Source: Sulfurospirillum sp.
GTDB lineage: Bacteria; Campylobacterota; Campylobacteria; Campylobacterales; Sulfurospirillaceae
Length of the DNA stretch: 64,000 nucleotides
Assembly (NCBI GenBank): GCA_016744795.1
Contig: JADGDR010000003.1
Location: 186,001-250,000 of the forward strand
Direction: 5' to 3'
This document shows positions 1 through 64,000 of the stretch, piece after piece; positions within the stretch are counted from its first letter, which is position 1; each line of letters opens with the position of its first letter. The notes below the pieces were generated by a model, which searched no databases, was not told the origin of the DNA, and worked only from the letters and a program-made list of their open reading frames with translations. Made by a program: the position numbers and the translations under genes.

Positions 1-1
1 T

Positions 2-1771
2 AATGATAAAGAAGCAAAAGCAGTTCTTTCGTCTGCATATTTTGAAGTTTTTGAGAATCTAGAAGGACCAATTAGGATTAATATATCTGCAAAAAAATCC
101 TACCTTATGGAATCTCAATTTACGAATCTTAGAAAAATGGTTAAAAAGAAAGTGACACCTGAAGAGTTAAAAGAAGCTATGGATAATCTACAAGCTGAAC
201 TACATGAAGTATTACCACAAATCAATGGTGGTACTGAACTTATTGCTGAGGGAATTGACGGTGATGAGCCAATATTAAAAACTCCAACCCAAGAAAAAAA
301 GATAAATCTTACTTGGCAAAAAGCTATAGAGTACATTCAGAATTCACTAGATAAATCACTTGTAGCTTACCTACCAGAGAACTCTAAAAAAGCAAGAAGT
401 TTTGTACAAAATGCACAATTTGAAGGATACAGAAACAGTGGTATAGAAACAGCTATAAGAAAAAATGTTTCTAGTTATGCAGAACAAGAAATGCAGAAAA
501 AATTTACTAGTTTGATACGTTTCATGCATACTAAACCTACAAAAGAGTTGGTTAAAGTAGAGATAGATTCTCTTATTTCATCTTTATCAAAACTCGCACG
601 TGGATTGCCTTTAGTTGATGTAGCAAGAGTTGTTGAAACAAAAGTAAAAGTAAAAAAAGATTTTTCTAAAGTCCTAGATAATATAAATAAAGAGTTTGAT
701 AAAGCATTTTACGTATATGAAAAAGGTAATAAAAAAGAGGCTATTACTATAGTTCAAAATACATATTTTGACATATTTGAAGCAAGTGGCATGGAAATTG
801 CACTTGGCGCTAAAAATGTAACTTTAAAAGTTGAGATAGAATCTTATTTTAGCAAAATTATTGCTCTGATAAAAAATGGTAGCAGTATAGAAGATATAAA
901 AAATGAATTCTCTAAAATGCAAACACTACTAAATGAAGGTTTAAACATCTTAAATGGTGAAAATAAAAACTTTCTTACTCTATTTATATACTCTTTAACG
1001 ATTATACTAAGAGAGGGTTTTGAAGCTCTTCTTATAGTAACAGCTATCATTGCTTACTTAGTAAAAAGTGGTAATGGTCATAGACTAAATATAGTATATA
1101 GTTCACTTTTCACAGCAATAGGACTTAGTTTTGTTACTGCTTTTGTTATGAATATAATATTTGGTTCAGCCGCAGCTGAAAATAGAGAGATATTAGAAGG
1201 CAGTGTTATGCTTGTTGCTTCCGCCCTATTGCTCTATGTAAGTTATTGGCTACTTTCAAATGCAAGTGCACAAAAGTGGACAAACTATATAAAACAGCAG
1301 GTAAAAGAGTCTCTAGATGACAACTCAGTTAAAGCTCTATGGTTTACTGTGTTTTTAGCAGTTTACCGTGAAGGTGCAGAGACTGTGCTTTTTTATCAGG
1401 CGTTAATTGTAGATGCTAGTACACCAACAGATTACATGGCTCTCTCAAGTGGCTTTGCCGTTGGTCTTTTAGCTCTTATAATTTTATATTTTATTATGAA
1501 ATTTACAGCTATAAAACTTCCTATAAAACCTTTCTTCATATTTACTGGAATATTTATATATATCATGGCTTTTATGTTTATAGGTCGAGCTGTTATGGAA
1601 TTTGTAGAAGGTAAGATAATAGAACCAACTTTAATTACAGGAATACCAACTATCTCCTTTATAGGCATATACCCTTACATGGAAAGCTTAATCCCTCAAG
1701 CTATAGTTTTAGCACTTGGTGTATTTGGACTAATTATATTAAGAAAAAATAAACTAAAACAAAAGGAGTAG
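2..1771 (+). CDS. ftr1: FTR1-family iron permease, 5' end outside window
   Basis: Inner-membrane iron permease of the FTR1/EfeU family, working with the periplasmic P19 encoded next to it. The frame is open to the left edge, so the ATG at 107 is internal and the true start lies upstream. The N-terminal two thirds are hydrophilic and helical, likely periplasmic. The C-terminal third is polytopic, with two family-defining REXXE motifs, REGFE near 1009 and REGAE near 1367, which bind iron in this family. The large extracytoplasmic N-terminal domain matches the long campylobacterial form rather than the short yeast form. A hairpin-bearing gap separates it from p19. Function is assigned from family and neighbours; iron transport itself is not shown here. 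Confidence 0.9.
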   Translation, partial: NDKEAKAVLSSAYFEVFENLEGPIRINISAKKSYLMESQFTNLRKMVKKKVTPEELKEAMDNLQAELHEVLPQINGGTELIAEGIDGDEPILKTPTQEKKINLTWQKAIEYIQNSLDKSLVAYLPENSKKARSFVQNAQFEGYRNSGIETAIRKNVSSYAEQEMQKKFTSLIRFMHTKPTKELVKVEIDSLISSLSKLARGLPLVDVARVVETKVKVKKDFSKVLDNINKEFDKAFYVYEKGNKKEAITIVQNTYFDIFEASGMEIALGAKNVTLKVEIESYFSKIIALIKNGSSIEDIKNEFSKMQTLLNEGLNILNGENKNFLTLFIYSLTIILREGFEALLIVTAIIAYLVKSGNGHRLNIVYSSLFTAIGLSFVTAFVMNIIFGSAAAENREILEGSVMLVASALLLYVSYWLLSNASAQKWTNYIKQQVKESLDDNSVKALWFTVFLAVYREGAETVLFYQALIVDASTPTDYMALSSGFAVGLLALIILYFIMKFTAIKLPIKPFFIFTGIFIYIMAFMFIGRAVMEFVEGKIIEPTLITGIPTISFIGIYPYMESLIPQAIVLALGVFGLIILRKNKLKQKE

Positions 1772-1811
1772 ATGGACTAGATTATTAATAATTTACGATG
1801 AAATCTATAGT

Positions 1812-1852
1812 TGCAGGTTTACCTGCTTATTTTATTTAGACTTTAGGGTCTA
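1812..1852 (+). terminator. Tandem small hairpins between ftr1 and p19
   Basis: GCAGG-TTTA-CCTGC (1813-1826) is followed by a T-rich run, and then TAGAC-TTTAGG-GTCTA (about 1837-1852). Both are short perfect stems ahead of the p19 ribosome site. They could be a weak terminator or attenuator, or an mRNA processing signal that uncouples p19 level from ftr1. The stems are read directly; the role is inferred. Confidence 0.4.
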
Positions 1853-1870
1853 ATTATAAAAGGAATATTA

Positions 1871-2377
1871 ATGAAGAAAATTTTACTAGCACTTGCAGTG
1901 TGTCTAACATTTGCAAACGCAGAGATGAAAGAATATCCAATAGGAGAATCTCAAGAAATAAACAATTTGCAAATAGCAGCAGTTTATTTAAAAGCAATAG
2001 ATATGGAACCAAGAGGAATTGATCTTCCTGCTTCTAAAGCTGATGTTCATATCGAAGCTGATATCCATGCAACAAAAGGCAACAAAAATGGTTTTGGTGC
2101 TGGTGAATGGATGCCTTACTTAACAATAACTTACAAATTAACAAATACAGATACAGGCAAGAGCAAAGTTGGAACACTTATGCCTATGGTTGCTGCTGAT
2201 GGTCCTCATTATGGTTCAAACATCAAGATGCTAGGAATTGGTAACTATAAAATAGAATTCTCAATTGAGCCTCCTTCAAGACAAGGTTTTGGTAGACATA
2301 CAGACAAAGATTCTGGTGTTGGCAAATGGTTTAAGAAATTCACAGTAACTTTTAATGGTGCATATAAAGGTATTTAG
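1871..2377 (+). CDS. p19: P19 periplasmic iron-binding protein
   Basis: Periplasmic iron-transport protein of the P19/FetP/Tp34 family, which binds metal and is thought to pass Fe(II)/Fe(III) to the FTR1 permease. Residues 1-17 are a Sec signal peptide ending in FANA. The mature part is about 150 residues, normal for the family, with the characteristic block PMVAADGPHYGSNIKMLG and further Met, Glu and His residues suited to the known copper/iron sites. The start is preceded by AAAAGGA. It follows the permease as in Campylobacter jejuni and is followed by two stem-loops that may stabilise or terminate its transcript. Confidence 0.93.
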   Translation: MKKILLALAVCLTFANAEMKEYPIGESQEINNLQIAAVYLKAIDMEPRGIDLPASKADVHIEADIHATKGNKNGFGAGEWMPYLTITYKLTNTDTGKSKVGTLMPMVAADGPHYGSNIKMLGIGNYKIEFSIEPPSRQGFGRHTDKDSGVGKWFKKFTVTFNGAYKGI

Positions 2378-2378
2378 T

Positions 2379-2426
2379 AAAAGGGTTTTCCCTTTTACAT
2401 GTAGATACTTCTCTTGAAGTATCTAC
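2379..2426 (+). terminator. Two stem-loops just after p19
   Basis: AAAAGGG-TTTT-CCCTTTT (2379-2396) begins directly after the p19 stop codon. It is followed by a perfect 11-bp stem GTAGATACTTC with a 4-nt loop (2401-2426). The first has a U-tail and looks like an intrinsic terminator. The second lacks a long U-run and may be a transcript 3'-end stabiliser. Since the operon continues 16 bases later, partial termination giving excess p19 mRNA is plausible. Confidence 0.6.
2396..2403. repeat. TACATGTA iterated palindrome (intergenic copy)
   Basis: This is the only clearly intergenic copy of an 8-bp palindrome found about 31 times in the window. Starts of the others: 8965, 11633, 14678, 19940, 22358, 23061, 23142, 23412, 23590, 24425, 25623, 25995, 35100, 35168, 35357, 38116, 38140, 41758, 44871, 48086, 48120, 48275, 50792, 52259, 52332, 56581, 58440, 59109, 59715 and 60126. 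Flanks often extend it to TTTACATGTAAA or TCTACATGTAGA-like forms. Confidence 0.8.
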
Positions 2427-2441
2427 CCTTTATAAAATATT

Positions 2442-3875
2442 ATGATTTTTTTTATTAAATTTATATACTCATTTCTGCCAGTAGTCTTTTTGTTTGGATT
2501 ATTTAATGCTCTATACATAAACAAAGAAAATGAAAAAAAAGCCAAATATATTTGCTTTACTATTTTTTCCTCACTATTTTTTGGTATTGTCATACAAAAG
2601 ATAGGAACATTTTTACTTTATGATATGGAAACTATTAATATCTTAAGAACATTTCTTTTATTTTGCATAGTTCTTTTTTTAACTATGATAAAATTTACAA
2701 AATCAAAGTTTATATTTCACCTTGTCACAGCTAGTCTCTTCCTCTACGTTGGAGCAGATTTTATAAACGACATCAAAGATTTAAATATATCTAGTACCTC
2801 AGTTATCAATACTGAAGCTATATTAAATATAGCATCTATTTTACTAGCACTGATTCTTAGTATTTACTATAGTGTTGCTATTACAAACTATGCAAATGCC
2901 CTCAAAAACAAAAAGCTATTTTATGCAATTTTTAGTTTTTCATTATTTATATTTATATTAGATTTAATAACAAAAATTATGTTACTTTTATTGAAAAAAG
3001 ATTTGATGGAATTAACTTCGCTTAGATTATCATTTGTTGCAAAAATAACTTATTATGAATTCTATTTCATCTATTTTTATGCATTGTCAATGCTTATTTT
3101 TGTACTTGCCTATAATGCAAATAAAAATAAAATTGATAACTCATTAGACTCTCCTCTTAAAAGAAAACTAAAAAAAGTGATTTTAACTGAAAATAGATGG
3201 ATAAAAAGTTCTTTATTATCCGCATTTGTATTAACTTCATTTTTGTTATATTATGATTTATATTCATCTCAACCACTGAAAATTTCAACTCCTATAATGC
3301 TAAAACCTAATGCCCAAGACAATTTTGTAATTGAGCTTAAAGATGTTTTAGATGGAGATTTACACAGATATGCATATATTACTAGTGATGGAAGAAAAAT
3401 AAGATTTTTCCTTATAAATAGATATCCAAAAAGAGAAAAAGTTGTTGCAGTTTTTGATGCTTGTATGATATGTGGAGACATGGGATACATAAAAAAGGAT
3501 AACCAAGTTATATGCATAGCTTGTGATGTTAGAATTTTTATTCCTTCTATAGGGAAAGCAGGAGGTTGCAACCCTATACCATTTAAATTTACTAAAAAAG
3601 ATGGAAAAATGATCATTCATAAAAGTGAAATAGTTGCCGGTGCAACATACTTTTCTGAGGTCGTTGAACTTAATGTAATAGACCCTATATCAGGGGTAAA
3701 ACTCGTAAATACAAAAGCACCATTTAATTATGAATACTTAGGAAAAACATTTTATTTTGAAAGTGAAGCAAATATGGACACTTTTAAAAATGATCCAGAA
3801 AAATTTGCAGATGTAAAAATCAAAAGAAAATGGAGAATAGAAGGTAATGATAAAGCAAATGGGGAGAATAAGTAA
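2442..3875 (+). CDS. DUF2318/YHS-like membrane protein of the P19 locus
   Basis: Integral membrane protein in the position of C. jejuni Cj1660. About seven hydrophobic segments fill residues 1-225, then one more TM near 255-275, followed by a C-terminal extracytoplasmic domain. That domain carries the DUF2318 cysteine pattern CMICGDMGY...CIAC...GGCNPIP (about residues 346-380). Its last 60 residues resemble a YHS domain (DPISG...YLGKTFYFES...NDPEKFA), but the usual metal-binding cysteines are replaced by Ser and Glu/Ala. No clear Shine-Dalgarno sequence precedes the ATG. A likely role is handling reduced iron or electrons beside P19/FTR1; this is inferred from gene order. Confidence 0.8.
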   Translation: MIFFIKFIYSFLPVVFLFGLFNALYINKENEKKAKYICFTIFSSLFFGIVIQKIGTFLLYDMETINILRTFLLFCIVLFLTMIKFTKSKFIFHLVTASLFLYVGADFINDIKDLNISSTSVINTEAILNIASILLALILSIYYSVAITNYANALKNKKLFYAIFSFSLFIFILDLITKIMLLLLKKDLMELTSLRLSFVAKITYYEFYFIYFYALSMLIFVLAYNANKNKIDNSLDSPLKRKLKKVILTENRWIKSSLLSAFVLTSFLLYYDLYSSQPLKISTPIMLKPNAQDNFVIELKDVLDGDLHRYAYITSDGRKIRFFLINRYPKREKVVAVFDACMICGDMGYIKKDNQVICIACDVRIFIPSIGKAGGCNPIPFKFTKKDGKMIIHKSEIVAGATYFSEVVELNVIDPISGVKLVNTKAPFNYEYLGKTFYFESEANMDTFKNDPEKFADVKIKRKWRIEGNDKANGENK

Positions 3876-5162
3876 ATGTTTTTTAGAATACTAAAACAGT
3901 CATTTTTCCAAGGGAAAAAACAGAAATTTCTTGCAATTTTAACTATACTTCTATCGTCTTCATTAATAACAGCTTTGTTAAATACATCTATTGATATTGG
4001 TGACAAGATGACTGCTGAACTTAAAGCTTATGGAGCAAACATAAATGTTATACCAAAAAGTGAAACACTCTCTCTAGAAATAGGTGGTGTTGATTATAAT
4101 CCACTTAAAGGGCAAATTTATTTAAAAGAGAAAGATCTATTTAAAGTTAAAGATATTTTCTGGAGAAACAACATAGTTGGCTTTTCTCCATTTTTAAAAA
4201 AAGATGTTATGTTTGATAATAATTCAAATCAAAAAGTTACAATTGTAGGAACATATTTTGACAAGAATTCACCAATTCCAGATGAAAAAGATTATAGAAC
4301 TGGAGTTATTCGTCTAAACTCTTATTGGAATGTAGAAGGAAAATGGCCTAAAGATGATAGTAATAATGCCTTAGTAGGCATAAATCTAGCTCAAAAATTA
4401 GGTATCAAAATAGGTGATACAATTAAACTAAAACATAACAATACAAAAGCACAATTCAAAGTAAGTGGTATATTAAATAGTGGTGAAGATAAAGATGATC
4501 AAATAATTGCATCCTTAGGACCCGTTCAAAAACTACTTAATTTAGAAGGAAAATTAAACCTCATAACAGTAAGTGCTTTATCTGTTCCTGAAGATGATTT
4601 ATCAAGAAAATCAAGGAGAAATCCAGATGCTCTTGACTCTTTAGAATATGATAGTTGGTATTGTACCGCTTATGTTAGCTCTATTGCCTATCAAATAGAA
4701 GAAAATGTTCCAAATGCAGCAGTAAAACCTATTTGGCAAGTAGCCGCTGGTGAAGGTGCTATCATAAAAAAGATTCAACTTCTTATGATGGTTGTTACAA
4801 TAGCTGCTCTTTTTGCTTCAGCCATGGGTATCTCATCTTTAATGAGCACAACCATAATGAAACGTTCAAAAGAGATAGGACTTATAAAAGCACTAGGAGC
4901 TAGTTCAAATGAAGTTTACCTTTTATTTTTATCAGAGGCTATCATCATCGGTATAGTTGGTGGATTATTAGGTTATGTGCTTGGATGCTTTTTATCACAA
5001 CTAATAAGCTACAGTATATTCTCATCTTTTGTATCTATAAAATTAGTCGTGCTTCCTGTAATTTTAAGCATATCAGTATTTATATCTCTTTTAGGCTCAA
5101 TTATACCTTCAAGAATGATAACAAAATTACTTCCTATCGAGGTTCTATATGGTCGCAAATAA
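3876..5162 (+). CDS. MacB/FtsX-type ABC transporter permease (first)
   Basis: ABC permease of the MacB/LolC type: TM1 at about residues 16-36, a periplasmic domain of about 250 residues, then three TM helices in the FtsX domain (residues 305-425). The KEIGLIKALGAS coupling helix is typical of the family. The gene starts at the base after the preceding stop codon. The order corresponds to Cj1661. This fold normally couples cytoplasmic ATP hydrolysis to movement of a periplasmic or outer-membrane substrate rather than classical import. In this locus the substrate is unknown and may be an iron-related or redox factor. Confidence 0.88.
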   Translation: MFFRILKQSFFQGKKQKFLAILTILLSSSLITALLNTSIDIGDKMTAELKAYGANINVIPKSETLSLEIGGVDYNPLKGQIYLKEKDLFKVKDIFWRNNIVGFSPFLKKDVMFDNNSNQKVTIVGTYFDKNSPIPDEKDYRTGVIRLNSYWNVEGKWPKDDSNNALVGINLAQKLGIKIGDTIKLKHNNTKAQFKVSGILNSGEDKDDQIIASLGPVQKLLNLEGKLNLITVSALSVPEDDLSRKSRRNPDALDSLEYDSWYCTAYVSSIAYQIEENVPNAAVKPIWQVAAGEGAIIKKIQLLMMVVTIAALFASAMGISSLMSTTIMKRSKEIGLIKALGASSNEVYLLFLSEAIIIGIVGGLLGYVLGCFLSQLISYSIFSSFVSIKLVVLPVILSISVFISLLGSIIPSRMITKLLPIEVLYGRK

Positions 5163-6291
5163 AATGTTTTTTAATATGATATTTAAAAATATCTTTGTAA
5201 GAATGAATAAAACGTTGATAATACTATTATCTATAGTCGTTGGTGCTGCTATTATTAGCTCTTTTTCTAGTATCTATTTCGATATAAGTGTAAAAATGAG
5301 TAAAGAGCTAAGAGCTTATGGAGCCAACTTCTTTATAGGAAAGCATGATATAAATTCTAAAGACAATATTTATATATCTGATTATAAAAAAGCCTTATCT
5401 TATATAGATAAAGAAAAGCTTGTAGGAGCTTCTCCTTTAATATATGGCATGGTAAGACTAGATTTGGGAAATGCTGTTCTTGGGGGTATTGACTTCAAAC
5501 AAGCTAAAAAAATAAACCCTTTTTGGCAAATAGAAGGCTCTTGGATAAACGTTGCTTTTGATAAAAATAACTGTATGATAGGTAAAACTTTAGCAAAAAA
5601 TATGGAATTAAAAGTTGGCTCTAAAGTAACAGTTAAAAGTCTCAAAACGAACTTCAATAAAAAATTAACCGTAAAAGGCATCATAGATAGTGGACAAGCC
5701 GAAGATAATCAGATATTTGTTAATTTTGATTTTGCAGGAGAGATTCTAGATACAAAAGATACTTTTAATTTTGCTATGTTAAGTGTTATGTATGATGGAG
5801 ATTCCATAAATACCCTTGCCAAACAAATCAATAAAAACGTACCAGATTTAAAAGCTAAACCAATTAGAAAGGTATCAAGTTCAGAAGGTAAGATTTTAAA
5901 TAAGATTAAAGGACTTATGGCTATTATAGCTTTGATGATTTTAGTCATTACAACACTTTGTGTTAGTACTACGCTTATATCTTCAGTAGCTGAGCGTTCC
6001 AGAGAAATTGGTCTTCAAAAAGCAATTGGTGCTAAAAATTCAGATATAACAAAACAATTTTTGGTGGAAAATGCCATTGTAACTACAATTGGTATAATTA
6101 TAGGACTTATAGTAGGTTATTTCCTTGCACAACTTATGGGAAAAGCAGTTTTCGGATCTAGTATCGAAATGAGAATTCAAGTTATACCAATAACTTTTAT
6201 TATATCTTTTTGTGCATCTATGATAGCAGCACTGTTACCAATCAAAAAAGTTTTACAAATACTTCCTGCAAATGTATTAAGAGGTGAATAA
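5149..6291 (+). CDS. MacB/FtsX-type ABC transporter permease (second)
   Basis: Paralogue of the preceding permease and likely its heterodimer partner, as with LolC/LolE. Same plan: N-terminal TM, periplasmic domain of about 200 residues, three C-terminal TMs and the coupling motif REIGLQKAIGAK. The ATG at 5149 lies inside the previous gene and has a GAGG ribosome site six bases upstream. An in-frame ATG at 5164, just past the previous stop, is the alternative and lacks such a site. Corresponds to Cj1662 in C. jejuni. Both permeases share the segment MSKELRAYGAN / MTAELKAYGAN, which supports duplication. Confidence 0.88.
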   Translation: MVANKMFFNMIFKNIFVRMNKTLIILLSIVVGAAIISSFSSIYFDISVKMSKELRAYGANFFIGKHDINSKDNIYISDYKKALSYIDKEKLVGASPLIYGMVRLDLGNAVLGGIDFKQAKKINPFWQIEGSWINVAFDKNNCMIGKTLAKNMELKVGSKVTVKSLKTNFNKKLTVKGIIDSGQAEDNQIFVNFDFAGEILDTKDTFNFAMLSVMYDGDSINTLAKQINKNVPDLKAKPIRKVSSSEGKILNKIKGLMAIIALMILVITTLCVSTTLISSVAERSREIGLQKAIGAKNSDITKQFLVENAIVTTIGIIIGLIVGYFLAQLMGKAVFGSSIEMRIQVIPITFIISFCASMIAALLPIKKVLQILPANVLRGE

Positions 6292-6292
6292 A

Positions 6293-6955
6293 ATGAGTGA
6301 TAAAAAAAATGTATTAAAAATAAAAAATTTAGTTAAAAGTTTTGGTGATGTAAAAGCCCTTGACAATATCAATCTAGAGATAAACGAAGGAGAATGGGTT
6401 GCTATTATGGGACCATCAGGTTCTGGAAAAACTACTCTTATAAATATCCTCTCATTAATGGATGATATAAGTGAAGGTGAGTTTACTCTTGCTGGTGATG
6501 ATGCTAGTTCTTTAAGTGAAGAAGAAAAAGTAGTATTTAGAAGAGAAAAAATAGGTCTTATTTTCCAACAATTTCACCTCATACCTTACTTAAGTGCAGT
6601 GGAAAATGTTATGTTAGCACAATATTATCATAGTGTAACAGATGAAGAAGAAGCTAAAAAGGTTCTTACAAAAGTAGGTCTTGGACATAGGCTTGAACAT
6701 CTTCCTTCTCAACTTTCAGGAGGCGAACAACAAAGAGTTTGTATAGCAAGAGCTTTGATTAATGAACCTGAAGTTTTATTAGCAGATGAGCCAACAGGTA
6801 ACTTAGATGAAGAGAATGAAAAAATAGTTTTATCTATTTTTAAAGATTTACACAAAGAAGGTAAAACTATTATTTTGATTACTCACAATCCTGAACTAGG
6901 TAAACACGCAGATAAAGTACTAATGTTAAAACACGGTAAAGTAGACAAAGGCTAA
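6293..6955 (+). CDS. LolD/MacB-type ABC transporter ATPase
   Basis: Cytoplasmic ATPase for the two adjacent permeases. Walker A GPSGSGKTT (about residues 38-46), Q-loop IFQQFHL, signature LSGGEQQR, Walker B VLLADEPTGNLD and switch ITHN are all intact. The length of 220 residues is usual for LolD/MacB ATPases. The ATG at 6293 is chosen because AAGAGG lies eight bases upstream. A GTG three codons earlier (6284) overlaps the upstream stop and the ribosome site itself. Position matches Cj1663. Confidence 0.92.
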   Translation: MSDKKNVLKIKNLVKSFGDVKALDNINLEINEGEWVAIMGPSGSGKTTLINILSLMDDISEGEFTLAGDDASSLSEEEKVVFRREKIGLIFQQFHLIPYLSAVENVMLAQYYHSVTDEEEAKKVLTKVGLGHRLEHLPSQLSGGEQQRVCIARALINEPEVLLADEPTGNLDEENEKIVLSIFKDLHKEGKTIILITHNPELGKHADKVLMLKHGKVDKG

Positions 6956-7440
6956 TGAAGTATAAAGTACTAATTTTATCATTACTACTAGCTTTTTTTA
7001 TAGTAGGATGTGAAAAAGATAAAAAACTTCAATATGGAGAAGTTGCACCAAATGCAAGTCTATTAAATCTAAAAGATGATGTTGTTAAACTTCATGATTT
7101 TAAAGGTAAATTAGTAGTACTTCGCTTTTGGCAAAAAGGCTGTCCTGCTTGTCTTGAGGAGATGCCTCAACTTGATCTTTTTTACAGTGCACATAAAAAA
7201 GATATAGTTGTTATAGGAATAGATATGGGAGATAAAAAACCTTACGTATCTGGATTTAAAAGAGATCATAGTATCTCTTTTCCTATGCTTTTAGATGAGC
7301 TTTTAATTGCTACTAAAAAATATGGAGTTATTGTAAGTCCTACCTCTTTTATCATAGATAAAAATGGGATTCTAAGAGAAAAAATAATTGGTGAAATGAA
7401 TAGTAATAAATTTCAAAAGAAAGTTTTAAGTTATCTATGA
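6955..7440 (+). CDS. TlpA-like thiol-disulfide oxidoreductase lipoprotein
   Basis: Periplasmic thioredoxin-fold protein of the TlpA/ResA group, anchored as a lipoprotein: the signal ends in the lipobox FIVGC near residue 19. The active site is CPAC in RFWQKGCPACLEEMPQL, and the cis-Pro loop is VSPTSFII. The start codon overlaps the stop of the ATPase gene by one base (TAATG). It corresponds to Cj1664. Probable role: reduction of a disulfide or a metal-ligating thiol in a P19-locus protein; the DUF2318 domain, rich in CxxC pairs, is an obvious candidate partner, but this is inference. Confidence 0.9.
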   Translation: MKYKVLILSLLLAFFIVGCEKDKKLQYGEVAPNASLLNLKDDVVKLHDFKGKLVVLRFWQKGCPACLEEMPQLDLFYSAHKKDIVVIGIDMGDKKPYVSGFKRDHSISFPMLLDELLIATKKYGVIVSPTSFIIDKNGILREKIIGEMNSNKFQKKVLSYL

Positions 7441-7724
7441 ATGAATATATAAAACTAAAAGGCTACTTTAAAATTCTGCTATCTTTACTCTTTGTACTTT
7501 GCATAGGAGTTACATTTAGTATAGCCTCAAAGAGTGATAACAAAAAACAAAAACTTGATGACCTATCACTCTTTATGTTACCAAACCTAGCTCTTGCTAC
7601 TGATGCAAATTACATAAGATTAAGAGAATTAGAAGATAAATATTCTAGTTTTGGTGAAGCTATAGGAACAGTCTCTATATTTGCCTCAAGCTTTGCATAT
7701 AAAAGGAGGGAAAATGGAAAATAA
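7437..7724 (+). CDS. Small single-TM protein of the P19 locus
   Basis: Unrecognised 95-residue protein that starts in a 4-base overlap with the preceding stop codon. It has a short cytoplasmic N-terminus, one hydrophobic helix (about residues 10-30) and a polar remainder with the segment LSLFMLPNLALATDANYIRLRELEDKY. No cysteines or metal motif apart from the single Cys within the TM. It ends inside the start region of the next permease, so translation is coupled. The position suggests an accessory subunit of the second ABC pair. I know no family name for it. Confidence 0.7.
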   Translation: MNEYIKLKGYFKILLSLLFVLCIGVTFSIASKSDNKKQKLDDLSLFMLPNLALATDANYIRLRELEDKYSSFGEAIGTVSIFASSFAYKRRENGK

Positions 7725-8889
7725 GTTATTTTTATATGCCCTACACTCTCTAAAAAGACGCTTTTACAAAAATTTTTCAATATCGTTGGTACTTGTTTTT
7801 TTAGTATTTATTCTTTTTTCAGTACTTTTTATAAAAACTTCATTAGAGCATGAACTAAGTATTAGTGCTGATGGTATGCCTGACATAACTTTACAAAAAC
7901 TTCAAGGTGGTAAATCAGTTCTAGTTGATACTTCTAGAATTGATAAGCTTCTTAACATACAAGGCATAAGTCAAGCTGTTCCAAGAAACTGGGGATACTA
8001 CTTTTTTGAACCCTCAGATGCAAATTTCATTATAGTTGGATTTGATGCATTTGATGGTAATTTTCAAAGTTCATTAAAAAAAGTTATAGAAAATCTTGAT
8101 GATAAAATAAAATTCAATAAAGATGGTATGATTGTTGGAGTTGGAGTTAAAAAACTTATAGAACAAAGTACAGGTTTAAACTATATTAACTTCATTAACA
8201 ATAAACTAGATATATATAAAGTACCAATCATTGCTACATTTACAACCCAAAGTTCTATTTTTAGTAACGATGTAATCCTTATGCCGTATAACCTCAGTAA
8301 ACAAATTTTAGAAATACCAGATAACAAAGCCACTGATATAGTTCTAAAAATACCAAATCCTGATGAGATTCCAACGGTTATTAAGAAAATAAATGAGATG
8401 TATCCAGACTTTAGAATTATTACTCAAGAGAGCCTAAGAATTGGTTATAAAAATATATTTGATTATGAATCAGGCATATTTATAACTCTTTTCATAGTAG
8501 TTCTATTCGCCTTTTTTGTTTTAGTATATGACAAAGCAAGTGGATTAAATGAGAGTGAAAAAAGTGAAATATCTATACTCAAAGCCATAGGGTGGAAAAG
8601 CTCTGACATTATCTATATTAAAACAATGGAAAACTTGATTCTTTCGATCAGCTCTTTTTTAATTGGTTTTGCATTTGCATATTTTTATGTATATATATTT
8701 AACGCTCCTATTTTAAAGAGACTATTTTTAGGCTATAGCAATATTTATCCAAACTTTAACTTAGTTTTTAATCTTGATATATCTATTATTACCATAGTGT
8801 TTTTCCTTAGTGTTTGTATATATCTTGGAGCTGTTTTAATACCAACTTATAAATGTGCGGTAGTAGATGCTGAAGAGGGTATAAGATGA
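7714..8889 (+). CDS. MacB/FtsX-type ABC transporter permease (third)
   Basis: A further FtsX-domain permease, 391 residues: TM1 near residues 20-42, periplasmic domain to about 250, then three C-terminal TMs with the coupling segment KSEISILKAIGWK. The ATG at 7714 is preceded by the strong ribosome site AGGAGGG. The open frame reaches back to a TTG at 7681 but without such a site. It is clearly divergent from the two permeases upstream. With the ATPase that follows it makes a second, independent exporter, presumably as a homodimer since only one permease gene is present. Confidence 0.88.
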   Translation: MENKLFLYALHSLKRRFYKNFSISLVLVFLVFILFSVLFIKTSLEHELSISADGMPDITLQKLQGGKSVLVDTSRIDKLLNIQGISQAVPRNWGYYFFEPSDANFIIVGFDAFDGNFQSSLKKVIENLDDKIKFNKDGMIVGVGVKKLIEQSTGLNYINFINNKLDIYKVPIIATFTTQSSIFSNDVILMPYNLSKQILEIPDNKATDIVLKIPNPDEIPTVIKKINEMYPDFRIITQESLRIGYKNIFDYESGIFITLFIVVLFAFFVLVYDKASGLNESEKSEISILKAIGWKSSDIIYIKTMENLILSISSFLIGFAFAYFYVYIFNAPILKRLFLGYSNIYPNFNLVFNLDISIITIVFFLSVCIYLGAVLIPTYKCAVVDAEEGIR

Positions 8890-9548
8890 TAGAATTTAAA
8901 CATATAGATAAAAGGTTTCAATTAAAAAATGGCTCTTTTTTAAAAGTACTCAACGATTTTAATCTACATGTAGAAAAAAATGATTTACTTTTGATAAAAG
9001 GTGTAAGTGGTTGTGGGAAAAGTACGATACTCAACATTTGTGCAGCCTTGCAAAAACCAAATTTTGGTGAAATCATAGTTAATGGTGAGAGTATATCTAA
9101 ACTAAGTGATAGTTTTGCAAGTGAATTTAGGTTAAAAAATATAGGTTTTATATTTCAAAAGCATAACCTTTTAACTGGACAAAGTGTTCTTCAAAACCTA
9201 GCAATTCCACTTTTAGTAAGTAATTATACATTAGCACAAATTGAAAAAAAAGCGACTGATTTACTTGATAAATTTGAACTACTAAACCTAAAAGATGAAC
9301 CAGTAGAAAACCTCTCAGGAGGAGAGTCTGCAAGGGTTGCGATTCTAAGAGCTTTAATAAATGATGCAAATATTATTTTAGCAGATGAACCAACAGCAAA
9401 TCTTGACTTGGGTCTCTCCGAGCTTTTTATATCGTATATGCATCTTCTTAAAGATGAAGGAAAAACTATTATCATATCTACTCATGATGACATATTTGAA
9501 AAAAGATGTAACTACACAAATATACTAAATTTAAAGAAGAAAACATAG
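8886..9548 (+). CDS. LolD/MacB-type ABC transporter ATPase (second)
   Basis: ATPase partner of the preceding permease, with a 4-base start/stop overlap (ATGA). Walker A GVSGCGKST, Q-loop IFQKHNL, signature LSGGESAR, Walker B IILADEPTANLD and the switch His in ISTHDD are present. 220 residues, typical for LolD. It shares the family but not close sequence with the first ATPase of the locus, so this is not a recent tandem duplication. It overlaps the next gene by one base (TAGTG). Confidence 0.92.
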   Translation: MIEFKHIDKRFQLKNGSFLKVLNDFNLHVEKNDLLLIKGVSGCGKSTILNICAALQKPNFGEIIVNGESISKLSDSFASEFRLKNIGFIFQKHNLLTGQSVLQNLAIPLLVSNYTLAQIEKKATDLLDKFELLNLKDEPVENLSGGESARVAILRALINDANIILADEPTANLDLGLSELFISYMHLLKDEGKTIIISTHDDIFEKRCNYTNILNLKKKT

Positions 9549-10495
9549 TGAGTTTTCCCATTATAAGTCTATTTATTATTGATTCTCTACTTTTGATTTT
9601 TTTAAGTATTGCCCTTAATATTAGCATTGAGATTATAAGGTTTTGGGATTTTGATAGTGTTGATGGCAAACAGTATAAATTACAGAAAAAAGTCTATTTA
9701 AGTTCAGTCATACTTAGTTATGTCATAGCACTAAAAGTTATTCTGTTTTTTATGTTTTTATATGCTGTAGATGACCTATCTAATATAATAACAGGAGCAA
9801 TGTGTAGCATTGGGGTACTTCTAAATACGGATTATGGCTTTTTAACTTTAGGATTAAAATTTATAGTTATAATCTTGTGTTTTTTGTGGCTCCTACTTTT
9901 TAAAAAAAATCAAGAGAATAAAGTTTTAGCTTTTACAAAAAAACTTTATAAATTTTTTGTACTTGTTTATCTATTTAATCTATTCGAATTTATATTATTT
10001 ACAATAATGATATTTAGTTTAAAAACAGATAAGATAGTATCTTGTTGTAGTACCTTTTTTTCACAAAATAGTGCAAATGGATTTTCTCAAGTACTTTTTA
10101 GTATTGATAACAAGTACATCTTCATTGCTTTTATTTTAAGTTTTTTCCTTACTTTCATTAAAAATAAATATTTTACAGCTCTTTTTGGTATAGTATTCTT
10201 TCTAATAAGTTTAATGGCAATTACTAGTTTTTTTAGCCCCTATATCTATGAGCTACCATCTCATAAATGCCCTTTTTGTATACTACAAAGAGATTATTAC
10301 TATATTGGATATCTAATATATACTTTAGTAGCTGCATCCCTATTTTATTCAATAGCAAATCTTTTTTTATCTTTTACTTCGGGAATTCAAAATACAAAAT
10401 TTTACTTTTATATACAAATTAGCAACTTAGGCTTAGTAAGTATTTTACTTTTTTATATTTGCAAGTACTACCTTTTAAATGGAGTTTTATTATGA
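9548..10495 (+). CDS. Polytopic membrane protein with DsbB-like CxxC motif
   Basis: Eight or so hydrophobic helices in 315 residues. Between helices six and seven is HKCPFCILQRDYYYIGY, matching the quinone-linked CxxC-x-x-QR signature of DsbB-type oxidoreductases, which re-oxidise or reduce periplasmic thioredoxins through the quinone pool. A second cysteine cluster, IVSCCSTFF, lies in a loop near residue 160. It is larger than DsbB (4 TM), so it may be a fused or distant relative. GTG start overlapping the previous stop by one base. Between an ABC pair and a thioredoxin-like lipoprotein, it could supply or drain electrons for that protein. Confidence 0.65.
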   Translation: MSFPIISLFIIDSLLLIFLSIALNISIEIIRFWDFDSVDGKQYKLQKKVYLSSVILSYVIALKVILFFMFLYAVDDLSNIITGAMCSIGVLLNTDYGFLTLGLKFIVIILCFLWLLLFKKNQENKVLAFTKKLYKFFVLVYLFNLFEFILFTIMIFSLKTDKIVSCCSTFFSQNSANGFSQVLFSIDNKYIFIAFILSFFLTFIKNKYFTALFGIVFFLISLMAITSFFSPYIYELPSHKCPFCILQRDYYYIGYLIYTLVAASLFYSIANLFLSFTSGIQNTKFYFYIQISNLGLVSILLFYICKYYLLNGVLL

Positions 10496-11013
10496 TAAAC
10501 AGATCAAAAATTATACTAATATTAGTTTTAAGTATATTTTTATTTAGTGGTTGTTTAGACGAAAGAGTTGAGAGTATACGTACTCTTCAAAGCACAAAAA
10601 AAATCAAAATTTCTTTAAAAAAAACCGATACTAAAGTTTTTGACATAAAATTAAAAGAACAAGATAAAGCTCTTATATTGACATTTTTTACAACAAGTTG
10701 TGGAGGTTGCAAACAAGAGATACCATCTTTAAATCAGATAAACAAAGAATTTTCTTCAAGAGTTCAAATATTATCAGTTTTAGGTGAAAAAATTTCTAAA
10801 AAAAGGGCAGAAGCTTTTATAAAACAGCATGAGATAACTTATCAAATTGTCTCAGATCCTATGTCTGTAGCTATGCTTTCAAAGGCTGTAGGTGGCATTT
10901 TTGGAGTACCTATAACTCTTATTTTTAATAAACAAGGAAAACTAACTAAAAAATTTATGGGATACACCCCTCATAAAACAATGAGAGATGCTCTACTACA
11001 AGCTATCAATTAA
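10492..11013 (+). CDS. Thioredoxin-like lipoprotein of the P19 locus
   Basis: TlpA/AhpC-TSA-type thioredoxin-fold lipoprotein: signal peptide with lipobox LFSGC near residue 19, active site CGGC in FFTTSCGGCKQEIPSL, and cis-Pro loop FGVPITLIF. The start at 10492 (ATGA overlap with the preceding stop, GGAG seven bases upstream) gives a normal signal peptide. A longer frame from 10459 would put 11 residues in front of it. It resembles Cj1665, the last gene of the C. jejuni cluster. Its 3' end overlaps the convergent NosL-like gene by 18 bases. Confidence 0.88.
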   Translation: MINRSKIILILVLSIFLFSGCLDERVESIRTLQSTKKIKISLKKTDTKVFDIKLKEQDKALILTFFTTSCGGCKQEIPSLNQINKEFSSRVQILSVLGEKISKKRAEAFIKQHEITYQIVSDPMSVAMLSKAVGGIFGVPITLIFNKQGKLTKKFMGYTPHKTMRDALLQAIN

Positions 11014-11874
11014 TTCAGATGTTATATCTTCAAATGCTAATATCTTTTTCCCGTAGTGATCTTTAAAAAAGCTCAAGGCATCTGCTTTACTAGCAAATGG
11101 TATAAGTTCATGCCCCATAGGTCCGTAAGTGTCACTACCCACAACATAAAAAGCTTTTTTTGCAGATATGGCATACTGTGAATAATAATCACTAACAATT
11201 ATTTTCTCAATACCTTTTTTGTATCTAAAATACCACTTCATCATATCTTTAACACCATCATATGAGTAGTGTTTATCTTTATAATAAATTTGTGTTGCCC
11301 ACTTTGGATACTTATAAACATACATCCCACAAATTGGACATTTTTCATCATGAGTTACATGAATTATGCGTTCATTAAAAATAACTCCACCTACTCTTTT
11401 AACATCCCAAAGATAAACAGTGGCTGCATGAAGATGTAATTCTGAGTCTATATGACATTTAGTTTGAAGTTCTTTTTTAAGATCACTTATCTCAAAAAAA
11501 TCGTCAAGTTCAATATTTTTGGGACAGCTTTTTTCATAAACTTTTTTCCCCATAGGATAGTATCTTTTTTTGTATGCTTGAACCAAAGGATTTTCCTTTA
11601 ACTTAAGCGTTTTTTTAATCTCTACATGTAAGTACTTTTTACTCTTTGTATCATACTTTTTTATATCATATAGACCATAATCATTTTTATCTTTTAAAAG
11701 TGCATATAGGTTAGCATATACCCTTAACATATCATTTGATTTGAGCCTTGCTTGATAAGAAGTACCTATATGCTCTTGTATGCTTAACCCTGTAACTGGG
11801 CACCACTTATTTGCATACAAGAACAATGGTAAAAGTAAAAATATTAATAGTTTTTTCATACTGTATTTTATCAT
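10996..11874 (-). CDS. NosL-like copper-binding protein, two-part
   Basis: Periplasmic protein with a C-terminal NosL domain: CPICGMYVYKYPKWATQI, then FDDV-type YDGVKDMMKWYF, DYYSQYAISAKKAFYV, and GPMGHELIPF. NosL delivers Cu(I) to nitrous-oxide reductase; no nosZ is visible here. The N-terminal half begins with KWCPVTGLSIQ, a NosL-like start with the second Cys missing, suggesting an old domain duplication. A signal peptide follows the internal Met at 11859 (MKKLLIFLLLPLFLYA), which may be the real start. It ends the minus-strand cluster with the substrate-binding, CopD-like and barrel genes. Confidence 0.82.
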   Translation of the reverse strand: MIKYSMKKLLIFLLLPLFLYANKWCPVTGLSIQEHIGTSYQARLKSNDMLRVYANLYALLKDKNDYGLYDIKKYDTKSKKYLHVEIKKTLKLKENPLVQAYKKRYYPMGKKVYEKSCPKNIELDDFFEISDLKKELQTKCHIDSELHLHAATVYLWDVKRVGGVIFNERIIHVTHDEKCPICGMYVYKYPKWATQIYYKDKHYSYDGVKDMMKWYFRYKKGIEKIIVSDYYSQYAISAKKAFYVVGSDTYGPMGHELIPFASKADALSFFKDHYGKKILAFEDITSELIDSL

Positions 11875-11901
11875 AATTATAATACAATCATCTTCACTAT
11901 C

Positions 11902-12879
11902 TTAATTGTAAAAACCATCATCTGGTAATTTACCACCAATTACTTTTGGATTATTTTGTTTTAAAATATTAAAGAAAAATTCTAAATCTTTCTTTGCATC
12001 TTTTGCACTAACATAATCTAATCTAACATAAGGAATTGAATCTTCTAAACCTTTTTCCTCAAGCATATCTAAAGTTTTTACAGTCAATTCTGCTGCTTCT
12101 TTTGGATTTTGCTTATACCATTTTAGAGATTTTTCATACTCTTCATTAAATCTTTTAATTAAGTGTTCATTGCCTTTAACTTTACCTAAAAATGCCATTC
12201 CTGCTTGAGGTATTTTTGCTTCAACTTTAAAAGTTTTTCCCCACTCCTCTTGTAAATCTGCACTTCTATATAAATCTGGTGCTACTAGTTTAAGTGGAAA
12301 TGATTTTGTTTTTCTTAATGCCATTGAAATTGCTGGTTCTGCTAAAAGTGCATGGTCTACTCTTCTCATTATAAGCATTTGCATAGCATCTATTGGTGAG
12401 CCAAAATACTGAAGTTTAAAATCTTTTTTTAAATCCATACCTTGTGCTTTTATAATTTGCTCAAATACAATATCTGGCATATCTGCACGAAATGGCATAG
12501 CTATCTTTTTACCTTTAAAATCTTTTAGGGTTTTAAGAGTCTTATCTCTTGTAACCATTCCTAAAATTCCCCAAACAGATACATTTAAAAGTTTTATATC
12601 TACACCCTTGTTATACAATATTGCTCCTACATTTGTAGGGACGGCTGTAAACTGAACTTTTTTATTTATAACTAAAGCTCTAAGCTCATCTGGATTTTTC
12701 CAGAGTTTAAATTCTACTTTTTTTGCAACATCACTTAGAGCATTTGTTGCTATCATATGCATAATTGGATGAGATACAGAAGCAAATGGTCCTGCAATCA
12801 CTAATTTTTCTATCTTCTCATTTGCCATTGCATTTATGCTAAACAACAATGCAAATATTAAACTTAACCTTTTGATCAT
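11902..12879 (-). CDS. Orphan NMT1/SsuA-type substrate-binding protein
   Basis: Periplasmic substrate-binding protein of the NMT1/nitrate-sulfonate class: signal peptide to about residue 19 (INAMA), then alternating fold segments such as VQFTAVPTNVGAILYNKG and FKGKKIAMPFRAD. Good ribosome site AGGAG before the ATG. No ABC permease or ATPase accompanies it, so it may bind a ligand for the neighbouring proteins, or serve a transporter elsewhere. Linkage with NosL-like and CopD-like genes hints at metal or metal-complex handling. Ligand cannot be read from sequence. Confidence 0.8.
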   Translation of the reverse strand: MIKRLSLIFALLFSINAMANEKIEKLVIAGPFASVSHPIMHMIATNALSDVAKKVEFKLWKNPDELRALVINKKVQFTAVPTNVGAILYNKGVDIKLLNVSVWGILGMVTRDKTLKTLKDFKGKKIAMPFRADMPDIVFEQIIKAQGMDLKKDFKLQYFGSPIDAMQMLIMRRVDHALLAEPAISMALRKTKSFPLKLVAPDLYRSADLQEEWGKTFKVEAKIPQAGMAFLGKVKGNEHLIKRFNEEYEKSLKWYKQNPKEAAELTVKTLDMLEEKGLEDSIPYVRLDYVSAKDAKKDLEFFFNILKQNNPKVIGGKLPDDGFYN

Positions 12880-12892
12880 TATGAACTCCTAT

Positions 12893-13303
12893 CTATGCGA
12901 ACATTAGTTGTGAAAGCACAACAACTATCATCATCAAAGAAAAAAACAGATGATGAAAAAACTGTGAAAACCATTTTAAATGATTAAACTTTTTCATAAT
13001 TATAGGCACTATATAAAATGCTAATGCCAATACTAATCCAATACCAACTTTAATATAAAGTAAAAAATTAGCAGTATCTAAATACAAACTAAATAAATAC
13101 AATCCACTTAAAATTAAAAATATATTATTTATTTTTATTATACTTCTAGCTTTTAAACCTATCAATTTATCAATATTTAAATATGTATGTTTATCATATT
13201 TAGATTTAAGAATAGGCATTATAAAAGTTCTAAAACTTACAACTCCTATAAAAAACGTCATTGTTAAAAGATGTACTATCTTTACAAAAATATATAGTGT
13301 CAA
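12893..13303 (-). CDS. CopD-like four-TM membrane protein
   Basis: 136-residue inner-membrane protein with four hydrophobic helices. It has the pattern of small CopD/DUF-type copper resistance proteins: VKIVHLLTMTFFIGVVSFRTFIMPIL in helix 1 carries the conserved His, and FNHLKWFSQFFHHLFFS near the end contributes more His. TTG start with AGGAGAG upstream. It sits between the barrel and the binding-protein gene in one minus-strand operon. Copper or heme association is suggested by family resemblance only. Confidence 0.6.
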   Translation of the reverse strand: MTLYIFVKIVHLLTMTFFIGVVSFRTFIMPILKSKYDKHTYLNIDKLIGLKARSIIKINNIFLILSGLYLFSLYLDTANFLLYIKVGIGLVLALAFYIVPIIMKKFNHLKWFSQFFHHLFFSLMMIVVVLSQLMFA

Positions 13304-13316
13304 TTCTCTCTCCTAA

Positions 13317-14294
13317 TTAAAAGTTGTAACCAACTCTTAAAATCCATCTGTAATCTTCACTAAGACCACCTACTTTTTTTGTTGAATCATAGTTATTATC
13401 TCTATAAATCATATGAGAGTAACCTAAACTAATATCATATTTTTTACTTGGAATTATATGAATTCCAGGTGTTAAATACATAAAATTTCCACCACTAAAA
13501 TTTATATCATTTCCTTTGAATCTATTCTTCCCCATATGAAATCCATCTAACTCTAGTTGCAAATCAAAGTATTTATTAATAGCATATGAATAACCAAGAT
13601 TCCACTTAAGTTTATCTCCAAATTCATAATCATTTTTTCCCTCTGTAGTTAAAACATACATCATATGAGCATCAATTCTTGAATTAGGTAAAATTTTACT
13701 AGCACCAATTTCAGCTATATAGTCATAACTTCCACTTCCAAGTTGCATAGGCTGAGTTTGATTTGCCTGCTTTTCTCCCATAGCTGTACTAAAAGACTTG
13801 TTTGTACTTCCTGTAGGTAGTTTCATACCTGCGCCAACAGCTAAAAATAGAGGTGCTCCTTTCATTTGATTTAAAATCTCATATCTAACAAGTACTTGAG
13901 AATCTCCCAAACCACTATTTTTTAAATCAAAACTCTTCCCTTTCATAGCTCCCATTGGTATAGTTTGTGTTTGTTTCTTTTTAACATAAGAAGTTGCTAC
14001 TCTTATATCAAAACCATGTCCTAAACCATATCTATATAGAAAAATTGTTTTATTCATATTCATTTCTCTATTTTTAGGGTCTTTTACTTCATCATCACCA
14101 CTATATGCTCCATCTTTTGTTAAAGACATATTTTTTATAACAAATCTGCTTTTACCTTTTGGAAAAACATTTCCTGTACTACCACCTACATTACCTAATG
14201 GTATATTTCCCATTTTTGACTTCATGCCATTTGCATTTATAGTAGTTAAACTACCTAATAATAGATATATAAGAACAACACTGATTTTTTTCAA
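13317..14294 (-). CDS. Outer-membrane beta-barrel protein
   Basis: 325 residues with an N-terminal signal peptide (about 1-21) and a run of alternating amphipathic strands ending in the aromatic C-terminus WILRVGYNF, the recognition signal for outer-membrane assembly. Resembles proteins annotated as MetA-pathway/transporter barrels. The mature N-terminus is rich in Met, Gly and Lys. TTG start with AAGGAG upstream. It is the first gene of the cluster and reads away from the Fur-like site at 14353, so outer-membrane passage of an iron- or copper-related compound is plausible. Confidence 0.75.
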   Translation of the reverse strand: MKKISVVLIYLLLGSLTTINANGMKSKMGNIPLGNVGGSTGNVFPKGKSRFVIKNMSLTKDGAYSGDDEVKDPKNREMNMNKTIFLYRYGLGHGFDIRVATSYVKKKQTQTIPMGAMKGKSFDLKNSGLGDSQVLVRYEILNQMKGAPLFLAVGAGMKLPTGSTNKSFSTAMGEKQANQTQPMQLGSGSYDYIAEIGASKILPNSRIDAHMMYVLTTEGKNDYEFGDKLKWNLGYSYAINKYFDLQLELDGFHMGKNRFKGNDINFSGGNFMYLTPGIHIIPSKKYDISLGYSHMIYRDNNYDSTKKVGGLSEDYRWILRVGYNF

Positions 14295-14352
14295 AACTTC
14301 TCCTTTTTAATATGTGTGAATAATAGACAAAATCTCCTTAAAATCAAATAAT

Positions 14353-14371
14353 AATGAAAACGATTATCATT
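14353..14371. promoter_or_regulatory. Fur-box-like operator between divergent genes
   Basis: AATGAAAACGATTATCATT matches the inverted-repeat Fur consensus AATGATAATNATTATCATT at all but two specified positions. It lies in the 144-bp gap between the minus-strand barrel/NosL-like cluster and the plus-strand peptide/277-residue/flavodoxin genes, so one site could repress both directions under iron-replete conditions. Flavodoxin being downstream fits iron regulation. Confidence 0.7.
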
Positions 14372-14438
14372 TTAATATATAATTAAGAGTTTTTATTCTA
14401 CAATTTTATTGATATTAACTATCAAGAAAGGATGCAAA

Positions 14439-14480
14439 GTGAAAAGTGATTTACTTAAGCAAGATGGTTGTACTTGCTAA
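14439..14480 (+). CDS. 13-residue Cys-containing peptide MKSDLLKQDGCTC
   Basis: Short frame GTG...TAA with AAGGA six bases before the GTG, better than the site of the next gene. The product ends in GCTC, two cysteines and a terminal Cys. Its stop codon is immediately followed by the ATG of the next gene, in the same reading frame, and that gene has no ribosome site of its own, so its translation probably depends on reading this peptide. It could be a leader peptide, a small metal-binding or modified peptide precursor, or the severed N-terminus of the following protein. Unrecognised. Confidence 0.5.
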   Translation: MKSDLLKQDGCTC

Positions 14481-15314
14481 ATGAATAAAAGACTTGAGTT
14501 TATTGGCTTTGAGTTTTTAGATGGCAGCTATAAAGAGTATCTACCATCATCAGAACAAGTTTATTTAAAAGAGCAAAAAAGAGCTCTGTTTATCTCTATG
14601 TTCAATTTTTATATGCCTAAAGAGTTAAGGTTTAACACAAAAGAGTTTAACACAAAACAGACTCTTCTTAAAATCTTTACATGTAAAATAAAATCTCTTA
14701 TACCAATTAGTTTTACAAACAAACATAAAATGGTAAAAAATTTTAATGTTGATGTAGTATCTACTAACATCATAAACAATTTTTTATCATTTTCAACTAT
14801 GGAAAAAGGTAAGTTTTTAACAAAAAACTTTATATCAAATTCAAAAGTTTTCAATAAAACACCTAAGCTTTTACTAGCAAAATGGATTGAGTTGATTTTT
14901 AAAAACAATCAATTTCGAATATTATTTGATTTAGATGATATTTTTTCAAATCTAGTTTATGAGCGTATAAAAAAGGTAAATAGGGATAAAAAGGTCACCT
15001 GCTTACAAAATGGCATATCTATATTGGGATTAAATGAAGATACCACTTCTACATTTGTCATACCTAGTTTCTCTTCTTTTGACATCAATAAAATGCACCT
15101 CAATGAACAAATTATTCTAGCAAAAGAAAAGCTACAAGAAAAAAAGCACAATCAAATATACTTTGTATATCCAAAAAGTGATGATTTTAAAAAACATATT
15201 GAACTTAAGCTACCAGAATTAGCTATGAGTGAAGATGAGTATAAAGTAAAACTAGTACCCTACTCATTCTCATTTTGTATAAAAAATATTAAAGGAAAAG
15301 AAAAATGCAAGTAA
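14481..15314 (+). CDS. Unrecognised 277-residue protein after Cys peptide
   Basis: No family recognised. Soluble, Lys/Phe-rich, no signal peptide or TM segment. Starts GFEFLDGSYKEYL; holds NNQFRILFDLDDIFSNLVYERIK in the middle and KVTCLQNGISILGL; the C-terminus carries two Cys (SFCIKNIKGKEKCK). The ATG abuts the TAA of the 13-residue peptide in the same frame. The 3' end overlaps the flavodoxin start by ten bases, so the three form one operon behind the Fur-like site. It may be an iron-starvation protein or an enzyme acting on the peptide; neither can be decided from the sequence. Confidence 0.7.
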   Translation: MNKRLEFIGFEFLDGSYKEYLPSSEQVYLKEQKRALFISMFNFYMPKELRFNTKEFNTKQTLLKIFTCKIKSLIPISFTNKHKMVKNFNVDVVSTNIINNFLSFSTMEKGKFLTKNFISNSKVFNKTPKLLLAKWIELIFKNNQFRILFDLDDIFSNLVYERIKKVNRDKKVTCLQNGISILGLNEDTTSTFVIPSFSSFDINKMHLNEQIILAKEKLQEKKHNQIYFVYPKSDDFKKHIELKLPELAMSEDEYKVKLVPYSFSFCIKNIKGKEKCK

Positions 15315-15808
15315 CAATTATATTCGGAAGTACTGGAGGAACTACAGAAGAAGTAGCACAAGCAATAGCTGAGAATTTATCGTGTGAAACACAGCTAATA
15401 GATATAGCAAATGCTTCGATTGATGATTTTAAAAACAGTGAAAATATTATATTAGGAACTTCTACTTGGGGAGATGGTGATCTTCAAGACGATTGGGAAG
15501 ATTTTTTTGAAAATCTTGACAATATAGATTTTAGTACTAAAAAAGTTGCTCTTTTTGGCTTAGGTGATCAAGACTCTTATGAAGATACATTTTTAGATGG
15601 TATGGGAACCCTTTACACTAAAGTAAAAGAAAAAGGTGCAAGCATAATTGGAGATGGAGTAGATTCAAGTGGTTTTGATTTTGAAGAGTCCACTGCCCAA
15701 GTAGATGGTTCTTTTGTAGGTCTTGCCATAGATGATGATAATCAAAGTGAACTAAGTGAAGAGAGAATCAAAGAATGGACGAAAAAAATAGCTAATTCTT
15801 TTAATTAA
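15305..15808 (+). CDS. fldA: Flavodoxin
   Basis: Long-chain flavodoxin of 167 residues, a cytoplasmic FMN electron carrier that replaces ferredoxin under iron limitation and, in Campylobacterota, accepts electrons from pyruvate oxidoreductase. The phosphate loop GSTGGTTEEVA (about residues 8-18), the TSTWGDGDLQDDWEDF isoalloxazine loop (about 55-70) and FGLGDQDSYEDTFLDG are all present. GGAAAAG lies just upstream of the ATG. Located between two Fur-like sites, as expected for an iron-responsive gene. Confidence 0.95.
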   Translation: MQVTIIFGSTGGTTEEVAQAIAENLSCETQLIDIANASIDDFKNSENIILGTSTWGDGDLQDDWEDFFENLDNIDFSTKKVALFGLGDQDSYEDTFLDGMGTLYTKVKEKGASIIGDGVDSSGFDFEESTAQVDGSFVGLAIDDDNQSELSEERIKEWTKKIANSFN

Positions 15809-15811
15809 AGT

Positions 15812-15830
15812 AACGATAGTCGTTATCATT
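15812..15830. promoter_or_regulatory. Fur-box-like operator before imelysin operon
   Basis: AACGATAGTCGTTATCATT matches the Fur consensus AATGATAATNATTATCATT at all but three specified positions and contains the perfect inverted repeat TAACGA-TAG-TCGTTA (15811-15825). It starts four bases after the flavodoxin stop codon and about 60 bases ahead of the imelysin ATG, where a promoter would be expected. Confidence 0.65.
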
Positions 15831-15891
15831 ATTAAGTAACTATTAAGTGATATTTTAATACTATTTCAATAATTTATAAAAAGGAATAGAA

Positions 15892-17241
15892 ATGAAATTA
15901 ATCACACCACTCTTTGTTAGCCTTAGTTTAGCAGCTGTTATATCATTAACAGGTTGTGCTAATCCATCTACACCAACTACACATAAGAGTTCAGTTTTAG
16001 TTACTTATGCTGATATTGCGAACCTAAATTATAGTGACGCTTTAAAGGATGCAAAAATACTTCAAAAAGAGGTTATGAACTTCACTCAAAACCCAACACT
16101 AGAAACACTAGCAATTGCAAAAGCAGCATGGATAAACTCTAGAGAATCTTATGGACAAACTGAGATTTTTAGACTATCAAACGGTCCTATTGATTCTGAA
16201 GAGGGTTGGATAGTTAAAGCGTATGGTGCTCTTGAAGGTCAGATTAATGCTTGGCCATTAGATGAAAATATGATTGACTACACTATAAATGCCAAAGGTA
16301 AAAGAACAAGTGGCAATATCATAGATAGTAAAGGTAAATTCAGTCCTGTTGGTGAAGAGAGTCATGCAGTAAATGTAGACAATATCACGGTAGACACTAT
16401 AACTGCACTAAATGAAAATGGTGGTGAAGCAAATGTAGCAACTGGTTACCATGCAATTGAATTTTTACTATGGGGACAAGACCAAGACTATAGTAACTTT
16501 ATCAAAGATGATATAACAAAAGGTGCTTTAGTTGCTGGACAACGTCCACTTAGTGACTTTACAACAGATAAAAATGCTAAAAGAAGAAAAGCTTATTTAA
16601 ATGCAAGCACAAAAAAAATCGTCGGTGATTTACAAATAGTTGCAAAAGCTTGGTCTAAAAATACTAGTTCAGATTGTTCTACCAATGCAACAGGTTGTTA
16701 TAGAGCTGCTCTTTTAGGAACGCTTACAGGTAAAGATGCTTCAAAGAATATAAAAAAAGAGACTGCTATGAAAACCATCTTTGCTGGTATGGGTGTTTTT
16801 ATCAAATCAGAACTTGCAAATGAAAGAATAGCAGTAGCTGTTTTAACTCCTAGTGAAGAAGATGAGCATAGTTGTTTTAGTGATAATACTCACAGAGATA
16901 TAGCTACAAACTATCAAGGATTTAAGAACATTCTTATGGGAACTTACAAAGGCATTGACTATGGAAAAGCTCCTATAGATGCTATGAGTAAAAAAGATGG
17001 TGATAAAATTCTTTCTCTTATCTCAAAAATTGAAGAAAAAATAGCTAGTATCAATTCACTTGCTCAAACTAGCAGACACTTTGATAGACAAATTCAACCA
17101 GATGATTCTCAATCAAAAGTTATAGTAAAACTTAAAAATGAACTAAGAAAACTAGGTGATCAAATGGTCATAATTGCAAAAGCAAATGGCATTAACCTAA
17201 CAATTGAAGAGGTAACAGACGCTGATGAAACAAAAATCTAG
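15892..17241 (+). CDS. Imelysin-family iron-regulated lipoprotein (IrpA-like)
   Basis: Lipoprotein (lipobox SLTGC near residue 22) with an imelysin domain repeated in two halves. The GxHxxE motif is intact as GYHAIEFLLWGQD (about residue 184). Family members (IrpA, EfeO M75 domain, ICMP) are iron-regulated and involved in iron uptake. Length 449 is in the range for IrpA-like proteins. A Fur-like box lies about 60 bases upstream and AAAAAGGAA precedes the ATG. First gene of a five-gene operon with a di-heme protein, a second imelysin, a hydroxylase-like protein and a peroxidase. Confidence 0.92.
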   Translation: MKLITPLFVSLSLAAVISLTGCANPSTPTTHKSSVLVTYADIANLNYSDALKDAKILQKEVMNFTQNPTLETLAIAKAAWINSRESYGQTEIFRLSNGPIDSEEGWIVKAYGALEGQINAWPLDENMIDYTINAKGKRTSGNIIDSKGKFSPVGEESHAVNVDNITVDTITALNENGGEANVATGYHAIEFLLWGQDQDYSNFIKDDITKGALVAGQRPLSDFTTDKNAKRRKAYLNASTKKIVGDLQIVAKAWSKNTSSDCSTNATGCYRAALLGTLTGKDASKNIKKETAMKTIFAGMGVFIKSELANERIAVAVLTPSEEDEHSCFSDNTHRDIATNYQGFKNILMGTYKGIDYGKAPIDAMSKKDGDKILSLISKIEEKIASINSLAQTSRHFDRQIQPDDSQSKVIVKLKNELRKLGDQMVIIAKANGINLTIEEVTDADETKI

Positions 17242-18649
17242 TAAAAACAGATTTTTAAACATCAATATAAGCCTAACAGTTATTTTAACTGTTGGGTTTT
17301 TTAGCGTTTTAGAGGCTTCAAATTTGCAAGTTTCTTTTGACAAAAAGTATACAACTAATACTCAAAATAAAACACTTTTTACAAAAAAAATCTCTGGATT
17401 AAGTGATAAAGAGTTAGATAGTTTCATACTAGGAAAAAGCTTTTTTAGAATCCCTTGGGTAGAGGCTCCAAGTGCAACAACGGCAAGAGATGGACTAGGT
17501 CCTCTTTTTGGAGCAAATACTTGTGTTACATGTCATTCAAATAATGGGATTGCTAAAAAATACAAAAAAGATGGTTCACCTGCAAGAGGTTATGTTATAA
17601 GACTTTCTATACCTTCAAATGGCAGTAAAGGACATCTAAAACAGCTTAAATACAATGGTTTTGTAGCAGAACCAACATACGGATCACAAATTAGCCTCAA
17701 TGGAAGTAAAAATGTTCCATTTGAAGCAAAAACTATCATTAGTTATGAAAATAAGTTAATTACATATCCAGATGGAGAAAAAATAACTCTAAGTAATCCG
17801 CTAAAAAGATATGAAAATAAACTATATGATTTACAATATGGAAAACTTAATCCTCAAACTGCCATATCAGATCGTATGGGACAAGCTCTAGTTGGAGTTG
17901 GTCTACTAAACAAACTAAGTGATAAACAAATACTAGCAAACCAAGATATAAATGATAGCAATGGTGATGGCATATCTGGTAAAGCAAATATAGTATATTC
18001 TCCTGAATTCAAGGATTTTAGGGTAGGTAAGTTTACATGGAAAGCCTCAGCTCCTTCAGTAAAACATCAAGTTGCAGCAGCTGCAAATAATGATATGAGT
18101 TTAACCAACCCACTTTTTACAAAAGAAAACTGCACATCAAGCCAAATAGAGTGTTTAAATGCTCCAAAAGGAGATAGCAAAAGAGCTATGTCAAAGTTCG
18201 ATTTAACACAAAAAAGACTTGATGCAATCGCATTTTATGTAAACAATCTAAAAATCCCAAAATCAACCATAACTGAGAGAAATGGAGAACTTCTATTTGA
18301 AAAAATTGGCTGTACTGGTTGTCATAAACCAGAGTTTACTCTAGCAAGTGGTTATAAAATTAAACCTTTTACAGATATGTTACTTCACGATATGGGAGAT
18401 GAGTTAAGCGATGGAAGATCCGAGTTTTTAGCAACTCCCAATGAATGGAGAACGGCCCCTCTTTGGAGTATAGGAAAATATCATATCGCACTTAGAGAAA
18501 AACCTGCTTTACTTCACGATGGACGAGCAAAAAGTGTTGAAGAAGCAATACTTTGGCATGGTGGTGAGTCATTGGACTCTAAAAAATTATTTATGAATCT
18601 AAAAAAAGAGCAAAGAGTTTCTTTAATTAGATATATAAATGAACTATAA
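17225..18649 (+). CDS. DUF1111 di-heme oxidoreductase
   Basis: Periplasmic di-heme protein of the DUF1111 (COG3488, thiol-oxidoreductase-like, MauG-related) family. N-terminal signal/TM segment at residues 13-32; heme sites CVTCH at 100-104 and CTGCH at 363-367; conserved blocks DGLGPLFGANTC, ISDRMGQALVGVGLL, LLHDMGDELSDGR and LLHDGRAKSVEEAILWHGGE. 474 residues, usual for the family. Starts 17 bases inside the imelysin gene. The imelysin-DUF1111-imelysin order is a known iron-starvation operon in other proteobacteria; substrate not established. Confidence 0.92.
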   Translation: MKQKSSKNRFLNINISLTVILTVGFFSVLEASNLQVSFDKKYTTNTQNKTLFTKKISGLSDKELDSFILGKSFFRIPWVEAPSATTARDGLGPLFGANTCVTCHSNNGIAKKYKKDGSPARGYVIRLSIPSNGSKGHLKQLKYNGFVAEPTYGSQISLNGSKNVPFEAKTIISYENKLITYPDGEKITLSNPLKRYENKLYDLQYGKLNPQTAISDRMGQALVGVGLLNKLSDKQILANQDINDSNGDGISGKANIVYSPEFKDFRVGKFTWKASAPSVKHQVAAAANNDMSLTNPLFTKENCTSSQIECLNAPKGDSKRAMSKFDLTQKRLDAIAFYVNNLKIPKSTITERNGELLFEKIGCTGCHKPEFTLASGYKIKPFTDMLLHDMGDELSDGRSEFLATPNEWRTAPLWSIGKYHIALREKPALLHDGRAKSVEEAILWHGGESLDSKKLFMNLKKEQRVSLIRYINEL

Positions 18650-18661
18650 ACTGGAGAATAT

Positions 18662-19621
18662 ATGAAAATATTACTTGGATTGCTATTAAGTATGACTTTT
18701 ATTTTTGCAAATGAAAGTCTAAACTCACTTTACGAAAATGTAATTTTAAAAGATTCTAAACAGACCATAATAGATATAAAAAAACTTACAAACTCAATAA
18801 AGAGTGATAATATTGAAACAGCAAAAAAAGATTTTGTTGCTCTTATTAAGAGTTGGAAAAGTGTTGAAGCATTTTATATCTTAGGTGATTTAGATGATGA
18901 CTTTCTTGATACTCCAAGATACCTTGATATGTACCATCAAGGCAATGAAGATATAAAAGCTCAACTTGACTTAATTATAAAAAGTGATGAGGACTTAAAA
19001 ATTGCACTTTACAAAAACTCTCACAAAACAATCAACGCTTTGGAATATATACTTTATAAAAAAGATTTGAAAAATAAAAGAGTCAAAGACATAGCCCTTA
19101 TTATCACTAAAAAAATGCAAGAAAATTTTCAAGATATCCTTGACGGTTATATAAAAGTTAAAAAAAGTTTTGTAGAAGATGAACCAAAAGCAAACTATGT
19201 TACGGTCAATAGTCTTATAGAAAACTCTTATAAACTAAATGAGTGGCGTATAGGAAACAGTGCTGGACTTAGTAAAAAGTATCTTGGCAAAGCAGATAAC
19301 AGACGAGCTGAATATTATATAAGCAAAAATTCTATTACTGCAATTGAAGCTATCATAGATACACATCTAAGAATCTTAGATACACAAAAGTACAAAAACT
19401 ATGGTACCTTAGCTAGGAGTTATGGTGCTAATAAAGCTATTGATGATGCAATAGCACATTTAAAAGATGCTAAACGTTACGCTTCACAGATAAAAAATGA
19501 TAACTTTGCTGAGGCTACTAACTTGTATAATAGTTTGAAAAAACTATTCTATATATACAATATCACTCTTATAGAGAAGTTACAAGTTACCTCAAAAATC
19601 TTAGATGCAGATGGAGATTGA
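18662..19621 (+). CDS. Second imelysin-family protein
   Basis: Periplasmic imelysin-domain protein, 319 residues with a signal peptide (to about residue 16, FIFANES). Conserved family segments include WKSVEAFYILGDLDDDFLDTPR near the start and RAEYYISKNSITAIEAIIDTHL in the second half. The His of GxHxxE is not conserved at the corresponding place (INALEYILY), so its metal site differs from that of the first imelysin. GGAGA lies seven bases before the ATG. Its product probably acts with the DUF1111 protein, as in other imelysin pairs. Confidence 0.88.
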   Translation: MKILLGLLLSMTFIFANESLNSLYENVILKDSKQTIIDIKKLTNSIKSDNIETAKKDFVALIKSWKSVEAFYILGDLDDDFLDTPRYLDMYHQGNEDIKAQLDLIIKSDEDLKIALYKNSHKTINALEYILYKKDLKNKRVKDIALIITKKMQENFQDILDGYIKVKKSFVEDEPKANYVTVNSLIENSYKLNEWRIGNSAGLSKKYLGKADNRRAEYYISKNSITAIEAIIDTHLRILDTQKYKNYGTLARSYGANKAIDDAIAHLKDAKRYASQIKNDNFAEATNLYNSLKKLFYIYNITLIEKLQVTSKILDADGD

Positions 19622-20516
19622 TTTTCTTGACTCTTTTGTGAATCCTAACAAAAGAGTCTTTTGGTTATATTTATTATCTTCACTGCTCATAAGCTTTACT
19701 TATTTATGTATCTACAAAAAAGAGTGTAGAGTAAATATGAGTAAAAAATTATGGCTTCATTCAAGTGCTATTTTAGATTATAAGTACTATGTCTTAGCCA
19801 TTTTTATAAAAGCATTGCTAATCATACCTCTTGTCTTTAGTGCTAAAGAGGTGACTTTGTTTACTTATGAGTATCTAGTAGAAAACTTTGAATATACAAG
19901 AGTACATGGGTTTAGCCATATTCAAGTGATGTTTATGTTTACATGTACACTATTTATTGTAAGTGACTTTAGCAGATACTGGCTTCATAGAATTATGCAT
20001 AGTATTCCTATTTTATGGGAATTTCACAAGGTTCATCATAGTGCTAAGGTTTTAACTCCTATCACTTTTTATAGAATTCATCCCATTGAAAATCTTCTTT
20101 TTGGATTTAGATACGCTTTGAGTGCTGGAGTAGTAAGTGGAGTTTTTATCTACCTTTTTGGGGCAATGATAGGTGTCGTAGATATACTTGGTGTGAATAT
20201 ATTTTTATTTATTTTTTCACTAGCAGGCTCAAATTTAAGACACTCTCATATAAAAATAAAATACCATAACGTACTAGAAAATCTTTTCATATCACCCTAC
20301 CAACATCAAATTCATCACAGTAGCAAATACCCTCATAAAAACTATGGTGGTTATTTGGCTATTTGGGACAAAGTTTTTGGCACAATAATATATTCAAAAG
20401 AGGTCAAGACAATACGCTTTGGAGTAGCAGTTGAAAGTTTTCAAACACTTTCAAATATACTGTTTACTCCTTTTATAAGTTCATATAAATTATTAGGAAA
20501 ATATAATGCGAAATAG
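19605..20516 (+). CDS. Sterol desaturase/fatty acid hydroxylase family protein
   Basis: Membrane-bound di-iron enzyme family: four or more TM segments and the three histidine boxes HRIMH, HKVHH and HQIHH with HSSKY that ligate the di-iron centre in fatty acid hydroxylases and sterol desaturases. 303 residues. Overlaps the previous gene by 17 bases and the next by 11, so it belongs to the imelysin/peroxidase operon. Why a lipid hydroxylase-like enzyme should be co-expressed with iron uptake genes is unclear; it may act on a lipid or a siderophore-like molecule. Confidence 0.88.
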   Translation: MQMEIDFLDSFVNPNKRVFWLYLLSSLLISFTYLCIYKKECRVNMSKKLWLHSSAILDYKYYVLAIFIKALLIIPLVFSAKEVTLFTYEYLVENFEYTRVHGFSHIQVMFMFTCTLFIVSDFSRYWLHRIMHSIPILWEFHKVHHSAKVLTPITFYRIHPIENLLFGFRYALSAGVVSGVFIYLFGAMIGVVDILGVNIFLFIFSLAGSNLRHSHIKIKYHNVLENLFISPYQHQIHHSSKYPHKNYGGYLAIWDKVFGTIIYSKEVKTIRFGVAVESFQTLSNILFTPFISSYKLLGKYNAK

Positions 20517-21681
20517 ATACAAAACAGCTTTAGTCCTTGGTGCTGCACTACTTTTAAATGGTTGTAATGCACCACAAACAAATTCAGTTCAAGACAAAAT
20601 TAAAGCACAAAAAGAAGTTGCACTAGGCGAACTACTATTTTTCGACACTATTTTATCAAAAAATGGCAATCAAAGCTGTGCAACATGCCACAATCCAGAT
20701 CATGCTTTTGTTGACAATAGAGACAACGGTGTAGCAGGTGCAGGTTCTCTTGGTGATAATTTAAAAAGCATAGGAGACAGAAATGCTCCAACAGCCTCAT
20801 ATGCAATGTTTAGCCCAAATTTTTACTTTGATAAAAAAAGTGGAGAATACAAAGGTGGACAATTTCATGATGGAAGAGAAACAAACCTAAAAGGACAAGC
20901 AGGAGGACCTCCAACAAACCCAGCAGAGATGGGCTCACCAAGCAAAAAGTTTTTAGCTAAAAAGTTTGAAAATTCACCACACTATAATAAAGAATTTAAA
21001 GAGATATATGGAAAAGACATTTTTTTAAATGCTGATAAAACCTATGAAATGATGGCTCAAGCGATAGCTAGTTTTGAAAAAACTGATATGTTTGCTCCAT
21101 TTGATAGTAAATATGATAGATTTTTAAAAGACGAATATGACTTAACTCCTCTTGAAGACTTAGGAAGAAGTATCTTTTTTAGCAATAACAATACAAACTG
21201 CGCAAGTTGTCATTTACTTAAAACAGAAGATGCTCCAAGAGAGACATTTACTAATTATGAATATCATAACATAGGTGTCCCTCAAAATCATGATTTAATG
21301 GCTAAAAATATTGTTAATCCAAAAACCTTCATAGACCATGGTCTTTTAAATAATCCAAAAGTACATGATAAAAAAAATGATGGAAAGATGAAAGTACCAA
21401 CACTAAGAAACGTAGCAGTGACAGGTCCATATATGCACAATGGTGTCTTTAAAAAGCTAAGTACTGTTGTTGAGTTTTATGACAAATATACAAATGAAAA
21501 AAGAAAAGTAAACCCAGAGACTCACAAACCTTGGGCTGAGGCTGAAGTAAAACAAAACATCAATACAAAACTTCTTAAAAAAGGTAAAGCTCTTTCAAGA
21601 AGAAAAATTCAAGCATTGGTAGCATTTATGAATACTTTGACAGATAAGAGGTACGAACATCTTATCCCAAAAAATAACTAA
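20506..21681 (+). CDS. MauG/cytochrome c peroxidase-family di-heme protein
   Basis: Periplasmic di-heme peroxidase-like lipoprotein (lipobox LLNGC near residue 20). Heme sites CATCH at residues 58-62 and CASCH at 232-236; conserved FHDGRETNLKGQAGGPPTNPAEMG and VPTLRNVAVTGPYMHNGVFKKL blocks. 391 residues, usual for CcpA/MauG relatives. It closes the imelysin operon by an 11-base overlap with the hydroxylase gene. It may remove peroxide or oxidise a periplasmic partner during iron import; classical cytochrome c peroxidase is the alternative. Confidence 0.9.
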   Translation: MRNRYKTALVLGAALLLNGCNAPQTNSVQDKIKAQKEVALGELLFFDTILSKNGNQSCATCHNPDHAFVDNRDNGVAGAGSLGDNLKSIGDRNAPTASYAMFSPNFYFDKKSGEYKGGQFHDGRETNLKGQAGGPPTNPAEMGSPSKKFLAKKFENSPHYNKEFKEIYGKDIFLNADKTYEMMAQAIASFEKTDMFAPFDSKYDRFLKDEYDLTPLEDLGRSIFFSNNNTNCASCHLLKTEDAPRETFTNYEYHNIGVPQNHDLMAKNIVNPKTFIDHGLLNNPKVHDKKNDGKMKVPTLRNVAVTGPYMHNGVFKKLSTVVEFYDKYTNEKRKVNPETHKPWAEAEVKQNINTKLLKKGKALSRRKIQALVAFMNTLTDKRYEHLIPKNN

Positions 21682-21709
21682 AGATGCATTGATAATTTTT
21701 CTTTTTTTC

Positions 21710-21717
21710 GATAAAAT
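21710..21717 (+). promoter_or_regulatory. Probable sigma70 -10 box of dnaJ
   Basis: GATAAAAT follows a long T-tract (21694-21708), the T-rich upstream region plus -10 arrangement usual in Campylobacterota. It lies about 35 bases before the dnaJ TTG start. The same GATAAAAT octamer precedes the genes at 33119 and 56058. Confidence 0.5.
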
Positions 21718-21752
21718 AGTAGACTTATAAAACTACAGAAAAGAGAATTAAA

Positions 21753-22877
21753 TTGGATTTAGAATACTATGAAATACTTGAAATTACAAGTGATGCAGAT
21801 AGTGGTGCTATAAAAAAAGCGTATAGAAAACAAGCTTTAAAATTTCACCCAGATAGAAATGAAGGCGATAAAGATGCTGAAGAGAGATTTAAGCTAGTCA
21901 ATGAAGCTTACCAAGTTTTAAGCGACTCTGAAAAAAAATCTACTTACGATAGATATGGAAAAGCAGGACTAGATTCACAAGGATTTAGTCACTTTTCTGA
22001 TATGAATTATGAAGATATCATGGGTGACCTTGGTTCTATATTTGAATCAGTATTTGGTGGCGGCTTTAATAGTGGCAACGGTAGAGCTAGACGTCAAAGG
22101 AAATACCCACTAGATAGCGAAGTAGAAATAGATTTAGCATTTAATGAAGCAATTTTTGGATGTAATAAAGAGGTTAAATATACTTACAAAAAACCTTGTG
22201 ATGACTGCAGTGGAACTGGTAGTAGTGATGGTAAAAAGTCTACGTGTAGTGAGTGTGGAGGAAAAGGTCAAGTCTTTTATAGACAAGGTTTTATGACATA
22301 CTCTCAAACTTGCCCTCACTGTAGCGGTAAAGGTTCCACTATAGAAAATCCTTGTTCTACATGTAATACAAAAGGCTACAGCGAAAAGAGCGACAAAGTC
22401 AAGATAGATATCCCAGAGGGAATCGACAATGGCAATCGTATCAGAGTTGCAAGACGTGGAAACATAGATGAGAGTGGAGAACAAGGTGACTTGTACATCC
22501 AAACAAATGTAGGTGAAGATGAGCACTTTCAAAGACATAATGATGATATCTATATAGAAGTTCCTCTTTTCTTTACTCAAATTGCACTTGGTGAAGAGAT
22601 AATAATCCCAACCCTTAGAGGTGAAACAAAATTAGAGCTTCCAATGGGGGCAAAAGATAAACAGCAATTTGTATTTAAGCATGAAGGTGTTAAAAATGTA
22701 CACACAAGTGAGCTTGGAAATATGATAGCCCAAATAAAAATCAAATATCCTAAAAAACTCTCAACAGAACAAAGAGAGTTACTTACTAAACTCCAAGAAA
22801 GTTTTGGAATAGAGAGTAGCCCACATGAGAGTAGTTTTGAAGGAGTAGTAGATAAAATTAAAGGCTGGTTCAAATAG
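21753..22877 (+). CDS. dnaJ: Chaperone DnaJ
   Basis: Hsp40 co-chaperone that delivers unfolded clients to DnaK. J domain at residues 1-70 with HPD in FHPDRNEGDK, a Gly/Phe region (about 72-110), four CxxCxGxG zinc modules (CDDCSGTG, CSECGGKG, CPHCSGKG, CSTCNTKG) at about 150-210, and a C-terminal substrate/dimer domain. 374 residues, standard. The TTG at 21753 gives the normal MDLEYYEIL start with AAGAGA upstream. The following metallopeptidase frame begins across its stop codon. Confidence 0.96.
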   Translation: MDLEYYEILEITSDADSGAIKKAYRKQALKFHPDRNEGDKDAEERFKLVNEAYQVLSDSEKKSTYDRYGKAGLDSQGFSHFSDMNYEDIMGDLGSIFESVFGGGFNSGNGRARRQRKYPLDSEVEIDLAFNEAIFGCNKEVKYTYKKPCDDCSGTGSSDGKKSTCSECGGKGQVFYRQGFMTYSQTCPHCSGKGSTIENPCSTCNTKGYSEKSDKVKIDIPEGIDNGNRIRVARRGNIDESGEQGDLYIQTNVGEDEHFQRHNDDIYIEVPLFFTQIALGEEIIIPTLRGETKLELPMGAKDKQQFVFKHEGVKNVHTSELGNMIAQIKIKYPKKLSTEQRELLTKLQESFGIESSPHESSFEGVVDKIKGWFK

Positions 22878-23485
22878 AGCACTTTATCTTCTATGGTGAT
22901 GAAAAATTACCTTATACCATAGTTACAAACAAAAAACTAAAAAACTTATACATTACAATTAACCCCTCTTTAGGGGTAGTTGTAAAAAATCCAAATTATC
23001 CACTATATAAAGTCCACTCCATTGTAGAAAAAAAAGCACGTTGGATAGCTGAAAAACTCTTACATGTAAAAGAAAAAAAATCTATAGCAAAAATCTATGA
23101 AGAAGAGAACAAAATACTACTTTATGGTAAAAAAGAGTCTTTACATGTAAAGGGTAAAATCTCAGATTTATATAAGAAAGAAACCCAAGGAATAGTTCCT
23201 GAACTTGTAAATAAATGGTCTATAAAGATGAATCTAATCCCAACAAAAATCACCTTTAGAAAAACAAAAAGACGATGGGGAAGTTGCAGCACTAAAAATG
23301 AACTAAGCTTTACAAGCTCACTTATTCAACTGCCACTTGAGTGCATAGAGTACATCATAGTCCATGAACTCTCACACATTAAACACAAACATCATCAAAA
23401 AGCTTTCTGGTTACATGTAGAAAAATTTATGCCAGATTTTAGAGAGCATGAAAAAGTTTTAAAAGAGTATTCACCACAAATCTAG
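22874..23485 (+). CDS. DUF45/YgjP-type zinc metallopeptidase, noncanonical start
   Basis: About 203 residues. The C-terminal half has FRKTKRRWGSCSTKNELSF and the zinc motif HELSHIKHKHH (HExxH plus third ligand), typical of the YgjP/DUF45 (M48-like) family. The N-terminal half (FIFYGDEKLPYTIV, NLYITINPSLGVVVK, KKARWIAEKL) is also family-like, so the gene is full-length. It runs upstream to a stop at 22859 with no ATG, GTG or TTG in frame before 23228. The start must be ATA at 22874 (overlapping the dnaJ stop, AAAGG ten bases upstream), CTG at 22865 or another rare codon. An annotation starting at 23228 would lose 118 residues. Confidence 0.8.
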   Translation: MEHFIFYGDEKLPYTIVTNKKLKNLYITINPSLGVVVKNPNYPLYKVHSIVEKKARWIAEKLLHVKEKKSIAKIYEEENKILLYGKKESLHVKGKISDLYKKETQGIVPELVNKWSIKMNLIPTKITFRKTKRRWGSCSTKNELSFTSSLIQLPLECIEYIIVHELSHIKHKHHQKAFWLHVEKFMPDFREHEKVLKEYSPQI

Positions 23486-24862
23486 ATTATCAAACTCTTT
23501 TTTTATCTCGTTTATATCTTCAATGCCAACAGAAATACGAAGTAAATCTATAGGAATTCCATTATCACTCAAAAGTTTTCTTCCTTCTTTACATGTAATC
23601 AAATTATAATGAGCAAGATAAACATAAGGCATAAGTAGAGTAAATTCTGTGCCTAAACTTGGACCTTTATAAAAGTTTAAAGTATCATATGCCTTTTCAA
23701 AAACTATATTAAAAGTAACAGAGATTACTGGACTCAAAGGTGAATAATAGACTTTTTTTATATATTTTTTTTCTTTTAAGTACTCTACTAGCTCTTTTTT
23801 ATTTTTATTTGCTTTTTTTACTCTTATTTTATAATCTTTAATCTCGTAAGCAAGTCGTTGTATATCTTTTATGTATGGTTCATCTATGTTTTTCAAAAAA
23901 ATATCTTTTTGTTTGCTGTATTTTTCACTTAATACAAAACAACCCATTAAAACATCTGCATTACCGCAGGCAAACTTTGTCAATGACTCTATTAAAATAT
24001 CAGCCTCTTTTATAGGTTCAAAAGCAGTTGCAAATGTAGAATCAACAATTAAAGCGATATCATACTCTAAACAAAGACTTTTTAAACGTTTTAAATCTAC
24101 ACTTAGAAGTAAAGGATTTGTTGGAACTTCTGTAACTATACAAGATACTTTATTCACATTAGTTTGCAAAAACTCTTCAAGCTTCTCTAGATTTAAAACA
24201 TCATAAAAAAGTTTTGAATCATACTCAGCTATTAGATTCATACTATCAAGATACAACCAACCAAGTTGTATTACCATACCTGATTGTATCTCTTGAAGGG
24301 ATTTAATAGCTGAATACATTGCATTCATACCAGATGTTGTTAAATATATATCATCTTTGTTAAATGCATTAGAAAGAGTTTTTAGAACTATGTTTTTTGC
24401 ACTTTGTTGTGATTCAAGTTCTTCTACATGTAAAGAGTTTATTAAATCTTTTTCATACAAATATTTCTCAGCATATCTTGAAGAAAGATTACAACCAACA
24501 TGCTGAATAAAACGTAAAACACTTTGTAAATCATCTGAATTTTTATTCACTAAAATTACACCAAAATTCTCATCAAAATCTATATTTTGTTTAATATTGT
24601 ATTTCGTGAGTATTAGCTTTGAAAACTTTTTTGAACTTACTAAAACCACCTCTTCATTTTCATCCAAAGAATAACAACTTTGTAAATACTCCGCCATTTT
24701 TTTAAGATATGGATGCAAAACAAAACGAGGATATCCACTTTTTATAGCACTATTGTTTCCCTCTTCATAAGAGAGAACATCAGCAAAAGTCGGAATAGAA
24801 ACAGAAACTGCATGAACATTATCTACAGGTAAAGTTTCCCCACATGCTATATGCTTAAACAC
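23471..24862 (-). CDS. STR2-like cystathionine gamma-synthase, PLP enzyme
   Basis: PLP-dependent Cys/Met metabolism enzyme, 463 residues, longer than bacterial MetB (about 390). The N-terminus VDNVHAVSVSIPTFADVLSYEEGN...SGYPRFVLHPYL resembles the fungal STR2/Met-7 cystathionine gamma-synthase type rather than bacterial MetB. Fold-type I core: LTTSGMNAMYSAI, TEVPTNPLL, IVDSTFAT, and the Schiff-base Lys in ESLTKFACGNADVLMG. Start overlaps the end of the adjacent PLP gene by eight bases. Probable reaction: joining an activated homoserine and cysteine to cystathionine. Its 3' end overlaps the metallopeptidase gene tail-to-tail. Confidence 0.75.
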   Translation of the reverse strand: MFKHIACGETLPVDNVHAVSVSIPTFADVLSYEEGNNSAIKSGYPRFVLHPYLKKMAEYLQSCYSLDENEEVVLVSSKKFSKLILTKYNIKQNIDFDENFGVILVNKNSDDLQSVLRFIQHVGCNLSSRYAEKYLYEKDLINSLHVEELESQQSAKNIVLKTLSNAFNKDDIYLTTSGMNAMYSAIKSLQEIQSGMVIQLGWLYLDSMNLIAEYDSKLFYDVLNLEKLEEFLQTNVNKVSCIVTEVPTNPLLLSVDLKRLKSLCLEYDIALIVDSTFATAFEPIKEADILIESLTKFACGNADVLMGCFVLSEKYSKQKDIFLKNIDEPYIKDIQRLAYEIKDYKIRVKKANKNKKELVEYLKEKKYIKKVYYSPLSPVISVTFNIVFEKAYDTLNFYKGPSLGTEFTLLMPYVYLAHYNLITCKEGRKLLSDNGIPIDLLRISVGIEDINEIKKEFDNLDLW

Positions 24863-26009
24863 TTAAAGCCTGTTGTATATCTTCTATCAAATCTTCTACA
24901 TTTTCAAGACCAATAGAAAAACGAACTGTACTTTCTAAGATACCAATTGCCTCAAGTTCAGCTTTACTAAAAGTTGCATGTGAAATTTTAGCAGGGATTT
25001 CTATGCGAGAATCTGGACTTCCAAAAGAACACTTTTCTCCAAATATTTTAGTCTTTTGTATAAACTTTTCAGCTAACTCAATACTAACAAAATCAGCACT
25101 AAAAAGTCCTGGTATAAAATCCATCTGTTTTTTTGCCAACTCATATTGAGAATGAGATGTTAAAGCAGGAAAGTTGACTCTGCTTATATAACTCTGTTTC
25201 TCTAAAAATTTTGCAATTACAAGAGCATTTTTTTCATGCTCTCTCATACGAATTTTTAGAGTTGGAATTCCAAGACTTATTAAAAAAACATCCATAGGGT
25301 TTTGACTTCTTCCATGAGCATTGGCATAAAAACCTATCTCTTTTGCTAATTCTTTAGTTTTTGAAACTATCGCTCCTGCGATTACACTTCCATGACCAGA
25401 AATATATTTAGTTGTTGAAAACAGAGAAAAATCAGCACCTAAATCAAGTGGACGCTGAGATATAAAAGTAGCAAGTGAATTATCTACTGCAAAAAGAGAA
25501 TCATACTTCTTACTTAGTTTTCCTACTGCTTCTAAATCTATAATTTTAAGTCCAGGATTTGTAGGTGATTCACATAAAATTAAATCAATAGGATGGTTTT
25601 GAAGAACTTCTTCTAATTCGTCTACATGTAAGAAGTTTTTGAAATGAACCGTTACATTATATTTGTCTTCAAAAATCTTTAAAAGTCTAAAAGTTCCCCC
25701 ATAACAATCTGCTTCAACAAGAACATGAGAACCTGCTTTTAAAACTGTTTCAAACAAAAGTCCAACAGCAGCAATACCAGTATGTGTACAAACACACCCT
25801 GCCCCATGTTCAACATGAGTAAAAAGGTTTTCTAATACTTCGCGAGTTGGATTTCCACTTCTTGTGTAGTCATAAACCTCATTTCCACTTTGTTTTTTCA
25901 AATCAAAAGTTGCAGTATTATAAATAGGAAAGTGTGATGATCCATGCTTATCTGCTTGGCTTGCAAAATCTTGAATATGTGCTAAATCTGTCTCTACATG
26001 TAAACTCAT
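24855..26009 (-). CDS. Cystathionine beta-lyase/gamma-synthase family enzyme
   Basis: PLP enzyme of the MetB/MetC/MetZ family, 384 residues. Motifs: YDYTRSGNPTREVLE, VLVEADCYGGTFRLL, CESPTNPGLKIID, VDNSLAT and the PLP lysine in FSTTKYISGHGSVIAGAI; C-terminal VRFSIGLENVEDL. Whether it is cystathionine beta-lyase, gamma-lyase or a sulfhydrylase cannot be set from motifs. Paired with the STR2-like synthase, a lyase that converts cystathionine to homocysteine would complete transsulfuration, so beta-lyase is the favoured reading. Confidence 0.85.
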   Translation of the reverse strand: MSLHVETDLAHIQDFASQADKHGSSHFPIYNTATFDLKKQSGNEVYDYTRSGNPTREVLENLFTHVEHGAGCVCTHTGIAAVGLLFETVLKAGSHVLVEADCYGGTFRLLKIFEDKYNVTVHFKNFLHVDELEEVLQNHPIDLILCESPTNPGLKIIDLEAVGKLSKKYDSLFAVDNSLATFISQRPLDLGADFSLFSTTKYISGHGSVIAGAIVSKTKELAKEIGFYANAHGRSQNPMDVFLISLGIPTLKIRMREHEKNALVIAKFLEKQSYISRVNFPALTSHSQYELAKKQMDFIPGLFSADFVSIELAEKFIQKTKIFGEKCSFGSPDSRIEIPAKISHATFSKAELEAIGILESTVRFSIGLENVEDLIEDIQQALSV

Positions 26010-26077
26010 AATTATCCTAGTTTTTCATTGATTATACCTTATATAAATTTAAAAAAACTGATAATTTCAACTTTCTA

Positions 26078-26100
26078 AAAAGAGGGAAAATCCCTCTTTT
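26078..26100 (-). terminator. Intrinsic terminator of the NhaC-type transporter gene
   Basis: A 10-bp perfect stem AAAAGAGGGA with a 3-nt loop followed by a T-run on the minus strand, one base after the transporter stop codon. It separates this gene from the PLP enzyme pair downstream, so those need their own promoter in 26010-26077. Confidence 0.8.
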
Positions 26101-26101
26101 A

Positions 26102-27427
26102 TTACAGTACCATTGCAGCAATCCATCCAAATATAATAAGAGGTATATTAAAATGTATAAAAGTAGGTACAACAGTATCCCAAATATGGTCATGCTGTCC
26201 ATCTACATTAAGACCAGAAGTTGGTCCTAGTGTTGAATCAGATGCAGGAGATCCAGCATCACCTAAAGCTCCAGCAGTTCCTATTAAAGCAATGATTGCT
26301 AAAGAAGAAAACCCAAACTGCAAAGCCAAAGGCACATAAATAGTTGCTATAATTGGAATAGTCGAAAAAGATGATCCAATTCCCATAGTAACTAAAAGAC
26401 CAACAATAAGCATAAAAAGAGCGGCAAGTCCTTTAGAATCCCCAATGATACCTACCACAGAATTTACTAAAGAATCAATACCATTTGTTGCTTTCATAAC
26501 TTCTGCAAAACCTGAAGCCGCTATCATAATAAAACCTATCATAGCCATCATATGAACACCTTTTGTAAACACATCTTGTGTCTCATTAAACTTAATCACT
26601 CCTCCAAGAGTAAATACAATGAAACCAGCTAGTGATCCTAAAATGATGGAATTAGCATAAAGCTGGAGACTTAAAGCTACAACAATACCAACAATAGCAA
26701 CAAAAATATGTTTCGTATCTATGCTTTTTGCTTCTGGTACAATTTCTAATATCATTTCTTCTTTATATTCTCTAGGTTTTCTATAAGTGAAAAATATTGC
26801 AGTAAGAAGACCTAAGAACATACCAAAAACAGGTATTGCCATTCCTAAAGGAAGTTGACTAGCCGTAGCATTCACTCCATTTTCTATTAGATATTTTAGT
26901 AAAATATTTTGTAAAAAAATACCACCAAAACCAATAGGCAAAAGCATATAAGTTGCTGTTAATCCAAAAGTCATAACACAGGCAACTGCTCTTCTATCCA
27001 TCTTTAAAGTAGCCATTACATGCAACAAAGGTGGAATTAATATCGGTATAAAAGCAATATGAATAGGAACTACGTTTTGAGATGAGATGGCTGCTAAAAG
27101 TATGATAGAAATCAAAGAAATTTTAACCCATAGTTGTTCACTCGAAGTTGCTTCTTCACCTTTTGCTTTTCGTATAATTTTATTTGCTAATAAATCAGTT
27201 ATTCCTGATTTAGATATTGCTACCGCAAATGCTCCAAGCATTGCATAACTAAGAGCAATTGAAGCTCCACCACCAAGACCATTGTTAAATATACTAATAG
27301 TATCTACTAGAGATAACCCACCTATTAGTCCTCCGATAATAGCACTTATGGTTAAGGCTATTACAACATTTATTCTCATGAGGCTCAAAGCCAACATAAC
27401 AATAACTGCTACAGCAATTGGATTCAT
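26102..27427 (-). CDS. NhaC-superfamily (YuiF-type) antiporter/amino acid transporter
   Basis: Polytopic inner-membrane protein, 441 residues with about eleven TM segments. Motifs of the Na+/H+ antiporter NhaC/YuiF superfamily include [19 protein letters not shown] near the start, [45 protein letters not shown] and [19 protein letters not shown] near the end. Family members move Na+/H+ or amino acids. Position beside Cys/Met enzymes hints at a sulfur amino acid substrate, but a terminator lies between them, so the link is weak. Confidence 0.82.
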
Positions 27428-27544
27428 TTGTATCCTTTATAATAAAGCGAAGTTATATCATAAATGTAATAAAAAATGAGTTAAGCTAAGATAAAGAAGG
27501 GGTTGAATTTTACAAAAGGAATAAAGAAGATAAGAACTAATATT

Positions 27545-27571
27545 GTAAATGAGTTTTTTTACTGCTATAAT
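27545..27571 (+). promoter_or_regulatory. Promoter of the TAXI TRAP operon
   Basis: TGCTATAAT (TATAAT at 27566-27571, extended -10) preceded by a T-tract (27553-27560), 26 bases before the ATG. A ribosome site AGGAAAG lies at 27588-27594. This is the standard Campylobacterota sigma70 layout. Confidence 0.65.
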
Positions 27572-27597
27572 CTCTAAAATAAATATTAGGAAAGATT

Positions 27598-28554
27598 ATG
27601 GAATTATCAAAACTTTTATCAGCTGTGCTTATATGTTCGATTGGCTTTACTTTAAATGCTAGTGAGGAAACGAGAATTACTTATAAATCTGCAAAATCTT
27701 CATCTTCATATTACCAAATGGCTGTTCAAATTGGTGAAAATATTGGAAGAAAAACAGATAAAAAATTACAAATAACAATAGAAGAGAGTCAAGGTTCTGT
27801 TCAAAATGTAAAAGAAGTAAGAAAAAGAAAAGGAAACTATGTTTTTACAACTCCTCCTGTTTTAGTTAAACTAGCCCTTGCTAAAAAAGCAATGTTTAAA
27901 AAAGACAATCCAAAAGATTATTCAAAAATAAGATCACTTTTTCCTATACCATTTTTAACTATGCATATAGTTGTTAGTGAAAAATCTGGTATTAAAACTT
28001 TTAAAGATTTAAGTGGAAAATCTTTACTAATAGGAAAAGGAACTTTTGGAGCAAAAGAAGCTGCAAAATATATTAAACTATTTGGTTTAAAAGGAAAAAC
28101 AAAACTTATAGGTGCAGAACTCTCTGGTGCAGTTGCTGCCCTTAAAAATGGTCAGATAGATGGTTTTGCAACATCAGGTTCATACCCAGCACCAAATGTA
28201 ATAGAAGCTGTAGCAAGTACTAAAGTCAATATTTTAAGTATGAGTGATGAACAGATAAAACTAACCAAAAGAGACAAGCTAATAATCCCTGCTGGAACAT
28301 ACTCACAAATAGACAAAGACATAGCCACTACAACATTGCCTGTTGGAGTTTACACAACAACTGATATGAGTGAAGAGACTGCTTATGAATTTACAAAAGC
28401 ATTTTGGGAATCTAAAACAAATTTGGAAAAACAAAATATTTGGTGGAAAGCAATAACTCCTTCAAACCTAACAATGTTCAATGCAAAACTTCATAAAGGT
28501 GCATTAAAATATTATAATGAAATTAATGTTAATATCCCTGAGAAACTAAAATAA
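27598..28554 (+). CDS. TAXI-family TRAP transporter solute-binding protein
   Basis: Periplasmic binding component, 318 residues, with a signal peptide to about residue 21 (TLNAS). TAXI-family features: ITYKSAKSSSSYYQMAVQIGENI near the N-terminus, GSVQNVKEVRKRKGNYVFT, LLIGKGTFGAKEAAKYIKLFGL, and LKNGQIDGFATSGSYPAPNVIEA lining the ligand pocket. Substrates in this family are mostly unknown, sometimes organic acids or amino acids. Followed three bases later by the fused permease. Well-formed promoter and ribosome site upstream. Confidence 0.9.
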   Translation: MELSKLLSAVLICSIGFTLNASEETRITYKSAKSSSSYYQMAVQIGENIGRKTDKKLQITIEESQGSVQNVKEVRKRKGNYVFTTPPVLVKLALAKKAMFKKDNPKDYSKIRSLFPIPFLTMHIVVSEKSGIKTFKDLSGKSLLIGKGTFGAKEAAKYIKLFGLKGKTKLIGAELSGAVAALKNGQIDGFATSGSYPAPNVIEAVASTKVNILSMSDEQIKLTKRDKLIIPAGTYSQIDKDIATTTLPVGVYTTTDMSEETAYEFTKAFWESKTNLEKQNIWWKAITPSNLTMFNAKLHKGALKYYNEINVNIPEKLK

Positions 28555-28563
28555 TTTTTGCAT

Positions 28564-30360
28564 ATGGAAAATATTAAAAACGAGCTATTATCAAAAAAAT
28601 ATTTGATAGTAGCTTTTCTTGCAATTATAACTGTTGGGTTTCATATATATCTGATTTTTACAGGACTTATGCCAAATTTAGTAAGTAGACCAATTCACCT
28701 AGGGCTTGTTTTGCCTTGGGTATTTTTACTAGGTGACAATACTAAAGTAACAAAATTTACAAAATATCTTGGTTATGTTCTTCTCATTTTAGCTCTAATT
28801 TGTGTTTACTATATTATTTTTAACCATATAGACTTGGAAGACCAATACGGCTCACTTGAAGGAAATTTTCAATATTTTGTAGCTATAACCCTACTTTTGT
28901 CAGTTCTTGAAATGGCAAGACGCGCTATAAAATTAGCTCTCCCTTTAACCGCATTAATAGCTCTATCTTATGGTTTATGGGGTCATTATATACCAGGGAG
29001 TTTTGGACATCAAGAGATTCCAATAGATAGTTTTTTAGGAACTCTTGTTATTGCTGAAGGTGGAATTTTTGGCTCACTTACAGGAATTTCTGTAAACGTA
29101 GTTGCCGTATTTGTAATTTTAGGAGCATTTGTTGGTGTTGGAGAAGGTGGAAATGCCTTTATGACAATGTCAACCAAACTTGCAGGAAGACTTAGGGGAG
29201 GAGCTGCTAAAGTTTCTGTTTTAGCATCTGCATTTTTTGGTTCAATCTCAGGTTCAGCTTCTGCAAATGTAGCTTCTACTGGAGCATTTACGATTCCTAC
29301 CATGAAAAGGTTAAATTATCCTGCTAGTCTCGCAGCAGCTGTTGAAGCAGTTGCATCTACTGGTGGACAAATCATGCCTCCTCTTATGGGTGCTGGGGCT
29401 TTTATAATGGCTGAACTTTTAGGCGTTAATTATACGGTTATTATGAGTGCAGCAATCTTTCCTGCTATACTGTTCTTCTTTACAGTTTGGATTGGTATTG
29501 ATGTTTTTGCTAAAAAATATAATTTAGTTGCTATGGACAAAAGTGCAATCCCAAGTTTCAACTTTGTACTCAAACTCAGTCCATTTTTCCTTATACCATT
29601 TGGAAGCCTTTTATATGCTCTCTTAGTTGTAGGTAAAACTCCCCAATTTTCAGCAGCTATTGCTATATTTGCAAGTATATTTTTACTAATAGTTGATAAA
29701 AATTGGAAAATATCTTTTAAAGAGTTTATAATAAAATTTTTAGATGGTAGCATTGTTGCTTCAAGACAAATTTCTACTATTGCTTCTGTTATTATCTGTG
29801 CAGGTATTATCATTGGTGTTTTAAACATCACAGGAGTTGGTGTTAAAATCACTTCTGCAATACTGTTTTTATCTGGAGGAGAACTTTGGATTGCTCTAAT
29901 TTTAACAGCTATTGCCTGTCTAATTTTAGGAATGGAAGTTCCTACAACTGCTGCATATATCATCTGTGTTTCAGTAGCAGGTCCAATACTTCAAGAGTAT
30001 GGTCTCTCAGCTCTTCAATCACATCTATTTATCTTTTGGTTTGCACTACTTTCAACCATTACCCCACCAGTATGTGGAACAGTTTTTATAGCTGCTGGAA
30101 TGGCACAAACCAACTGGTTACCAGTAGTTTCCAAAGCAATGAGATTAGGCATTGGTCTTTATATAGTACCTATCTCTTTTATAGTAAATCCAAATCTAAT
30201 TCATCCTGATACTCATCTGTTTTTAGCTCTAGTTTCTTTTGTAAAAATTGCCCTAGGCTTGGCAATTTTATCGAATGCTTTAGTAAATGATAAATTATCA
30301 AAAATTATGAGATTAGGAATGTTAATAATCGCAATTGCTATTATAATGGTTCCTTTTTGA
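28564..30360 (+). CDS. TRAP transporter fused 4TM/12TM permease
   Basis: Inner-membrane permease of 599 residues, with the small (DctQ-like, about residues 1-150) and large (DctM-like) subunits fused as is usual for TAXI systems. Typical DctM blocks: GSLTGISVNVVAVFVILGAFVG, FFGSISGSASANVASTGAFTIP, VEAVASTGGQIMPPLMGAGAFIMAE, and LGMEVPTTAAYIICVSVAGP. Import is driven by a Na+ or H+ gradient. ATG at 28564 chosen; a TTG two codons earlier is possible. Neither has a clear Shine-Dalgarno, so coupling with the upstream gene is likely. Confidence 0.92.
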   Translation: MENIKNELLSKKYLIVAFLAIITVGFHIYLIFTGLMPNLVSRPIHLGLVLPWVFLLGDNTKVTKFTKYLGYVLLILALICVYYIIFNHIDLEDQYGSLEGNFQYFVAITLLLSVLEMARRAIKLALPLTALIALSYGLWGHYIPGSFGHQEIPIDSFLGTLVIAEGGIFGSLTGISVNVVAVFVILGAFVGVGEGGNAFMTMSTKLAGRLRGGAAKVSVLASAFFGSISGSASANVASTGAFTIPTMKRLNYPASLAAAVEAVASTGGQIMPPLMGAGAFIMAELLGVNYTVIMSAAIFPAILFFFTVWIGIDVFAKKYNLVAMDKSAIPSFNFVLKLSPFFLIPFGSLLYALLVVGKTPQFSAAIAIFASIFLLIVDKNWKISFKEFIIKFLDGSIVASRQISTIASVIICAGIIIGVLNITGVGVKITSAILFLSGGELWIALILTAIACLILGMEVPTTAAYIICVSVAGPILQEYGLSALQSHLFIFWFALLSTITPPVCGTVFIAAGMAQTNWLPVVSKAMRLGIGLYIVPISFIVNPNLIHPDTHLFLALVSFVKIALGLAILSNALVNDKLSKIMRLGMLIIAIAIIMVPF

Positions 30361-30566
30361 ATCCATATAATTTGCCCTCCCTCGCTATATGAATGTTGAT
30401 GTAGTATATTTTAAAATTTATTTTAAGTAGAGGGAATGGCATTTTAGTCTTCAAACAAGTCTAGATGATAAATTTAAAATTTAAGCTTAAGTGTGATAGG
30501 ATAAATTTTATCGAAATTTATGTGAGATGGAATTTAACCGCTCTTTTTAAATCATAAAGGACACTT
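30361..30566 (+). other. Structured gap before the motor-like module
   Basis: 206 bp without a gene. TTTGCCCTCCCTC (30371-30383) and GAGGGAATGGCATTTTAG (30430-30447) form an imperfect inverted repeat around a 46-base AT-rich spacer. Beyond it lie overlapping short inverted repeats in AATTTAAAATTTAAGCTTAAG. The region ends in AAAGGACAC, the ribosome site of the next gene. It may hold the promoter and a structured 5' leader, or the TRAP operon terminator. Confidence 0.35.
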
Positions 30567-31829
30567 ATGGCTGAAACTAATTTTTTAAATAATCCAGATG
30601 ACAATAATACAAATTGCCTCAGTAAGATACTCTATCTTTTAATTGCTCCTTTGGGTATTTATATTTTTATTATTGCTGGATATATGGGCTTTATTCCTTT
30701 TAAAGTAGAAATTCATAGCATCATATTGATAGGTGTCATTTTGATAATATATCTTTTTTTACTTAAACACAATGCTTTTTATGCCTCGTGTAAATTTGTA
30801 CAAAAAATAGATGACTTTAAAAGTGGTTTAGAAGTTTATATAAAAAAGAATCTTTTAGTTATAGCAAATACATCAAAAGCAAATGCTTCTTATGACGATT
30901 TTGCAAAAAACTTCACTTCTGGATTAAGAAATGAAAATTTTGCTTCAGTTGCATCTGGCATCTTTCCCACTCTAGGAATTTTAGGAACTTTTATCTCCAT
31001 TGCTATTTCTATGCCTGATTTTTCCTCTAAAACTTCTGCTGTTTTAGAAAGAGAAATATCATTACTTTTAGGTGGTGTAGGAACAGCTTTTTATGTCTCT
31101 ATTTATGGTATTTTTTTATCAATTTGGTGGATATTTTTTGATAAAACTGGTCTGAGTAAATTTGAAAAAGAGATACATAACATAAAAGAACAAACAAAAT
31201 CCTTGTTTTGGGACAAAGAAGAGATAGAACAAACTTACTTCAGAAAAAGTATGGAAAACTTTGAAAAATTAAATCAAGTATTTAATAACTTTGCACAAGA
31301 TGAACTTATAGAAAATATGAACAAAACTATGACTCAAAGAGTAAAGATGTTTGATGACATCATAACCCTAGAGCAAAATGTAGTTAGAAGTGCTACAACA
31401 CAAATGAGTGAAAGCTTAAAAATAACTAACCAATCTCAAGATATAAACAATCAAATCATGTCTAATTTTAAAGAGATGATGAGTGAATACAAAGAGTCTT
31501 CACAAAAAATAGAACAAAATACAAAATACCTAAAAGAGATAACTCAAGCACTAAAAGATAAAGAGGCTAGCATAGCTAAAATTGCAACATCTTTAGAGGG
31601 TATTAGTGCTCAAAACGTGGGAAAAATACACGAAGCAATCATAAAAAACTTTGAACTAATGAAAAAGGATACTGACCAAATAGGATGGTCTTTTAACACA
31701 CATCTTAATGAATTTGATGAAAAATTCACTAATAGACTCCAAGAAACACTTCTTAGCATAGATAGCGAAGTAGCTAAGATTGTAAGCTCACTAGCACAAG
31801 TTAAAGAGTTAGAGAATGTACAAAAATAA
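30567..31829 (+). CDS. MotA/TolQ/ExbB-type channel protein with long tail (ZorA-like)
   Basis: Inner-membrane proton-channel subunit. TM1 and TM2 lie at about residues 21-65, TM3 and TM4 at about 128-200 within SGIFPTLGILGTFISIAISM and LLGGVGTAFYVSIYGIFLSIWW, the MotA/ExbB core. Residues 210-420 form a long helical cytoplasmic tail. This layout is that of ZorA rather than ExbB/TolQ (shorter tail) or flagellar MotA. AAAGGA before the ATG. The MotB/OmpA-like partner starts in a 14-base overlap. No Zorya effector gene lies nearby, so the function (defence, envelope or other) is open. Confidence 0.82.
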   Translation: MAETNFLNNPDDNNTNCLSKILYLLIAPLGIYIFIIAGYMGFIPFKVEIHSIILIGVILIIYLFLLKHNAFYASCKFVQKIDDFKSGLEVYIKKNLLVIANTSKANASYDDFAKNFTSGLRNENFASVASGIFPTLGILGTFISIAISMPDFSSKTSAVLEREISLLLGGVGTAFYVSIYGIFLSIWWIFFDKTGLSKFEKEIHNIKEQTKSLFWDKEEIEQTYFRKSMENFEKLNQVFNNFAQDELIENMNKTMTQRVKMFDDIITLEQNVVRSATTQMSESLKITNQSQDINNQIMSNFKEMMSEYKESSQKIEQNTKYLKEITQALKDKEASIAKIATSLEGISAQNVGKIHEAIIKNFELMKKDTDQIGWSFNTHLNEFDEKFTNRLQETLLSIDSEVAKIVSSLAQVKELENVQK

Positions 31830-32952
31830 CAAGAACCAAGAAGAAACTCAAAACTTTTGGATTTCTTATGCCGACTTAATGGCTGGATTACTTTTTGTTT
31901 TTATCTTACTTGTTGGGGCTATTGTCATAAAATATGTTTTTATACAAACAGACTTACAAGCAATAAGAACTGACTTACAAAAAGAGAAAGAGGCTTTAGG
32001 ACTCAGTGAAAATGCACTTGAGAATAAAAAAAGACGTCTTCAAGAGATAAAATCTCAACTAAAATCTATGCAAGAAGACAATTTTCATCTCTCCTTTGAA
32101 CTAACAAAACTTACAGGTAAACTAAAATCCATGAGTAACAAGCTAGATTTAAGTCAAAAAGATAAAGAAAAACTCAATAAACTAATAGAAAATAAACTTG
32201 AACTAATAAGCATCAATGAAGAGGAAATTCAAAAATTAAAAGACCTTCTTTTTGATTATGAATTAAAAGAAAAAGAGCTAAAAACTGCCAATGAAAACTT
32301 AGGAATAAAGCTCAAAGAAAACACTCATACAATATCTCTCAAAGACGAAGAGATAGCAATGCTAGAAAACTCCCTGATAGTTAAAAGTAAAGAGCATCAA
32401 GCCTTAGTAGAAGAGCTAGACATAACAAAGGTAAAAATCAAAAGTTTAACAGGGATAAGAATAAAAGTAGTATCAAAACTAAGACAAAAACTAGGAAAAA
32501 ACATAGATATAGACAAAAATAGTGGAGCAATTAGATTTAGCTCAAACATACTTTTTGAACAGAATAAATATAAACTAAAAGAGAGTTCCAAAAAAGAGCT
32601 AAGCAGTGCACTTCAAAGCTATATTGATACTCTCCTATTTGATAAAGATATAAGACAGCACATAGACCAGATAAACATTGAAGGGCATACAAACTCTGAT
32701 GGTTCATATCTATATAACTTAGAACTCTCCCAAAAAAGAGCCTTAGAAGTTATGAAATTTTTATATAAAAACAATCCAAAAAATAGTGCTTTATTAAGAG
32801 AATATATAAGTGCTAGTGGAAGATCATACGCTAATCTTATATCTTCAAAGAATGGAATTGAAAATAAAGATGCTTCAAGAAGAATAGAGATAAAATTTAG
32901 GATTAAAAATGAGAAAGCAATCAGTGAACTCAAAAAATTCTTGGCAAAGTAG
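31816..32952 (+). CDS. MotB/OmpA-like protein with long coiled coil (ZorB-like)
   Basis: Peptidoglycan-binding motor subunit. Short N-terminus NFWISYADLMAGLLFVF contains the MotB-like plug and the TM Asp (D in YADLMAG) used for protons in this family. It is followed by about 180 residues of heptad-rich coiled coil (about 45-220), and then an OmpA domain: IRFSSNILFEQNKYKLKES, INIEGHTNSDGSYLYNLELSQKRA, and DASRRIEIKF. The long coil sets it apart from ZorB and MotB proper. Overlaps the channel gene by 14 bases, and the 53-residue frame starts inside its end. Confidence 0.85.
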   Translation: MYKNNKNQEETQNFWISYADLMAGLLFVFILLVGAIVIKYVFIQTDLQAIRTDLQKEKEALGLSENALENKKRRLQEIKSQLKSMQEDNFHLSFELTKLTGKLKSMSNKLDLSQKDKEKLNKLIENKLELISINEEEIQKLKDLLFDYELKEKELKTANENLGIKLKENTHTISLKDEEIAMLENSLIVKSKEHQALVEELDITKVKIKSLTGIRIKVVSKLRQKLGKNIDIDKNSGAIRFSSNILFEQNKYKLKESSKKELSSALQSYIDTLLFDKDIRQHIDQINIEGHTNSDGSYLYNLELSQKRALEVMKFLYKNNPKNSALLREYISASGRSYANLISSKNGIENKDASRRIEIKFRIKNEKAISELKKFLAK

Positions 32953-33070
32953 TTCTAAACTTCAAATCACAAAACAAAGAAGATGGATAGAGTATCTTAT
33001 AGAAGAAAAAAAGAAAAAAGATTCAAAACTATCTGTTAAGCTACTAAAATTTATAAAAAAAATCTTTTAG
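32909..33070 (+). CDS. 53-residue basic protein overlapping the MotB-like gene
   Basis: Small frame starting 44 bases before the end of the MotB/OmpA-like gene in another frame, with AGGA six bases upstream of its ATG. The product is strongly basic: KQRRWIEYLIEEKKKKDSK in the middle and LLKFIKKIF at the end, probably an amphipathic helix. No cysteines, no TM of full length. Its length and coupling suggest a real gene, perhaps a regulator or toxin-like partner of the motor module. Family unknown. Confidence 0.55.
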   Translation: MRKQSVNSKNSWQSSSKLQITKQRRWIEYLIEEKKKKDSKLSVKLLKFIKKIF

Positions 33071-33083
33071 AAATGCTTTTTAT

Positions 33084-33091
33084 GATAAAAT
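33084..33091 (+). promoter_or_regulatory. -10-like box before the 166-residue gene
   Basis: GATAAAAT following a T-rich stretch, 27 bases before the GTG start, with AGGA at 33109-33112 as ribosome site. It is the same octamer as before dnaJ and recO. It suggests the next gene has its own promoter rather than only read-through from the motor genes. Confidence 0.45.
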
Positions 33092-33118
33092 ATATACATA
33101 AAACTATTAGGAACTTTT

Positions 33119-33619
33119 GTGAGAAAAAAAACATCAATCAAAGAAAAAATTGTAAATTATATATATACAATATCTAATCAACCTGTTATATTCAAAGATT
33201 TACTCTCTGCAAATAGTCACTACAATGAAAAGATGTATGTAGATCCAGGTAAACTTGGGTTTCGTATTAACATAGTAAAAGCTCATATCTCATATCTTAT
33301 CTTAAGTGCATTGGCTATTATGCCTCTCATAGGAATAACTCACTATTTTTTAAAACACATGAATTTTCACTTTTCTGTTTTAGGAGCTGTAGTAGTAACA
33401 AGTGCTGTTTTTATAGGATTTGATTTCTTTAAATCATGGACACGAGATGCGATTACATTAAAACTTATCAAAAAAGCTTGGTTAATTCACTTTCCATACT
33501 TTGCATATGAAAAATATAGCCAAAAAGTAGAAGAAATATACAATGAATCACTAAAAAGTGAAGTACAAAAAAAAGATTTACAACTATATGTGATGGATAA
33601 GTTAATAGAAGAGGACTAA
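33119..33619 (+). CDS. Two-TM membrane protein, unrecognised
   Basis: 166 residues with two hydrophobic helices (about 55-80 and 84-106) flanked by charged cytoplasmic ends: YVDPGKLGFRINIVKAHISY before and FFKSWTRDAITLKLIKKAWLIHFPYFAYEKYSQKVEEIY after. GTG start with AGGA seven bases upstream. No family recognised. A 12-bp inverted repeat spans its last codons. Adjacent to the motor-like module but with its own promoter-like site, so membership in that module is unsure. Confidence 0.7.
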   Translation: MRKKTSIKEKIVNYIYTISNQPVIFKDLLSANSHYNEKMYVDPGKLGFRINIVKAHISYLILSALAIMPLIGITHYFLKHMNFHFSVLGAVVVTSAVFIGFDFFKSWTRDAITLKLIKKAWLIHFPYFAYEKYSQKVEEIYNESLKSEVQKKDLQLYVMDKLIEED

Positions 33620-33641
33620 TGTTCCTTACTAACTTATCCAT
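33593..33641. terminator. 12-bp inverted repeat between convergent genes
   Basis: ATGGATAAGTTA (33593-33604) and TAACTTATCCAT (33630-33641) are perfect complements with a 25-base spacer that holds the stop codon of the 166-residue gene. The structure sits between this gene and the convergent polA, and could terminate either transcript. The first arm is coding. Confidence 0.5.
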
Positions 33642-33656
33642 GTTGTAACTCTTAAT

Positions 33657-36308
33657 TTATTTTAATTCTCCCCAGTTTTTACCTATGGATACGCTTACTT
33701 CTAGTTTTACTTTTAGTCTATATATGTTTTTCATTATCTCTTTAGCTTTGTTTGCAAACTCTTGTGCTTCGTCTTCATTTACCTCAAATATCAATTCATC
33801 GTGTATTTGGAGTAACATCTTAGAATCTTCGTCACAAATTTCATTTTGTATCTTTATCATAGAGAGTTTTATCAAATCAGCTGCACTTCCTTGAAAACGA
33901 GTATTTACTGCTTCTCTTTCATACATTGGAATTTGCATACCATTTGCATTTTCAAAATCAAAATAACGCTTTCTTCCTAAAAGGGTATCAACATAACCAT
34001 TTTCTTTAGCCGAGTCACTAATGCTTTGAAGATAACTCTTAACAGTAGAAAAAGATTTGAAATAATTTTCTATATATCCCTTCGCTTCTGCTTGACTTAT
34101 TCCCAAAGTTTGAGAAAGTTTTCTTGCACCCATGCCATAAAGAAGTCCAAAGTTTATACTCTTAGCAACTCCTCTTTTAGCATCTGCCTCATCTTCTCCA
34201 AAGAGTTTCAATGCAGTTTGCCTATGAATATCCAAATCATTATTAAAAGCACTCAATAAATCTTCATCTTCACTATAGTGAGCCAAAAGTCTAAGCTCTA
34301 TTTGAGAGTAGTCAATACTCACAAAACTTTTGCCTTTGCATGAAACAAAACCATTTCTAACTTCTCGCCCAAGTTTTGTTCTTGTTGGAATATTTTGAAG
34401 ATTTGGATCTTTTGAACTTAGTCTTCCTGTTGCAGTTCCTGTTTGTAAAAACGAAGTATGTATGCGACTATTTGTTGAATCTTCTCCAAGTTTTAAAAGG
34501 GGTTTTATGTAAGTTGAAAGTAATTTATGAAGCTCTCTATACTCAAGTATTCTTGATATAACTTCATGCTCATCTAAGAGTTTTGTTAAAACACTCTCAT
34601 CAGTACTATATCCTGTTTTCGTTTTTTTAATAATGGTAAGATTTAGGTGTTCAAACAAAACTACGCCAAGTTGTTTTGGTGAGTTTAAATTAAACTCACT
34701 TCCACAAAGAGCAAATATATCTACTTTTAATTTTTCTATAATATCATTAGTTTTGCAAGAGAGCTTTGAAAAATACTCTGTATCAACTTTTATACCCTCT
34801 TTTTCCATCTCTAAAAGAACGTTTATAAAAGGAAACTCAGTAGCACGAGCAAGTTTTAAAAGACTTGGATCTAAAACTTCTGTTAACTTATCATAAAGTT
34901 TGTATGTCATCCAAGCATCTTCACTAGCATACTTACAAGCATCTTGAATATCAACTGCTGAGAAATTTTGTCCCTTAGGTACAACGTCTTTAAATTTTAC
35001 CATATCATAATCAAAAAAACGTTTTGCAAGTGAATCTAGACCTGCACGTTGTTCTGGGTTTAGTAACCAAGCTAGAACCATTGTATCACTAAAATGATCT
35101 ACATGTAAAACTCCAAAATTGTGCTTAACGATAGCAAAATCATACTTCAAATTCTGTCCAACAACTTTACATGTAAAGATTTTTTCTATCGCTTTTTTAG
35201 AATCTTCAAGGCTAACTTGCTCACTTACTCCTAAATAATTATGTGCTATTGGAACATAATAAGCTTTTTGAATATCCATTGCAAATGAAAATCCAACTAT
35301 CTTTGCACTTCTTACATCTAGTCCTGTTGTCTCTGTATCAAACGCAACAGTATCATTACATGTAAGTTTATCTATAACAGCAAAAAGTTTTTCTTTTGTG
35401 TCTAATAAAATCGGACTAAACGTACAAACTTCTTTTTTCTCTTTAGGTTTTGGAGTATACTTCAAACGAGAGAGTATACCTTTTAAATCATATTTTTCTA
35501 GTTCATCAACTATGTTTTCAAGTGGCTGATTTGCAGGAAAATAAAAACTTTCAAATTTATCAGAAATATCAAGACTTTCATCAAGACGAACAAGCTTTTT
35601 ACTCAAAAATGCATTATCACGACTCTCTTCAAGAAGCTTTTGACTTCTTGGATTTGCAACATTTTCTAAGTTTTTATATATATCTTCAACACAACCAAAA
35701 TCATCAATAAGTTTTTTAGCTCCTTTTGCACCAATACCCTTTACCCCAGGGACATTATCAGCAGCATCTCCAACAATAGCTAAATAATCACCTACATGGT
35801 GTGGGTAAACTCCAAACTTTTCAAAACATTTTTGACTATCTATCTCTTGCTTTTTTATAGGGTCATATATGGTTACTTTTCCATCTTCAATAAGTTGATA
35901 AAGATCTTTATCATGACTCACAATTCTGACTCTAATATCATGTTCTTTTGCAAATTTTGTTGCTGCAGCTATAACATCATCAGCTTCAAAACCCTCTTGT
36001 AAAAAACTCTTAAATCCCATTTTATTTATCCACTCAATGGCAACAGGAAGTTGAGTTTTTAAATCTTCAGGAGCAGGTGAGCGATTTGCCTTATAGTTTG
36101 GATCTATCTCGTGACGAAAGTTTTTACTCTTTGAATCAAGTGCAAAAAGTATATAATCTGTTTCATGCTCTTCTCTTAGAGTATATATAAAATTAGCAAA
36201 TCCTGTTATTAACCCTGTTGGAAAACCATCTTTATTTCTAAGATTTGGAAGTGCATAAAAGCTTCTAAAGAAAAAGCCAAAGGTATCTATTATAGTTAAT
36301 GTCTTCAT
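33657..36308 (-). CDS. polA: DNA polymerase I
   Basis: DNA repair and Okazaki-fragment polymerase, 883 residues. 5'-3' exonuclease (FEN) domain at about 1-290 with YLAIVGDAADNVPGVKGIGAKGA. The 3'-5' exonuclease domain begins at about 310, with intact DTETTG and later Y-x3-D residues (YASEDAWMTY), so proofreading may be active. Polymerase domain at about 500-883 with FVSIDYSQIELRLLAHYS, RGVAKSINFGLLYGMG and QIHDELIFEV. The stop of the HDOD gene overlaps its start by one base. Confidence 0.97.
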   Translation of the reverse strand: MKTLTIIDTFGFFFRSFYALPNLRNKDGFPTGLITGFANFIYTLREEHETDYILFALDSKSKNFRHEIDPNYKANRSPAPEDLKTQLPVAIEWINKMGFKSFLQEGFEADDVIAAATKFAKEHDIRVRIVSHDKDLYQLIEDGKVTIYDPIKKQEIDSQKCFEKFGVYPHHVGDYLAIVGDAADNVPGVKGIGAKGAKKLIDDFGCVEDIYKNLENVANPRSQKLLEESRDNAFLSKKLVRLDESLDISDKFESFYFPANQPLENIVDELEKYDLKGILSRLKYTPKPKEKKEVCTFSPILLDTKEKLFAVIDKLTCNDTVAFDTETTGLDVRSAKIVGFSFAMDIQKAYYVPIAHNYLGVSEQVSLEDSKKAIEKIFTCKVVGQNLKYDFAIVKHNFGVLHVDHFSDTMVLAWLLNPEQRAGLDSLAKRFFDYDMVKFKDVVPKGQNFSAVDIQDACKYASEDAWMTYKLYDKLTEVLDPSLLKLARATEFPFINVLLEMEKEGIKVDTEYFSKLSCKTNDIIEKLKVDIFALCGSEFNLNSPKQLGVVLFEHLNLTIIKKTKTGYSTDESVLTKLLDEHEVISRILEYRELHKLLSTYIKPLLKLGEDSTNSRIHTSFLQTGTATGRLSSKDPNLQNIPTRTKLGREVRNGFVSCKGKSFVSIDYSQIELRLLAHYSEDEDLLSAFNNDLDIHRQTALKLFGEDEADAKRGVAKSINFGLLYGMGARKLSQTLGISQAEAKGYIENYFKSFSTVKSYLQSISDSAKENGYVDTLLGRKRYFDFENANGMQIPMYEREAVNTRFQGSAADLIKLSMIKIQNEICDEDSKMLLQIHDELIFEVNEDEAQEFANKAKEIMKNIYRLKVKLEVSVSIGKNWGELK

Positions 36309-37117
36309 TAAAAATTTTCTATTATTTTTTCTACAGCATCTGCAAATACTGCTTCATTAAATCCCTCTTTTTCTATAAGATTTAATGCAATTGTTACACT
36401 TCTTTCACTTAGAGGTGCATTCATAGGAACTGCAGTTTTCACAACTTTAAGAGCTAAAGAGTACTCTCTTATATCCTCAGGTGCATCTTCAACACTATCG
36501 GCATAGCGAATTGCTTCTACCATAATTTCATCAAAGCCCCAATGCTCAAATATTTTTGAAGTAACTTGAGCTGTTGTAATACCTACAAATGATTTTTCAA
36601 CTTCAGCTATATTAACCGCAGTTTCAATCTCAGATTTAAAAGGCACAACCTCATCATTTTTAACAACCTCATCAGCTATAAGTATCTTTCCTGTCTCTTG
36701 CATAAGAGCAGAAAGAAATAAAACATCGAGTTTCTTTTTATCAACTTTAACATACCATTCTCTCATCAAACGACTTTGAAGAGCAGAAATTTGTACAAAA
36801 TCTTCAGGAACAAGTCCATAAGGTTCGATATCTACATTTAAAAGTTTTTTGATAGAAACATCAGTAGTCAAGGCTCTTGTAGTAGACATGCCAAACAAAG
36901 AAATAGCTTGAAGAACACTTCTTATCTCACGTCTAAAACTATAAAGAGGAGAATTTGCTACTTTTAAAAGGTTTGCCACTAGCATTGGATCAGTTTCTAT
37001 AACTTTTGCTAGTTGATTAATAGTACCATTTTCATTTGCACATATAGCATTTATCTCATGAAAACTCTTAGGAAGTGGTGGCAGAGTTTTTATACGTTCT
37101 GTTATATTTTCTAGCAT
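36308..37117 (-). CDS. HDOD-domain signalling protein
   Basis: 269 residues containing one HDOD domain (about 10-210): LPPLPKSFHEINAICAN, IETDPMLVANLLKVANSPLYSF, and LMQETGKILIADEV. HDOD domains are HD-like without phosphohydrolase residues and occur in signal transduction or stress proteins. No receiver or GGDEF domain is attached. The gene is directly upstream of polA with overlapping stop/start, an arrangement that ties it to repair/replication by expression only. Confidence 0.88.
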   Translation of the reverse strand: MLENITERIKTLPPLPKSFHEINAICANENGTINQLAKVIETDPMLVANLLKVANSPLYSFRREIRSVLQAISLFGMSTTRALTTDVSIKKLLNVDIEPYGLVPEDFVQISALQSRLMREWYVKVDKKKLDVLFLSALMQETGKILIADEVVKNDEVVPFKSEIETAVNIAEVEKSFVGITTAQVTSKIFEHWGFDEIMVEAIRYADSVEDAPEDIREYSLALKVVKTAVPMNAPLSERSVTIALNLIEKEGFNEAVFADAVEKIIENF

Positions 37118-37152
37118 TTTTGCCTCTTGTATGTTATTTTATTCTATTTTAT

Positions 37153-39975
37153 CTAATTTTGCTTTAAACCAATCTCTTTAGCTAAGAATTCACCAGTGTA
37201 ACTTCCACTTTTTTTGTAATTTGTAGCTATGTGTAAAGGTGTTCCAACATCAACTATTTGCCCACCGTAGCTTCCACCATCAGGTCCCATATCTATAATG
37301 TAATCGCAATTTTTAATAATGTCCATATTGTGTTCTATAACCAATACTGAGTTACCCAAATCGGTCAAATGATGTAACACTTTTGTAAGTCTATCAACGT
37401 CAGCAAAGTGCAACCCAGTTGTAGGTTCATCTAGTATATAAAGAGTATTTCCAGTATCTCGTTTGCTTAGCTCTTTTCCTAGTTTTATTCTTTGTGCTTC
37501 TCCACCACTTAATGTAACTGCGTTTTGTCCAAGTGTGATATATCCAAGTCCAACATCACTAAGAGTTTGAAGTTTTTGATTTATCTTTGGAATTGCTTTA
37601 AAAAATTCCAAGGCTTCATCTACACTCATATTAAGCACATCAGAGATTGATTTACTCTTATATTTTATCTCTAAAGTTTGAATATTATAACGTGCACCTT
37701 TACAAGCGTCACATTTAACCATAATATCTGGTAAAAAGTGCATCTCTATCTTTATTTCACCCTCACCTTGACACTTTTCACAACGCCCACCTTTGACATT
37801 AAACGAAAATCTTCCAATTTTATAACCTCTAAGCATTGCCTCTTTTGTTTTGCTAAAAAGTGTTCTTATCTCATCCATCACACCTGTATACGTGGCAGGA
37901 TTACTTCTAGGAGTTCTTCCTATTGGACTTTGGTCAAGGTAAATAACTTTATCCAAATGTTCAAGTCCATAACACTCTACTCCATCTATCTTTTTTACTT
38001 TTCTCGCACGATTTAATAACTCTTTTGCAACTGGCAATAAAGTTTGAAGTATGAGTGAACTTTTACCACTTCCACTTACACCTGTGATACCAACCAAGTT
38101 TCGCAAAGGAATCTTTACATGTACATTTTCTATATTGTTTACATGTACATTGTTTAACTCTATCCAGTCTTTTTGTTCTCTATCTTCTTTATAATCAATA
38201 GTTCTTTCACCACTAAGATACTGAGCAGTCAATGTCCCACTATTTCTCATCTCTTCAAGAGTACCAGCAAAAACAATCTCTCCACCAAATTTACCTGCAT
38301 TTGGTCCAATATCTACAATATAATCACTAGCTTCAATAGTCTCTTTATCATGTTCAACGACTATGACACTATTACCTTTTTTTTGTAGGTTTCTTAGAGT
38401 CCTAATAAGTCTTAGAGTATCTCTTTCATGAAGTCCAATACTAGGTTCATCAAGAACATACATAACCCCTGTTAAACCACTACCAATCTGAGAAGCAATT
38501 CTAATCCTTTGAGCTTCCCCACCACTAATAGTTCTAGCATCTCGTCCAAGAGTAATATACCCAAGTCCAACATCAAACAAGAAAAAAAGTCTTTCTCTTA
38601 TCTCTTTTAAAACAGAAGCAGCTATGAGATGCTGTTGTTCACTCATATATTCAAAATTCTTTTCGTCTTTAAAAAATTCCAATGTTTTATCTATTGGCAT
38701 ATCTAAAATATCACCTATATTTCGTGAAGCAACATAAACAGCTAAGCTCTCTTGTTTAAGTCTATGAGCACCACACCTATCACAACTTTTTTCACTCATG
38801 TAATCACCAAGGTCTTTTTCATCTTTTAGCATATCATAGGCAATTTTTATAACGCCTTCCCACTTTCGATTAAGAGAATGTCGTTTCCAAGTGAATTTTG
38901 CCTCTTCTACTCCACCATGAAGTATTGCTTTTTGTTCATGATCTTCTAACTCTTCATAAGGTTTGTTTATATCTATGTTTGCTGCGTCACAATAACCTTT
39001 TAAAAACTTTGCATAGTAACCCTTGTTAAAACCATAGAAAAGTTTTATAGCTCCTGTTTCAATACTTTTATGTTGGTCAATAATCTTTGTTAAATCAAGC
39101 GTATATCTAATACCAAGTCCATCACAAATAGGACAAGCACCTTTTGGTGAATTAAACGAAAAAGATAGGGGTTCAAGTGGTTCAAAACTTATCTTACAAT
39201 CAAAACAAGCAAGATGTTCTGAGTAATGAATGTATGAGCTTTCTAAACCTAATTCTTCATAATTAAGAATGTCGAGTTCAACCTCTCCATAACTTTCAGC
39301 CAAAGACTTCTCAATATCACTTGCTATTCTCTCTTTGTTATCTTCTTTTACTACAACTCTATCTATAACAACTTTTATAGTATGTTTTTTTGTTTTACTT
39401 AACTCTACATCTTCATCAAGGCGAACCATCACACCATCTATCATAGCTCTTACATAACCTTTATGACGAAGTGACTCTATCATATCAGCGAAGCTTCCTT
39501 TTTTTTCACGTACCAATGGACTCATAATAACAAGCTTTGCCCCAACAGGAAGCTTCAAAACTTCACCAATAATATCAGCTCCACTCATTTGAGAAATAGG
39601 CTTGCCACACTTATGACAATGCTGTTTTCCAACGCGTGCAAACAAAAGTCGCATATAGTCATATATTTCTGTTATGGTTCCCACTGTTGAGCGAGGATTT
39701 TTACTTGTTGTTTTTTGGTCTATTGCAATTGCAGGAGTAAGTCCTTCTATGCGTTCAACATCTGGTTTTCCTACACGATCTAAAAACTGTCTTGCATAAC
39801 TTGAAAGTGACTCAATATAGCGTCTTTGTCCCTCTGCATAAAGTGTATCAAATGCCAAAGTAGACTTTCCACTTCCACTAAGTCCCGTAAAAACCACTAA
39901 TCTGTTTTTTGGAATTTCCAAATTTATATTTTTTAAATTATTTTCATTTGCCCCAAAAATTTTTATACTACTCAC
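37153..39975 (-). CDS. uvrA: Excinuclease ABC subunit A
   Basis: DNA damage recognition ATPase of nucleotide excision repair, 940 residues, full length. Two ABC modules: Walker A GLSGSGKSTLAFD (about residue 31) and GVSGSGKSSL (about 640). Signature motifs are TISGGEAQRIR and TLSGGEAQRIK, with Walker B VMYVLDEPSIGLHERD and LYILDEPTTGLHFAD. Zinc-binding cysteines are CFDCKISFEP...CPICDGLG and CEKCQGEGEI...CDACKGARY, and a further pair is seen in CHKCGKPIS. The start is a TAATTTC-type region with ordinary spacing to the TSUP gene ten bases upstream in transcription. Confidence 0.98.
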   Translation of the reverse strand: MSSIKIFGANENNLKNINLEIPKNRLVVFTGLSGSGKSTLAFDTLYAEGQRRYIESLSSYARQFLDRVGKPDVERIEGLTPAIAIDQKTTSKNPRSTVGTITEIYDYMRLLFARVGKQHCHKCGKPISQMSGADIIGEVLKLPVGAKLVIMSPLVREKKGSFADMIESLRHKGYVRAMIDGVMVRLDEDVELSKTKKHTIKVVIDRVVVKEDNKERIASDIEKSLAESYGEVELDILNYEELGLESSYIHYSEHLACFDCKISFEPLEPLSFSFNSPKGACPICDGLGIRYTLDLTKIIDQHKSIETGAIKLFYGFNKGYYAKFLKGYCDAANIDINKPYEELEDHEQKAILHGGVEEAKFTWKRHSLNRKWEGVIKIAYDMLKDEKDLGDYMSEKSCDRCGAHRLKQESLAVYVASRNIGDILDMPIDKTLEFFKDEKNFEYMSEQQHLIAASVLKEIRERLFFLFDVGLGYITLGRDARTISGGEAQRIRIASQIGSGLTGVMYVLDEPSIGLHERDTLRLIRTLRNLQKKGNSVIVVEHDKETIEASDYIVDIGPNAGKFGGEIVFAGTLEEMRNSGTLTAQYLSGERTIDYKEDREQKDWIELNNVHVNNIENVHVKIPLRNLVGITGVSGSGKSSLILQTLLPVAKELLNRARKVKKIDGVECYGLEHLDKVIYLDQSPIGRTPRSNPATYTGVMDEIRTLFSKTKEAMLRGYKIGRFSFNVKGGRCEKCQGEGEIKIEMHFLPDIMVKCDACKGARYNIQTLEIKYKSKSISDVLNMSVDEALEFFKAIPKINQKLQTLSDVGLGYITLGQNAVTLSGGEAQRIKLGKELSKRDTGNTLYILDEPTTGLHFADVDRLTKVLHHLTDLGNSVLVIEHNMDIIKNCDYIIDMGPDGGSYGGQIVDVGTPLHIATNYKKSGSYTGEFLAKEIGLKQN

Positions 39976-39984
39976 TTAATTTCC

Positions 39985-40719
39985 CTAAAAATATAATTTA
40001 TTTACTGTCATCACTAAGATGACAAAATATAGCCATAAAAGTAATGTTTTATGTTTTTTCTTATCTATACTATGTCCTGATTTTATTCCTAAAAATACAC
40101 CAAAAAGAGAACTAATACCAATTATCAATCCAACTCTATAATCTATATATCCAAACCGTGAAAGACTTATGAATCCTGATAAAGATGAAAATACAATAAA
40201 AAAGAGGCTCATTGAGACTGCCTTTTTTATATCATAATTCATAAATCCAACTAAAATTGGAGTTAAAAACATTCCTCCACCAATACCTATGCTTATAGCT
40301 ATAAGACCAACAAATATACCAATTATAAAAAGTAAAATTTTTGATTTCACCTCTGCTTTATTTGATTCTGCTGATGATATAAAAAATTTAAATATTGCTG
40401 AACAAACTGAAAAGAGAAAGATACTTGAGAGTATAGTAGATGAAAGATGATTTACTAAAAATCCACTTCCTTGAGCTCCTATAAAACCACCAAGTCCTAA
40501 TAAAAGTCCATCTTCTATCTTAAATGTTCCTTTTTTTAAATTTAAATATGATCCAAAAATTGAACTAAAAACCATCTGCATAACAGAGACACCAATAGCA
40601 TATTTAATTGTAAATCCCATATACATAAGTGTAGGTACTAATAAAGCTCCTCCACCAATACCAAAAAGCCCAGATATAAAGCCAATAGCTAAACCAGCAA
40701 ATGAAAGCTCAAAAATCAA
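39985..40719 (-). CDS. TSUP-family (TauE/SafE) permease
   Basis: Inner-membrane protein of 244 residues with about eight hydrophobic helices and two copies of the family motif: GFISGLFGIGGGALLVPTLMYMGF near the N-terminus and ISIGIGGGMFLTPILVGFMNYDIKKAVSMSLFFIVFSS in the second half. TSUP members export or import small sulfur-containing anions such as sulfite, sulfoacetate or thiosulfate; the substrate here is not determined. One base separates it from the response regulator upstream in transcription. Confidence 0.88.
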   Translation of the reverse strand: MIFELSFAGLAIGFISGLFGIGGGALLVPTLMYMGFTIKYAIGVSVMQMVFSSIFGSYLNLKKGTFKIEDGLLLGLGGFIGAQGSGFLVNHLSSTILSSIFLFSVCSAIFKFFISSAESNKAEVKSKILLFIIGIFVGLIAISIGIGGGMFLTPILVGFMNYDIKKAVSMSLFFIVFSSLSGFISLSRFGYIDYRVGLIIGISSLFGVFLGIKSGHSIDKKKHKTLLLWLYFVILVMTVNKLYF

Positions 40720-40720
40720 A

Positions 40721-41818
40721 TTATTCTTTTATCCCATCATAATAGTTAAAAAAGTATGAACTTAGCTTTTTACTTACCCTGTGCTCTTTAAAAAGCTTTT
40801 CTACTTCGTTCTTAGAAATTTTATCTTTAAAAACTTTTCTTTTTATCAAAATCTCACCTATGGTCTCCACCAAATCTTTTTGTTTTTCTAACAACTCTGC
40901 ATTTATGCAAGTATTGTTAAAAGCAATAGAAATATTGTTTGAAAATACTTGAAGAAAATCTCTATCAGTATCATTTAACTTTCTACACCCTTCTATATAT
41001 AAAAATAAAATTTTTCCATTTGTAGCTTTGAAATAGGCTACATAAGCATCCCCATCAAAAAAACTATCTTGTGTTTGATATGCTCTATTTAACAAGCTCA
41101 GGGCTTCTGTAGTTAAAATTTTATTATCTTTTTTCCCTAAAAATAAACCAATACTTGCTATAAGCTTAAACTGGTCATTACAAAGAGTTGCAAAAAAACC
41201 GTTATTTACTTCTGTTTCAAATATGTGTCCATCTATATTTAACAAAGATGTAACTTGAGATAAAGCTCCCTCTACAAAACTATAAAAAGATTTAAGTTTA
41301 AATATCGTCTTTGAAGATTCTACTATTTTCTCTAACGCTTTTCTATTATGATCTATGATATCCATATCACGATATGCCCTTAAAGATGAAATAACTGTAG
41401 TGTATAATTTTTTTGAAGTTAACTCTGTTTTCTCTTTATAGTCATTTATATCATAATTATCTATCACTTCTTGTTCTGGAGCGCTTCCAGGCTGTCCTGT
41501 TCTTAAAACTATTCTTACTTTTCTTTGCTTTAACTCTTCTCTTATTCTCTTAACAACAATCAAACCAGCATCATCACTCTCCATAACAACATCTAGAAGA
41601 ACAAGTTGTATATCACTATGTTTGGTTAATAACGCTATGGCTTCTTCTCCATTATAAGCACTAAGCAACTCTAAACTCTTACCCTCAAATACAAATTGAC
41701 TAAGCACAGTCTTTGTAACACTATGAACTTCTTGTTCATCATCAACTATCAAGACTTTACATGTAGAATGAAATTCATTGGTATTTTTCTCTTTATTTAC
41801 AAATTTCATCATAGCCAT
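40721..41818 (-). CDS. Response regulator with DUF3369 domain
   Basis: 365 residues. N-terminal receiver domain (about 18-140): acidic pocket DDEQEV, phosphoacceptor Asp in VLLDVVMES, Thr/Lys region VLRTGQPGS and YKEKTELT. The following DUF3369 domain (about 165-335) is GAF-like, LYTTVISSLRAYRDMDIIDHNRKAL at the joint. No HD-GYP or DNA-binding output domain is present, so it probably acts through protein contacts. Part of the polA-uvrA minus-strand run; cognate kinase not in the window. Confidence 0.88.
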   Translation of the reverse strand: MAMMKFVNKEKNTNEFHSTCKVLIVDDEQEVHSVTKTVLSQFVFEGKSLELLSAYNGEEAIALLTKHSDIQLVLLDVVMESDDAGLIVVKRIREELKQRKVRIVLRTGQPGSAPEQEVIDNYDINDYKEKTELTSKKLYTTVISSLRAYRDMDIIDHNRKALEKIVESSKTIFKLKSFYSFVEGALSQVTSLLNIDGHIFETEVNNGFFATLCNDQFKLIASIGLFLGKKDNKILTTEALSLLNRAYQTQDSFFDGDAYVAYFKATNGKILFLYIEGCRKLNDTDRDFLQVFSNNISIAFNNTCINAELLEKQKDLVETIGEILIKRKVFKDKISKNEVEKLFKEHRVSKKLSSYFFNYYDGIKE

Positions 41819-42129
41819 AATTATTCCTTAAAATATGATAGGCAGTCATTGTACTTAATTTGTTATTTAATTCACTTAAATTTGTATGATTACTATTAAG
41901 TTGAAAAAGTCATTTATGAGAGAAAGTGCAGATTAAACTGCACAATAGTTCAGTATCAATCTCTTTTGTTACAACACATAAAATATATGTTCATAATAGC
42001 AATATTTTGTAAACAAAAAAACAACTTAATTAAAAAATAACTAAATTTTAGATAGAATTTAAAAAGTATGATAACAATTTGACTTTAATCATATAATCTA
42101 TAATACATAATCTTTTTTAGGGGCAAAAA
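41819..42129. other. Divergent intergenic region before cheX
   Basis: 311 bp, very AT-rich, no gene. It holds the stem GTGCAG-ATTAAA-CTGCAC (41926-41943), a TTGACT (42079-42084) and a TATAAT (42099-42104), which are too close (14 bp) for an ideal promoter but the best pair before cheX. AGGGGC at 42119-42124 is the cheX ribosome site. Promoters for both the response regulator and cheX must lie here. No other feature seen. Confidence 0.45.
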
Positions 42130-42567
42130 ATGATAACAGCTATAGATAATGCTACCAAAAGTTTTTGTGCTGATATAATTGGACTAGAAACTAAGCAAGC
42201 TAAATGTTTTGGCAACAACTTTTATGGTGCTGCAATTGCACTATATGAAGATGAAATAGAGAGTCAATGGTATCTGCTATTTAAAAAAAATACTCTAAAT
42301 GAGTTTTCTAAAGCTCTTTTATTTGAAGATAATTTAAATGAAGATGATTTAGACGATTTAGTTAAAGAAGTAGCAAACATGATAATAGGCTCAGCAAAAG
42401 TTTTATTAGAAGAAAAAAATGACAAAATAAAGTATAGAATATCAACTCCAGATTTTTTAGGTCATGTTCCCAAAGCCGAACTTTTGGAATTGGAAGAATT
42501 TTTGCTTTATAAGATTAAGAATCGTACCTTTGTAATAGGTAAAAAAACTATGGATGTATTAAATTGA
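42130..42567 (+). CDS. CheX-like chemotaxis phosphatase
   Basis: 145-residue CheX/CheC-type protein that dephosphorylates CheY-P. The catalytic helix carries ExxN in LVKEVANMIIGSAKVLLE (about residue 82), and the fold pattern IALYEDEIESQWYLLFKKNTL matches CheX. It is followed in a 4-base overlap by fliN, so motor switching and phosphate removal are co-expressed. The strong ribosome site AGGGGC lies six bases ahead of the ATG. Confidence 0.82.
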   Translation: MITAIDNATKSFCADIIGLETKQAKCFGNNFYGAAIALYEDEIESQWYLLFKKNTLNEFSKALLFEDNLNEDDLDDLVKEVANMIIGSAKVLLEEKNDKIKYRISTPDFLGHVPKAELLELEEFLLYKIKNRTFVIGKKTMDVLN

Positions 42568-42872
42568 ATAAAAAAGATAAAGAGTACTTAGAAAATAGAC
42601 TCCTAAGTGGATACGAAAACCTTGTTGATATCAACGTAAATTTCATATCAGAACTTGGCACTACCTCACTAAGCATAAGAGAACTTCTTAAACTTGACAA
42701 AGGCTCAGTCATAGACTTAAAAAAACCTGCTGGAGAGAGTGTTGAGTTATTTGTAAATAATAAAATTTTTGGAAAAGGTGAGGTTATGGTTTATGAAAAA
42801 AACTTAGCTATTCGTATAAATGAAATACTAGACTCTAAGACCGTTATTCAATACTTTAAAAGAGAATTATAA
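42564..42872 (+). CDS. fliN: Flagellar motor switch protein FliN
   Basis: C-ring component, 102 residues, essentially a single SpoA/FliN domain: INVNFISELGTTSLSIRELLKLDKGSVIDL, AGESVELFVNNKIFGKGEV and LAIRINEIL. TTG start overlapping the cheX stop codon. The short N-terminus compared with E. coli FliN (137 residues) is usual in Campylobacterota. Precedes a FliO-like gene with a one-base overlap. Confidence 0.95.
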   Translation: MNKKDKEYLENRLLSGYENLVDINVNFISELGTTSLSIRELLKLDKGSVIDLKKPAGESVELFVNNKIFGKGEVMVYEKNLAIRINEILDSKTVIQYFKREL

Positions 42873-43723
42873 TGAGAAATATACTTTTATTTTTACTTTT
42901 TATTTCATTTGCAAACAGTGCAAATTTACTCACTCACAATATTTATGAAAGAACTGATAGAGTTGATATTATGCTATCGTTTGACTCACCTTATGAGGGG
43001 AAAATTACTCAAAAAAAAGGTAAGAATATCACTACTTTAATGCTAAGTGATTTAAGCTACGACAAACTCATAGAAAAAAATATAAATTCAAATATACTTC
43101 AAGCTATTGCAATAGAACCAAAAAAAGACAATATCCATGTTATTCTAAAAAGTAAAAACAATATTGCAGTTATAGCTTCAAAAACAGTTGATGGTTTTGG
43201 TCTTAGAATTCGTACCAAACCAGTGCGAATGAGCCAACAGAATAAAACATCAATTACTAAATCAAATAGTACAAAAACTCCATTAAGTACAAAACCTAGT
43301 GAAGATTTAGTTGATGGAAGATATCTTAGTGTTATACTTCTTCTTTCAGTTATGATACTTTTTATGATTTGGGCTAAAAAAAGAGTCATCAAAAAAAGTG
43401 AAAAAATAAAGTCACAAAAATCCTGGTTATTTAAATCTGATAACAAACAACAAACATCAGGAGAAGTCAATGTGGTTCACCAAAAGCAAATAGACAGTAG
43501 CAATAGTGTTGTTCTTTTAGAATTTCAAGATAAAAAATATCTTGTTATGACAGGAAGTTCAAATCTTTTACTAGAAAAGTTTTCAAAGGGTGATATTAAA
43601 GATGATTCAGACTTTCAAAAGGCTTTTGAAGACAACAGAAAAAAATTAGACGAATACCTACAAATACAAAAAGAAGAAGAGACCGCACAAGACGATTATA
43701 GAAGTAAATTAGAAAAATATTAG
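42872..43723 (+). CDS. fliO: FliO-like flagellar export assembly protein
   Basis: 283 residues: signal peptide (about 1-17), an extended periplasmic N-terminal domain of beta character resembling AMIN (to about 125), one TM helix (about 149-170), then a basic stretch and a cytoplasmic SpoA-like piece VVLLEFQDKKYLVMTGSSNLLLEKF typical of FliO. FliO helps assemble the FliPQR export gate. The N-terminal addition and acidic C-terminal tail make it longer than FliO of E. coli (121 residues). Its place after fliN supports the call. Confidence 0.82.
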   Translation: MRNILLFLLFISFANSANLLTHNIYERTDRVDIMLSFDSPYEGKITQKKGKNITTLMLSDLSYDKLIEKNINSNILQAIAIEPKKDNIHVILKSKNNIAVIASKTVDGFGLRIRTKPVRMSQQNKTSITKSNSTKTPLSTKPSEDLVDGRYLSVILLLSVMILFMIWAKKRVIKKSEKIKSQKSWLFKSDNKQQTSGEVNVVHQKQIDSSNSVVLLEFQDKKYLVMTGSSNLLLEKFSKGDIKDDSDFQKAFEDNRKKLDEYLQIQKEEETAQDDYRSKLEKY

Positions 43724-43733
43724 GGGCTTTTAA

Positions 43734-44639
43734 TTGGATATATTTCTCTCAGTTATTTCTATATATGTTTTTATTCTTCTAGGATTTTTGGCAAAAACTA
43801 AACTAAAAGATGAACTTCAAGAAAAATCACTTGTTATTATTTCTATCTATTTTTTACAACCTATGCTTACTTTTTGGGGACTTAGCTCAAAAAGTATAGA
43901 TGCGAGTCTTATTCAAATACCTCTTATTTATATAGGTATAAGTATATTATGTATATTTATCAGTTCTATTTTAGCTAATACCTTTTTTAATGAAGCAAAA
44001 GAGCGTTCCATAGTTACAATCTCAAGTGCAATAGGAAACACTGGAAATTTAGGAATTCCTATAGGTATAGCTCTTTTTGGACAAGAATCTATTATATATA
44101 CTTCACTTATCAACGTAGGAAATGTTTTTTTAGTATATACCATAGGAATCTACTTCTACTCAAGAGGTCAATTTAGTATAAAAAAGTCACTGTTAAACAT
44201 TATAAAACTACCACTTATTTGGTTTGCACTTTTAGCTCTTACTCTAAATCTTTTGCAAGTAGAGATTCATACTTCTATCTTTAAATCTTTGGAGATGGGT
44301 GCATATGCAGCCATGGTTTTGCAACTAATGATTTTTGGCATGTTTTTGTATAGTATAAAATTAAAAAGTATTAACTTAAAACTTCTTTTTCACGTTAGTT
44401 TTATAAAATTTATCATCATTCCTTTAATTTCTATTGCTATCTTAAAAAGTCTTAATTTGGATGAATTTATAGTTAGTGTAATAATGCTTGAATTACTTGT
44501 TCCACTTGCTGTTACAAATGTCAACCTTGCATCTTTATATAACTGCAAACCTGTAGATGTAACTGCCTTAGTCTTTTTTACTTCACTATTTTTTGTACCC
44601 TATATTCTTTTTATTATGCAACTTTTTGGTAAACTATAG
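43734..44639 (+). CDS. AEC-family transporter (auxin efflux carrier-like)
   Basis: 301 residues, ten hydrophobic helices, with the family motifs GFLAKTKLKDEL in the first loop, SAIGNTGNLGIPIGIALFG in the middle and LLVPLAVTNVNLASLYNC in the last third. AEC proteins carry organic anions or amino acids out of or into the cell; the substrate is unknown. TTG start with AGGGG seven bases upstream. Close to fliO but unrelated in function. Confidence 0.9.
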   Translation: MDIFLSVISIYVFILLGFLAKTKLKDELQEKSLVIISIYFLQPMLTFWGLSSKSIDASLIQIPLIYIGISILCIFISSILANTFFNEAKERSIVTISSAIGNTGNLGIPIGIALFGQESIIYTSLINVGNVFLVYTIGIYFYSRGQFSIKKSLLNIIKLPLIWFALLALTLNLLQVEIHTSIFKSLEMGAYAAMVLQLMIFGMFLYSIKLKSINLKLLFHVSFIKFIIIPLISIAILKSLNLDEFIVSVIMLELLVPLAVTNVNLASLYNCKPVDVTALVFFTSLFFVPYILFIMQLFGKL

Positions 44640-44641
44640 AT

Positions 44642-45016
44642 ATGGACAATATAATTAACGAAAAAGATATAAGACTAAAGTACGTAAGAGGATTAGAAAA
44701 ATTTGTAAGAAGCAACATATCTTACTTAAAAGATCCAACATTTGAATTTGATATATTTCAAAAAAGAGTAAAAAAAACCTTTAAAATTCTCAAAAAAATT
44801 AAATCTATAAGACTAAACTCAACTTATCCTATAGCCCTAGAAAACTACGTTAATCTTGTGTTGAGTGTTTTACATGTAGAGGATTTAAAAGATGAAGAAA
44901 AAGAAATATTGCAAGCCAAGCTCCTAAAAGAAGCAAATCTTCTTCATAAAGAAAAAAATAAAACTCAATATAAAAAAGATAAGCACAAAAAAAGTAGTTT
45001 TAATGATGGATACTAA
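44642..45016 (+). CDS. Hypothetical 124-residue basic protein
   Basis: No family recognised. Predicted all-helical and Lys-rich with hydrophobic spacing (YVRGLEKFVRSNISYL, ALENYVNLVLSVLHVEDL) and a polar Lys/His tail ending HKKSSFNDGY. No TM or signal peptide. Begins two bases after the AEC transporter stop and ends in a 17-base tail-to-tail overlap with the dus gene. It contains a TACATGTA copy at 44871 encoding Leu-His-Val. Confidence 0.7.
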   Translation: MDNIINEKDIRLKYVRGLEKFVRSNISYLKDPTFEFDIFQKRVKKTFKILKKIKSIRLNSTYPIALENYVNLVLSVLHVEDLKDEEKEILQAKLLKEANLLHKEKNKTQYKKDKHKKSSFNDGY

Positions 45017-45941
45017 AAAATAGCTCTATTTCATCTCTCATTTGCTCTATTTTAACTATAGTATTAATCTTGTTTCTAAAAGCAGAAGCTTCTTCATAAC
45101 CTTTTGAATAAACATGAAGATGTTTTCTAAACATACTCACACCATGAGAGCCATGAAATTCAACCATACTATCATAATGTTCTAATATAATTTCAGCTTT
45201 AAGAGCGTTATTAACTGAATTTTTACCATGCTTTAATTCATAGAATATCCAAGGATTTCCAATTGCTCCTCGCCCTATCATAAGAGAATTACAGCCTGTT
45301 ATTTTTTTAACTTCCATCGCTTTTTCATAATTTGTAATGTCACCATTAGCCAAAACTGGTATATTAACACTTTGTTTTACTTTAGCAATCGCTTCATAAT
45401 CTACAACAGCTTTATATGCACCAGCTCTCGTACGACCATGAACGCTCATAAAATCTGCACCACTCGCTTCTACAGCCTTAGCAATATTCTCAGGAATCTT
45501 ATCTACATAACCTAAACGTACCTTTGCACTAGTGTATCTTTTATTTGAATGTTTTTTGATAAGTTCAACTATTTTGCCAAGATGTGGTAAATCTAAAAGT
45601 AAAGATGAACCAGAACTTTGTGATACAACTTTAGGCACAGGACAGCCACAATTCAAATCTATACCATCAATGCCTTCTATATCATTTAGTATCTCTACAG
45701 CATCACGAATAGCAACTAAATCACTACCAGCAATTTGAACTATATATGGAGTCTCTAGTGGTGATTTTTCTAACATCTTAAAAGTTTTTTTTGAATTATG
45801 TTGAAGAGCATTTGAACTTATCATTTCTGAAAATGTTAAATCAGCTCCAAATTTTTTAACAACACTACGAAACGGAAGGTCGGTATATCCTGCAAGGGGA
45901 GCAAGGGCAATAATGCCCTTGTCAAAATCTATTATACTCAA
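45000..45941 (-). CDS. dus: tRNA-dihydrouridine synthase (DusB-type)
   Basis: FMN enzyme reducing uridine to dihydrouridine in tRNA, 313 residues. Motifs: IALAPLAGYTDLPFRSVVKKFGADLTFSEM at the N-terminus, GIDLNCGCPVPKVV with the catalytic Cys, FMSVHGRTRAGAY, PVLANGDI, and SLMIGRGAIGNPWIF. The C-terminal helical domain follows. Which Dus position it modifies is not set by sequence; the NCGCPVPK pattern points to DusB. Confidence 0.93.
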   Translation of the reverse strand: MSIIDFDKGIIALAPLAGYTDLPFRSVVKKFGADLTFSEMISSNALQHNSKKTFKMLEKSPLETPYIVQIAGSDLVAIRDAVEILNDIEGIDGIDLNCGCPVPKVVSQSSGSSLLLDLPHLGKIVELIKKHSNKRYTSAKVRLGYVDKIPENIAKAVEASGADFMSVHGRTRAGAYKAVVDYEAIAKVKQSVNIPVLANGDITNYEKAMEVKKITGCNSLMIGRGAIGNPWIFYELKHGKNSVNNALKAEIILEHYDSMVEFHGSHGVSMFRKHLHVYSKGYEEASAFRNKINTIVKIEQMRDEIELFFSIHH

Positions 45942-45944
45942 TAT

Positions 45945-46964
45945 CTATATTCTTAAAAAAAGTCCACTGTCAACATTCTTGCCGTGGTCTCTAAGGAAAA
46001 GAATTGTTTTCCATTTTACAAATTCATCTTCATCAGAATTTTCTAGTATATCTCTTATCTTATCTATCATTTGTAACTCATAAAGAACATATAAATATGC
46101 ATCAGATGCAGCACTATGCTCTGTTGAGTTATATAGTTTTTCAAAAAGAGCCATAAGAGCATCGGGATCTAATTTTGTTTTAATCTCATAAGCAAGCTCA
46201 AGATAATCTTCACGATTTGCTTTAAACTGCATTAGAAGCTCTTCAATTGAATCCAAATCCATTTTTATAGATTCTGTTCCTTCTTCTTCAAGATATCTCT
46301 CCATCAAAATTCTAAACGTCTCTTTAGTTGGTGTAAAACCTATCTTTTTTATATCTTCAAAGCTAGAGTACTTTATGTATTCTAAATAAGCTTTTTGATA
46401 TAACTTACTATTTTTATCTGTGCACTCTTTTAGTATTGTAGATGCATATTTTACATCTTCTGTAAGTCTATTAAAGTTGTTTTGATCCAATAATTTATTT
46501 TGTGAAGAGAGTCTATATTTTTTTAATTCGACTACCTTCCCATCATTTATATCTTTAACTACTTGACGGTTTAATTCTATCTTTTCATCTTTGCTAATAA
46601 AATCTTCAATCTCTTTATAATCGAGCATCTTCATGCTTTTACCAACAAATTTGAAAAATTCTGTTTTGTACTTAACAACACTATCTTCACCCATAACTTT
46701 TTCACTAAGCGCTGTTTTAAAATTCTCAAAATCTTTATTTATTGATCTTGCTTTCCAAAAATCTTTTAGACTATAGTACATCATATGAGTTATAGATGCA
46801 AGAAAAAGTAAAATCGTTGGTAATACAATCCAGAGTGCTACTGGAAGCTCTAATGAAAATGTATAAACCTCTAACGTATACATATCTCCATTGAAACTAT
46901 ATACATAAAGGCCTATAGCCAACATGTAAACTACTGTTAAAAGAATATATCGTTTAATACCCAT
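45945..46964 (-). CDS. Conserved two-TM membrane protein
   Basis: 339 residues with two N-terminal TM helices (about 5-23 and 40-64) and a large cytoplasmic part of helical repeats. Acidic, with stretches such as KIGFTPTKETFRILMERYLEEEGTE and SDAYLYVLYELQMIDKIRDILENSDEDEF. I do not know a named function; similar proteins occur in Campylobacterota near dksA. Three bases from dus and ten from dksA, so it is in their operon. Confidence 0.72.
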   Translation of the reverse strand: MGIKRYILLTVVYMLAIGLYVYSFNGDMYTLEVYTFSLELPVALWIVLPTILLFLASITHMMYYSLKDFWKARSINKDFENFKTALSEKVMGEDSVVKYKTEFFKFVGKSMKMLDYKEIEDFISKDEKIELNRQVVKDINDGKVVELKKYRLSSQNKLLDQNNFNRLTEDVKYASTILKECTDKNSKLYQKAYLEYIKYSSFEDIKKIGFTPTKETFRILMERYLEEEGTESIKMDLDSIEELLMQFKANREDYLELAYEIKTKLDPDALMALFEKLYNSTEHSAASDAYLYVLYELQMIDKIRDILENSDEDEFVKWKTILFLRDHGKNVDSGLFLRI

Positions 46965-46973
46965 TTTGAACCC

Positions 46974-47327
46974 CTACTTATTTTGTTTTTCTATTATCTC
47001 TCTACAAACTATACAATACTTTGCATAAGGTTTAACTTTTAGTCTTTGAAAACTTATTTCTTCCTCACACATATCACACACACCATATCCGCCACTTTTT
47101 ATCTTTCCAAGTGAGAAATCAATTTCAATAAGCTCACGACTTTGCTGTGCACTTATTGCTTGTTCTATCATACGATCAGTACTAACAGCAGCATGATCAG
47201 CCTCATCTCCAACTTCATCATTTTTTAAAGAAGCTATCTCTCTAGATGCATCATTTATATTTTTCTTTATCTGCACTCTTCTTGCTAAGAGTAAATCTTC
47301 AAAATATTTTAAATCACTATTTCTCAT
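46974..47327 (-). CDS. dksA: DksA/TraR-family RNA polymerase-binding protein
   Basis: 117 residues: coiled-coil N-terminus with the acidic tip EVGDEADHAA (D and A at the tip contact RNA polymerase in DksA), then a C4 zinc finger CDMCEEEISFQRL...YCIVCREIIE. DksA modulates stringent-response transcription with ppGpp. It is shorter than E. coli DksA (151 residues), lacking the N-terminal extension, as is usual in epsilons. AAGGA lies ahead of the start. Confidence 0.92.
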   Translation of the reverse strand: MRNSDLKYFEDLLLARRVQIKKNINDASREIASLKNDEVGDEADHAAVSTDRMIEQAISAQQSRELIEIDFSLGKIKSGGYGVCDMCEEEISFQRLKVKPYAKYCIVCREIIEKQNK

Positions 47328-47347
47328 TGCTCTTTTCCTTCAATATC

Positions 47348-47803
47348 CTACTTGTGGTAGGGGTGGTTGTTTTTTATACAAAGCCCTCGATAAATCTGTT
47401 CATAAAGAACAGTTTTAGCTATTTTATGGGCAAATGTCAATTTACTTAAACTTATAACTTTTTGAGTTTTATCTAAAAACTCTTGGTTAAAACCATAAGC
47501 ACCGCCAATAAAAAAATTGATATTTATCTCATTATCAAAAATTTTACTAAACTCAAAACTATTACACTGTTTTCCCTCTACATCTAAAGCAATATTATAA
47601 CCCTTTAGATAAGGTTCATAGGTTTTACTATATGATTCTCTAGCCTCACTCTGCCCTTTTACTTGGGCTTTGGCAATGTGTTTATTAAAAAGCACTCTAT
47701 CTTCTATAGAAGCATTTTTAGATATCATTTTTATAAAATCTTTATTTAATGCATCTATATTGTTATCGCCACTTTTTTCTATACTAAAGACTTTAATATT
47801 CAT
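47348..47803 (-). CDS. rlmH: 23S rRNA pseudouridine-1915 methyltransferase RlmH
   Basis: SPOUT-family SAM-dependent enzyme acting on pseudouridine 1915 of 23S rRNA. 151 residues against about 155 in E. coli. The C-terminal knot region is INFFIGGAYGFNQEFLDKTQKVISLSKLTFAHKIAKTVLYEQIYRGLCIKNNHPYHK in sequence order, carrying GGAYG and the conserved HPYHK end. The start codon overlaps the end of thiE by 11 bases. Confidence 0.95.
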   Translation of the reverse strand: MNIKVFSIEKSGDNNIDALNKDFIKMISKNASIEDRVLFNKHIAKAQVKGQSEARESYSKTYEPYLKGYNIALDVEGKQCNSFEFSKIFDNEININFFIGGAYGFNQEFLDKTQKVISLSKLTFAHKIAKTVLYEQIYRGLCIKNNHPYHK

Positions 47804-48353
47804 ATAAATCTGTACCTACAACAGCGAATGAAACACCATCAATCTCATCATTCACTCTAACTCCACCGATTGCCCCAACCGGCTTAAAAGAGAGTCTTGC
47901 TAAGCCACTTAGGCTCTCTTTTAAAACGCTTGCATCATTTTTTGTACTAGTAGCTCTATATGCTCCTAATCCTATATAATCTATATCAAAATTATTTGCT
48001 TCTAAAATTTCCTCTTTATTGTGAGTAGAAATTCCTAAAATTTTTCTACCTATTTTTTTTCTTATATTTACTATTGCCTTTTGCTTACATGTAGATATGT
48101 TTTTCAAATCTTCTTGCCCTACATGTACCCCATCACAAAACTCTACTAAATCAACTCTATCATTAATTAAAAGACTTATATCACAAAGAGATTTTATAAG
48201 TTTCAAGTTTTCTATTTTTCTTTGCTTATCTCCTTGTTTATCTCGATACTGAATTATCTCTACATGCAAAGCTTTACATGTAGAGATAAATCTTTGTATT
48301 GTCCACTCTTTTTTGACCAAAGTTTCATAATCTAATAGAGCATAGAGTTTCAT
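47793..48353 (-). CDS. thiE: Thiamine phosphate synthase-like protein (ThiE)
   Basis: TIM-barrel of 186 residues: LLINDRVDLVEFCDGVHVGQEDL, ILGISTHNKEEILEANNFDIDYIGLGAYRATSTKND, and KPVGAIGGV match the ThiE/TenI family, which joins thiazole phosphate and HMP-PP to thiamine phosphate. The usual ThiE GPIFPTxTK loop is here GAYRATSTK, so some divergence of the active site is evident. It is shorter than E. coli ThiE (211). Sits between accD (4-base overlap) and rlmH, not in a thiamine operon. Confidence 0.78.
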   Translation of the reverse strand: MKLYALLDYETLVKKEWTIQRFISTCKALHVEIIQYRDKQGDKQRKIENLKLIKSLCDISLLINDRVDLVEFCDGVHVGQEDLKNISTCKQKAIVNIRKKIGRKILGISTHNKEEILEANNFDIDYIGLGAYRATSTKNDASVLKESLSGLARLSFKPVGAIGGVRVNDEIDGVSFAVVGTDLYEY

Positions 48354-49228
48354 GCTTTTATCTTTAACTCGTACTCGTCTTTTTTGTAATTTCTACCAAA
48401 AAAAGTCAACATATCAGAGATACACTTTTTCATCTCACCACGTTGGACTATCATGTCAATCAAACCATGTTCAAGTAAAAATTCTGCTCTTTGAAATCCC
48501 TCTGGTAAGTCTGTTCCAATAGTCTGTTTAATAACTCTTTGTCCTGCAAATCCAATAAGCGAACCAGGTTCAGTTATGATTACATCACCAAGCCAAGCAA
48601 AAGAGGCACTAACCCCTCCCATTGTTGGATCAGTTAAAATAGAAATAAAAGGAAGACCCGCACCACTTAATTTAGTCAAGGCAGCTGAAGTTTTTGACAT
48701 TTGAAGAAGAGAGAAAGTACTCTCCTGCATTCTTGCCCCTCCACTTGCACTCACTATAACTAACCCCTCTTTATTCGTAATAGCACGGTTAATCGCTCTT
48801 ACAATTTTTTCACCTTCAACCGAACCTAAACTTCCACCCATAAACTTAAAATCAAATACAACTAATTGAGTACTTATTCCATTAACAGAACAACTACCAC
48901 TTATGACAGATGATGTACGTCCTGTTTTTTGACTTGCTTCATCTATACGTTTTTTATATGATTTTTTATCAACAAACTTCAGTGGGTCAATTGGTGCTAA
49001 GGATGAATCAAACTCTGTAAAAGTATCTTCATCACAAATAAGGTCTATCCTTTGTTGTGCAGTAATTCGCATATGAAATCCACACTTTGGACAGACATTA
49101 AATAGGTGTTCAATCTCTTTAAAATACATTAGAGATTGGCATTTTGAACACTTTACCCAATGACTTGGAGCTTCTTTTGGAGAGGACTGCTTTTTACGAA
49201 AGTTACCGAAAAATTCACTAAATCCCAT
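48350..49228 (-). CDS. accD: Acetyl-CoA carboxylase carboxyltransferase beta subunit
   Basis: Fatty acid synthesis enzyme subunit, 292 residues. N-terminal C4 zinc ribbon CSKCQSLMYFKEIEHLFNVCPKCGFHM and the crotonase-fold body with KFMGGSLGSVEGEKI, VSASGGARMQES and FAGQRVIKQTIG. Works with AccA, not in this window. Overlaps thiE by four bases. The weakly defined gap upstream (49229-49323) presumably holds its promoter. Confidence 0.97.
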   Translation of the reverse strand: MGFSEFFGNFRKKQSSPKEAPSHWVKCSKCQSLMYFKEIEHLFNVCPKCGFHMRITAQQRIDLICDEDTFTEFDSSLAPIDPLKFVDKKSYKKRIDEASQKTGRTSSVISGSCSVNGISTQLVVFDFKFMGGSLGSVEGEKIVRAINRAITNKEGLVIVSASGGARMQESTFSLLQMSKTSAALTKLSGAGLPFISILTDPTMGGVSASFAWLGDVIITEPGSLIGFAGQRVIKQTIGTDLPEGFQRAEFLLEHGLIDMIVQRGEMKKCISDMLTFFGRNYKKDEYELKIKA

Positions 49229-49323
49229 GATAATATCTCCTATATATATTTAATATTTTCTTTTATTTTAGTTACACTCAAAATAAATTAATATCAGATA
49301 AAGTGTAACATTATAGTCACATT

Positions 49324-50037
49324 TTATATAAATTGGAGTATTTTACCAAAAATTTCCTTGTTTTGGCTTACAAGAAGTAAATCTTCTCTTTTTTCTACAT
49401 ATAAATCTTCACACATATACAATCCAGCTGCTATATCATACTCTCTCATTTTTCCCTCATAAAGAACAAAATCAACGTCATGAGCATAAGCCAATGATAG
49501 TGCAAAAGCTCCTGGACTACGGTATTTTATGCCATATCTCCTCATAAGTTCTGGTGTACCTTTTGAACAATAAGTTCGCTCAAAAAGCCCTACTTTTGAA
49601 TAGATATTTTTTTCTACTTTTTCAAATTTCAAATCTTTTATATTTGCTCTTTCAAAACGATTTTTGTCTTTAAGAAAAAGCTCACCATTTGAAAGATTAA
49701 CAACTACGGCTGCAAGGCATTTCCCATCTCTTTTAAGAGCAACAGAAGTTCCATAGTATGGTAGATTCGAAGCAAAATTATCACTTCCATCAATTGGATC
49801 TATGATGATTTCATCACTCTTTTTATTATCAACAAAACCACACTCTTCTGAATAAATATTTCCAAAAACACTTAAATGCTGTATAAAAATTTCTTCAGCA
49901 AGCAAATCAATTTTGCTACTAACATCTCCACCCGCCCCTAAAGAAATACTCTGATAAAAATCTTCATCAGAGTTATTCTCTAAAAGTTCTATTATCTCTA
50001 TATTTGCGATTATGGCCGCATCAAAAAAGTCTTTCAT
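49324..50037 (-). CDS. Inositol monophosphatase-family phosphatase
   Basis: 237 residues of the Mg2+-dependent IMPase/CysQ/FBPase fold. Metal-site residues are visible: SSKIDLLAEE, YSEECG (Glu), IIDPIDGSDNF (DPIDGS signature) and YDIAAG near the C-terminus. Substrate could be inositol phosphate, PAP (CysQ) or histidinol phosphate; the family does not decide it. The gene lies one base from the gltD stop in the same direction. Confidence 0.85.
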   Translation of the reverse strand: MKDFFDAAIIANIEIIELLENNSDEDFYQSISLGAGGDVSSKIDLLAEEIFIQHLSVFGNIYSEECGFVDNKKSDEIIIDPIDGSDNFASNLPYYGTSVALKRDGKCLAAVVVNLSNGELFLKDKNRFERANIKDLKFEKVEKNIYSKVGLFERTYCSKGTPELMRRYGIKYRSPGAFALSLAYAHDVDFVLYEGKMREYDIAAGLYMCEDLYVEKREDLLLVSQNKEIFGKILQFI

Positions 50038-50038
50038 T

Positions 50039-51427
50039 TTAACTCAACAAACTCTTTACAATTGCATCTGCTGCATCTTTTCCTTCGCTAGCAGCTGTTA
50101 CAACAAGGTCACTTCCTCTTTTGCAATCTCCTCCTGCATAAACTCCAGATTTACTTGTTTCATAGTTTTTATTTACTTCTATAGCTCCCCATTTATTTAC
50201 TTCTATTCCATTTTCAGCTAAAAAAGTAGGAGTTGAAGCGGAAAATCCAAGAGCAAAAATAATTACATCAGCTTCTACTCTAAACTCACTTCCTTTGACA
50301 ATTTCAACACAAGCTCTTCCACTTGCATCTTTTGTACTCAATATAGTTTTTTGCATCTCTATGGCAATTACTTCATTATTGCTATTTACTATAACCTCTT
50401 TAGGAGTAGCATTATATTTGAACAAGGCACCCTCTTCTTTTGAGTTTTTAAATTCCTTCTTACTTCCTGGCATATTGTATTTATCACGGCGATAAAGACA
50501 TTTTACACTTTTAGCCCCTTGTCTTAAAGAAGTTCTCAAACAATCCATAGCAGTATCACCACCTCCGATAACTACTACATTTCTACCCTCTACATCATAC
50601 TTTTTATCGTAACTTTCATGAAATAGTTTTCTCTGAATATCTCTTAGAAAATCCATTGCCATAAAAACACTTTTTGCATTTTCATTTACAAGTTTTGCTC
50701 TATTTGAAGTCTCTGCACCAATACCTAAAAATATAGCATCATGTTCATTTACTAAATCATCAAAAGTAATTTCTTTACCTATCTCACTGTTTACATGTAA
50801 ACTCATACCCGCCTCTTGCAACCATTTCACACGACGAGCTACTACTTCTTTATCTAATTTAAATCCAGGAATTCCATAAGTCATAAGTCCACCAGCTCTA
50901 TTTTGGCGTTCATACATATTTACTTTTATTCCAGCTCTTAAAAGATAAGTAGCACAAGAGAGTCCAGCAGGACCAGCTCCAATAATAGCTACATTTTTAT
51001 TAGTTGTTATTCCAGGGAAATCTGGTTTTAGTCCTTTTTTGAAACCATGCTCAGAAATAAAAGTTTCAATTGAACCAATTGTAATAGCACCATGACCATC
51101 ATTTAACGTACAATCTCCTTCACAAAGTCTATCTTGTGGGCAAATCCTTCCTGTAATTTCAGGATATGGATTACTCTCATTAGAGAGCTTAAATGCCAAC
51201 TCATTTTTCATACCACTTATAGATTTCAACCAATATGGTATATAGTTGTGAAGAGGACATTTACTATGACAAAATGGATCGCCACACTGAACACAGCGAC
51301 TAGCTTGTGAAGAAGCCTCTTCTTTTGAAAAAAGTTCGTATATCTCTCTAAAATCATCTACTCTATCACTACTATCTCTTTTTTCTGGTTCTATTCTTTC
51401 TAAGTTTATAAAATTTTGCATTTCCAT
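50039..51427 (-). CDS. gltD: Glutamate synthase small subunit
   Basis: NADPH-dependent glutamate synthase beta subunit, 462 residues. N-terminal iron-sulfur cysteines CVQCGDPFCHSKCPLHNYIPYW and CPQDRLCEGDC; FAD site GAGPAGLSCATYLLRAG; NADPH site VIGGGDTAMDCLRTSLRQGA; C-terminal VYAGGDCKRGSDLVVTA. It passes electrons to GltB, whose gene is four bases upstream. Together the pair converts glutamine and 2-oxoglutarate to two glutamates. Confidence 0.97.
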   Translation of the reverse strand: MEMQNFINLERIEPEKRDSSDRVDDFREIYELFSKEEASSQASRCVQCGDPFCHSKCPLHNYIPYWLKSISGMKNELAFKLSNESNPYPEITGRICPQDRLCEGDCTLNDGHGAITIGSIETFISEHGFKKGLKPDFPGITTNKNVAIIGAGPAGLSCATYLLRAGIKVNMYERQNRAGGLMTYGIPGFKLDKEVVARRVKWLQEAGMSLHVNSEIGKEITFDDLVNEHDAIFLGIGAETSNRAKLVNENAKSVFMAMDFLRDIQRKLFHESYDKKYDVEGRNVVVIGGGDTAMDCLRTSLRQGAKSVKCLYRRDKYNMPGSKKEFKNSKEEGALFKYNATPKEVIVNSNNEVIAIEMQKTILSTKDASGRACVEIVKGSEFRVEADVIIFALGFSASTPTFLAENGIEVNKWGAIEVNKNYETSKSGVYAGGDCKRGSDLVVTAASEGKDAADAIVKSLLS

Positions 51428-51431
51428 AATT

Positions 51432-54400
51432 CTAATCTCCCTCTTCTGGATTCAGTGGTGCTTGGGTCATATCTTTTGGACGCACAATCCAAAAATCTCT
51501 TACAGAATGACGAAAATTTTCTAAAATATATTTTGCTTTAACACTTTTTGTTTTATTTATATGCGATTTTAACTGTCTTTTCAAAAAATGCCTAGCTTCA
51601 TCCATTTCATCTGTATCAATTCTCTCAGCAAGGACTAACTCTTGATTGAGTTTATCTATAAAATTATGCTCTGTATTGTAAATCAATGCAACTCCACCTG
51701 TCATACCTGCACCAAAATTTACGCCAGTATTTCCAAGAATAGTTACAACTCCACCTGTCATATACTCACAAGCATGATCCCCTGTTCCTTCTACTACAGT
51801 AATAGCTCCTGAATTCCTTACACAAAATCTCTCACCAACTTCACCAGCTATATAAAGTTTTCCTCCAGTTGCCCCGTAAAGACAGGTATTACCTCCACTG
51901 GTATAACCTTCTCTTTGATACTTTGGAATTATAACTATTTCACCACCATTCATACCTTTTCCTATGTAATCATTGGCAGTTCCATGAAGTCTAATCTTTA
52001 CACCATTTATCAAAAATGCACCAAAAGATTGACCAGCAACACCATCTAATTCAAATTTTATGCTATCTTCTGGTAAACCCTTATTACCATAGAATTTTGC
52101 TATTTCACCACTAACAAGTGCACCAAAGCTCCTATTTGTATTTTTGATTGTTTTATGTAAAACTATTTTCTCTAGTGGATTTTCTATAACTTTATATACT
52201 TCTTTTAAAATTGCATGTTCAAACTCATTTGGATCAAATGGATCGTTTGAGCTTTTTTTACATGTATTTGCTCCATTTATATTCATCAAAACTGATGAAA
52301 AATCAAACTTTTTAGCAAATTCATCATTCTTTACATGTAAGAAGTCACTTCTTCCAATAATATCTTCCATATTTTCATAACCAAGTTTGGCTAACAGTTC
52401 ACGAACATCTTCAGCTAAAAGCGTAAAAAAGTTTACTATTTTATCTACCGTTCCAACAAAATGGGCTCTAAGTTTTTCATCCTGTGTTGCAACACCAACC
52501 GTACATCTATTTTGATGACAAATTCTGAGTATTTTACAGCCTATAACTGTAAGTGCTACTGTACCAAAAGCATAACTCTCAGCTCCAAGAAGTGCCGCTT
52601 TTATGACATCAAGTCCCGTTTTAAGTCCACCATCAGTCTGAAGATGAACAGAGTCTCTAAGATGATTTGCTTTTAGTGCATTATGTGCTTCACTAAGTCC
52701 AAGTTCCCAAGGATTTCCTGCAAACTTGATTGAAGTTAGAGGAGCAGCTCCTGTTCCTCCATCACCACCACTAATAATAATCTTATCTGCATATGCTTTT
52801 GCTACACCAGCTGCAATAGTCCCTACACCTGCTGTTGAAACTAATTTTACTGTAATAGTCGCTTCAGGGTTAACTTGCTTTAAATCATAAATAAGCTGTG
52901 CTAAATCTTCTATCGAATAAATATCATGATGCGGAGGAGGAGAAATAAGAGTAACACCAGGAGTTGTATAACGCAAACTGGCAATAAGAGGTGTTACTTT
53001 ATGACCAGGAAGCTGACCACCTTCACCTGGTTTTGCTCCTTGCGCCACTTTTATCTGAATTTCTGTTGCACTTCTTAAATACTCTGGTGTTACACCAAAA
53101 CGTCCTGATGCAACTTGCTTAATTTTTGAAACCTTATTTGTTTTTAACCGCGAAGGAGATTCACCACCTTCACCAGAGTTACTCATGCCACCAATTTTAT
53201 TCATAGCCTCAGCTAAAGACTCATGAGCTTCAGGAGAGATAGACCCAAGACTCATAGCTGCTGAAGCAAATCTTTTAAAAATTTCCTCTTTTGACTCTAC
53301 TTTTGAGATATCTATCGGTTTTCTATCACTTTTAAGTTCAAAGAAATCACGAATAAACTTCAAATCTCTTGTATTTACAAGATTTTTATAATAATCATAA
53401 TCCTTTTTTTCTCCACTCTCTACAAATTTTTGAATAGAATGAACAACAGCTGGTCCAAAATCGTGGAATTCACTTCCATCTATATGCTTGTAAAAACCAC
53501 CTATTTCAAGTGGGAATAGTTTTTTACTTAAATCTAATTCATAAGCTTTAGCATGATTAAATTTTAATTTTTTCTCTATATCTTCATAACCAAGTCCTGG
53601 TATCATGGCATATGAATCACAAAAACAATCATCTACAATTTCATCACTAAGACCTAAACAGTCAAATAAAGATGAACTTCTATATGATGAAATAGTTGCA
53701 ATTCCCATTTTAGATATGATTTTTAAAAGACCTTGGTTTAGTGCTAAATTTACATTTTTAAGTGCTGTTTTTGTCTCATATGAAGTTATACCACTGTACT
53801 TGCACTCTTCTAAAGTTGAAGCATAAAGAATATACGGATAAACTGCACTTGCTCCAAATCCTATAAGGGTTGCACAGGAGTGAGAATCAAAAATTTCACC
53901 ACTTATAGTTATTATGGAAACTTTATGTCTAATACCTTCAGCTGAGAGTGATTGATTTAATCTTCCCATAACCATGAGCATAGGTATTGCTTTTAAAGTT
54001 TTACTCATACCCCTATCATCTAAAAATATAATTTTTATTTTCTCTTTTTTTACTGATTGAATTACATCATAAACTAAATCTTCCAAAGAACCTTTTAAAT
54101 TATCTTCAAAAAGTGTTGAAAAAACTCTATTTTTATAATCATCTCGATATCTAGGGTGCGTACTATCACCAAAAGACATAAGTACTTCAAGTTTTTCTTG
54201 CATTAGAATTGGTGAAATTGATTTAATACGTTTTGCATGCTCACTAGATTCATCAAGAACATTTCTCATCTCACCAAATCCGGCATTTAAACTCATAACA
54301 ACTTTTTCACGAATAGGATCTATAGGAGGGTTTGTTACTTGTGCAAATTTTTGTTTAAAAAAGTCACTAAAATTTCTCTGCTTTTTACTAAAAGCTGCCA

Positions 54401-55862
54401 TTGGCGTGTCATCACCCATGGCACCAACTCCCTCTTTGCCATCTTTCATCATAGGAGATAAAACCATATCTTTTACTTCTTGAGTTACATTAAAAAAACG
54501 TTGCTCGTAAGCTAAATCTTTTCTCTCATAGTCACTCAATTCTGAAAAAGGAATTTCTACAAATTCTTGAAGATATACTAGGTTTTTATTTAACCATTCA
54601 GCATATCTATTTGAGTTTTTCAGATAATCATTAATCTCATCATCTTTCATAACCTTACCAAACTTAAGGTCTATCCCTATCATTTGACCACTTTGAAGAC
54701 GACCACGCTCTTGTATATTTTCCTCTTCAACATCAAGAACACCATACTCACTAGATATAATAATACGTTCATCTTTTGTAATAACATACTTTGCAGGTCT
54801 TAATCCGTTTCTATCCAAAATACAGCCTATATATCTTCCATCTGTCAATGAAACAGCAGCGGGACCATCCCAAGGCTCAAAGTTAATACTAGCAAACTCA
54901 TAAAAAGCTCTTACATCTGAATCCATATGTGGAGAGTTTTGCCAAGGTGCTTGGATAAGTGTACGTGCTGCTTTGAAAAAATCAAATCCATTTGCTATCA
55001 TAAACTCAAATACATTATCTAAACTAGCACTATCACTTACATTAGAATTTGTTATTGGAAGAAGTCTTGAAAGCTCTTTATCTGAAAAAATATGAGATTT
55101 CATGCATTCACTCTTCATCTCTGTATGAAATCTATTTGATTCTATTGAGTTTATTTCGCCATTATGTGCAATTGAGCGAAATGGCTGAGCTAGTCTCCAT
55201 TCAGGAAGAGTATTTGTTGAAAATCTTTGGTGAAAAAGTGCAAATGTAGTTTTAAAATTTTTATTTTCTAAGTCAATATAAAAAGTTTTTATATGCGTTG
55301 GCATAATCAAACCTTTATAAGATATCACCTTATTTGAAAATGATGGTATATAAAAATCTTTATCTGCGTTTAATGCCATCTCTACTTCTCGGCGAGTCAG
55401 ATACAAAAGTGCTTCAAATCTTTTAGTTGCGATTAAAGATGAAGGTATTACAAAAATTTGAACAATCTCGGGCAAAGAATCAAGTGCCTGTTTTCCAAGT
55501 GCTTTTATGTTTATAGGGACATCACGATAAAGGACAACTTTTAAATCATTCTTTTCACATATGTCTTGAAAAACCCTCTTTTGATGATCATTCTGTAAAA
55601 AGACCATAGCAACAGCAAACTGTTTAGGAAGATCAACTCCCAAAAGTTTTGCCTCTCTTTTCATAAACTCTTTAGGAAGTGAGAATAGCAATCCACTACC
55701 ATCTCCAGTTTTTCCATCAGCTGCAACTGCACCTCTATGCATCATTCTTTCTAATGCTTTTATAGAGTCTTCTACATTTTGGTGAGTTGGTACATTATTA
55801 ATGTTTGCTAACAGTCCAAAACCACAGTTATCTTTAAAATTAGTTATTAAATTTCTCTTCAA
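51432..55862 (-). CDS. gltB: Glutamate synthase large subunit
   Basis: 1476 residues, full length. Class II glutamine amidotransferase at the N-terminus; the catalytic Cys is residue 13 in DNCGFGLL, so a 12-residue propeptide is removed. Central and FMN domains follow ([52 protein letters not shown]). The 3Fe-4S cluster motif is [19 protein letters not shown]. The C-terminal GXGXG beta-helix reads GGEIVII...[12 protein letters not shown]...GVVTILG. First gene of gltBD; the 195-bp gap upstream is shared with recO. Confidence 0.98.
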   Translation of the reverse strand: [1476 protein letters not shown]

Positions 55863-56044
55863 ATCTCATCCTTTTAAGTTAAAAGTACTTAAGCATACAC
55901 AAAAATTACTTGTTTCTTAATTAAATGCCTATTTTAGGGCTCCTTAAAAACATACTTAGCTTAATATAGCTTATAAGTCAATAAAATATTTATAATTTAT
56001 ATTTAACCTATTTTTATTAATTTATGTTCAATTAATATACTATC

Positions 56045-56052
56045 GATAAAAT
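56045..56052 (+). promoter_or_regulatory. -10 box abutting recO; leaderless start suspected
   Basis: GATAAAAT ends five bases before the recO ATG. With transcription starting six to seven bases after a -10 box, the mRNA would begin at or beside the start codon, and no Shine-Dalgarno sequence is present. The octamer also precedes dnaJ and the gene at 33119. Confidence 0.45.
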
Positions 56053-56057
56053 ACATT

Positions 56058-56675
56058 ATGCAAGGATATATTATAAACTTTAACAGAGTTAAAGATGAAG
56101 ATTTAATAGTAACTGTTTTAACAAAAAAGAATATTCTAACACTCTATAGATTTTATGGAGCAAGACACTCTCATATAAATCTTGGTTATAAAATAGACTT
56201 TGAAGCAAAATCTTCAATCAAGTCTACTATACCACAACTTAGTGGTGTACTTCACCTTGCTCATAAATGGAATCTAGTACATGACAGAATGTTCATCTGG
56301 CAAGCCTATATAAAACTATTTTATTTGCATTTAAAGGATGTAGATGAAATACACGATTTTTATTTTGATCTTCTTGATGAATGTAGTTCTATCTGGCATT
56401 CACAAAATCCCAAAAGAGTAGCCATAGAAGCTTATACAAAGCTATTAGAGTACGAAGGCAGACTTCATGATGAATTCATATGCTTTAACTGTGAACAACC
56501 AATACAGGACAATCCTACACTTATCAGAAGTTTCCTTCCAGCTCACGAAAAATGCGTCTGGTCAAATACCTTTGAACGTTTACATGTAAAGAATCTATTT
56601 TCTACAAAAAGTTGTATGTTTATGAGTGATGAAGATGTTGATAGATTATGGAAAATCATGTTAGAAGGGTTTTAA
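56058..56675 (+). CDS. recO: Recombination protein RecO, epsilon type
   Basis: 205 residues, RecF-pathway mediator that loads RecA. OB-fold N-terminal domain (about 1-80), INFNRVKDEDLIVTVLTKKNILTLYRFYGARHSH; a helical C-terminal domain with CFNCEQPI and HEKC, which may form a zinc site. The short form is characteristic of Campylobacterota. No Shine-Dalgarno lies before the ATG. Contains TACATGTA at 56581 (Leu-His-Val). Confidence 0.88.
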   Translation: MQGYIINFNRVKDEDLIVTVLTKKNILTLYRFYGARHSHINLGYKIDFEAKSSIKSTIPQLSGVLHLAHKWNLVHDRMFIWQAYIKLFYLHLKDVDEIHDFYFDLLDECSSIWHSQNPKRVAIEAYTKLLEYEGRLHDEFICFNCEQPIQDNPTLIRSFLPAHEKCVWSNTFERLHVKNLFSTKSCMFMSDEDVDRLWKIMLEGF

Positions 56676-56727
56676 AAAACTTAAACCAAATGCTCCTCCT
56701 GCACATGTATTGAATATGAATTCAAAA

Positions 56728-57810
56728 TTATCTGTGAAAAGATAACTCATCCAAATGCTTAAATAACTCTTTACTAGATGATTCTGCCATTTTAAAAGAA
56801 TCTACTATATTAGATGAATTTGAATTATTTCTTATATAAGCAACAGCATTTTTAATATGAGAATGCACTAATTTATGAGGATTTAACATATTTTTATAAC
56901 TTAAAGTATGTCCAAAGCGTTCTTTACCTATACCACTATCATACCATTTGCCAAGTCTACACTCATTGTGAGTTGAAAATTCTGTAGTTTTATCTTCATG
57001 TATAAGAACACTATATGCATTTGTTTTAAAAAATAGATGATCAAGTTTTACTAAGCCTATAAATGTTTTATCAAGTATATTATCTATTGAACTTGCCATT
57101 TTTTCACCATCGTCAGCAAATTCTTGAAGTGTTACTTCAAAATCATTTGTTAAATTTTCTGATTTTTTAGCTATTAATGTCATAGTTTCTGATGTCTTTT
57201 TTATATTAAAAGATTCCTTTTCTAATATACCAATACTTAATTCAACATCTTTTGTTGCTTTTTGTGTTCTCTCTGCTAATTGTCTAACTTCATCAGCTAC
57301 AACTGCAAATCCTCTGCCATATTCTCCTGCTCTAGCAGCTTCTATTGCTGCATTTAGTGCAAGAAGATTTGTTTGGTCTGCAATGTCATTGATTAGTGCC
57401 ATTATTGACGAAATATCAGTAATACCACTTGTTAATCTTAAAACACCTTCATTTGATTCACTAATAGATTTCATCAAATTAGTTAAATTCTTAGAAATTG
57501 ATGATACACTTTTTATTGAACCAAAAGAAGATGTTTTTGAATGTTCTTGCATGTTAGTTAATAGTTCAATATTACTAGAAAAATCATTTTGAACTATACC
57601 CATATTGCTTAAACATCCTGATAACAATAAATCAACTAATTTTTCTTTTAATTCATAACTTTCTATATAGTTTTTTAATTCCTTATTTTCCTTTTCTATG
57701 CGTTTCCTCTCTTCTTTTAGAATAGTGCATTCATTATCTAACTTTTTATTTTCATTAAGTAAAATTTCTATTTCATCACTTTTTTTACTTATTCTTGTTA
57801 AATTAAACAA
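56728..57810 (-). CDS. Soluble chemoreceptor with C-terminal CZB domain
   Basis: Methyl-accepting chemotaxis protein without TM helices, 360 residues, so cytoplasmic. N-terminal coiled coil (about 10-55); signalling tip [43 protein letters not shown]-terminal chemoreceptor zinc-binding domain with the ligands H (LDHLFF), C (NECRLGKWY) and HxxxH ([10 protein letters not shown]). CZB domains sense zinc or hypochlorous acid in known cases. No N-terminal sensing domain is evident, so CZB is likely the only input. Transcribed away from a small HTH gene. Confidence 0.92.
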
Positions 57811-57839
57811 ATAAAGTCCTTTATTTAGCCTATAGATTG

Positions 57840-57855
57840 ATTACTTATAAGTAAT
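57840..57855. promoter_or_regulatory. 16-bp perfect palindrome before HTH gene
   Basis: ATTACTTATAAGTAAT is an exact dyad in the 119-bp gap between the chemoreceptor (minus) and the HTH gene (plus). It could be an operator for the HTH protein governing both genes. AAGGATAAAAA before TTG at 57930 is the HTH ribosome site. Confidence 0.5.
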
Positions 57856-57929
57856 TGTTTCATTGATTATAACTTTATATAATTTAAACAATTATTAATT
57901 TTGTAAATTATTAATAATAAGGATAAAAA

Positions 57930-58190
57930 TTGAGTATTTTTGAAAATTTATGTATTGCTGATGATGAAGAAGTTCAAGAATTTCTAAAAAATGTGGCGAA
58001 AAATATAAAAAGAATCAGACAAGAGAAAGAGATAACACAACTAGAATTAGCACTAATGATAGGACAAAAATCCTCTGCTTTTTATGCAAATGCAGAGAAT
58101 TCAGCTAAAAATAGAAAATTTAATTTGTCTCACTTATATAAAATAGCAAAAGCCCTAGATGTTGAAGTCATAGAATTTTTTAAAAAGTAA
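57930..58190 (+). CDS. Small XRE-type HTH regulator
   Basis: 86 residues, mostly one Cro/C1-type helix-turn-helix (about 20-80): IKRIRQEKEITQLELALMIGQKSSAF, then YANAENSAKNRKFNLSHLYKIAKALDVEVIEFFKK. TTG start with AAGGA seven bases upstream. Acidic N-terminal extension DDEEVQEF. No toxin or phage genes lie next to it. Regulatory target may be itself and the divergent chemoreceptor through the 16-bp palindrome; this is inferred. Confidence 0.88.
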   Translation: MSIFENLCIADDEEVQEFLKNVAKNIKRIRQEKEITQLELALMIGQKSSAFYANAENSAKNRKFNLSHLYKIAKALDVEVIEFFKK

Positions 58191-58208
58191 TTATATATAT
58201 ATTTGTAA

Positions 58209-58964
58209 TCATTTATCTAAATACTCTTCTTCACAAAAACTAGAAGTATTGATGTTTTCAAAAGCAGTTTTAAGTGAAACAAATAATTCTTTATTTTCTT
58301 CTTCCATTTTGGCTAACATATCTTTTGTTTTTGCACGAGCTACAGGCATTTTTATATCAAACCTCATAGCAGGGCAAGCTTCATCCCCAATAGTTGGCAT
58401 ATTATGTTCATTTGCTTGTTCACGAAGTTGACGTTCTCTTACATGTATAAAAGGTCTAATTACTTTTAAACCATTACCTGCTTTGTAAATTGGTGGCATT
58501 GAACGAAGTGCACCGTTATAACTAAAGTTCATAAAAAAACTCTCAACAGCATCATCTAAATGATGAGCCAAAGCCAATGTTTCATAACCATTATCTTTGG
58601 CATAAGTATATAAAGCCCCTCTTCTCATACGAGAAAAAAAACTACAAAAAGAGGAATTTTTTCTAATTTTTTCTTTTGAAAGTTCATAAATCTTAGTCTC
58701 GTATACTTCATGGTCTATTTCGTACTTTTTACAGTGAGCTTTTAATATCTCTAAATCCTCACCCATACCATAAGATATGGTAACAGCCTTAAATTCAAAT
58801 TTAATAGGTGAAACTCTTTGTAGGTGTTTAAAAACATGTGCTAAGCAAAGAGAATCTTTTCCTCCACTAAGCCCTAGCAAAATTTTATCACCCTCTTTTA
58901 TAAGACCATACTTCATTACGATTCGACCTGTTTTTCTTAAAAGATTTTTACTTATTTTCAGCAT
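58209..58964 (-). CDS. TtcA-family tRNA 2-thiocytidine synthetase, altered CxxC
   Basis: PP-loop ATPase: LLGLSGGKDSLCLAHVFKHL near residue 30. Body: SSFCSFFSRMRRGALYTYAKDNGYETLALAHHLDDAVESFFMN, and GDEACPAM. E. coli TtcA has a CxxC here plus a third Cys binding 4Fe-4S; this protein shows C-S-F-F, so one of the paired cysteines is missing. It may thiolate C32 of tRNA with a different cluster arrangement, or be a TtcA-like variant. ATG at 58964 follows TTG; it overlaps mtnN. Confidence 0.8.
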   Translation of the reverse strand: MLKISKNLLRKTGRIVMKYGLIKEGDKILLGLSGGKDSLCLAHVFKHLQRVSPIKFEFKAVTISYGMGEDLEILKAHCKKYEIDHEVYETKIYELSKEKIRKNSSFCSFFSRMRRGALYTYAKDNGYETLALAHHLDDAVESFFMNFSYNGALRSMPPIYKAGNGLKVIRPFIHVRERQLREQANEHNMPTIGDEACPAMRFDIKMPVARAKTKDMLAKMEEENKELFVSLKTAFENINTSSFCEEEYLDK

Positions 58965-59652
58965 CAATTATCTTATCAACCATAGTTAGAACAAAATCTG
59001 CACTAATCTTAGCAGAAGTCTTTAAAAACTCATCAAAACTAAAACTAGCATCCATATCTGCAGCATCACTTATGGCACGTAGTATAAAAAATGGAACATT
59101 TAAAGCATTACATGTAACAGCAACTGAAGCACCTTCCATCTCTAAAGCACTTGCCTCAAAAGTCTTTGCTATCCAGTTTTTACGCTCAATATCGCAAACA
59201 AATTGATCACCAGTCACAATAATACCATCTTTTAAATTTATGCTTTTCTCTTTTGCAACATCTTTTGCAATATCTATAAGTTTAACATCAGCCTCTTCAT
59301 AAACAGCACCTTCTGGTACAAATCCATAAGGGTGTCCAAAAGCAGATATATCTAAATCATGCTGAGCTAACTTAGTAGCAACTACCAAATCACCAACTTT
59401 TAAAGAGTCACAAACAGCGCCTGCTACTCCACTAAAAAGTAATTTTTCACAAGCAAATTTTTGTATCATTGTACTTGCTGTTATGGTTGAATTTACTTTT
59501 CCTATCTTACTATAGGCTATAACTATTTCATTACCTTTGTAGTTAACTACATAGTACTTATTATTTGCGTAATTTACGGTTTCATACTCTCCAAAAAATT
59601 CTAAAAGTGGTTCTATTTCTTCAGGCATTGCACCCATAATTGCTAATTTCAT
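58948..59652 (-). CDS. mtnN: 5'-methylthioadenosine/S-adenosylhomocysteine nucleosidase
   Basis: 234 residues (Pfs/MTAN). It hydrolyses MTA and SAH and, in Campylobacterota, often also 6-amino-6-deoxyfutalosine in menaquinone synthesis. Motifs: AIMGAMPEEIEPLL, FSGVAGAV, GDQFV, EASALEMEGASVAVTC with the substrate Glu, and RAISDAADMDA with the catalytic Asp. The start of the TtcA-type gene overlaps its end by 17-20 bases. Confidence 0.95.
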   Translation of the reverse strand: MKLAIMGAMPEEIEPLLEFFGEYETVNYANNKYYVVNYKGNEIVIAYSKIGKVNSTITASTMIQKFACEKLLFSGVAGAVCDSLKVGDLVVATKLAQHDLDISAFGHPYGFVPEGAVYEEADVKLIDIAKDVAKEKSINLKDGIIVTGDQFVCDIERKNWIAKTFEASALEMEGASVAVTCNALNVPFFILRAISDAADMDASFSFDEFLKTSAKISADFVLTMVDKIIDAENK

Positions 59653-59660
59653 TTTTTTCC

Positions 59661-60416
59661 TTATTTTATTCTCAATAAATATTTTTGTGTTTTAGAGATA
59701 TGATTATCAATCTCTACATGTAAGAACTCTTTTTCAAAAAGTTCTGCTTTTTTTACTATTTCACCTTTTGGATTTATTAGACGTGAACCACCCCAAAAAC
59801 CAAGCCCATCTTCAAAACCTACACGATTAACAAAGACTACATTTGCACCTGAAAGAATTGCACTTGAGCTTAAAAGAGAATTCCATTGGTATTCTATCAA
59901 AAGTTTATCGTTTTCAAAACCACGAGCTGGAGAGTTTGCTAAAACTATGAGAAGTTGTGGTTTAGTTGATGCAATTTTTTCTATCACTTTTGCACTAAAC
60001 ATCTCTTCACAAACCACCATCATTACTTCACCAAAACTTGTTTCAAAACTTTCCAATATTTCACCTTCAAAAAAGAAACGAGCCTCTTGAAAAAGTCCAT
60101 AATTTGGAAGTATATTTTTATGATGTACATGTACCACTTTTCCATCACTACAATAAACAGCACTATTAAAAAATTTATGCCCAACTTTTAAAACACAACC
60201 AAAAACTATATCTTTAACTACACTAAGTTTAGCAAACTCCTCAATTTCACCCATTTCATAAGCATCTTCAAAAACTGCATCTTTCAATAAGTAACCATTT
60301 AAAGCCAACTCAGGAAAAACAACCAAATCAGTATCAATTGCATCAAGCTCCTCTTTAAATTTGGAAAGACTCATTTTCTTTAGTTTTGGTACATTTTGAA
60401 CAAGAGTTACTCTCAT
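59661..60416 (-). CDS. Carbon-nitrogen hydrolase (nitrilase superfamily)
   Basis: 251 residues with the E-K-C catalytic triad: Glu in VVFPELALNGY, Lys in VHHKNILPNYG, and Cys in MMVVCEEMFS. Members hydrolyse amides or nitriles; which substrate is unknown. Four-base overlap with the fabD stop and eight bases from mtnN, so one operon. Contains TACATGTA at 59715 and 60126. Confidence 0.88.
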   Translation of the reverse strand: MRVTLVQNVPKLKKMSLSKFKEELDAIDTDLVVFPELALNGYLLKDAVFEDAYEMGEIEEFAKLSVVKDIVFGCVLKVGHKFFNSAVYCSDGKVVHVHHKNILPNYGLFQEARFFFEGEILESFETSFGEVMMVVCEEMFSAKVIEKIASTKPQLLIVLANSPARGFENDKLLIEYQWNSLLSSSAILSGANVVFVNRVGFEDGLGFWGGSRLINPKGEIVKKAELFEKEFLHVEIDNHISKTQKYLLRIK

Positions 60417-61333
60417 GACAGACTGCTTAATACCTTCTCTAAACTAGCCATATCTGTAATACAAAAAGTCTCTTTTTTTGTACTTCGTCTATTTAGTCCT
60501 TTTAGAACTGTTGCTCCAAACTCTATAAATCTATCAGTCTTATCTTCTACCTTAACAATAGATTGTTTATACCTTACAGGTTTTATAAGTTGATTTGGAA
60601 GGAGTTCTAATGCTTCTTTTTTTGTACTATATAAACCAGCTGTTACATTTGAAACTACAGGAGCTAAAAAGTCATCTTTTAGATATTTATTTAGATATTC
60701 ACTTAATGGAGCAATGGCACTTTTTAACAAAGGACAATGCGAAGCAACAGACATATTTAAAAGTAGTGCTCTTTTTGCACCTGCTTCTTTAAAAATAGAT
60801 TCCATTGAAGCTAAATCATCTTTATCACCAGCAACTACAATTTGCCCATCACAATTATAGTTTGCTGCCCACACTTGTTTGTTAGAGTGAACAGATATAA
60901 TCTCTTCTACTTTGTCATCACTAAGACCTATTAATGCCATCATGCCTGCATTTATGTTTGCACAAGCCTCTTTCATAAAAAGCCCACGTTTATGTACCAA
61001 CTCTATAGCATCAAGATAATCTATAGCACCGACTGCACTAAGTGCTGAAAATTCTCCTAGAGAATGTCCCATGGCCATCAGTGGTACTTCTTTACTATTC
61101 TTTACAAAAAGAGCATTTGCAATAGCACTTACAAGTAAAATCGCAGGTTGAGTGTACTCTGTAAGTTCAAGTTTATCATTTTGCTCAAACAATAACTTTG
61201 TAAAATCTAGGTCCAACCTTTGACTAGCACGTTCAAACATCTCGCGTCCCAATTCATCGTTTTCATAAAAGTCTTGTCCCATACCAATTTTTTGGCTTCC
61301 CTGTCCAGGAAATATAAAAATATTTTTACTCAC
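60413..61333 (-). CDS. fabD: Malonyl-CoA:ACP transacylase
   Basis: 306 residues; loads malonyl onto ACP for fatty acid synthesis. Motifs: FPGQGSQKIGMG at the N-terminus, nucleophile Ser in MGHSLGEFSALSA, Arg in VHKRGLFMKEAC, active His in NMSVASHCPLLK, and KPVRYKQSI. GTG start; AAAGGC lies upstream. Downstream the nitrilase gene overlaps by four bases. Confidence 0.96.
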   Translation of the reverse strand: MSKNIFIFPGQGSQKIGMGQDFYENDELGREMFERASQRLDLDFTKLLFEQNDKLELTEYTQPAILLVSAIANALFVKNSKEVPLMAMGHSLGEFSALSAVGAIDYLDAIELVHKRGLFMKEACANINAGMMALIGLSDDKVEEIISVHSNKQVWAANYNCDGQIVVAGDKDDLASMESIFKEAGAKRALLLNMSVASHCPLLKSAIAPLSEYLNKYLKDDFLAPVVSNVTAGLYSTKKEALELLPNQLIKPVRYKQSIVKVEDKTDRFIEFGATVLKGLNRRSTKKETFCITDMASLEKVLSSLS

Positions 61334-61342
61334 TATTTGCCT

Positions 61343-62110
61343 TTATTGTAATTTATAACTGTCTTTGTAGTCATTTATTTTTTTTCTAAGAGTATTTCTA
61401 TTGAGCCCAAATTTTTCACTCATATTTAACTGAGAATTAAATTTTTTGAATCCGCTTCTTAACATCGGAACATCAAAAAGATATAACTGATCTCTATAAT
61501 CATTTCTACCACCAAGTTTTTTTGACAAAAACTCTTCCATAACTTGCATTACATCTTCTTCGCCAAGGGAATTTATAAGAAACCTTATATAAACAGATTG
61601 TCTTAAAGAGTAACAATTATTAGTAAGATCAAAATTCAAATCCTTTAAAAATGCATCATAACTATTGTCTTTTTCAAAAATAGTCGATGCCTCTTCAAAA
61701 AATTTCTTTACTAGTGGTTCAATGTCTTCTTCTCTTTGCGATAAAGGTGGAATAGTTATTTTTAGACTAAAAAATTCACTACTTATTTTTTCTAGTAGTT
61801 CAGTTTTAGAAGTTGCTATAACCCTTGTTTTATACTCTTCAATTGCGATTTGAAGTTTTTGATAATTTAAAATCTTATCAAAGTTTTTAATAATTATTGA
61901 ATTATTGCCACTGATAAAAGCTAATACATCTTGAAAATTATTTCCATCAACAACTTTCGCTTCAGGAAGTATAAATCTAGCTAAAGTCTCTTTTCCTGTG
62001 CCTCTCTCTCCCAATATAAGTGCATTTAGGTTAAGGCTTTTTAAAAGATTGGCTGATTTAAGAGCCTCTAAAGAGGCTCTTGATTTAGCTATATAACTAG
62101 TGTGATCCAC
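61343..62110 (-). CDS. Fis-type regulator with degenerate AAA+ domain
   Basis: About 255 residues. Walker A ALILGERGTGKETLARF, PPLSQREEDIEPLVKKFF (the PPLRxRxEDI motif of NtrC-like activators), and a C-terminal Fis helix-turn-helix NMSEKFGLNRNTLRKKINDYKD. The GAFTGA loop that contacts sigma54 is missing, and the central domain is short, so it probably does not act as a sigma54 activator. The start is set at GTG 62110, overlapping the slyD stop; the upstream open frame is only the other-frame shadow of the SlyD tail. Confidence 0.8.
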   Translation of the reverse strand: MDHTSYIAKSRASLEALKSANLLKSLNLNALILGERGTGKETLARFILPEAKVVDGNNFQDVLAFISGNNSIIIKNFDKILNYQKLQIAIEEYKTRVIATSKTELLEKISSEFFSLKITIPPLSQREEDIEPLVKKFFEEASTIFEKDNSYDAFLKDLNFDLTNNCYSLRQSVYIRFLINSLGEEDVMQVMEEFLSKKLGGRNDYRDQLYLFDVPMLRSGFKKFNSQLNMSEKFGLNRNTLRKKINDYKDSYKLQ

Positions 62111-62678
62111 AACCACCACTACCACAACATTCGTGATCGTCTGTTTTTGTTTCTTTTTCTTCTGTTGTGTGACAACTGTCACCTTCTGAACATCCGCAAC
62201 CACCACTAGCAGGAGCACCAACAAATCCGTTTAGTAACTCATCTTCTGTAGCTTCACGTACTTCAGTTATGCTAATAGCAAAAAGAAGATCTTTTCCAGC
62301 CAATGGGTGATTAAAATCTACATTAACAGTTTCATCATTAAAGCTTTTTACAACTACTTGAACTGTTCCACCATCTTCACCTTGACCATATAAAGTCATA
62401 CCTTCGCTCATCTCTAATCCAGCAAATTGCTCTTTTGGAAGAGATTGAACTGCTGCTTCATCATACTCACCATATCCATCTTTTGCAGATACTTCAATGT
62501 CAGCACTCTCACCTTGTGATAAATTTTTTATCTCATTTTCTAGGCCAGGGATAATTTGACCTTTTCCTACGATAAATGTTAATGGAGCAGCGTCAAGATT
62601 ACTATCTATTACCTCACCACTAGCAACGTCTTTCAATTCATAACTGATTGAAACGACTTGGTTCTCATTTATTGCCAT
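62097..62678 (-). CDS. slyD: SlyD-like FKBP peptidyl-prolyl isomerase
   Basis: 193 residues: FKBP domain (about 1-70 and 120-145) with YELKDVASGEVIDS, GKGQIIPGLENEI, an inserted-in-flap region, and VDFNHPLAGKDLLFAI. The C-terminal 45 residues are Gly/Cys/His-rich (GCGCSEGDSCH, DHECCGSGGCGSH), a metal-binding tail as in SlyD, which supplies Ni for hydrogenase and urease maturation. Overlaps the Fis-type gene start. Confidence 0.93.
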   Translation of the reverse strand: MAINENQVVSISYELKDVASGEVIDSNLDAAPLTFIVGKGQIIPGLENEIKNLSQGESADIEVSAKDGYGEYDEAAVQSLPKEQFAGLEMSEGMTLYGQGEDGGTVQVVVKSFNDETVNVDFNHPLAGKDLLFAISITEVREATEDELLNGFVGAPASGGCGCSEGDSCHTTEEKETKTDDHECCGSGGCGSH

Positions 62679-62737
62679 AATTTTTCTCCTTGTTATTTAA
62701 AACCAAGGATTATACCATAATGGTGATTTATGAAATC

Positions 62738-63619
62738 TTAGTTGAGAGATTTAGCCTCTTTTGAATTTGGATAACTTTGTTTTAGAGCATCAAAAAACTG
62801 AGTTGCTTGTGCACTCTTTTTTAGCTTGCTAAAAGATATCCCTGTATGATAAAGAAGTGAAGGCATATAGTCGGCTTTGTCATAAAGTGAAATGCTTTTT
62901 TTATAATGTTCTATTGCAGTTGAATATGCTTTTTGAAAATATGCTATTTCACCCAAATAGTAGTTACTACGTGCTGGCTTGTAGTTTTTTTTAAGCAATT
63001 GAGCAAATCTTAATTTTGATTCAGAATAAGATTTCTTATTAAATAGTTTTGTTCCTTCTTTAAGTAAAGAAGCTCCACTTTTACTTGATACAAGCGAAAC
63101 TTTTTTTTCACTTAAAAGCTTTTCAATTTTTTTTTCTAATTTTTTAAATTCTTCTTTTGATACGTAATTACTATTTATTGAATCAATAAGAGAACTTAAT
63201 TCGCCAAGTACTAATTTAATTTTATCTTGATTTGCATCTTGCAGTGTTCTACTCTCATTAACATATGTTTTTAAATCTGCTACCTCTTGTTGTAAAGTTT
63301 TAATAGATTCATCTTTTGCAAGAGAGTTTTCTTCTAAGACCCTTATCTTACTATCTATCTTTGCTATTTTAGAACCAAATGCTTCTGTAACAGAACGTAA
63401 GCCTTCATAATTTTCATTAATGTGGGATAGTTTTATTTTTACACTACCAACACCTTGGGCTAAATCTTTTACTTCATCACTATTTTTAAGAATATGTTTT
63501 TCACTTGAAGTTAAACCATATGGATTGGCACTATCTAAGTTTCCAGCACCATATACTGAGGGTTCATTGGCTAAGAGTGAACAAGTCACCATTAGCCAAA
63601 TTATTGTAGTTTTTTTCAT
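62738..63619 (-). CDS. cpoB: CpoB/YbgF-like Tol-Pal system protein
   Basis: 293 residues: signal peptide to about residue 18; helical coiled-coil domain (about 70-180); C-terminal TPR repeats, TKLFNKKSYSESKLRFAQLLKKN, ARSNYYLGEIAYFQKAYSTAIEHYKKSI and LLYHTGISFSKLKKSAQATQFFDAL. CpoB coordinates Tol-Pal and peptidoglycan synthesis in the periplasm. Lies 11 bases after pal in transcription order, the usual tol-pal arrangement. Confidence 0.9.
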   Translation of the reverse strand: MKKTTIIWLMVTCSLLANEPSVYGAGNLDSANPYGLTSSEKHILKNSDEVKDLAQGVGSVKIKLSHINENYEGLRSVTEAFGSKIAKIDSKIRVLEENSLAKDESIKTLQQEVADLKTYVNESRTLQDANQDKIKLVLGELSSLIDSINSNYVSKEEFKKLEKKIEKLLSEKKVSLVSSKSGASLLKEGTKLFNKKSYSESKLRFAQLLKKNYKPARSNYYLGEIAYFQKAYSTAIEHYKKSISLYDKADYMPSLLYHTGISFSKLKKSAQATQFFDALKQSYPNSKEAKSLN

Positions 63620-63630
63620 TAAATATTTAA

Positions 63631-64000
63631 TTATGGTAGTAGTTTAAATTCTGCTCTTCTATTTTTATCCCAACAAGCTTTATTACTCGCTTTACATTCA
63701 GGATTACTCTCACCAAAACTAACTATCATAATACGTTCTTTATTAACACCAAATGATATTAAAGATTCTTTTACACTCTTAGCTCTTTTAAGTCCTAAAG
63801 CGTAATTGTACTCATCGGTACCCCATTCATCAGAATTTCCTTCTACTTTGATTGAAAAATCTTTTGCATTCATTGCATTTAAAAGTCTTGCATTTTCCTT
63901 GATTTTAGATTCCATATCTGGACGGATATCATACTTATCAAAGTCAAAATATATTTTGTTTACACTATTTTCCAAAGTAGCTATTGCTTTTGCTACAGAA
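63631..64000 (-). CDS. pal: Peptidoglycan-associated lipoprotein Pal, 3' part
   Basis: Open to the right edge of the window; the N-terminal signal and lipobox lie outside. The visible part is an OmpA-like domain: IYFDFDKYDIRPDMESKI, IKVEGNSDEWGTDEYNYALGLKRAKSVKESL, RIMIVSFGES and CWDKNRRAEFKLLP, with the D and R residues that bind the diaminopimelate of peptidoglycan. Followed by cpoB, confirming a tol-pal cluster. Confidence 0.95.
   Translation of the reverse strand, partial: SVAKAIATLENSVNKIYFDFDKYDIRPDMESKIKENARLLNAMNAKDFSIKVEGNSDEWGTDEYNYALGLKRAKSVKESLISFGVNKERIMIVSFGESNPECKASNKACWDKNRRAEFKLLP

Follow-up and report, generated by a model that had tools for sequence, protein, structure and literature searches.

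Does a 13-codon open reading frame just upstream of a flavodoxin gene in Sulfurospirillum sp. encode a product that is under selection, and in what capacity would such a peptide act? In the 64,000-nucleotide stretch of DNA analysed here (the window), this frame occupies positions 14439..14480 of the forward strand, starts with GTG, not ATG, encodes MKSDLLKQDGCTC and ends at the TAA at 14478-14480; we treat it as a gene on the basis of the conserved family described below. The original prediction had placed the frame behind a good ribosome site, and this holds, as AAAGGA (14427..14432, forward strand) lies 6 nt 5' of the GTG, an assignment based on the sequence and on a layout common to homologues. 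Read directly, positions 14427-14483 are AAAGGA-TGCAAA-GTG...TGT ACT TGC TAA ATG. Also as predicted, the TAA abuts, in the identical frame, the ATG (14481-14483) of a McrC-like ORF of 277 residues (14481..15314, forward strand) that has no Shine-Dalgarno sequence of its own, and a flavodoxin gene follows: fldA of the long type (15305..15808, forward strand; NCBIfam TIGR01752, E=1.1e-55; Pfam Flavodoxin_1, 3e-29) overlaps the 3' end of the 277-aa ORF (15314) by 10 nt. Given the TAA-ATG junction and the missing ribosome site, the window's 277-aa ORF is probably translated by coupling to the peptide.

We defined the GCTC family as ORFs of 13-22 aa with a ribosome site and a C-terminal [KEQ][PQ][TSD]GCTC. 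The window peptide falls within this definition, its 13 residues finishing in KQDGCTC with a C-terminal Gly-Cys-Thr-Cys, and its genome carries the second mark of the family, namely the 277-aa family, DUF2325 and fldA together. The first homologue search (26/100 relatives) brought in a genome of the same genus (G005), whose contig matched Sulfurospirillum arcachonense DSM 9755 in a scan of the DNA of named genomes. S. arcachonense contains, in the equivalent operon, a short ORF ending NLIQQDGCTC (peptide ...KKDNLIQQDGCTC). A QDGC[ST]C-stop codon pattern occurs in 2 of 249 genomes, exactly at the window and S. arcachonense loci. Among loci of the 277-aa family, a filter requiring just two Cys close to the C-terminus of a short ORF brought up Arcobacteraceae peptides. 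Most Arcobacteraceae in which the operon occurs encode peptides of about 20 aa ending K[NK]xDLV[KE]PTGCTC beside DUF2325. The merged pattern gave 19 matches in 19 of 397 Campylobacterota genomes, all within the iron-starvation gene cluster, while the reversed control pattern gave 0 matches in the same 397. In all 17 Arcobacteraceae matches (17/17), DUF2325 starts 9-20 nt after the peptide, and most homologues keep the AAAGGA-6 nt-start layout.

A single scan of 84,980 named genomes returned 24 loci, all but one of which come from Arcobacteraceae, from S. arcachonense or from uncultured genomes where the context is equivalent. The exception is a chance match within a long antisense-type ORF of a Defluviitaleaceae genome. 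At the sensitivity of this pattern scan, the GCTC family is thus confined to Campylobacterota. The same scan spoke against a longer parent protein ending in GCTC, as it yielded only micropeptide loci and the one chance match. Of the other DGCxC-stop matches in the 397 genomes, 14 were examined and rejected; they lie within larger genes, are antisense or have no start codon, and none is a standalone gene beside this operon. Our literature searches found no GCTC peptide, in agreement with the earlier statement that no described system matches the pair: the Cys-ending peptide belongs to no described family.

The 277-aa family itself is broader and was found by profile search in 149 of the 397 Campylobacterota genomes. 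It is present in all 19 genomes with a pattern match (20/20 when the divergent member in genome G455 is counted), and within the Arcobacteraceae-like family the peptide occurs in 18 of 29 genomes with the 277-aa gene compared to 0 of 13 without it (Fisher 1e-4, a statistic inflated by the close relatedness of the genomes). It had been proposed to ask whether a short Cys-ending frame precedes each homologue of the 277-aa protein. The peptide is conserved in this gene cluster in some lineages, but the majority of lineages with the 277-aa gene have no detected peptide, and pattern searching may overlook divergent members, such that lineages scored as peptide-negative could hold altered ones. In three Arcobacteraceae loci (L033-L035) the operon is present and the peptide is cleanly missing between the Fur box and DUF2325. 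The peptide is thus accessory, and it is dispensable in lineages without it. Given its conservation elsewhere, peptide-free lineages point to this accessory status and not to a spurious ORF.

Codon comparison of 28 distinct DNA versions of the peptide gene indicates what is being conserved. None of the 28 departs from G, C, T and C, in part because the search pattern imposes these residues. At positions free of the pattern, K at -12 and L at -9 are each kept in 27/28 versions and D/N/E is kept at -10, and the conserved L is encoded by TTA, TTG, CTT, CTA and CTC. Changes between versions are mostly synonymous, with a pN/pS of 0.16 for the last 8 codons (in part pattern-imposed) and 0.37 for the first 5, and the stop is TAA throughout. 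The member in G455 (L127:2491-2565) is the only one with a displaced stop; it ends GCTCMWGK, adjoining the DUF2325 start, and shows that the thiol need not be exactly terminal. No conserved RNA structure was found, RNAalifold giving 4 pairs with no compensatory change, and Rfam returned a single match, a sub-threshold snoRNA on the opposite strand. As judged from these codon patterns, our data show purifying selection on the amino acids of the peptide, and we are highly confident that it is a real selected product.

The locus carries putative marks of iron regulation. A Fur-like box had been predicted about 70 bases upstream, and AATAATGAAAACGATTATCATTTTA (14350..14374), made up of the overlapping 19-mers AATAATGAAAACGATTATC and GAAAACGATTATCATTTTA, fits that description, with its 5' end 89 nt and its 3' end 65 nt upstream of the GTG. 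It contains the top 19-mer of the 64-kb window against the consensus GATAATGATAATCATTATC (15/19; 0.35 such matches expected by chance), and we infer that Fur binds there. Comparable Fur-like boxes precede the operon in relatives, lying just 5' of the peptide ribosome site in Arcobacteraceae. The orthologous neighbours in C. jejuni, cj1383c and cj1384c, are under strong iron and Fur repression and rank among the most iron- and Fur-repressed genes (PMC4491227, PMC3815106). A second, weaker Fur-box-like site in the window (15809..15833, two 14/19 matches, which are expected 3.75 times per 64 kb) lies 5' of an imelysin gene at 15892; the region 15809-19621 comprises this box followed by imelysin, di-haem peroxidase (DHOR) and imelysin genes.

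The position of the peptide within the operon is not constant. Most Arcobacteraceae have the order peptide-DUF2325-277aa-fldA, S. arcachonense has DUF2325-peptide-64aa-277aa-fldA, and the window has peptide-277aa-fldA with DUF2325 on another contig. At locus L146 the order is DUF2325-72aa-277aa type-peptide-terminator, the intrinsic terminator, seen at this locus only, lying about 55 nt past the peptide stop; the NMT1-like, imelysin and DHOR genes downstream of that cluster have counterparts around the window locus. In two further genomes (G415 and G155; L123 and L124) peptide-DUF2325 is located beside fur and a feoB-like gene, and 277aa-fldA is elsewhere. The peptide is therefore found in four operon positions (first, after DUF2325, directly 5' of the 277-aa gene, and last before a terminator), and this shifting order indicates that it has no fixed downstream partner. 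The DUF2325 gene of the window genome (G000:C28:24186-24446, L177) is apart from the peptide operon and has a Fur-box-like upstream sequence of its own. A second family of small proteins (63-66 aa, ...DEFL.I.H.LD...), without a Pfam match, accompanies DUF2325 in several such clusters (L004:1068-1262, L173:1982-2173, L133:2251-2451), and a structural model of DUF2325 gave no significant structural match.

The 277-aa neighbour had been called unrecognised. This is correct with respect to Pfam and NCBIfam, neither of which gave a match, and a profile of the family found none among the sequences of solved structures (PDB), but fold and profile comparison point to an apparently dead relative of McrC. 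An AlphaFold2 model built from the window and locus sequences (mean pLDDT 77.5, pTM 0.74) matches McrC of Thermococcus (Foldseek 6ut7_G, E=9.8e-7) and of E. coli (E=7e-4), after which come weaker matches to mostly nuclease-like folds. Independently of the fold match, hhalign profile-profile comparison of the 277-aa family with McrC, represented by 15 McrC proteins from Campylobacterales, gave E=6e-6 and 2.9e-8, pairing LFDLDDIF with LFDMNMLF and VYPKSDDF with LIYPYDSNF. The catalytic P-D ... D-x-K of McrC is invariant in 15/15 McrC proteins and missing from the 277-aa protein, in which the aligned positions hold NG and PSF-like residues in the window and YxT/S in relatives. The protein thus shares the fold and profile of McrC (PF10117, the McrBC nuclease subunit) but is shorter and has no adjoining McrB GTPase, its gene lying instead next to fldA, DUF2325 and others. 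On these grounds we read it as a remote, apparently catalytically dead McrC derivative. The window genome additionally encodes a genuine McrC (G000:C15:57141-58070, L193), and in genomes of genus g3 of the same family (L007-L023) fldA is preceded by a shortened homologue of about 148 aa in which the N-terminal half is missing. By synteny the 277-aa protein is of the Cj1383c type, the names being taken from the literature and gene order: the C. jejuni series cj1384c (DUF2325)-cj1383c-flavodoxin corresponds to DUF2325-277-aa family-fldA, an order also seen in L181 and other Campylobacter-like genomes. The C. jejuni cluster differs in having no micropeptide. Cj1384c is a DUF2325 protein of 104 aa with 7 Cys, is 352-fold up under bactericidal violet-blue light and resisted purification (PMC9426514).

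Taken together, we hold with moderate confidence that 14439-14480 is a real gene of a GCTC micropeptide family, part of a Fur-repressed iron-starvation module, whose product is a trans-acting dithiol. The first alternative raised in the original prediction was a leader peptide that senses Cys or iron status. In a cis-acting leader of this kind, the ribosome would slow or stall at PTGCTC-stop depending on Cys-tRNA, iron or redox conditions, thereby setting translation of the next gene. The short ORF, with conservation highest just before the stop, is what such a leader would look like, as is its place as the first gene of the operon 9-20 nt from DUF2325 in Arcobacteraceae; an operon gene follows the peptide closely at every locus except L146, and the L146 terminator could be viewed in the same light. 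However, the downstream gene varies (DUF2325, a 64-aa ORF, the 277-aa ORF, or none before the terminator), the stop is displaced in G455, non-Cys residues are kept and just two Cys codons are present. An attenuation leader has a fixed place and alternative RNA structures; the GCTC peptide has neither. There is precedent in CruR and CutF (DUF2946), Cys-motif upstream ORFs able to sense metals, which likewise are short Cys-motif ORFs in metal-related operons (PMC9426467, PMC9973294). CruR is an exported protein of 145 aa in which the CXXC and RAPP arrest motifs are 45 residues apart, whereas GCTC peptides are 13-22 aa long, have no export signal and no RAPP and occupy no fixed operon place; the window peptide, with 13 residues and a C-terminal CxC, has no Pro-rich arrest motif. 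A nascent chain of 13-21 residues is still inside the ribosome tunnel, which rules out metal sensing of the CruR/CutF type. The varied operon position, the mostly synonymous changes and the absence of a conserved RNA fold together favour action in trans over a common cis leader. We consider the leader unlikely and action in trans likely.

A second alternative is that the peptide is a precursor, for a metallophore or cofactor, that is modified after translation by its neighbour or by an enzyme encoded elsewhere. A conserved C-terminal Cys motif behind a variable N-terminal part resembles short precursor peptides, but the operon encodes no known modifying enzyme and no adjoining exporter or peptidase, and the McrC-like neighbour lacks catalytic residues. 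A single MNIO modifying enzyme (PF05114; MbnB/TglH/ChrH) of the bufferin, methanobactin or TglA type was rejected, as PF05114 is present in 7 of 19 peptide genomes and absent from the other 12, and the copy in the window genome is far from the peptide. Of the predicted pair, a small peptide together with its enzyme, the freestanding peptide is favoured by operon positions and conservation; the enzyme is not, because the neighbour is apparently dead and the Arcobacteraceae peptide is instead beside DUF2325. The chance that the peptide is a modified precursor is slim. We give a very slim chance to a third alternative, that the frame is only a coupling device loading ribosomes onto the next gene. 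The TAA-ATG junction before an ORF without a ribosome site and the short gaps elsewhere would suit such a device, but coupling by itself would not preserve an amino-acid sequence, DUF2325 of Arcobacteraceae has its own AAAGGA, and at L146 no start follows closely. Coupling in the window would be a local by-product of where the peptide lies and not a function common to the family. That the peptide is really the N-terminus of the 277-aa protein, through read-through of the stop or a nonsense mutation confined to this locus, is suggested by the shared frame and the TAA directly 5' of the ATG. Yet homologues start at the same ATG, none carries a fused extension and the peptide has a gene of its own, which in many cases does not adjoin the 277-aa gene, so that we reject this possibility.

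Returning to the trans-acting dithiol, the proposed module consists of the peptide, DUF2325 (Cj1384c type), the McrC-like pseudo-nuclease (Cj1383c type) and flavodoxin. Loss of iron would derepress the module, and the peptide would be translated, followed in the window by re-initiation on the 277-aa ORF. Acting in trans, its reduced C-x-C end may provide a small dithiol, either as ligand or as redox tail, while the cell shifts from ferredoxin to flavodoxin; candidate targets are Fe, Zn, Cu, an Fe-S intermediate, DUF2325 or the pseudo-McrC. We rate a thiol ligand or redox role a little below even. Tiny conserved ORFs within regulated operons are known, such as the 16-aa IlvX of E. coli, from which the GCTC peptide differs in sequence, in regulon and in its conserved terminal dithiol. 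More tentatively, the 13-residue dithiol peptide could be an iron-starvation cofactor working with DUF2325 and the nuclease-dead McrC derivative. Under that equally tentative proposal, the peptide would be a metal or Fe-S ligand or an electron relay, and the McrC derivative would have been recruited from restriction into flavodoxin physiology.

Should the peptide prove to be a functional product, its conserved gene would stand at the bottom of the size range of bacterial proteins, and annotation pipelines are likely to skip a gene of 13 residues. The cofactor proposal, if true, would place it among the shortest conserved bacterial gene products. Recognition of the dead McrC fold provides a structural hypothesis for Cj1383c-type proteins. 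Furthermore, a working peptide would mark an entire uncharacterised iron-starvation module, one that includes cj1383c and cj1384c of a major pathogen.
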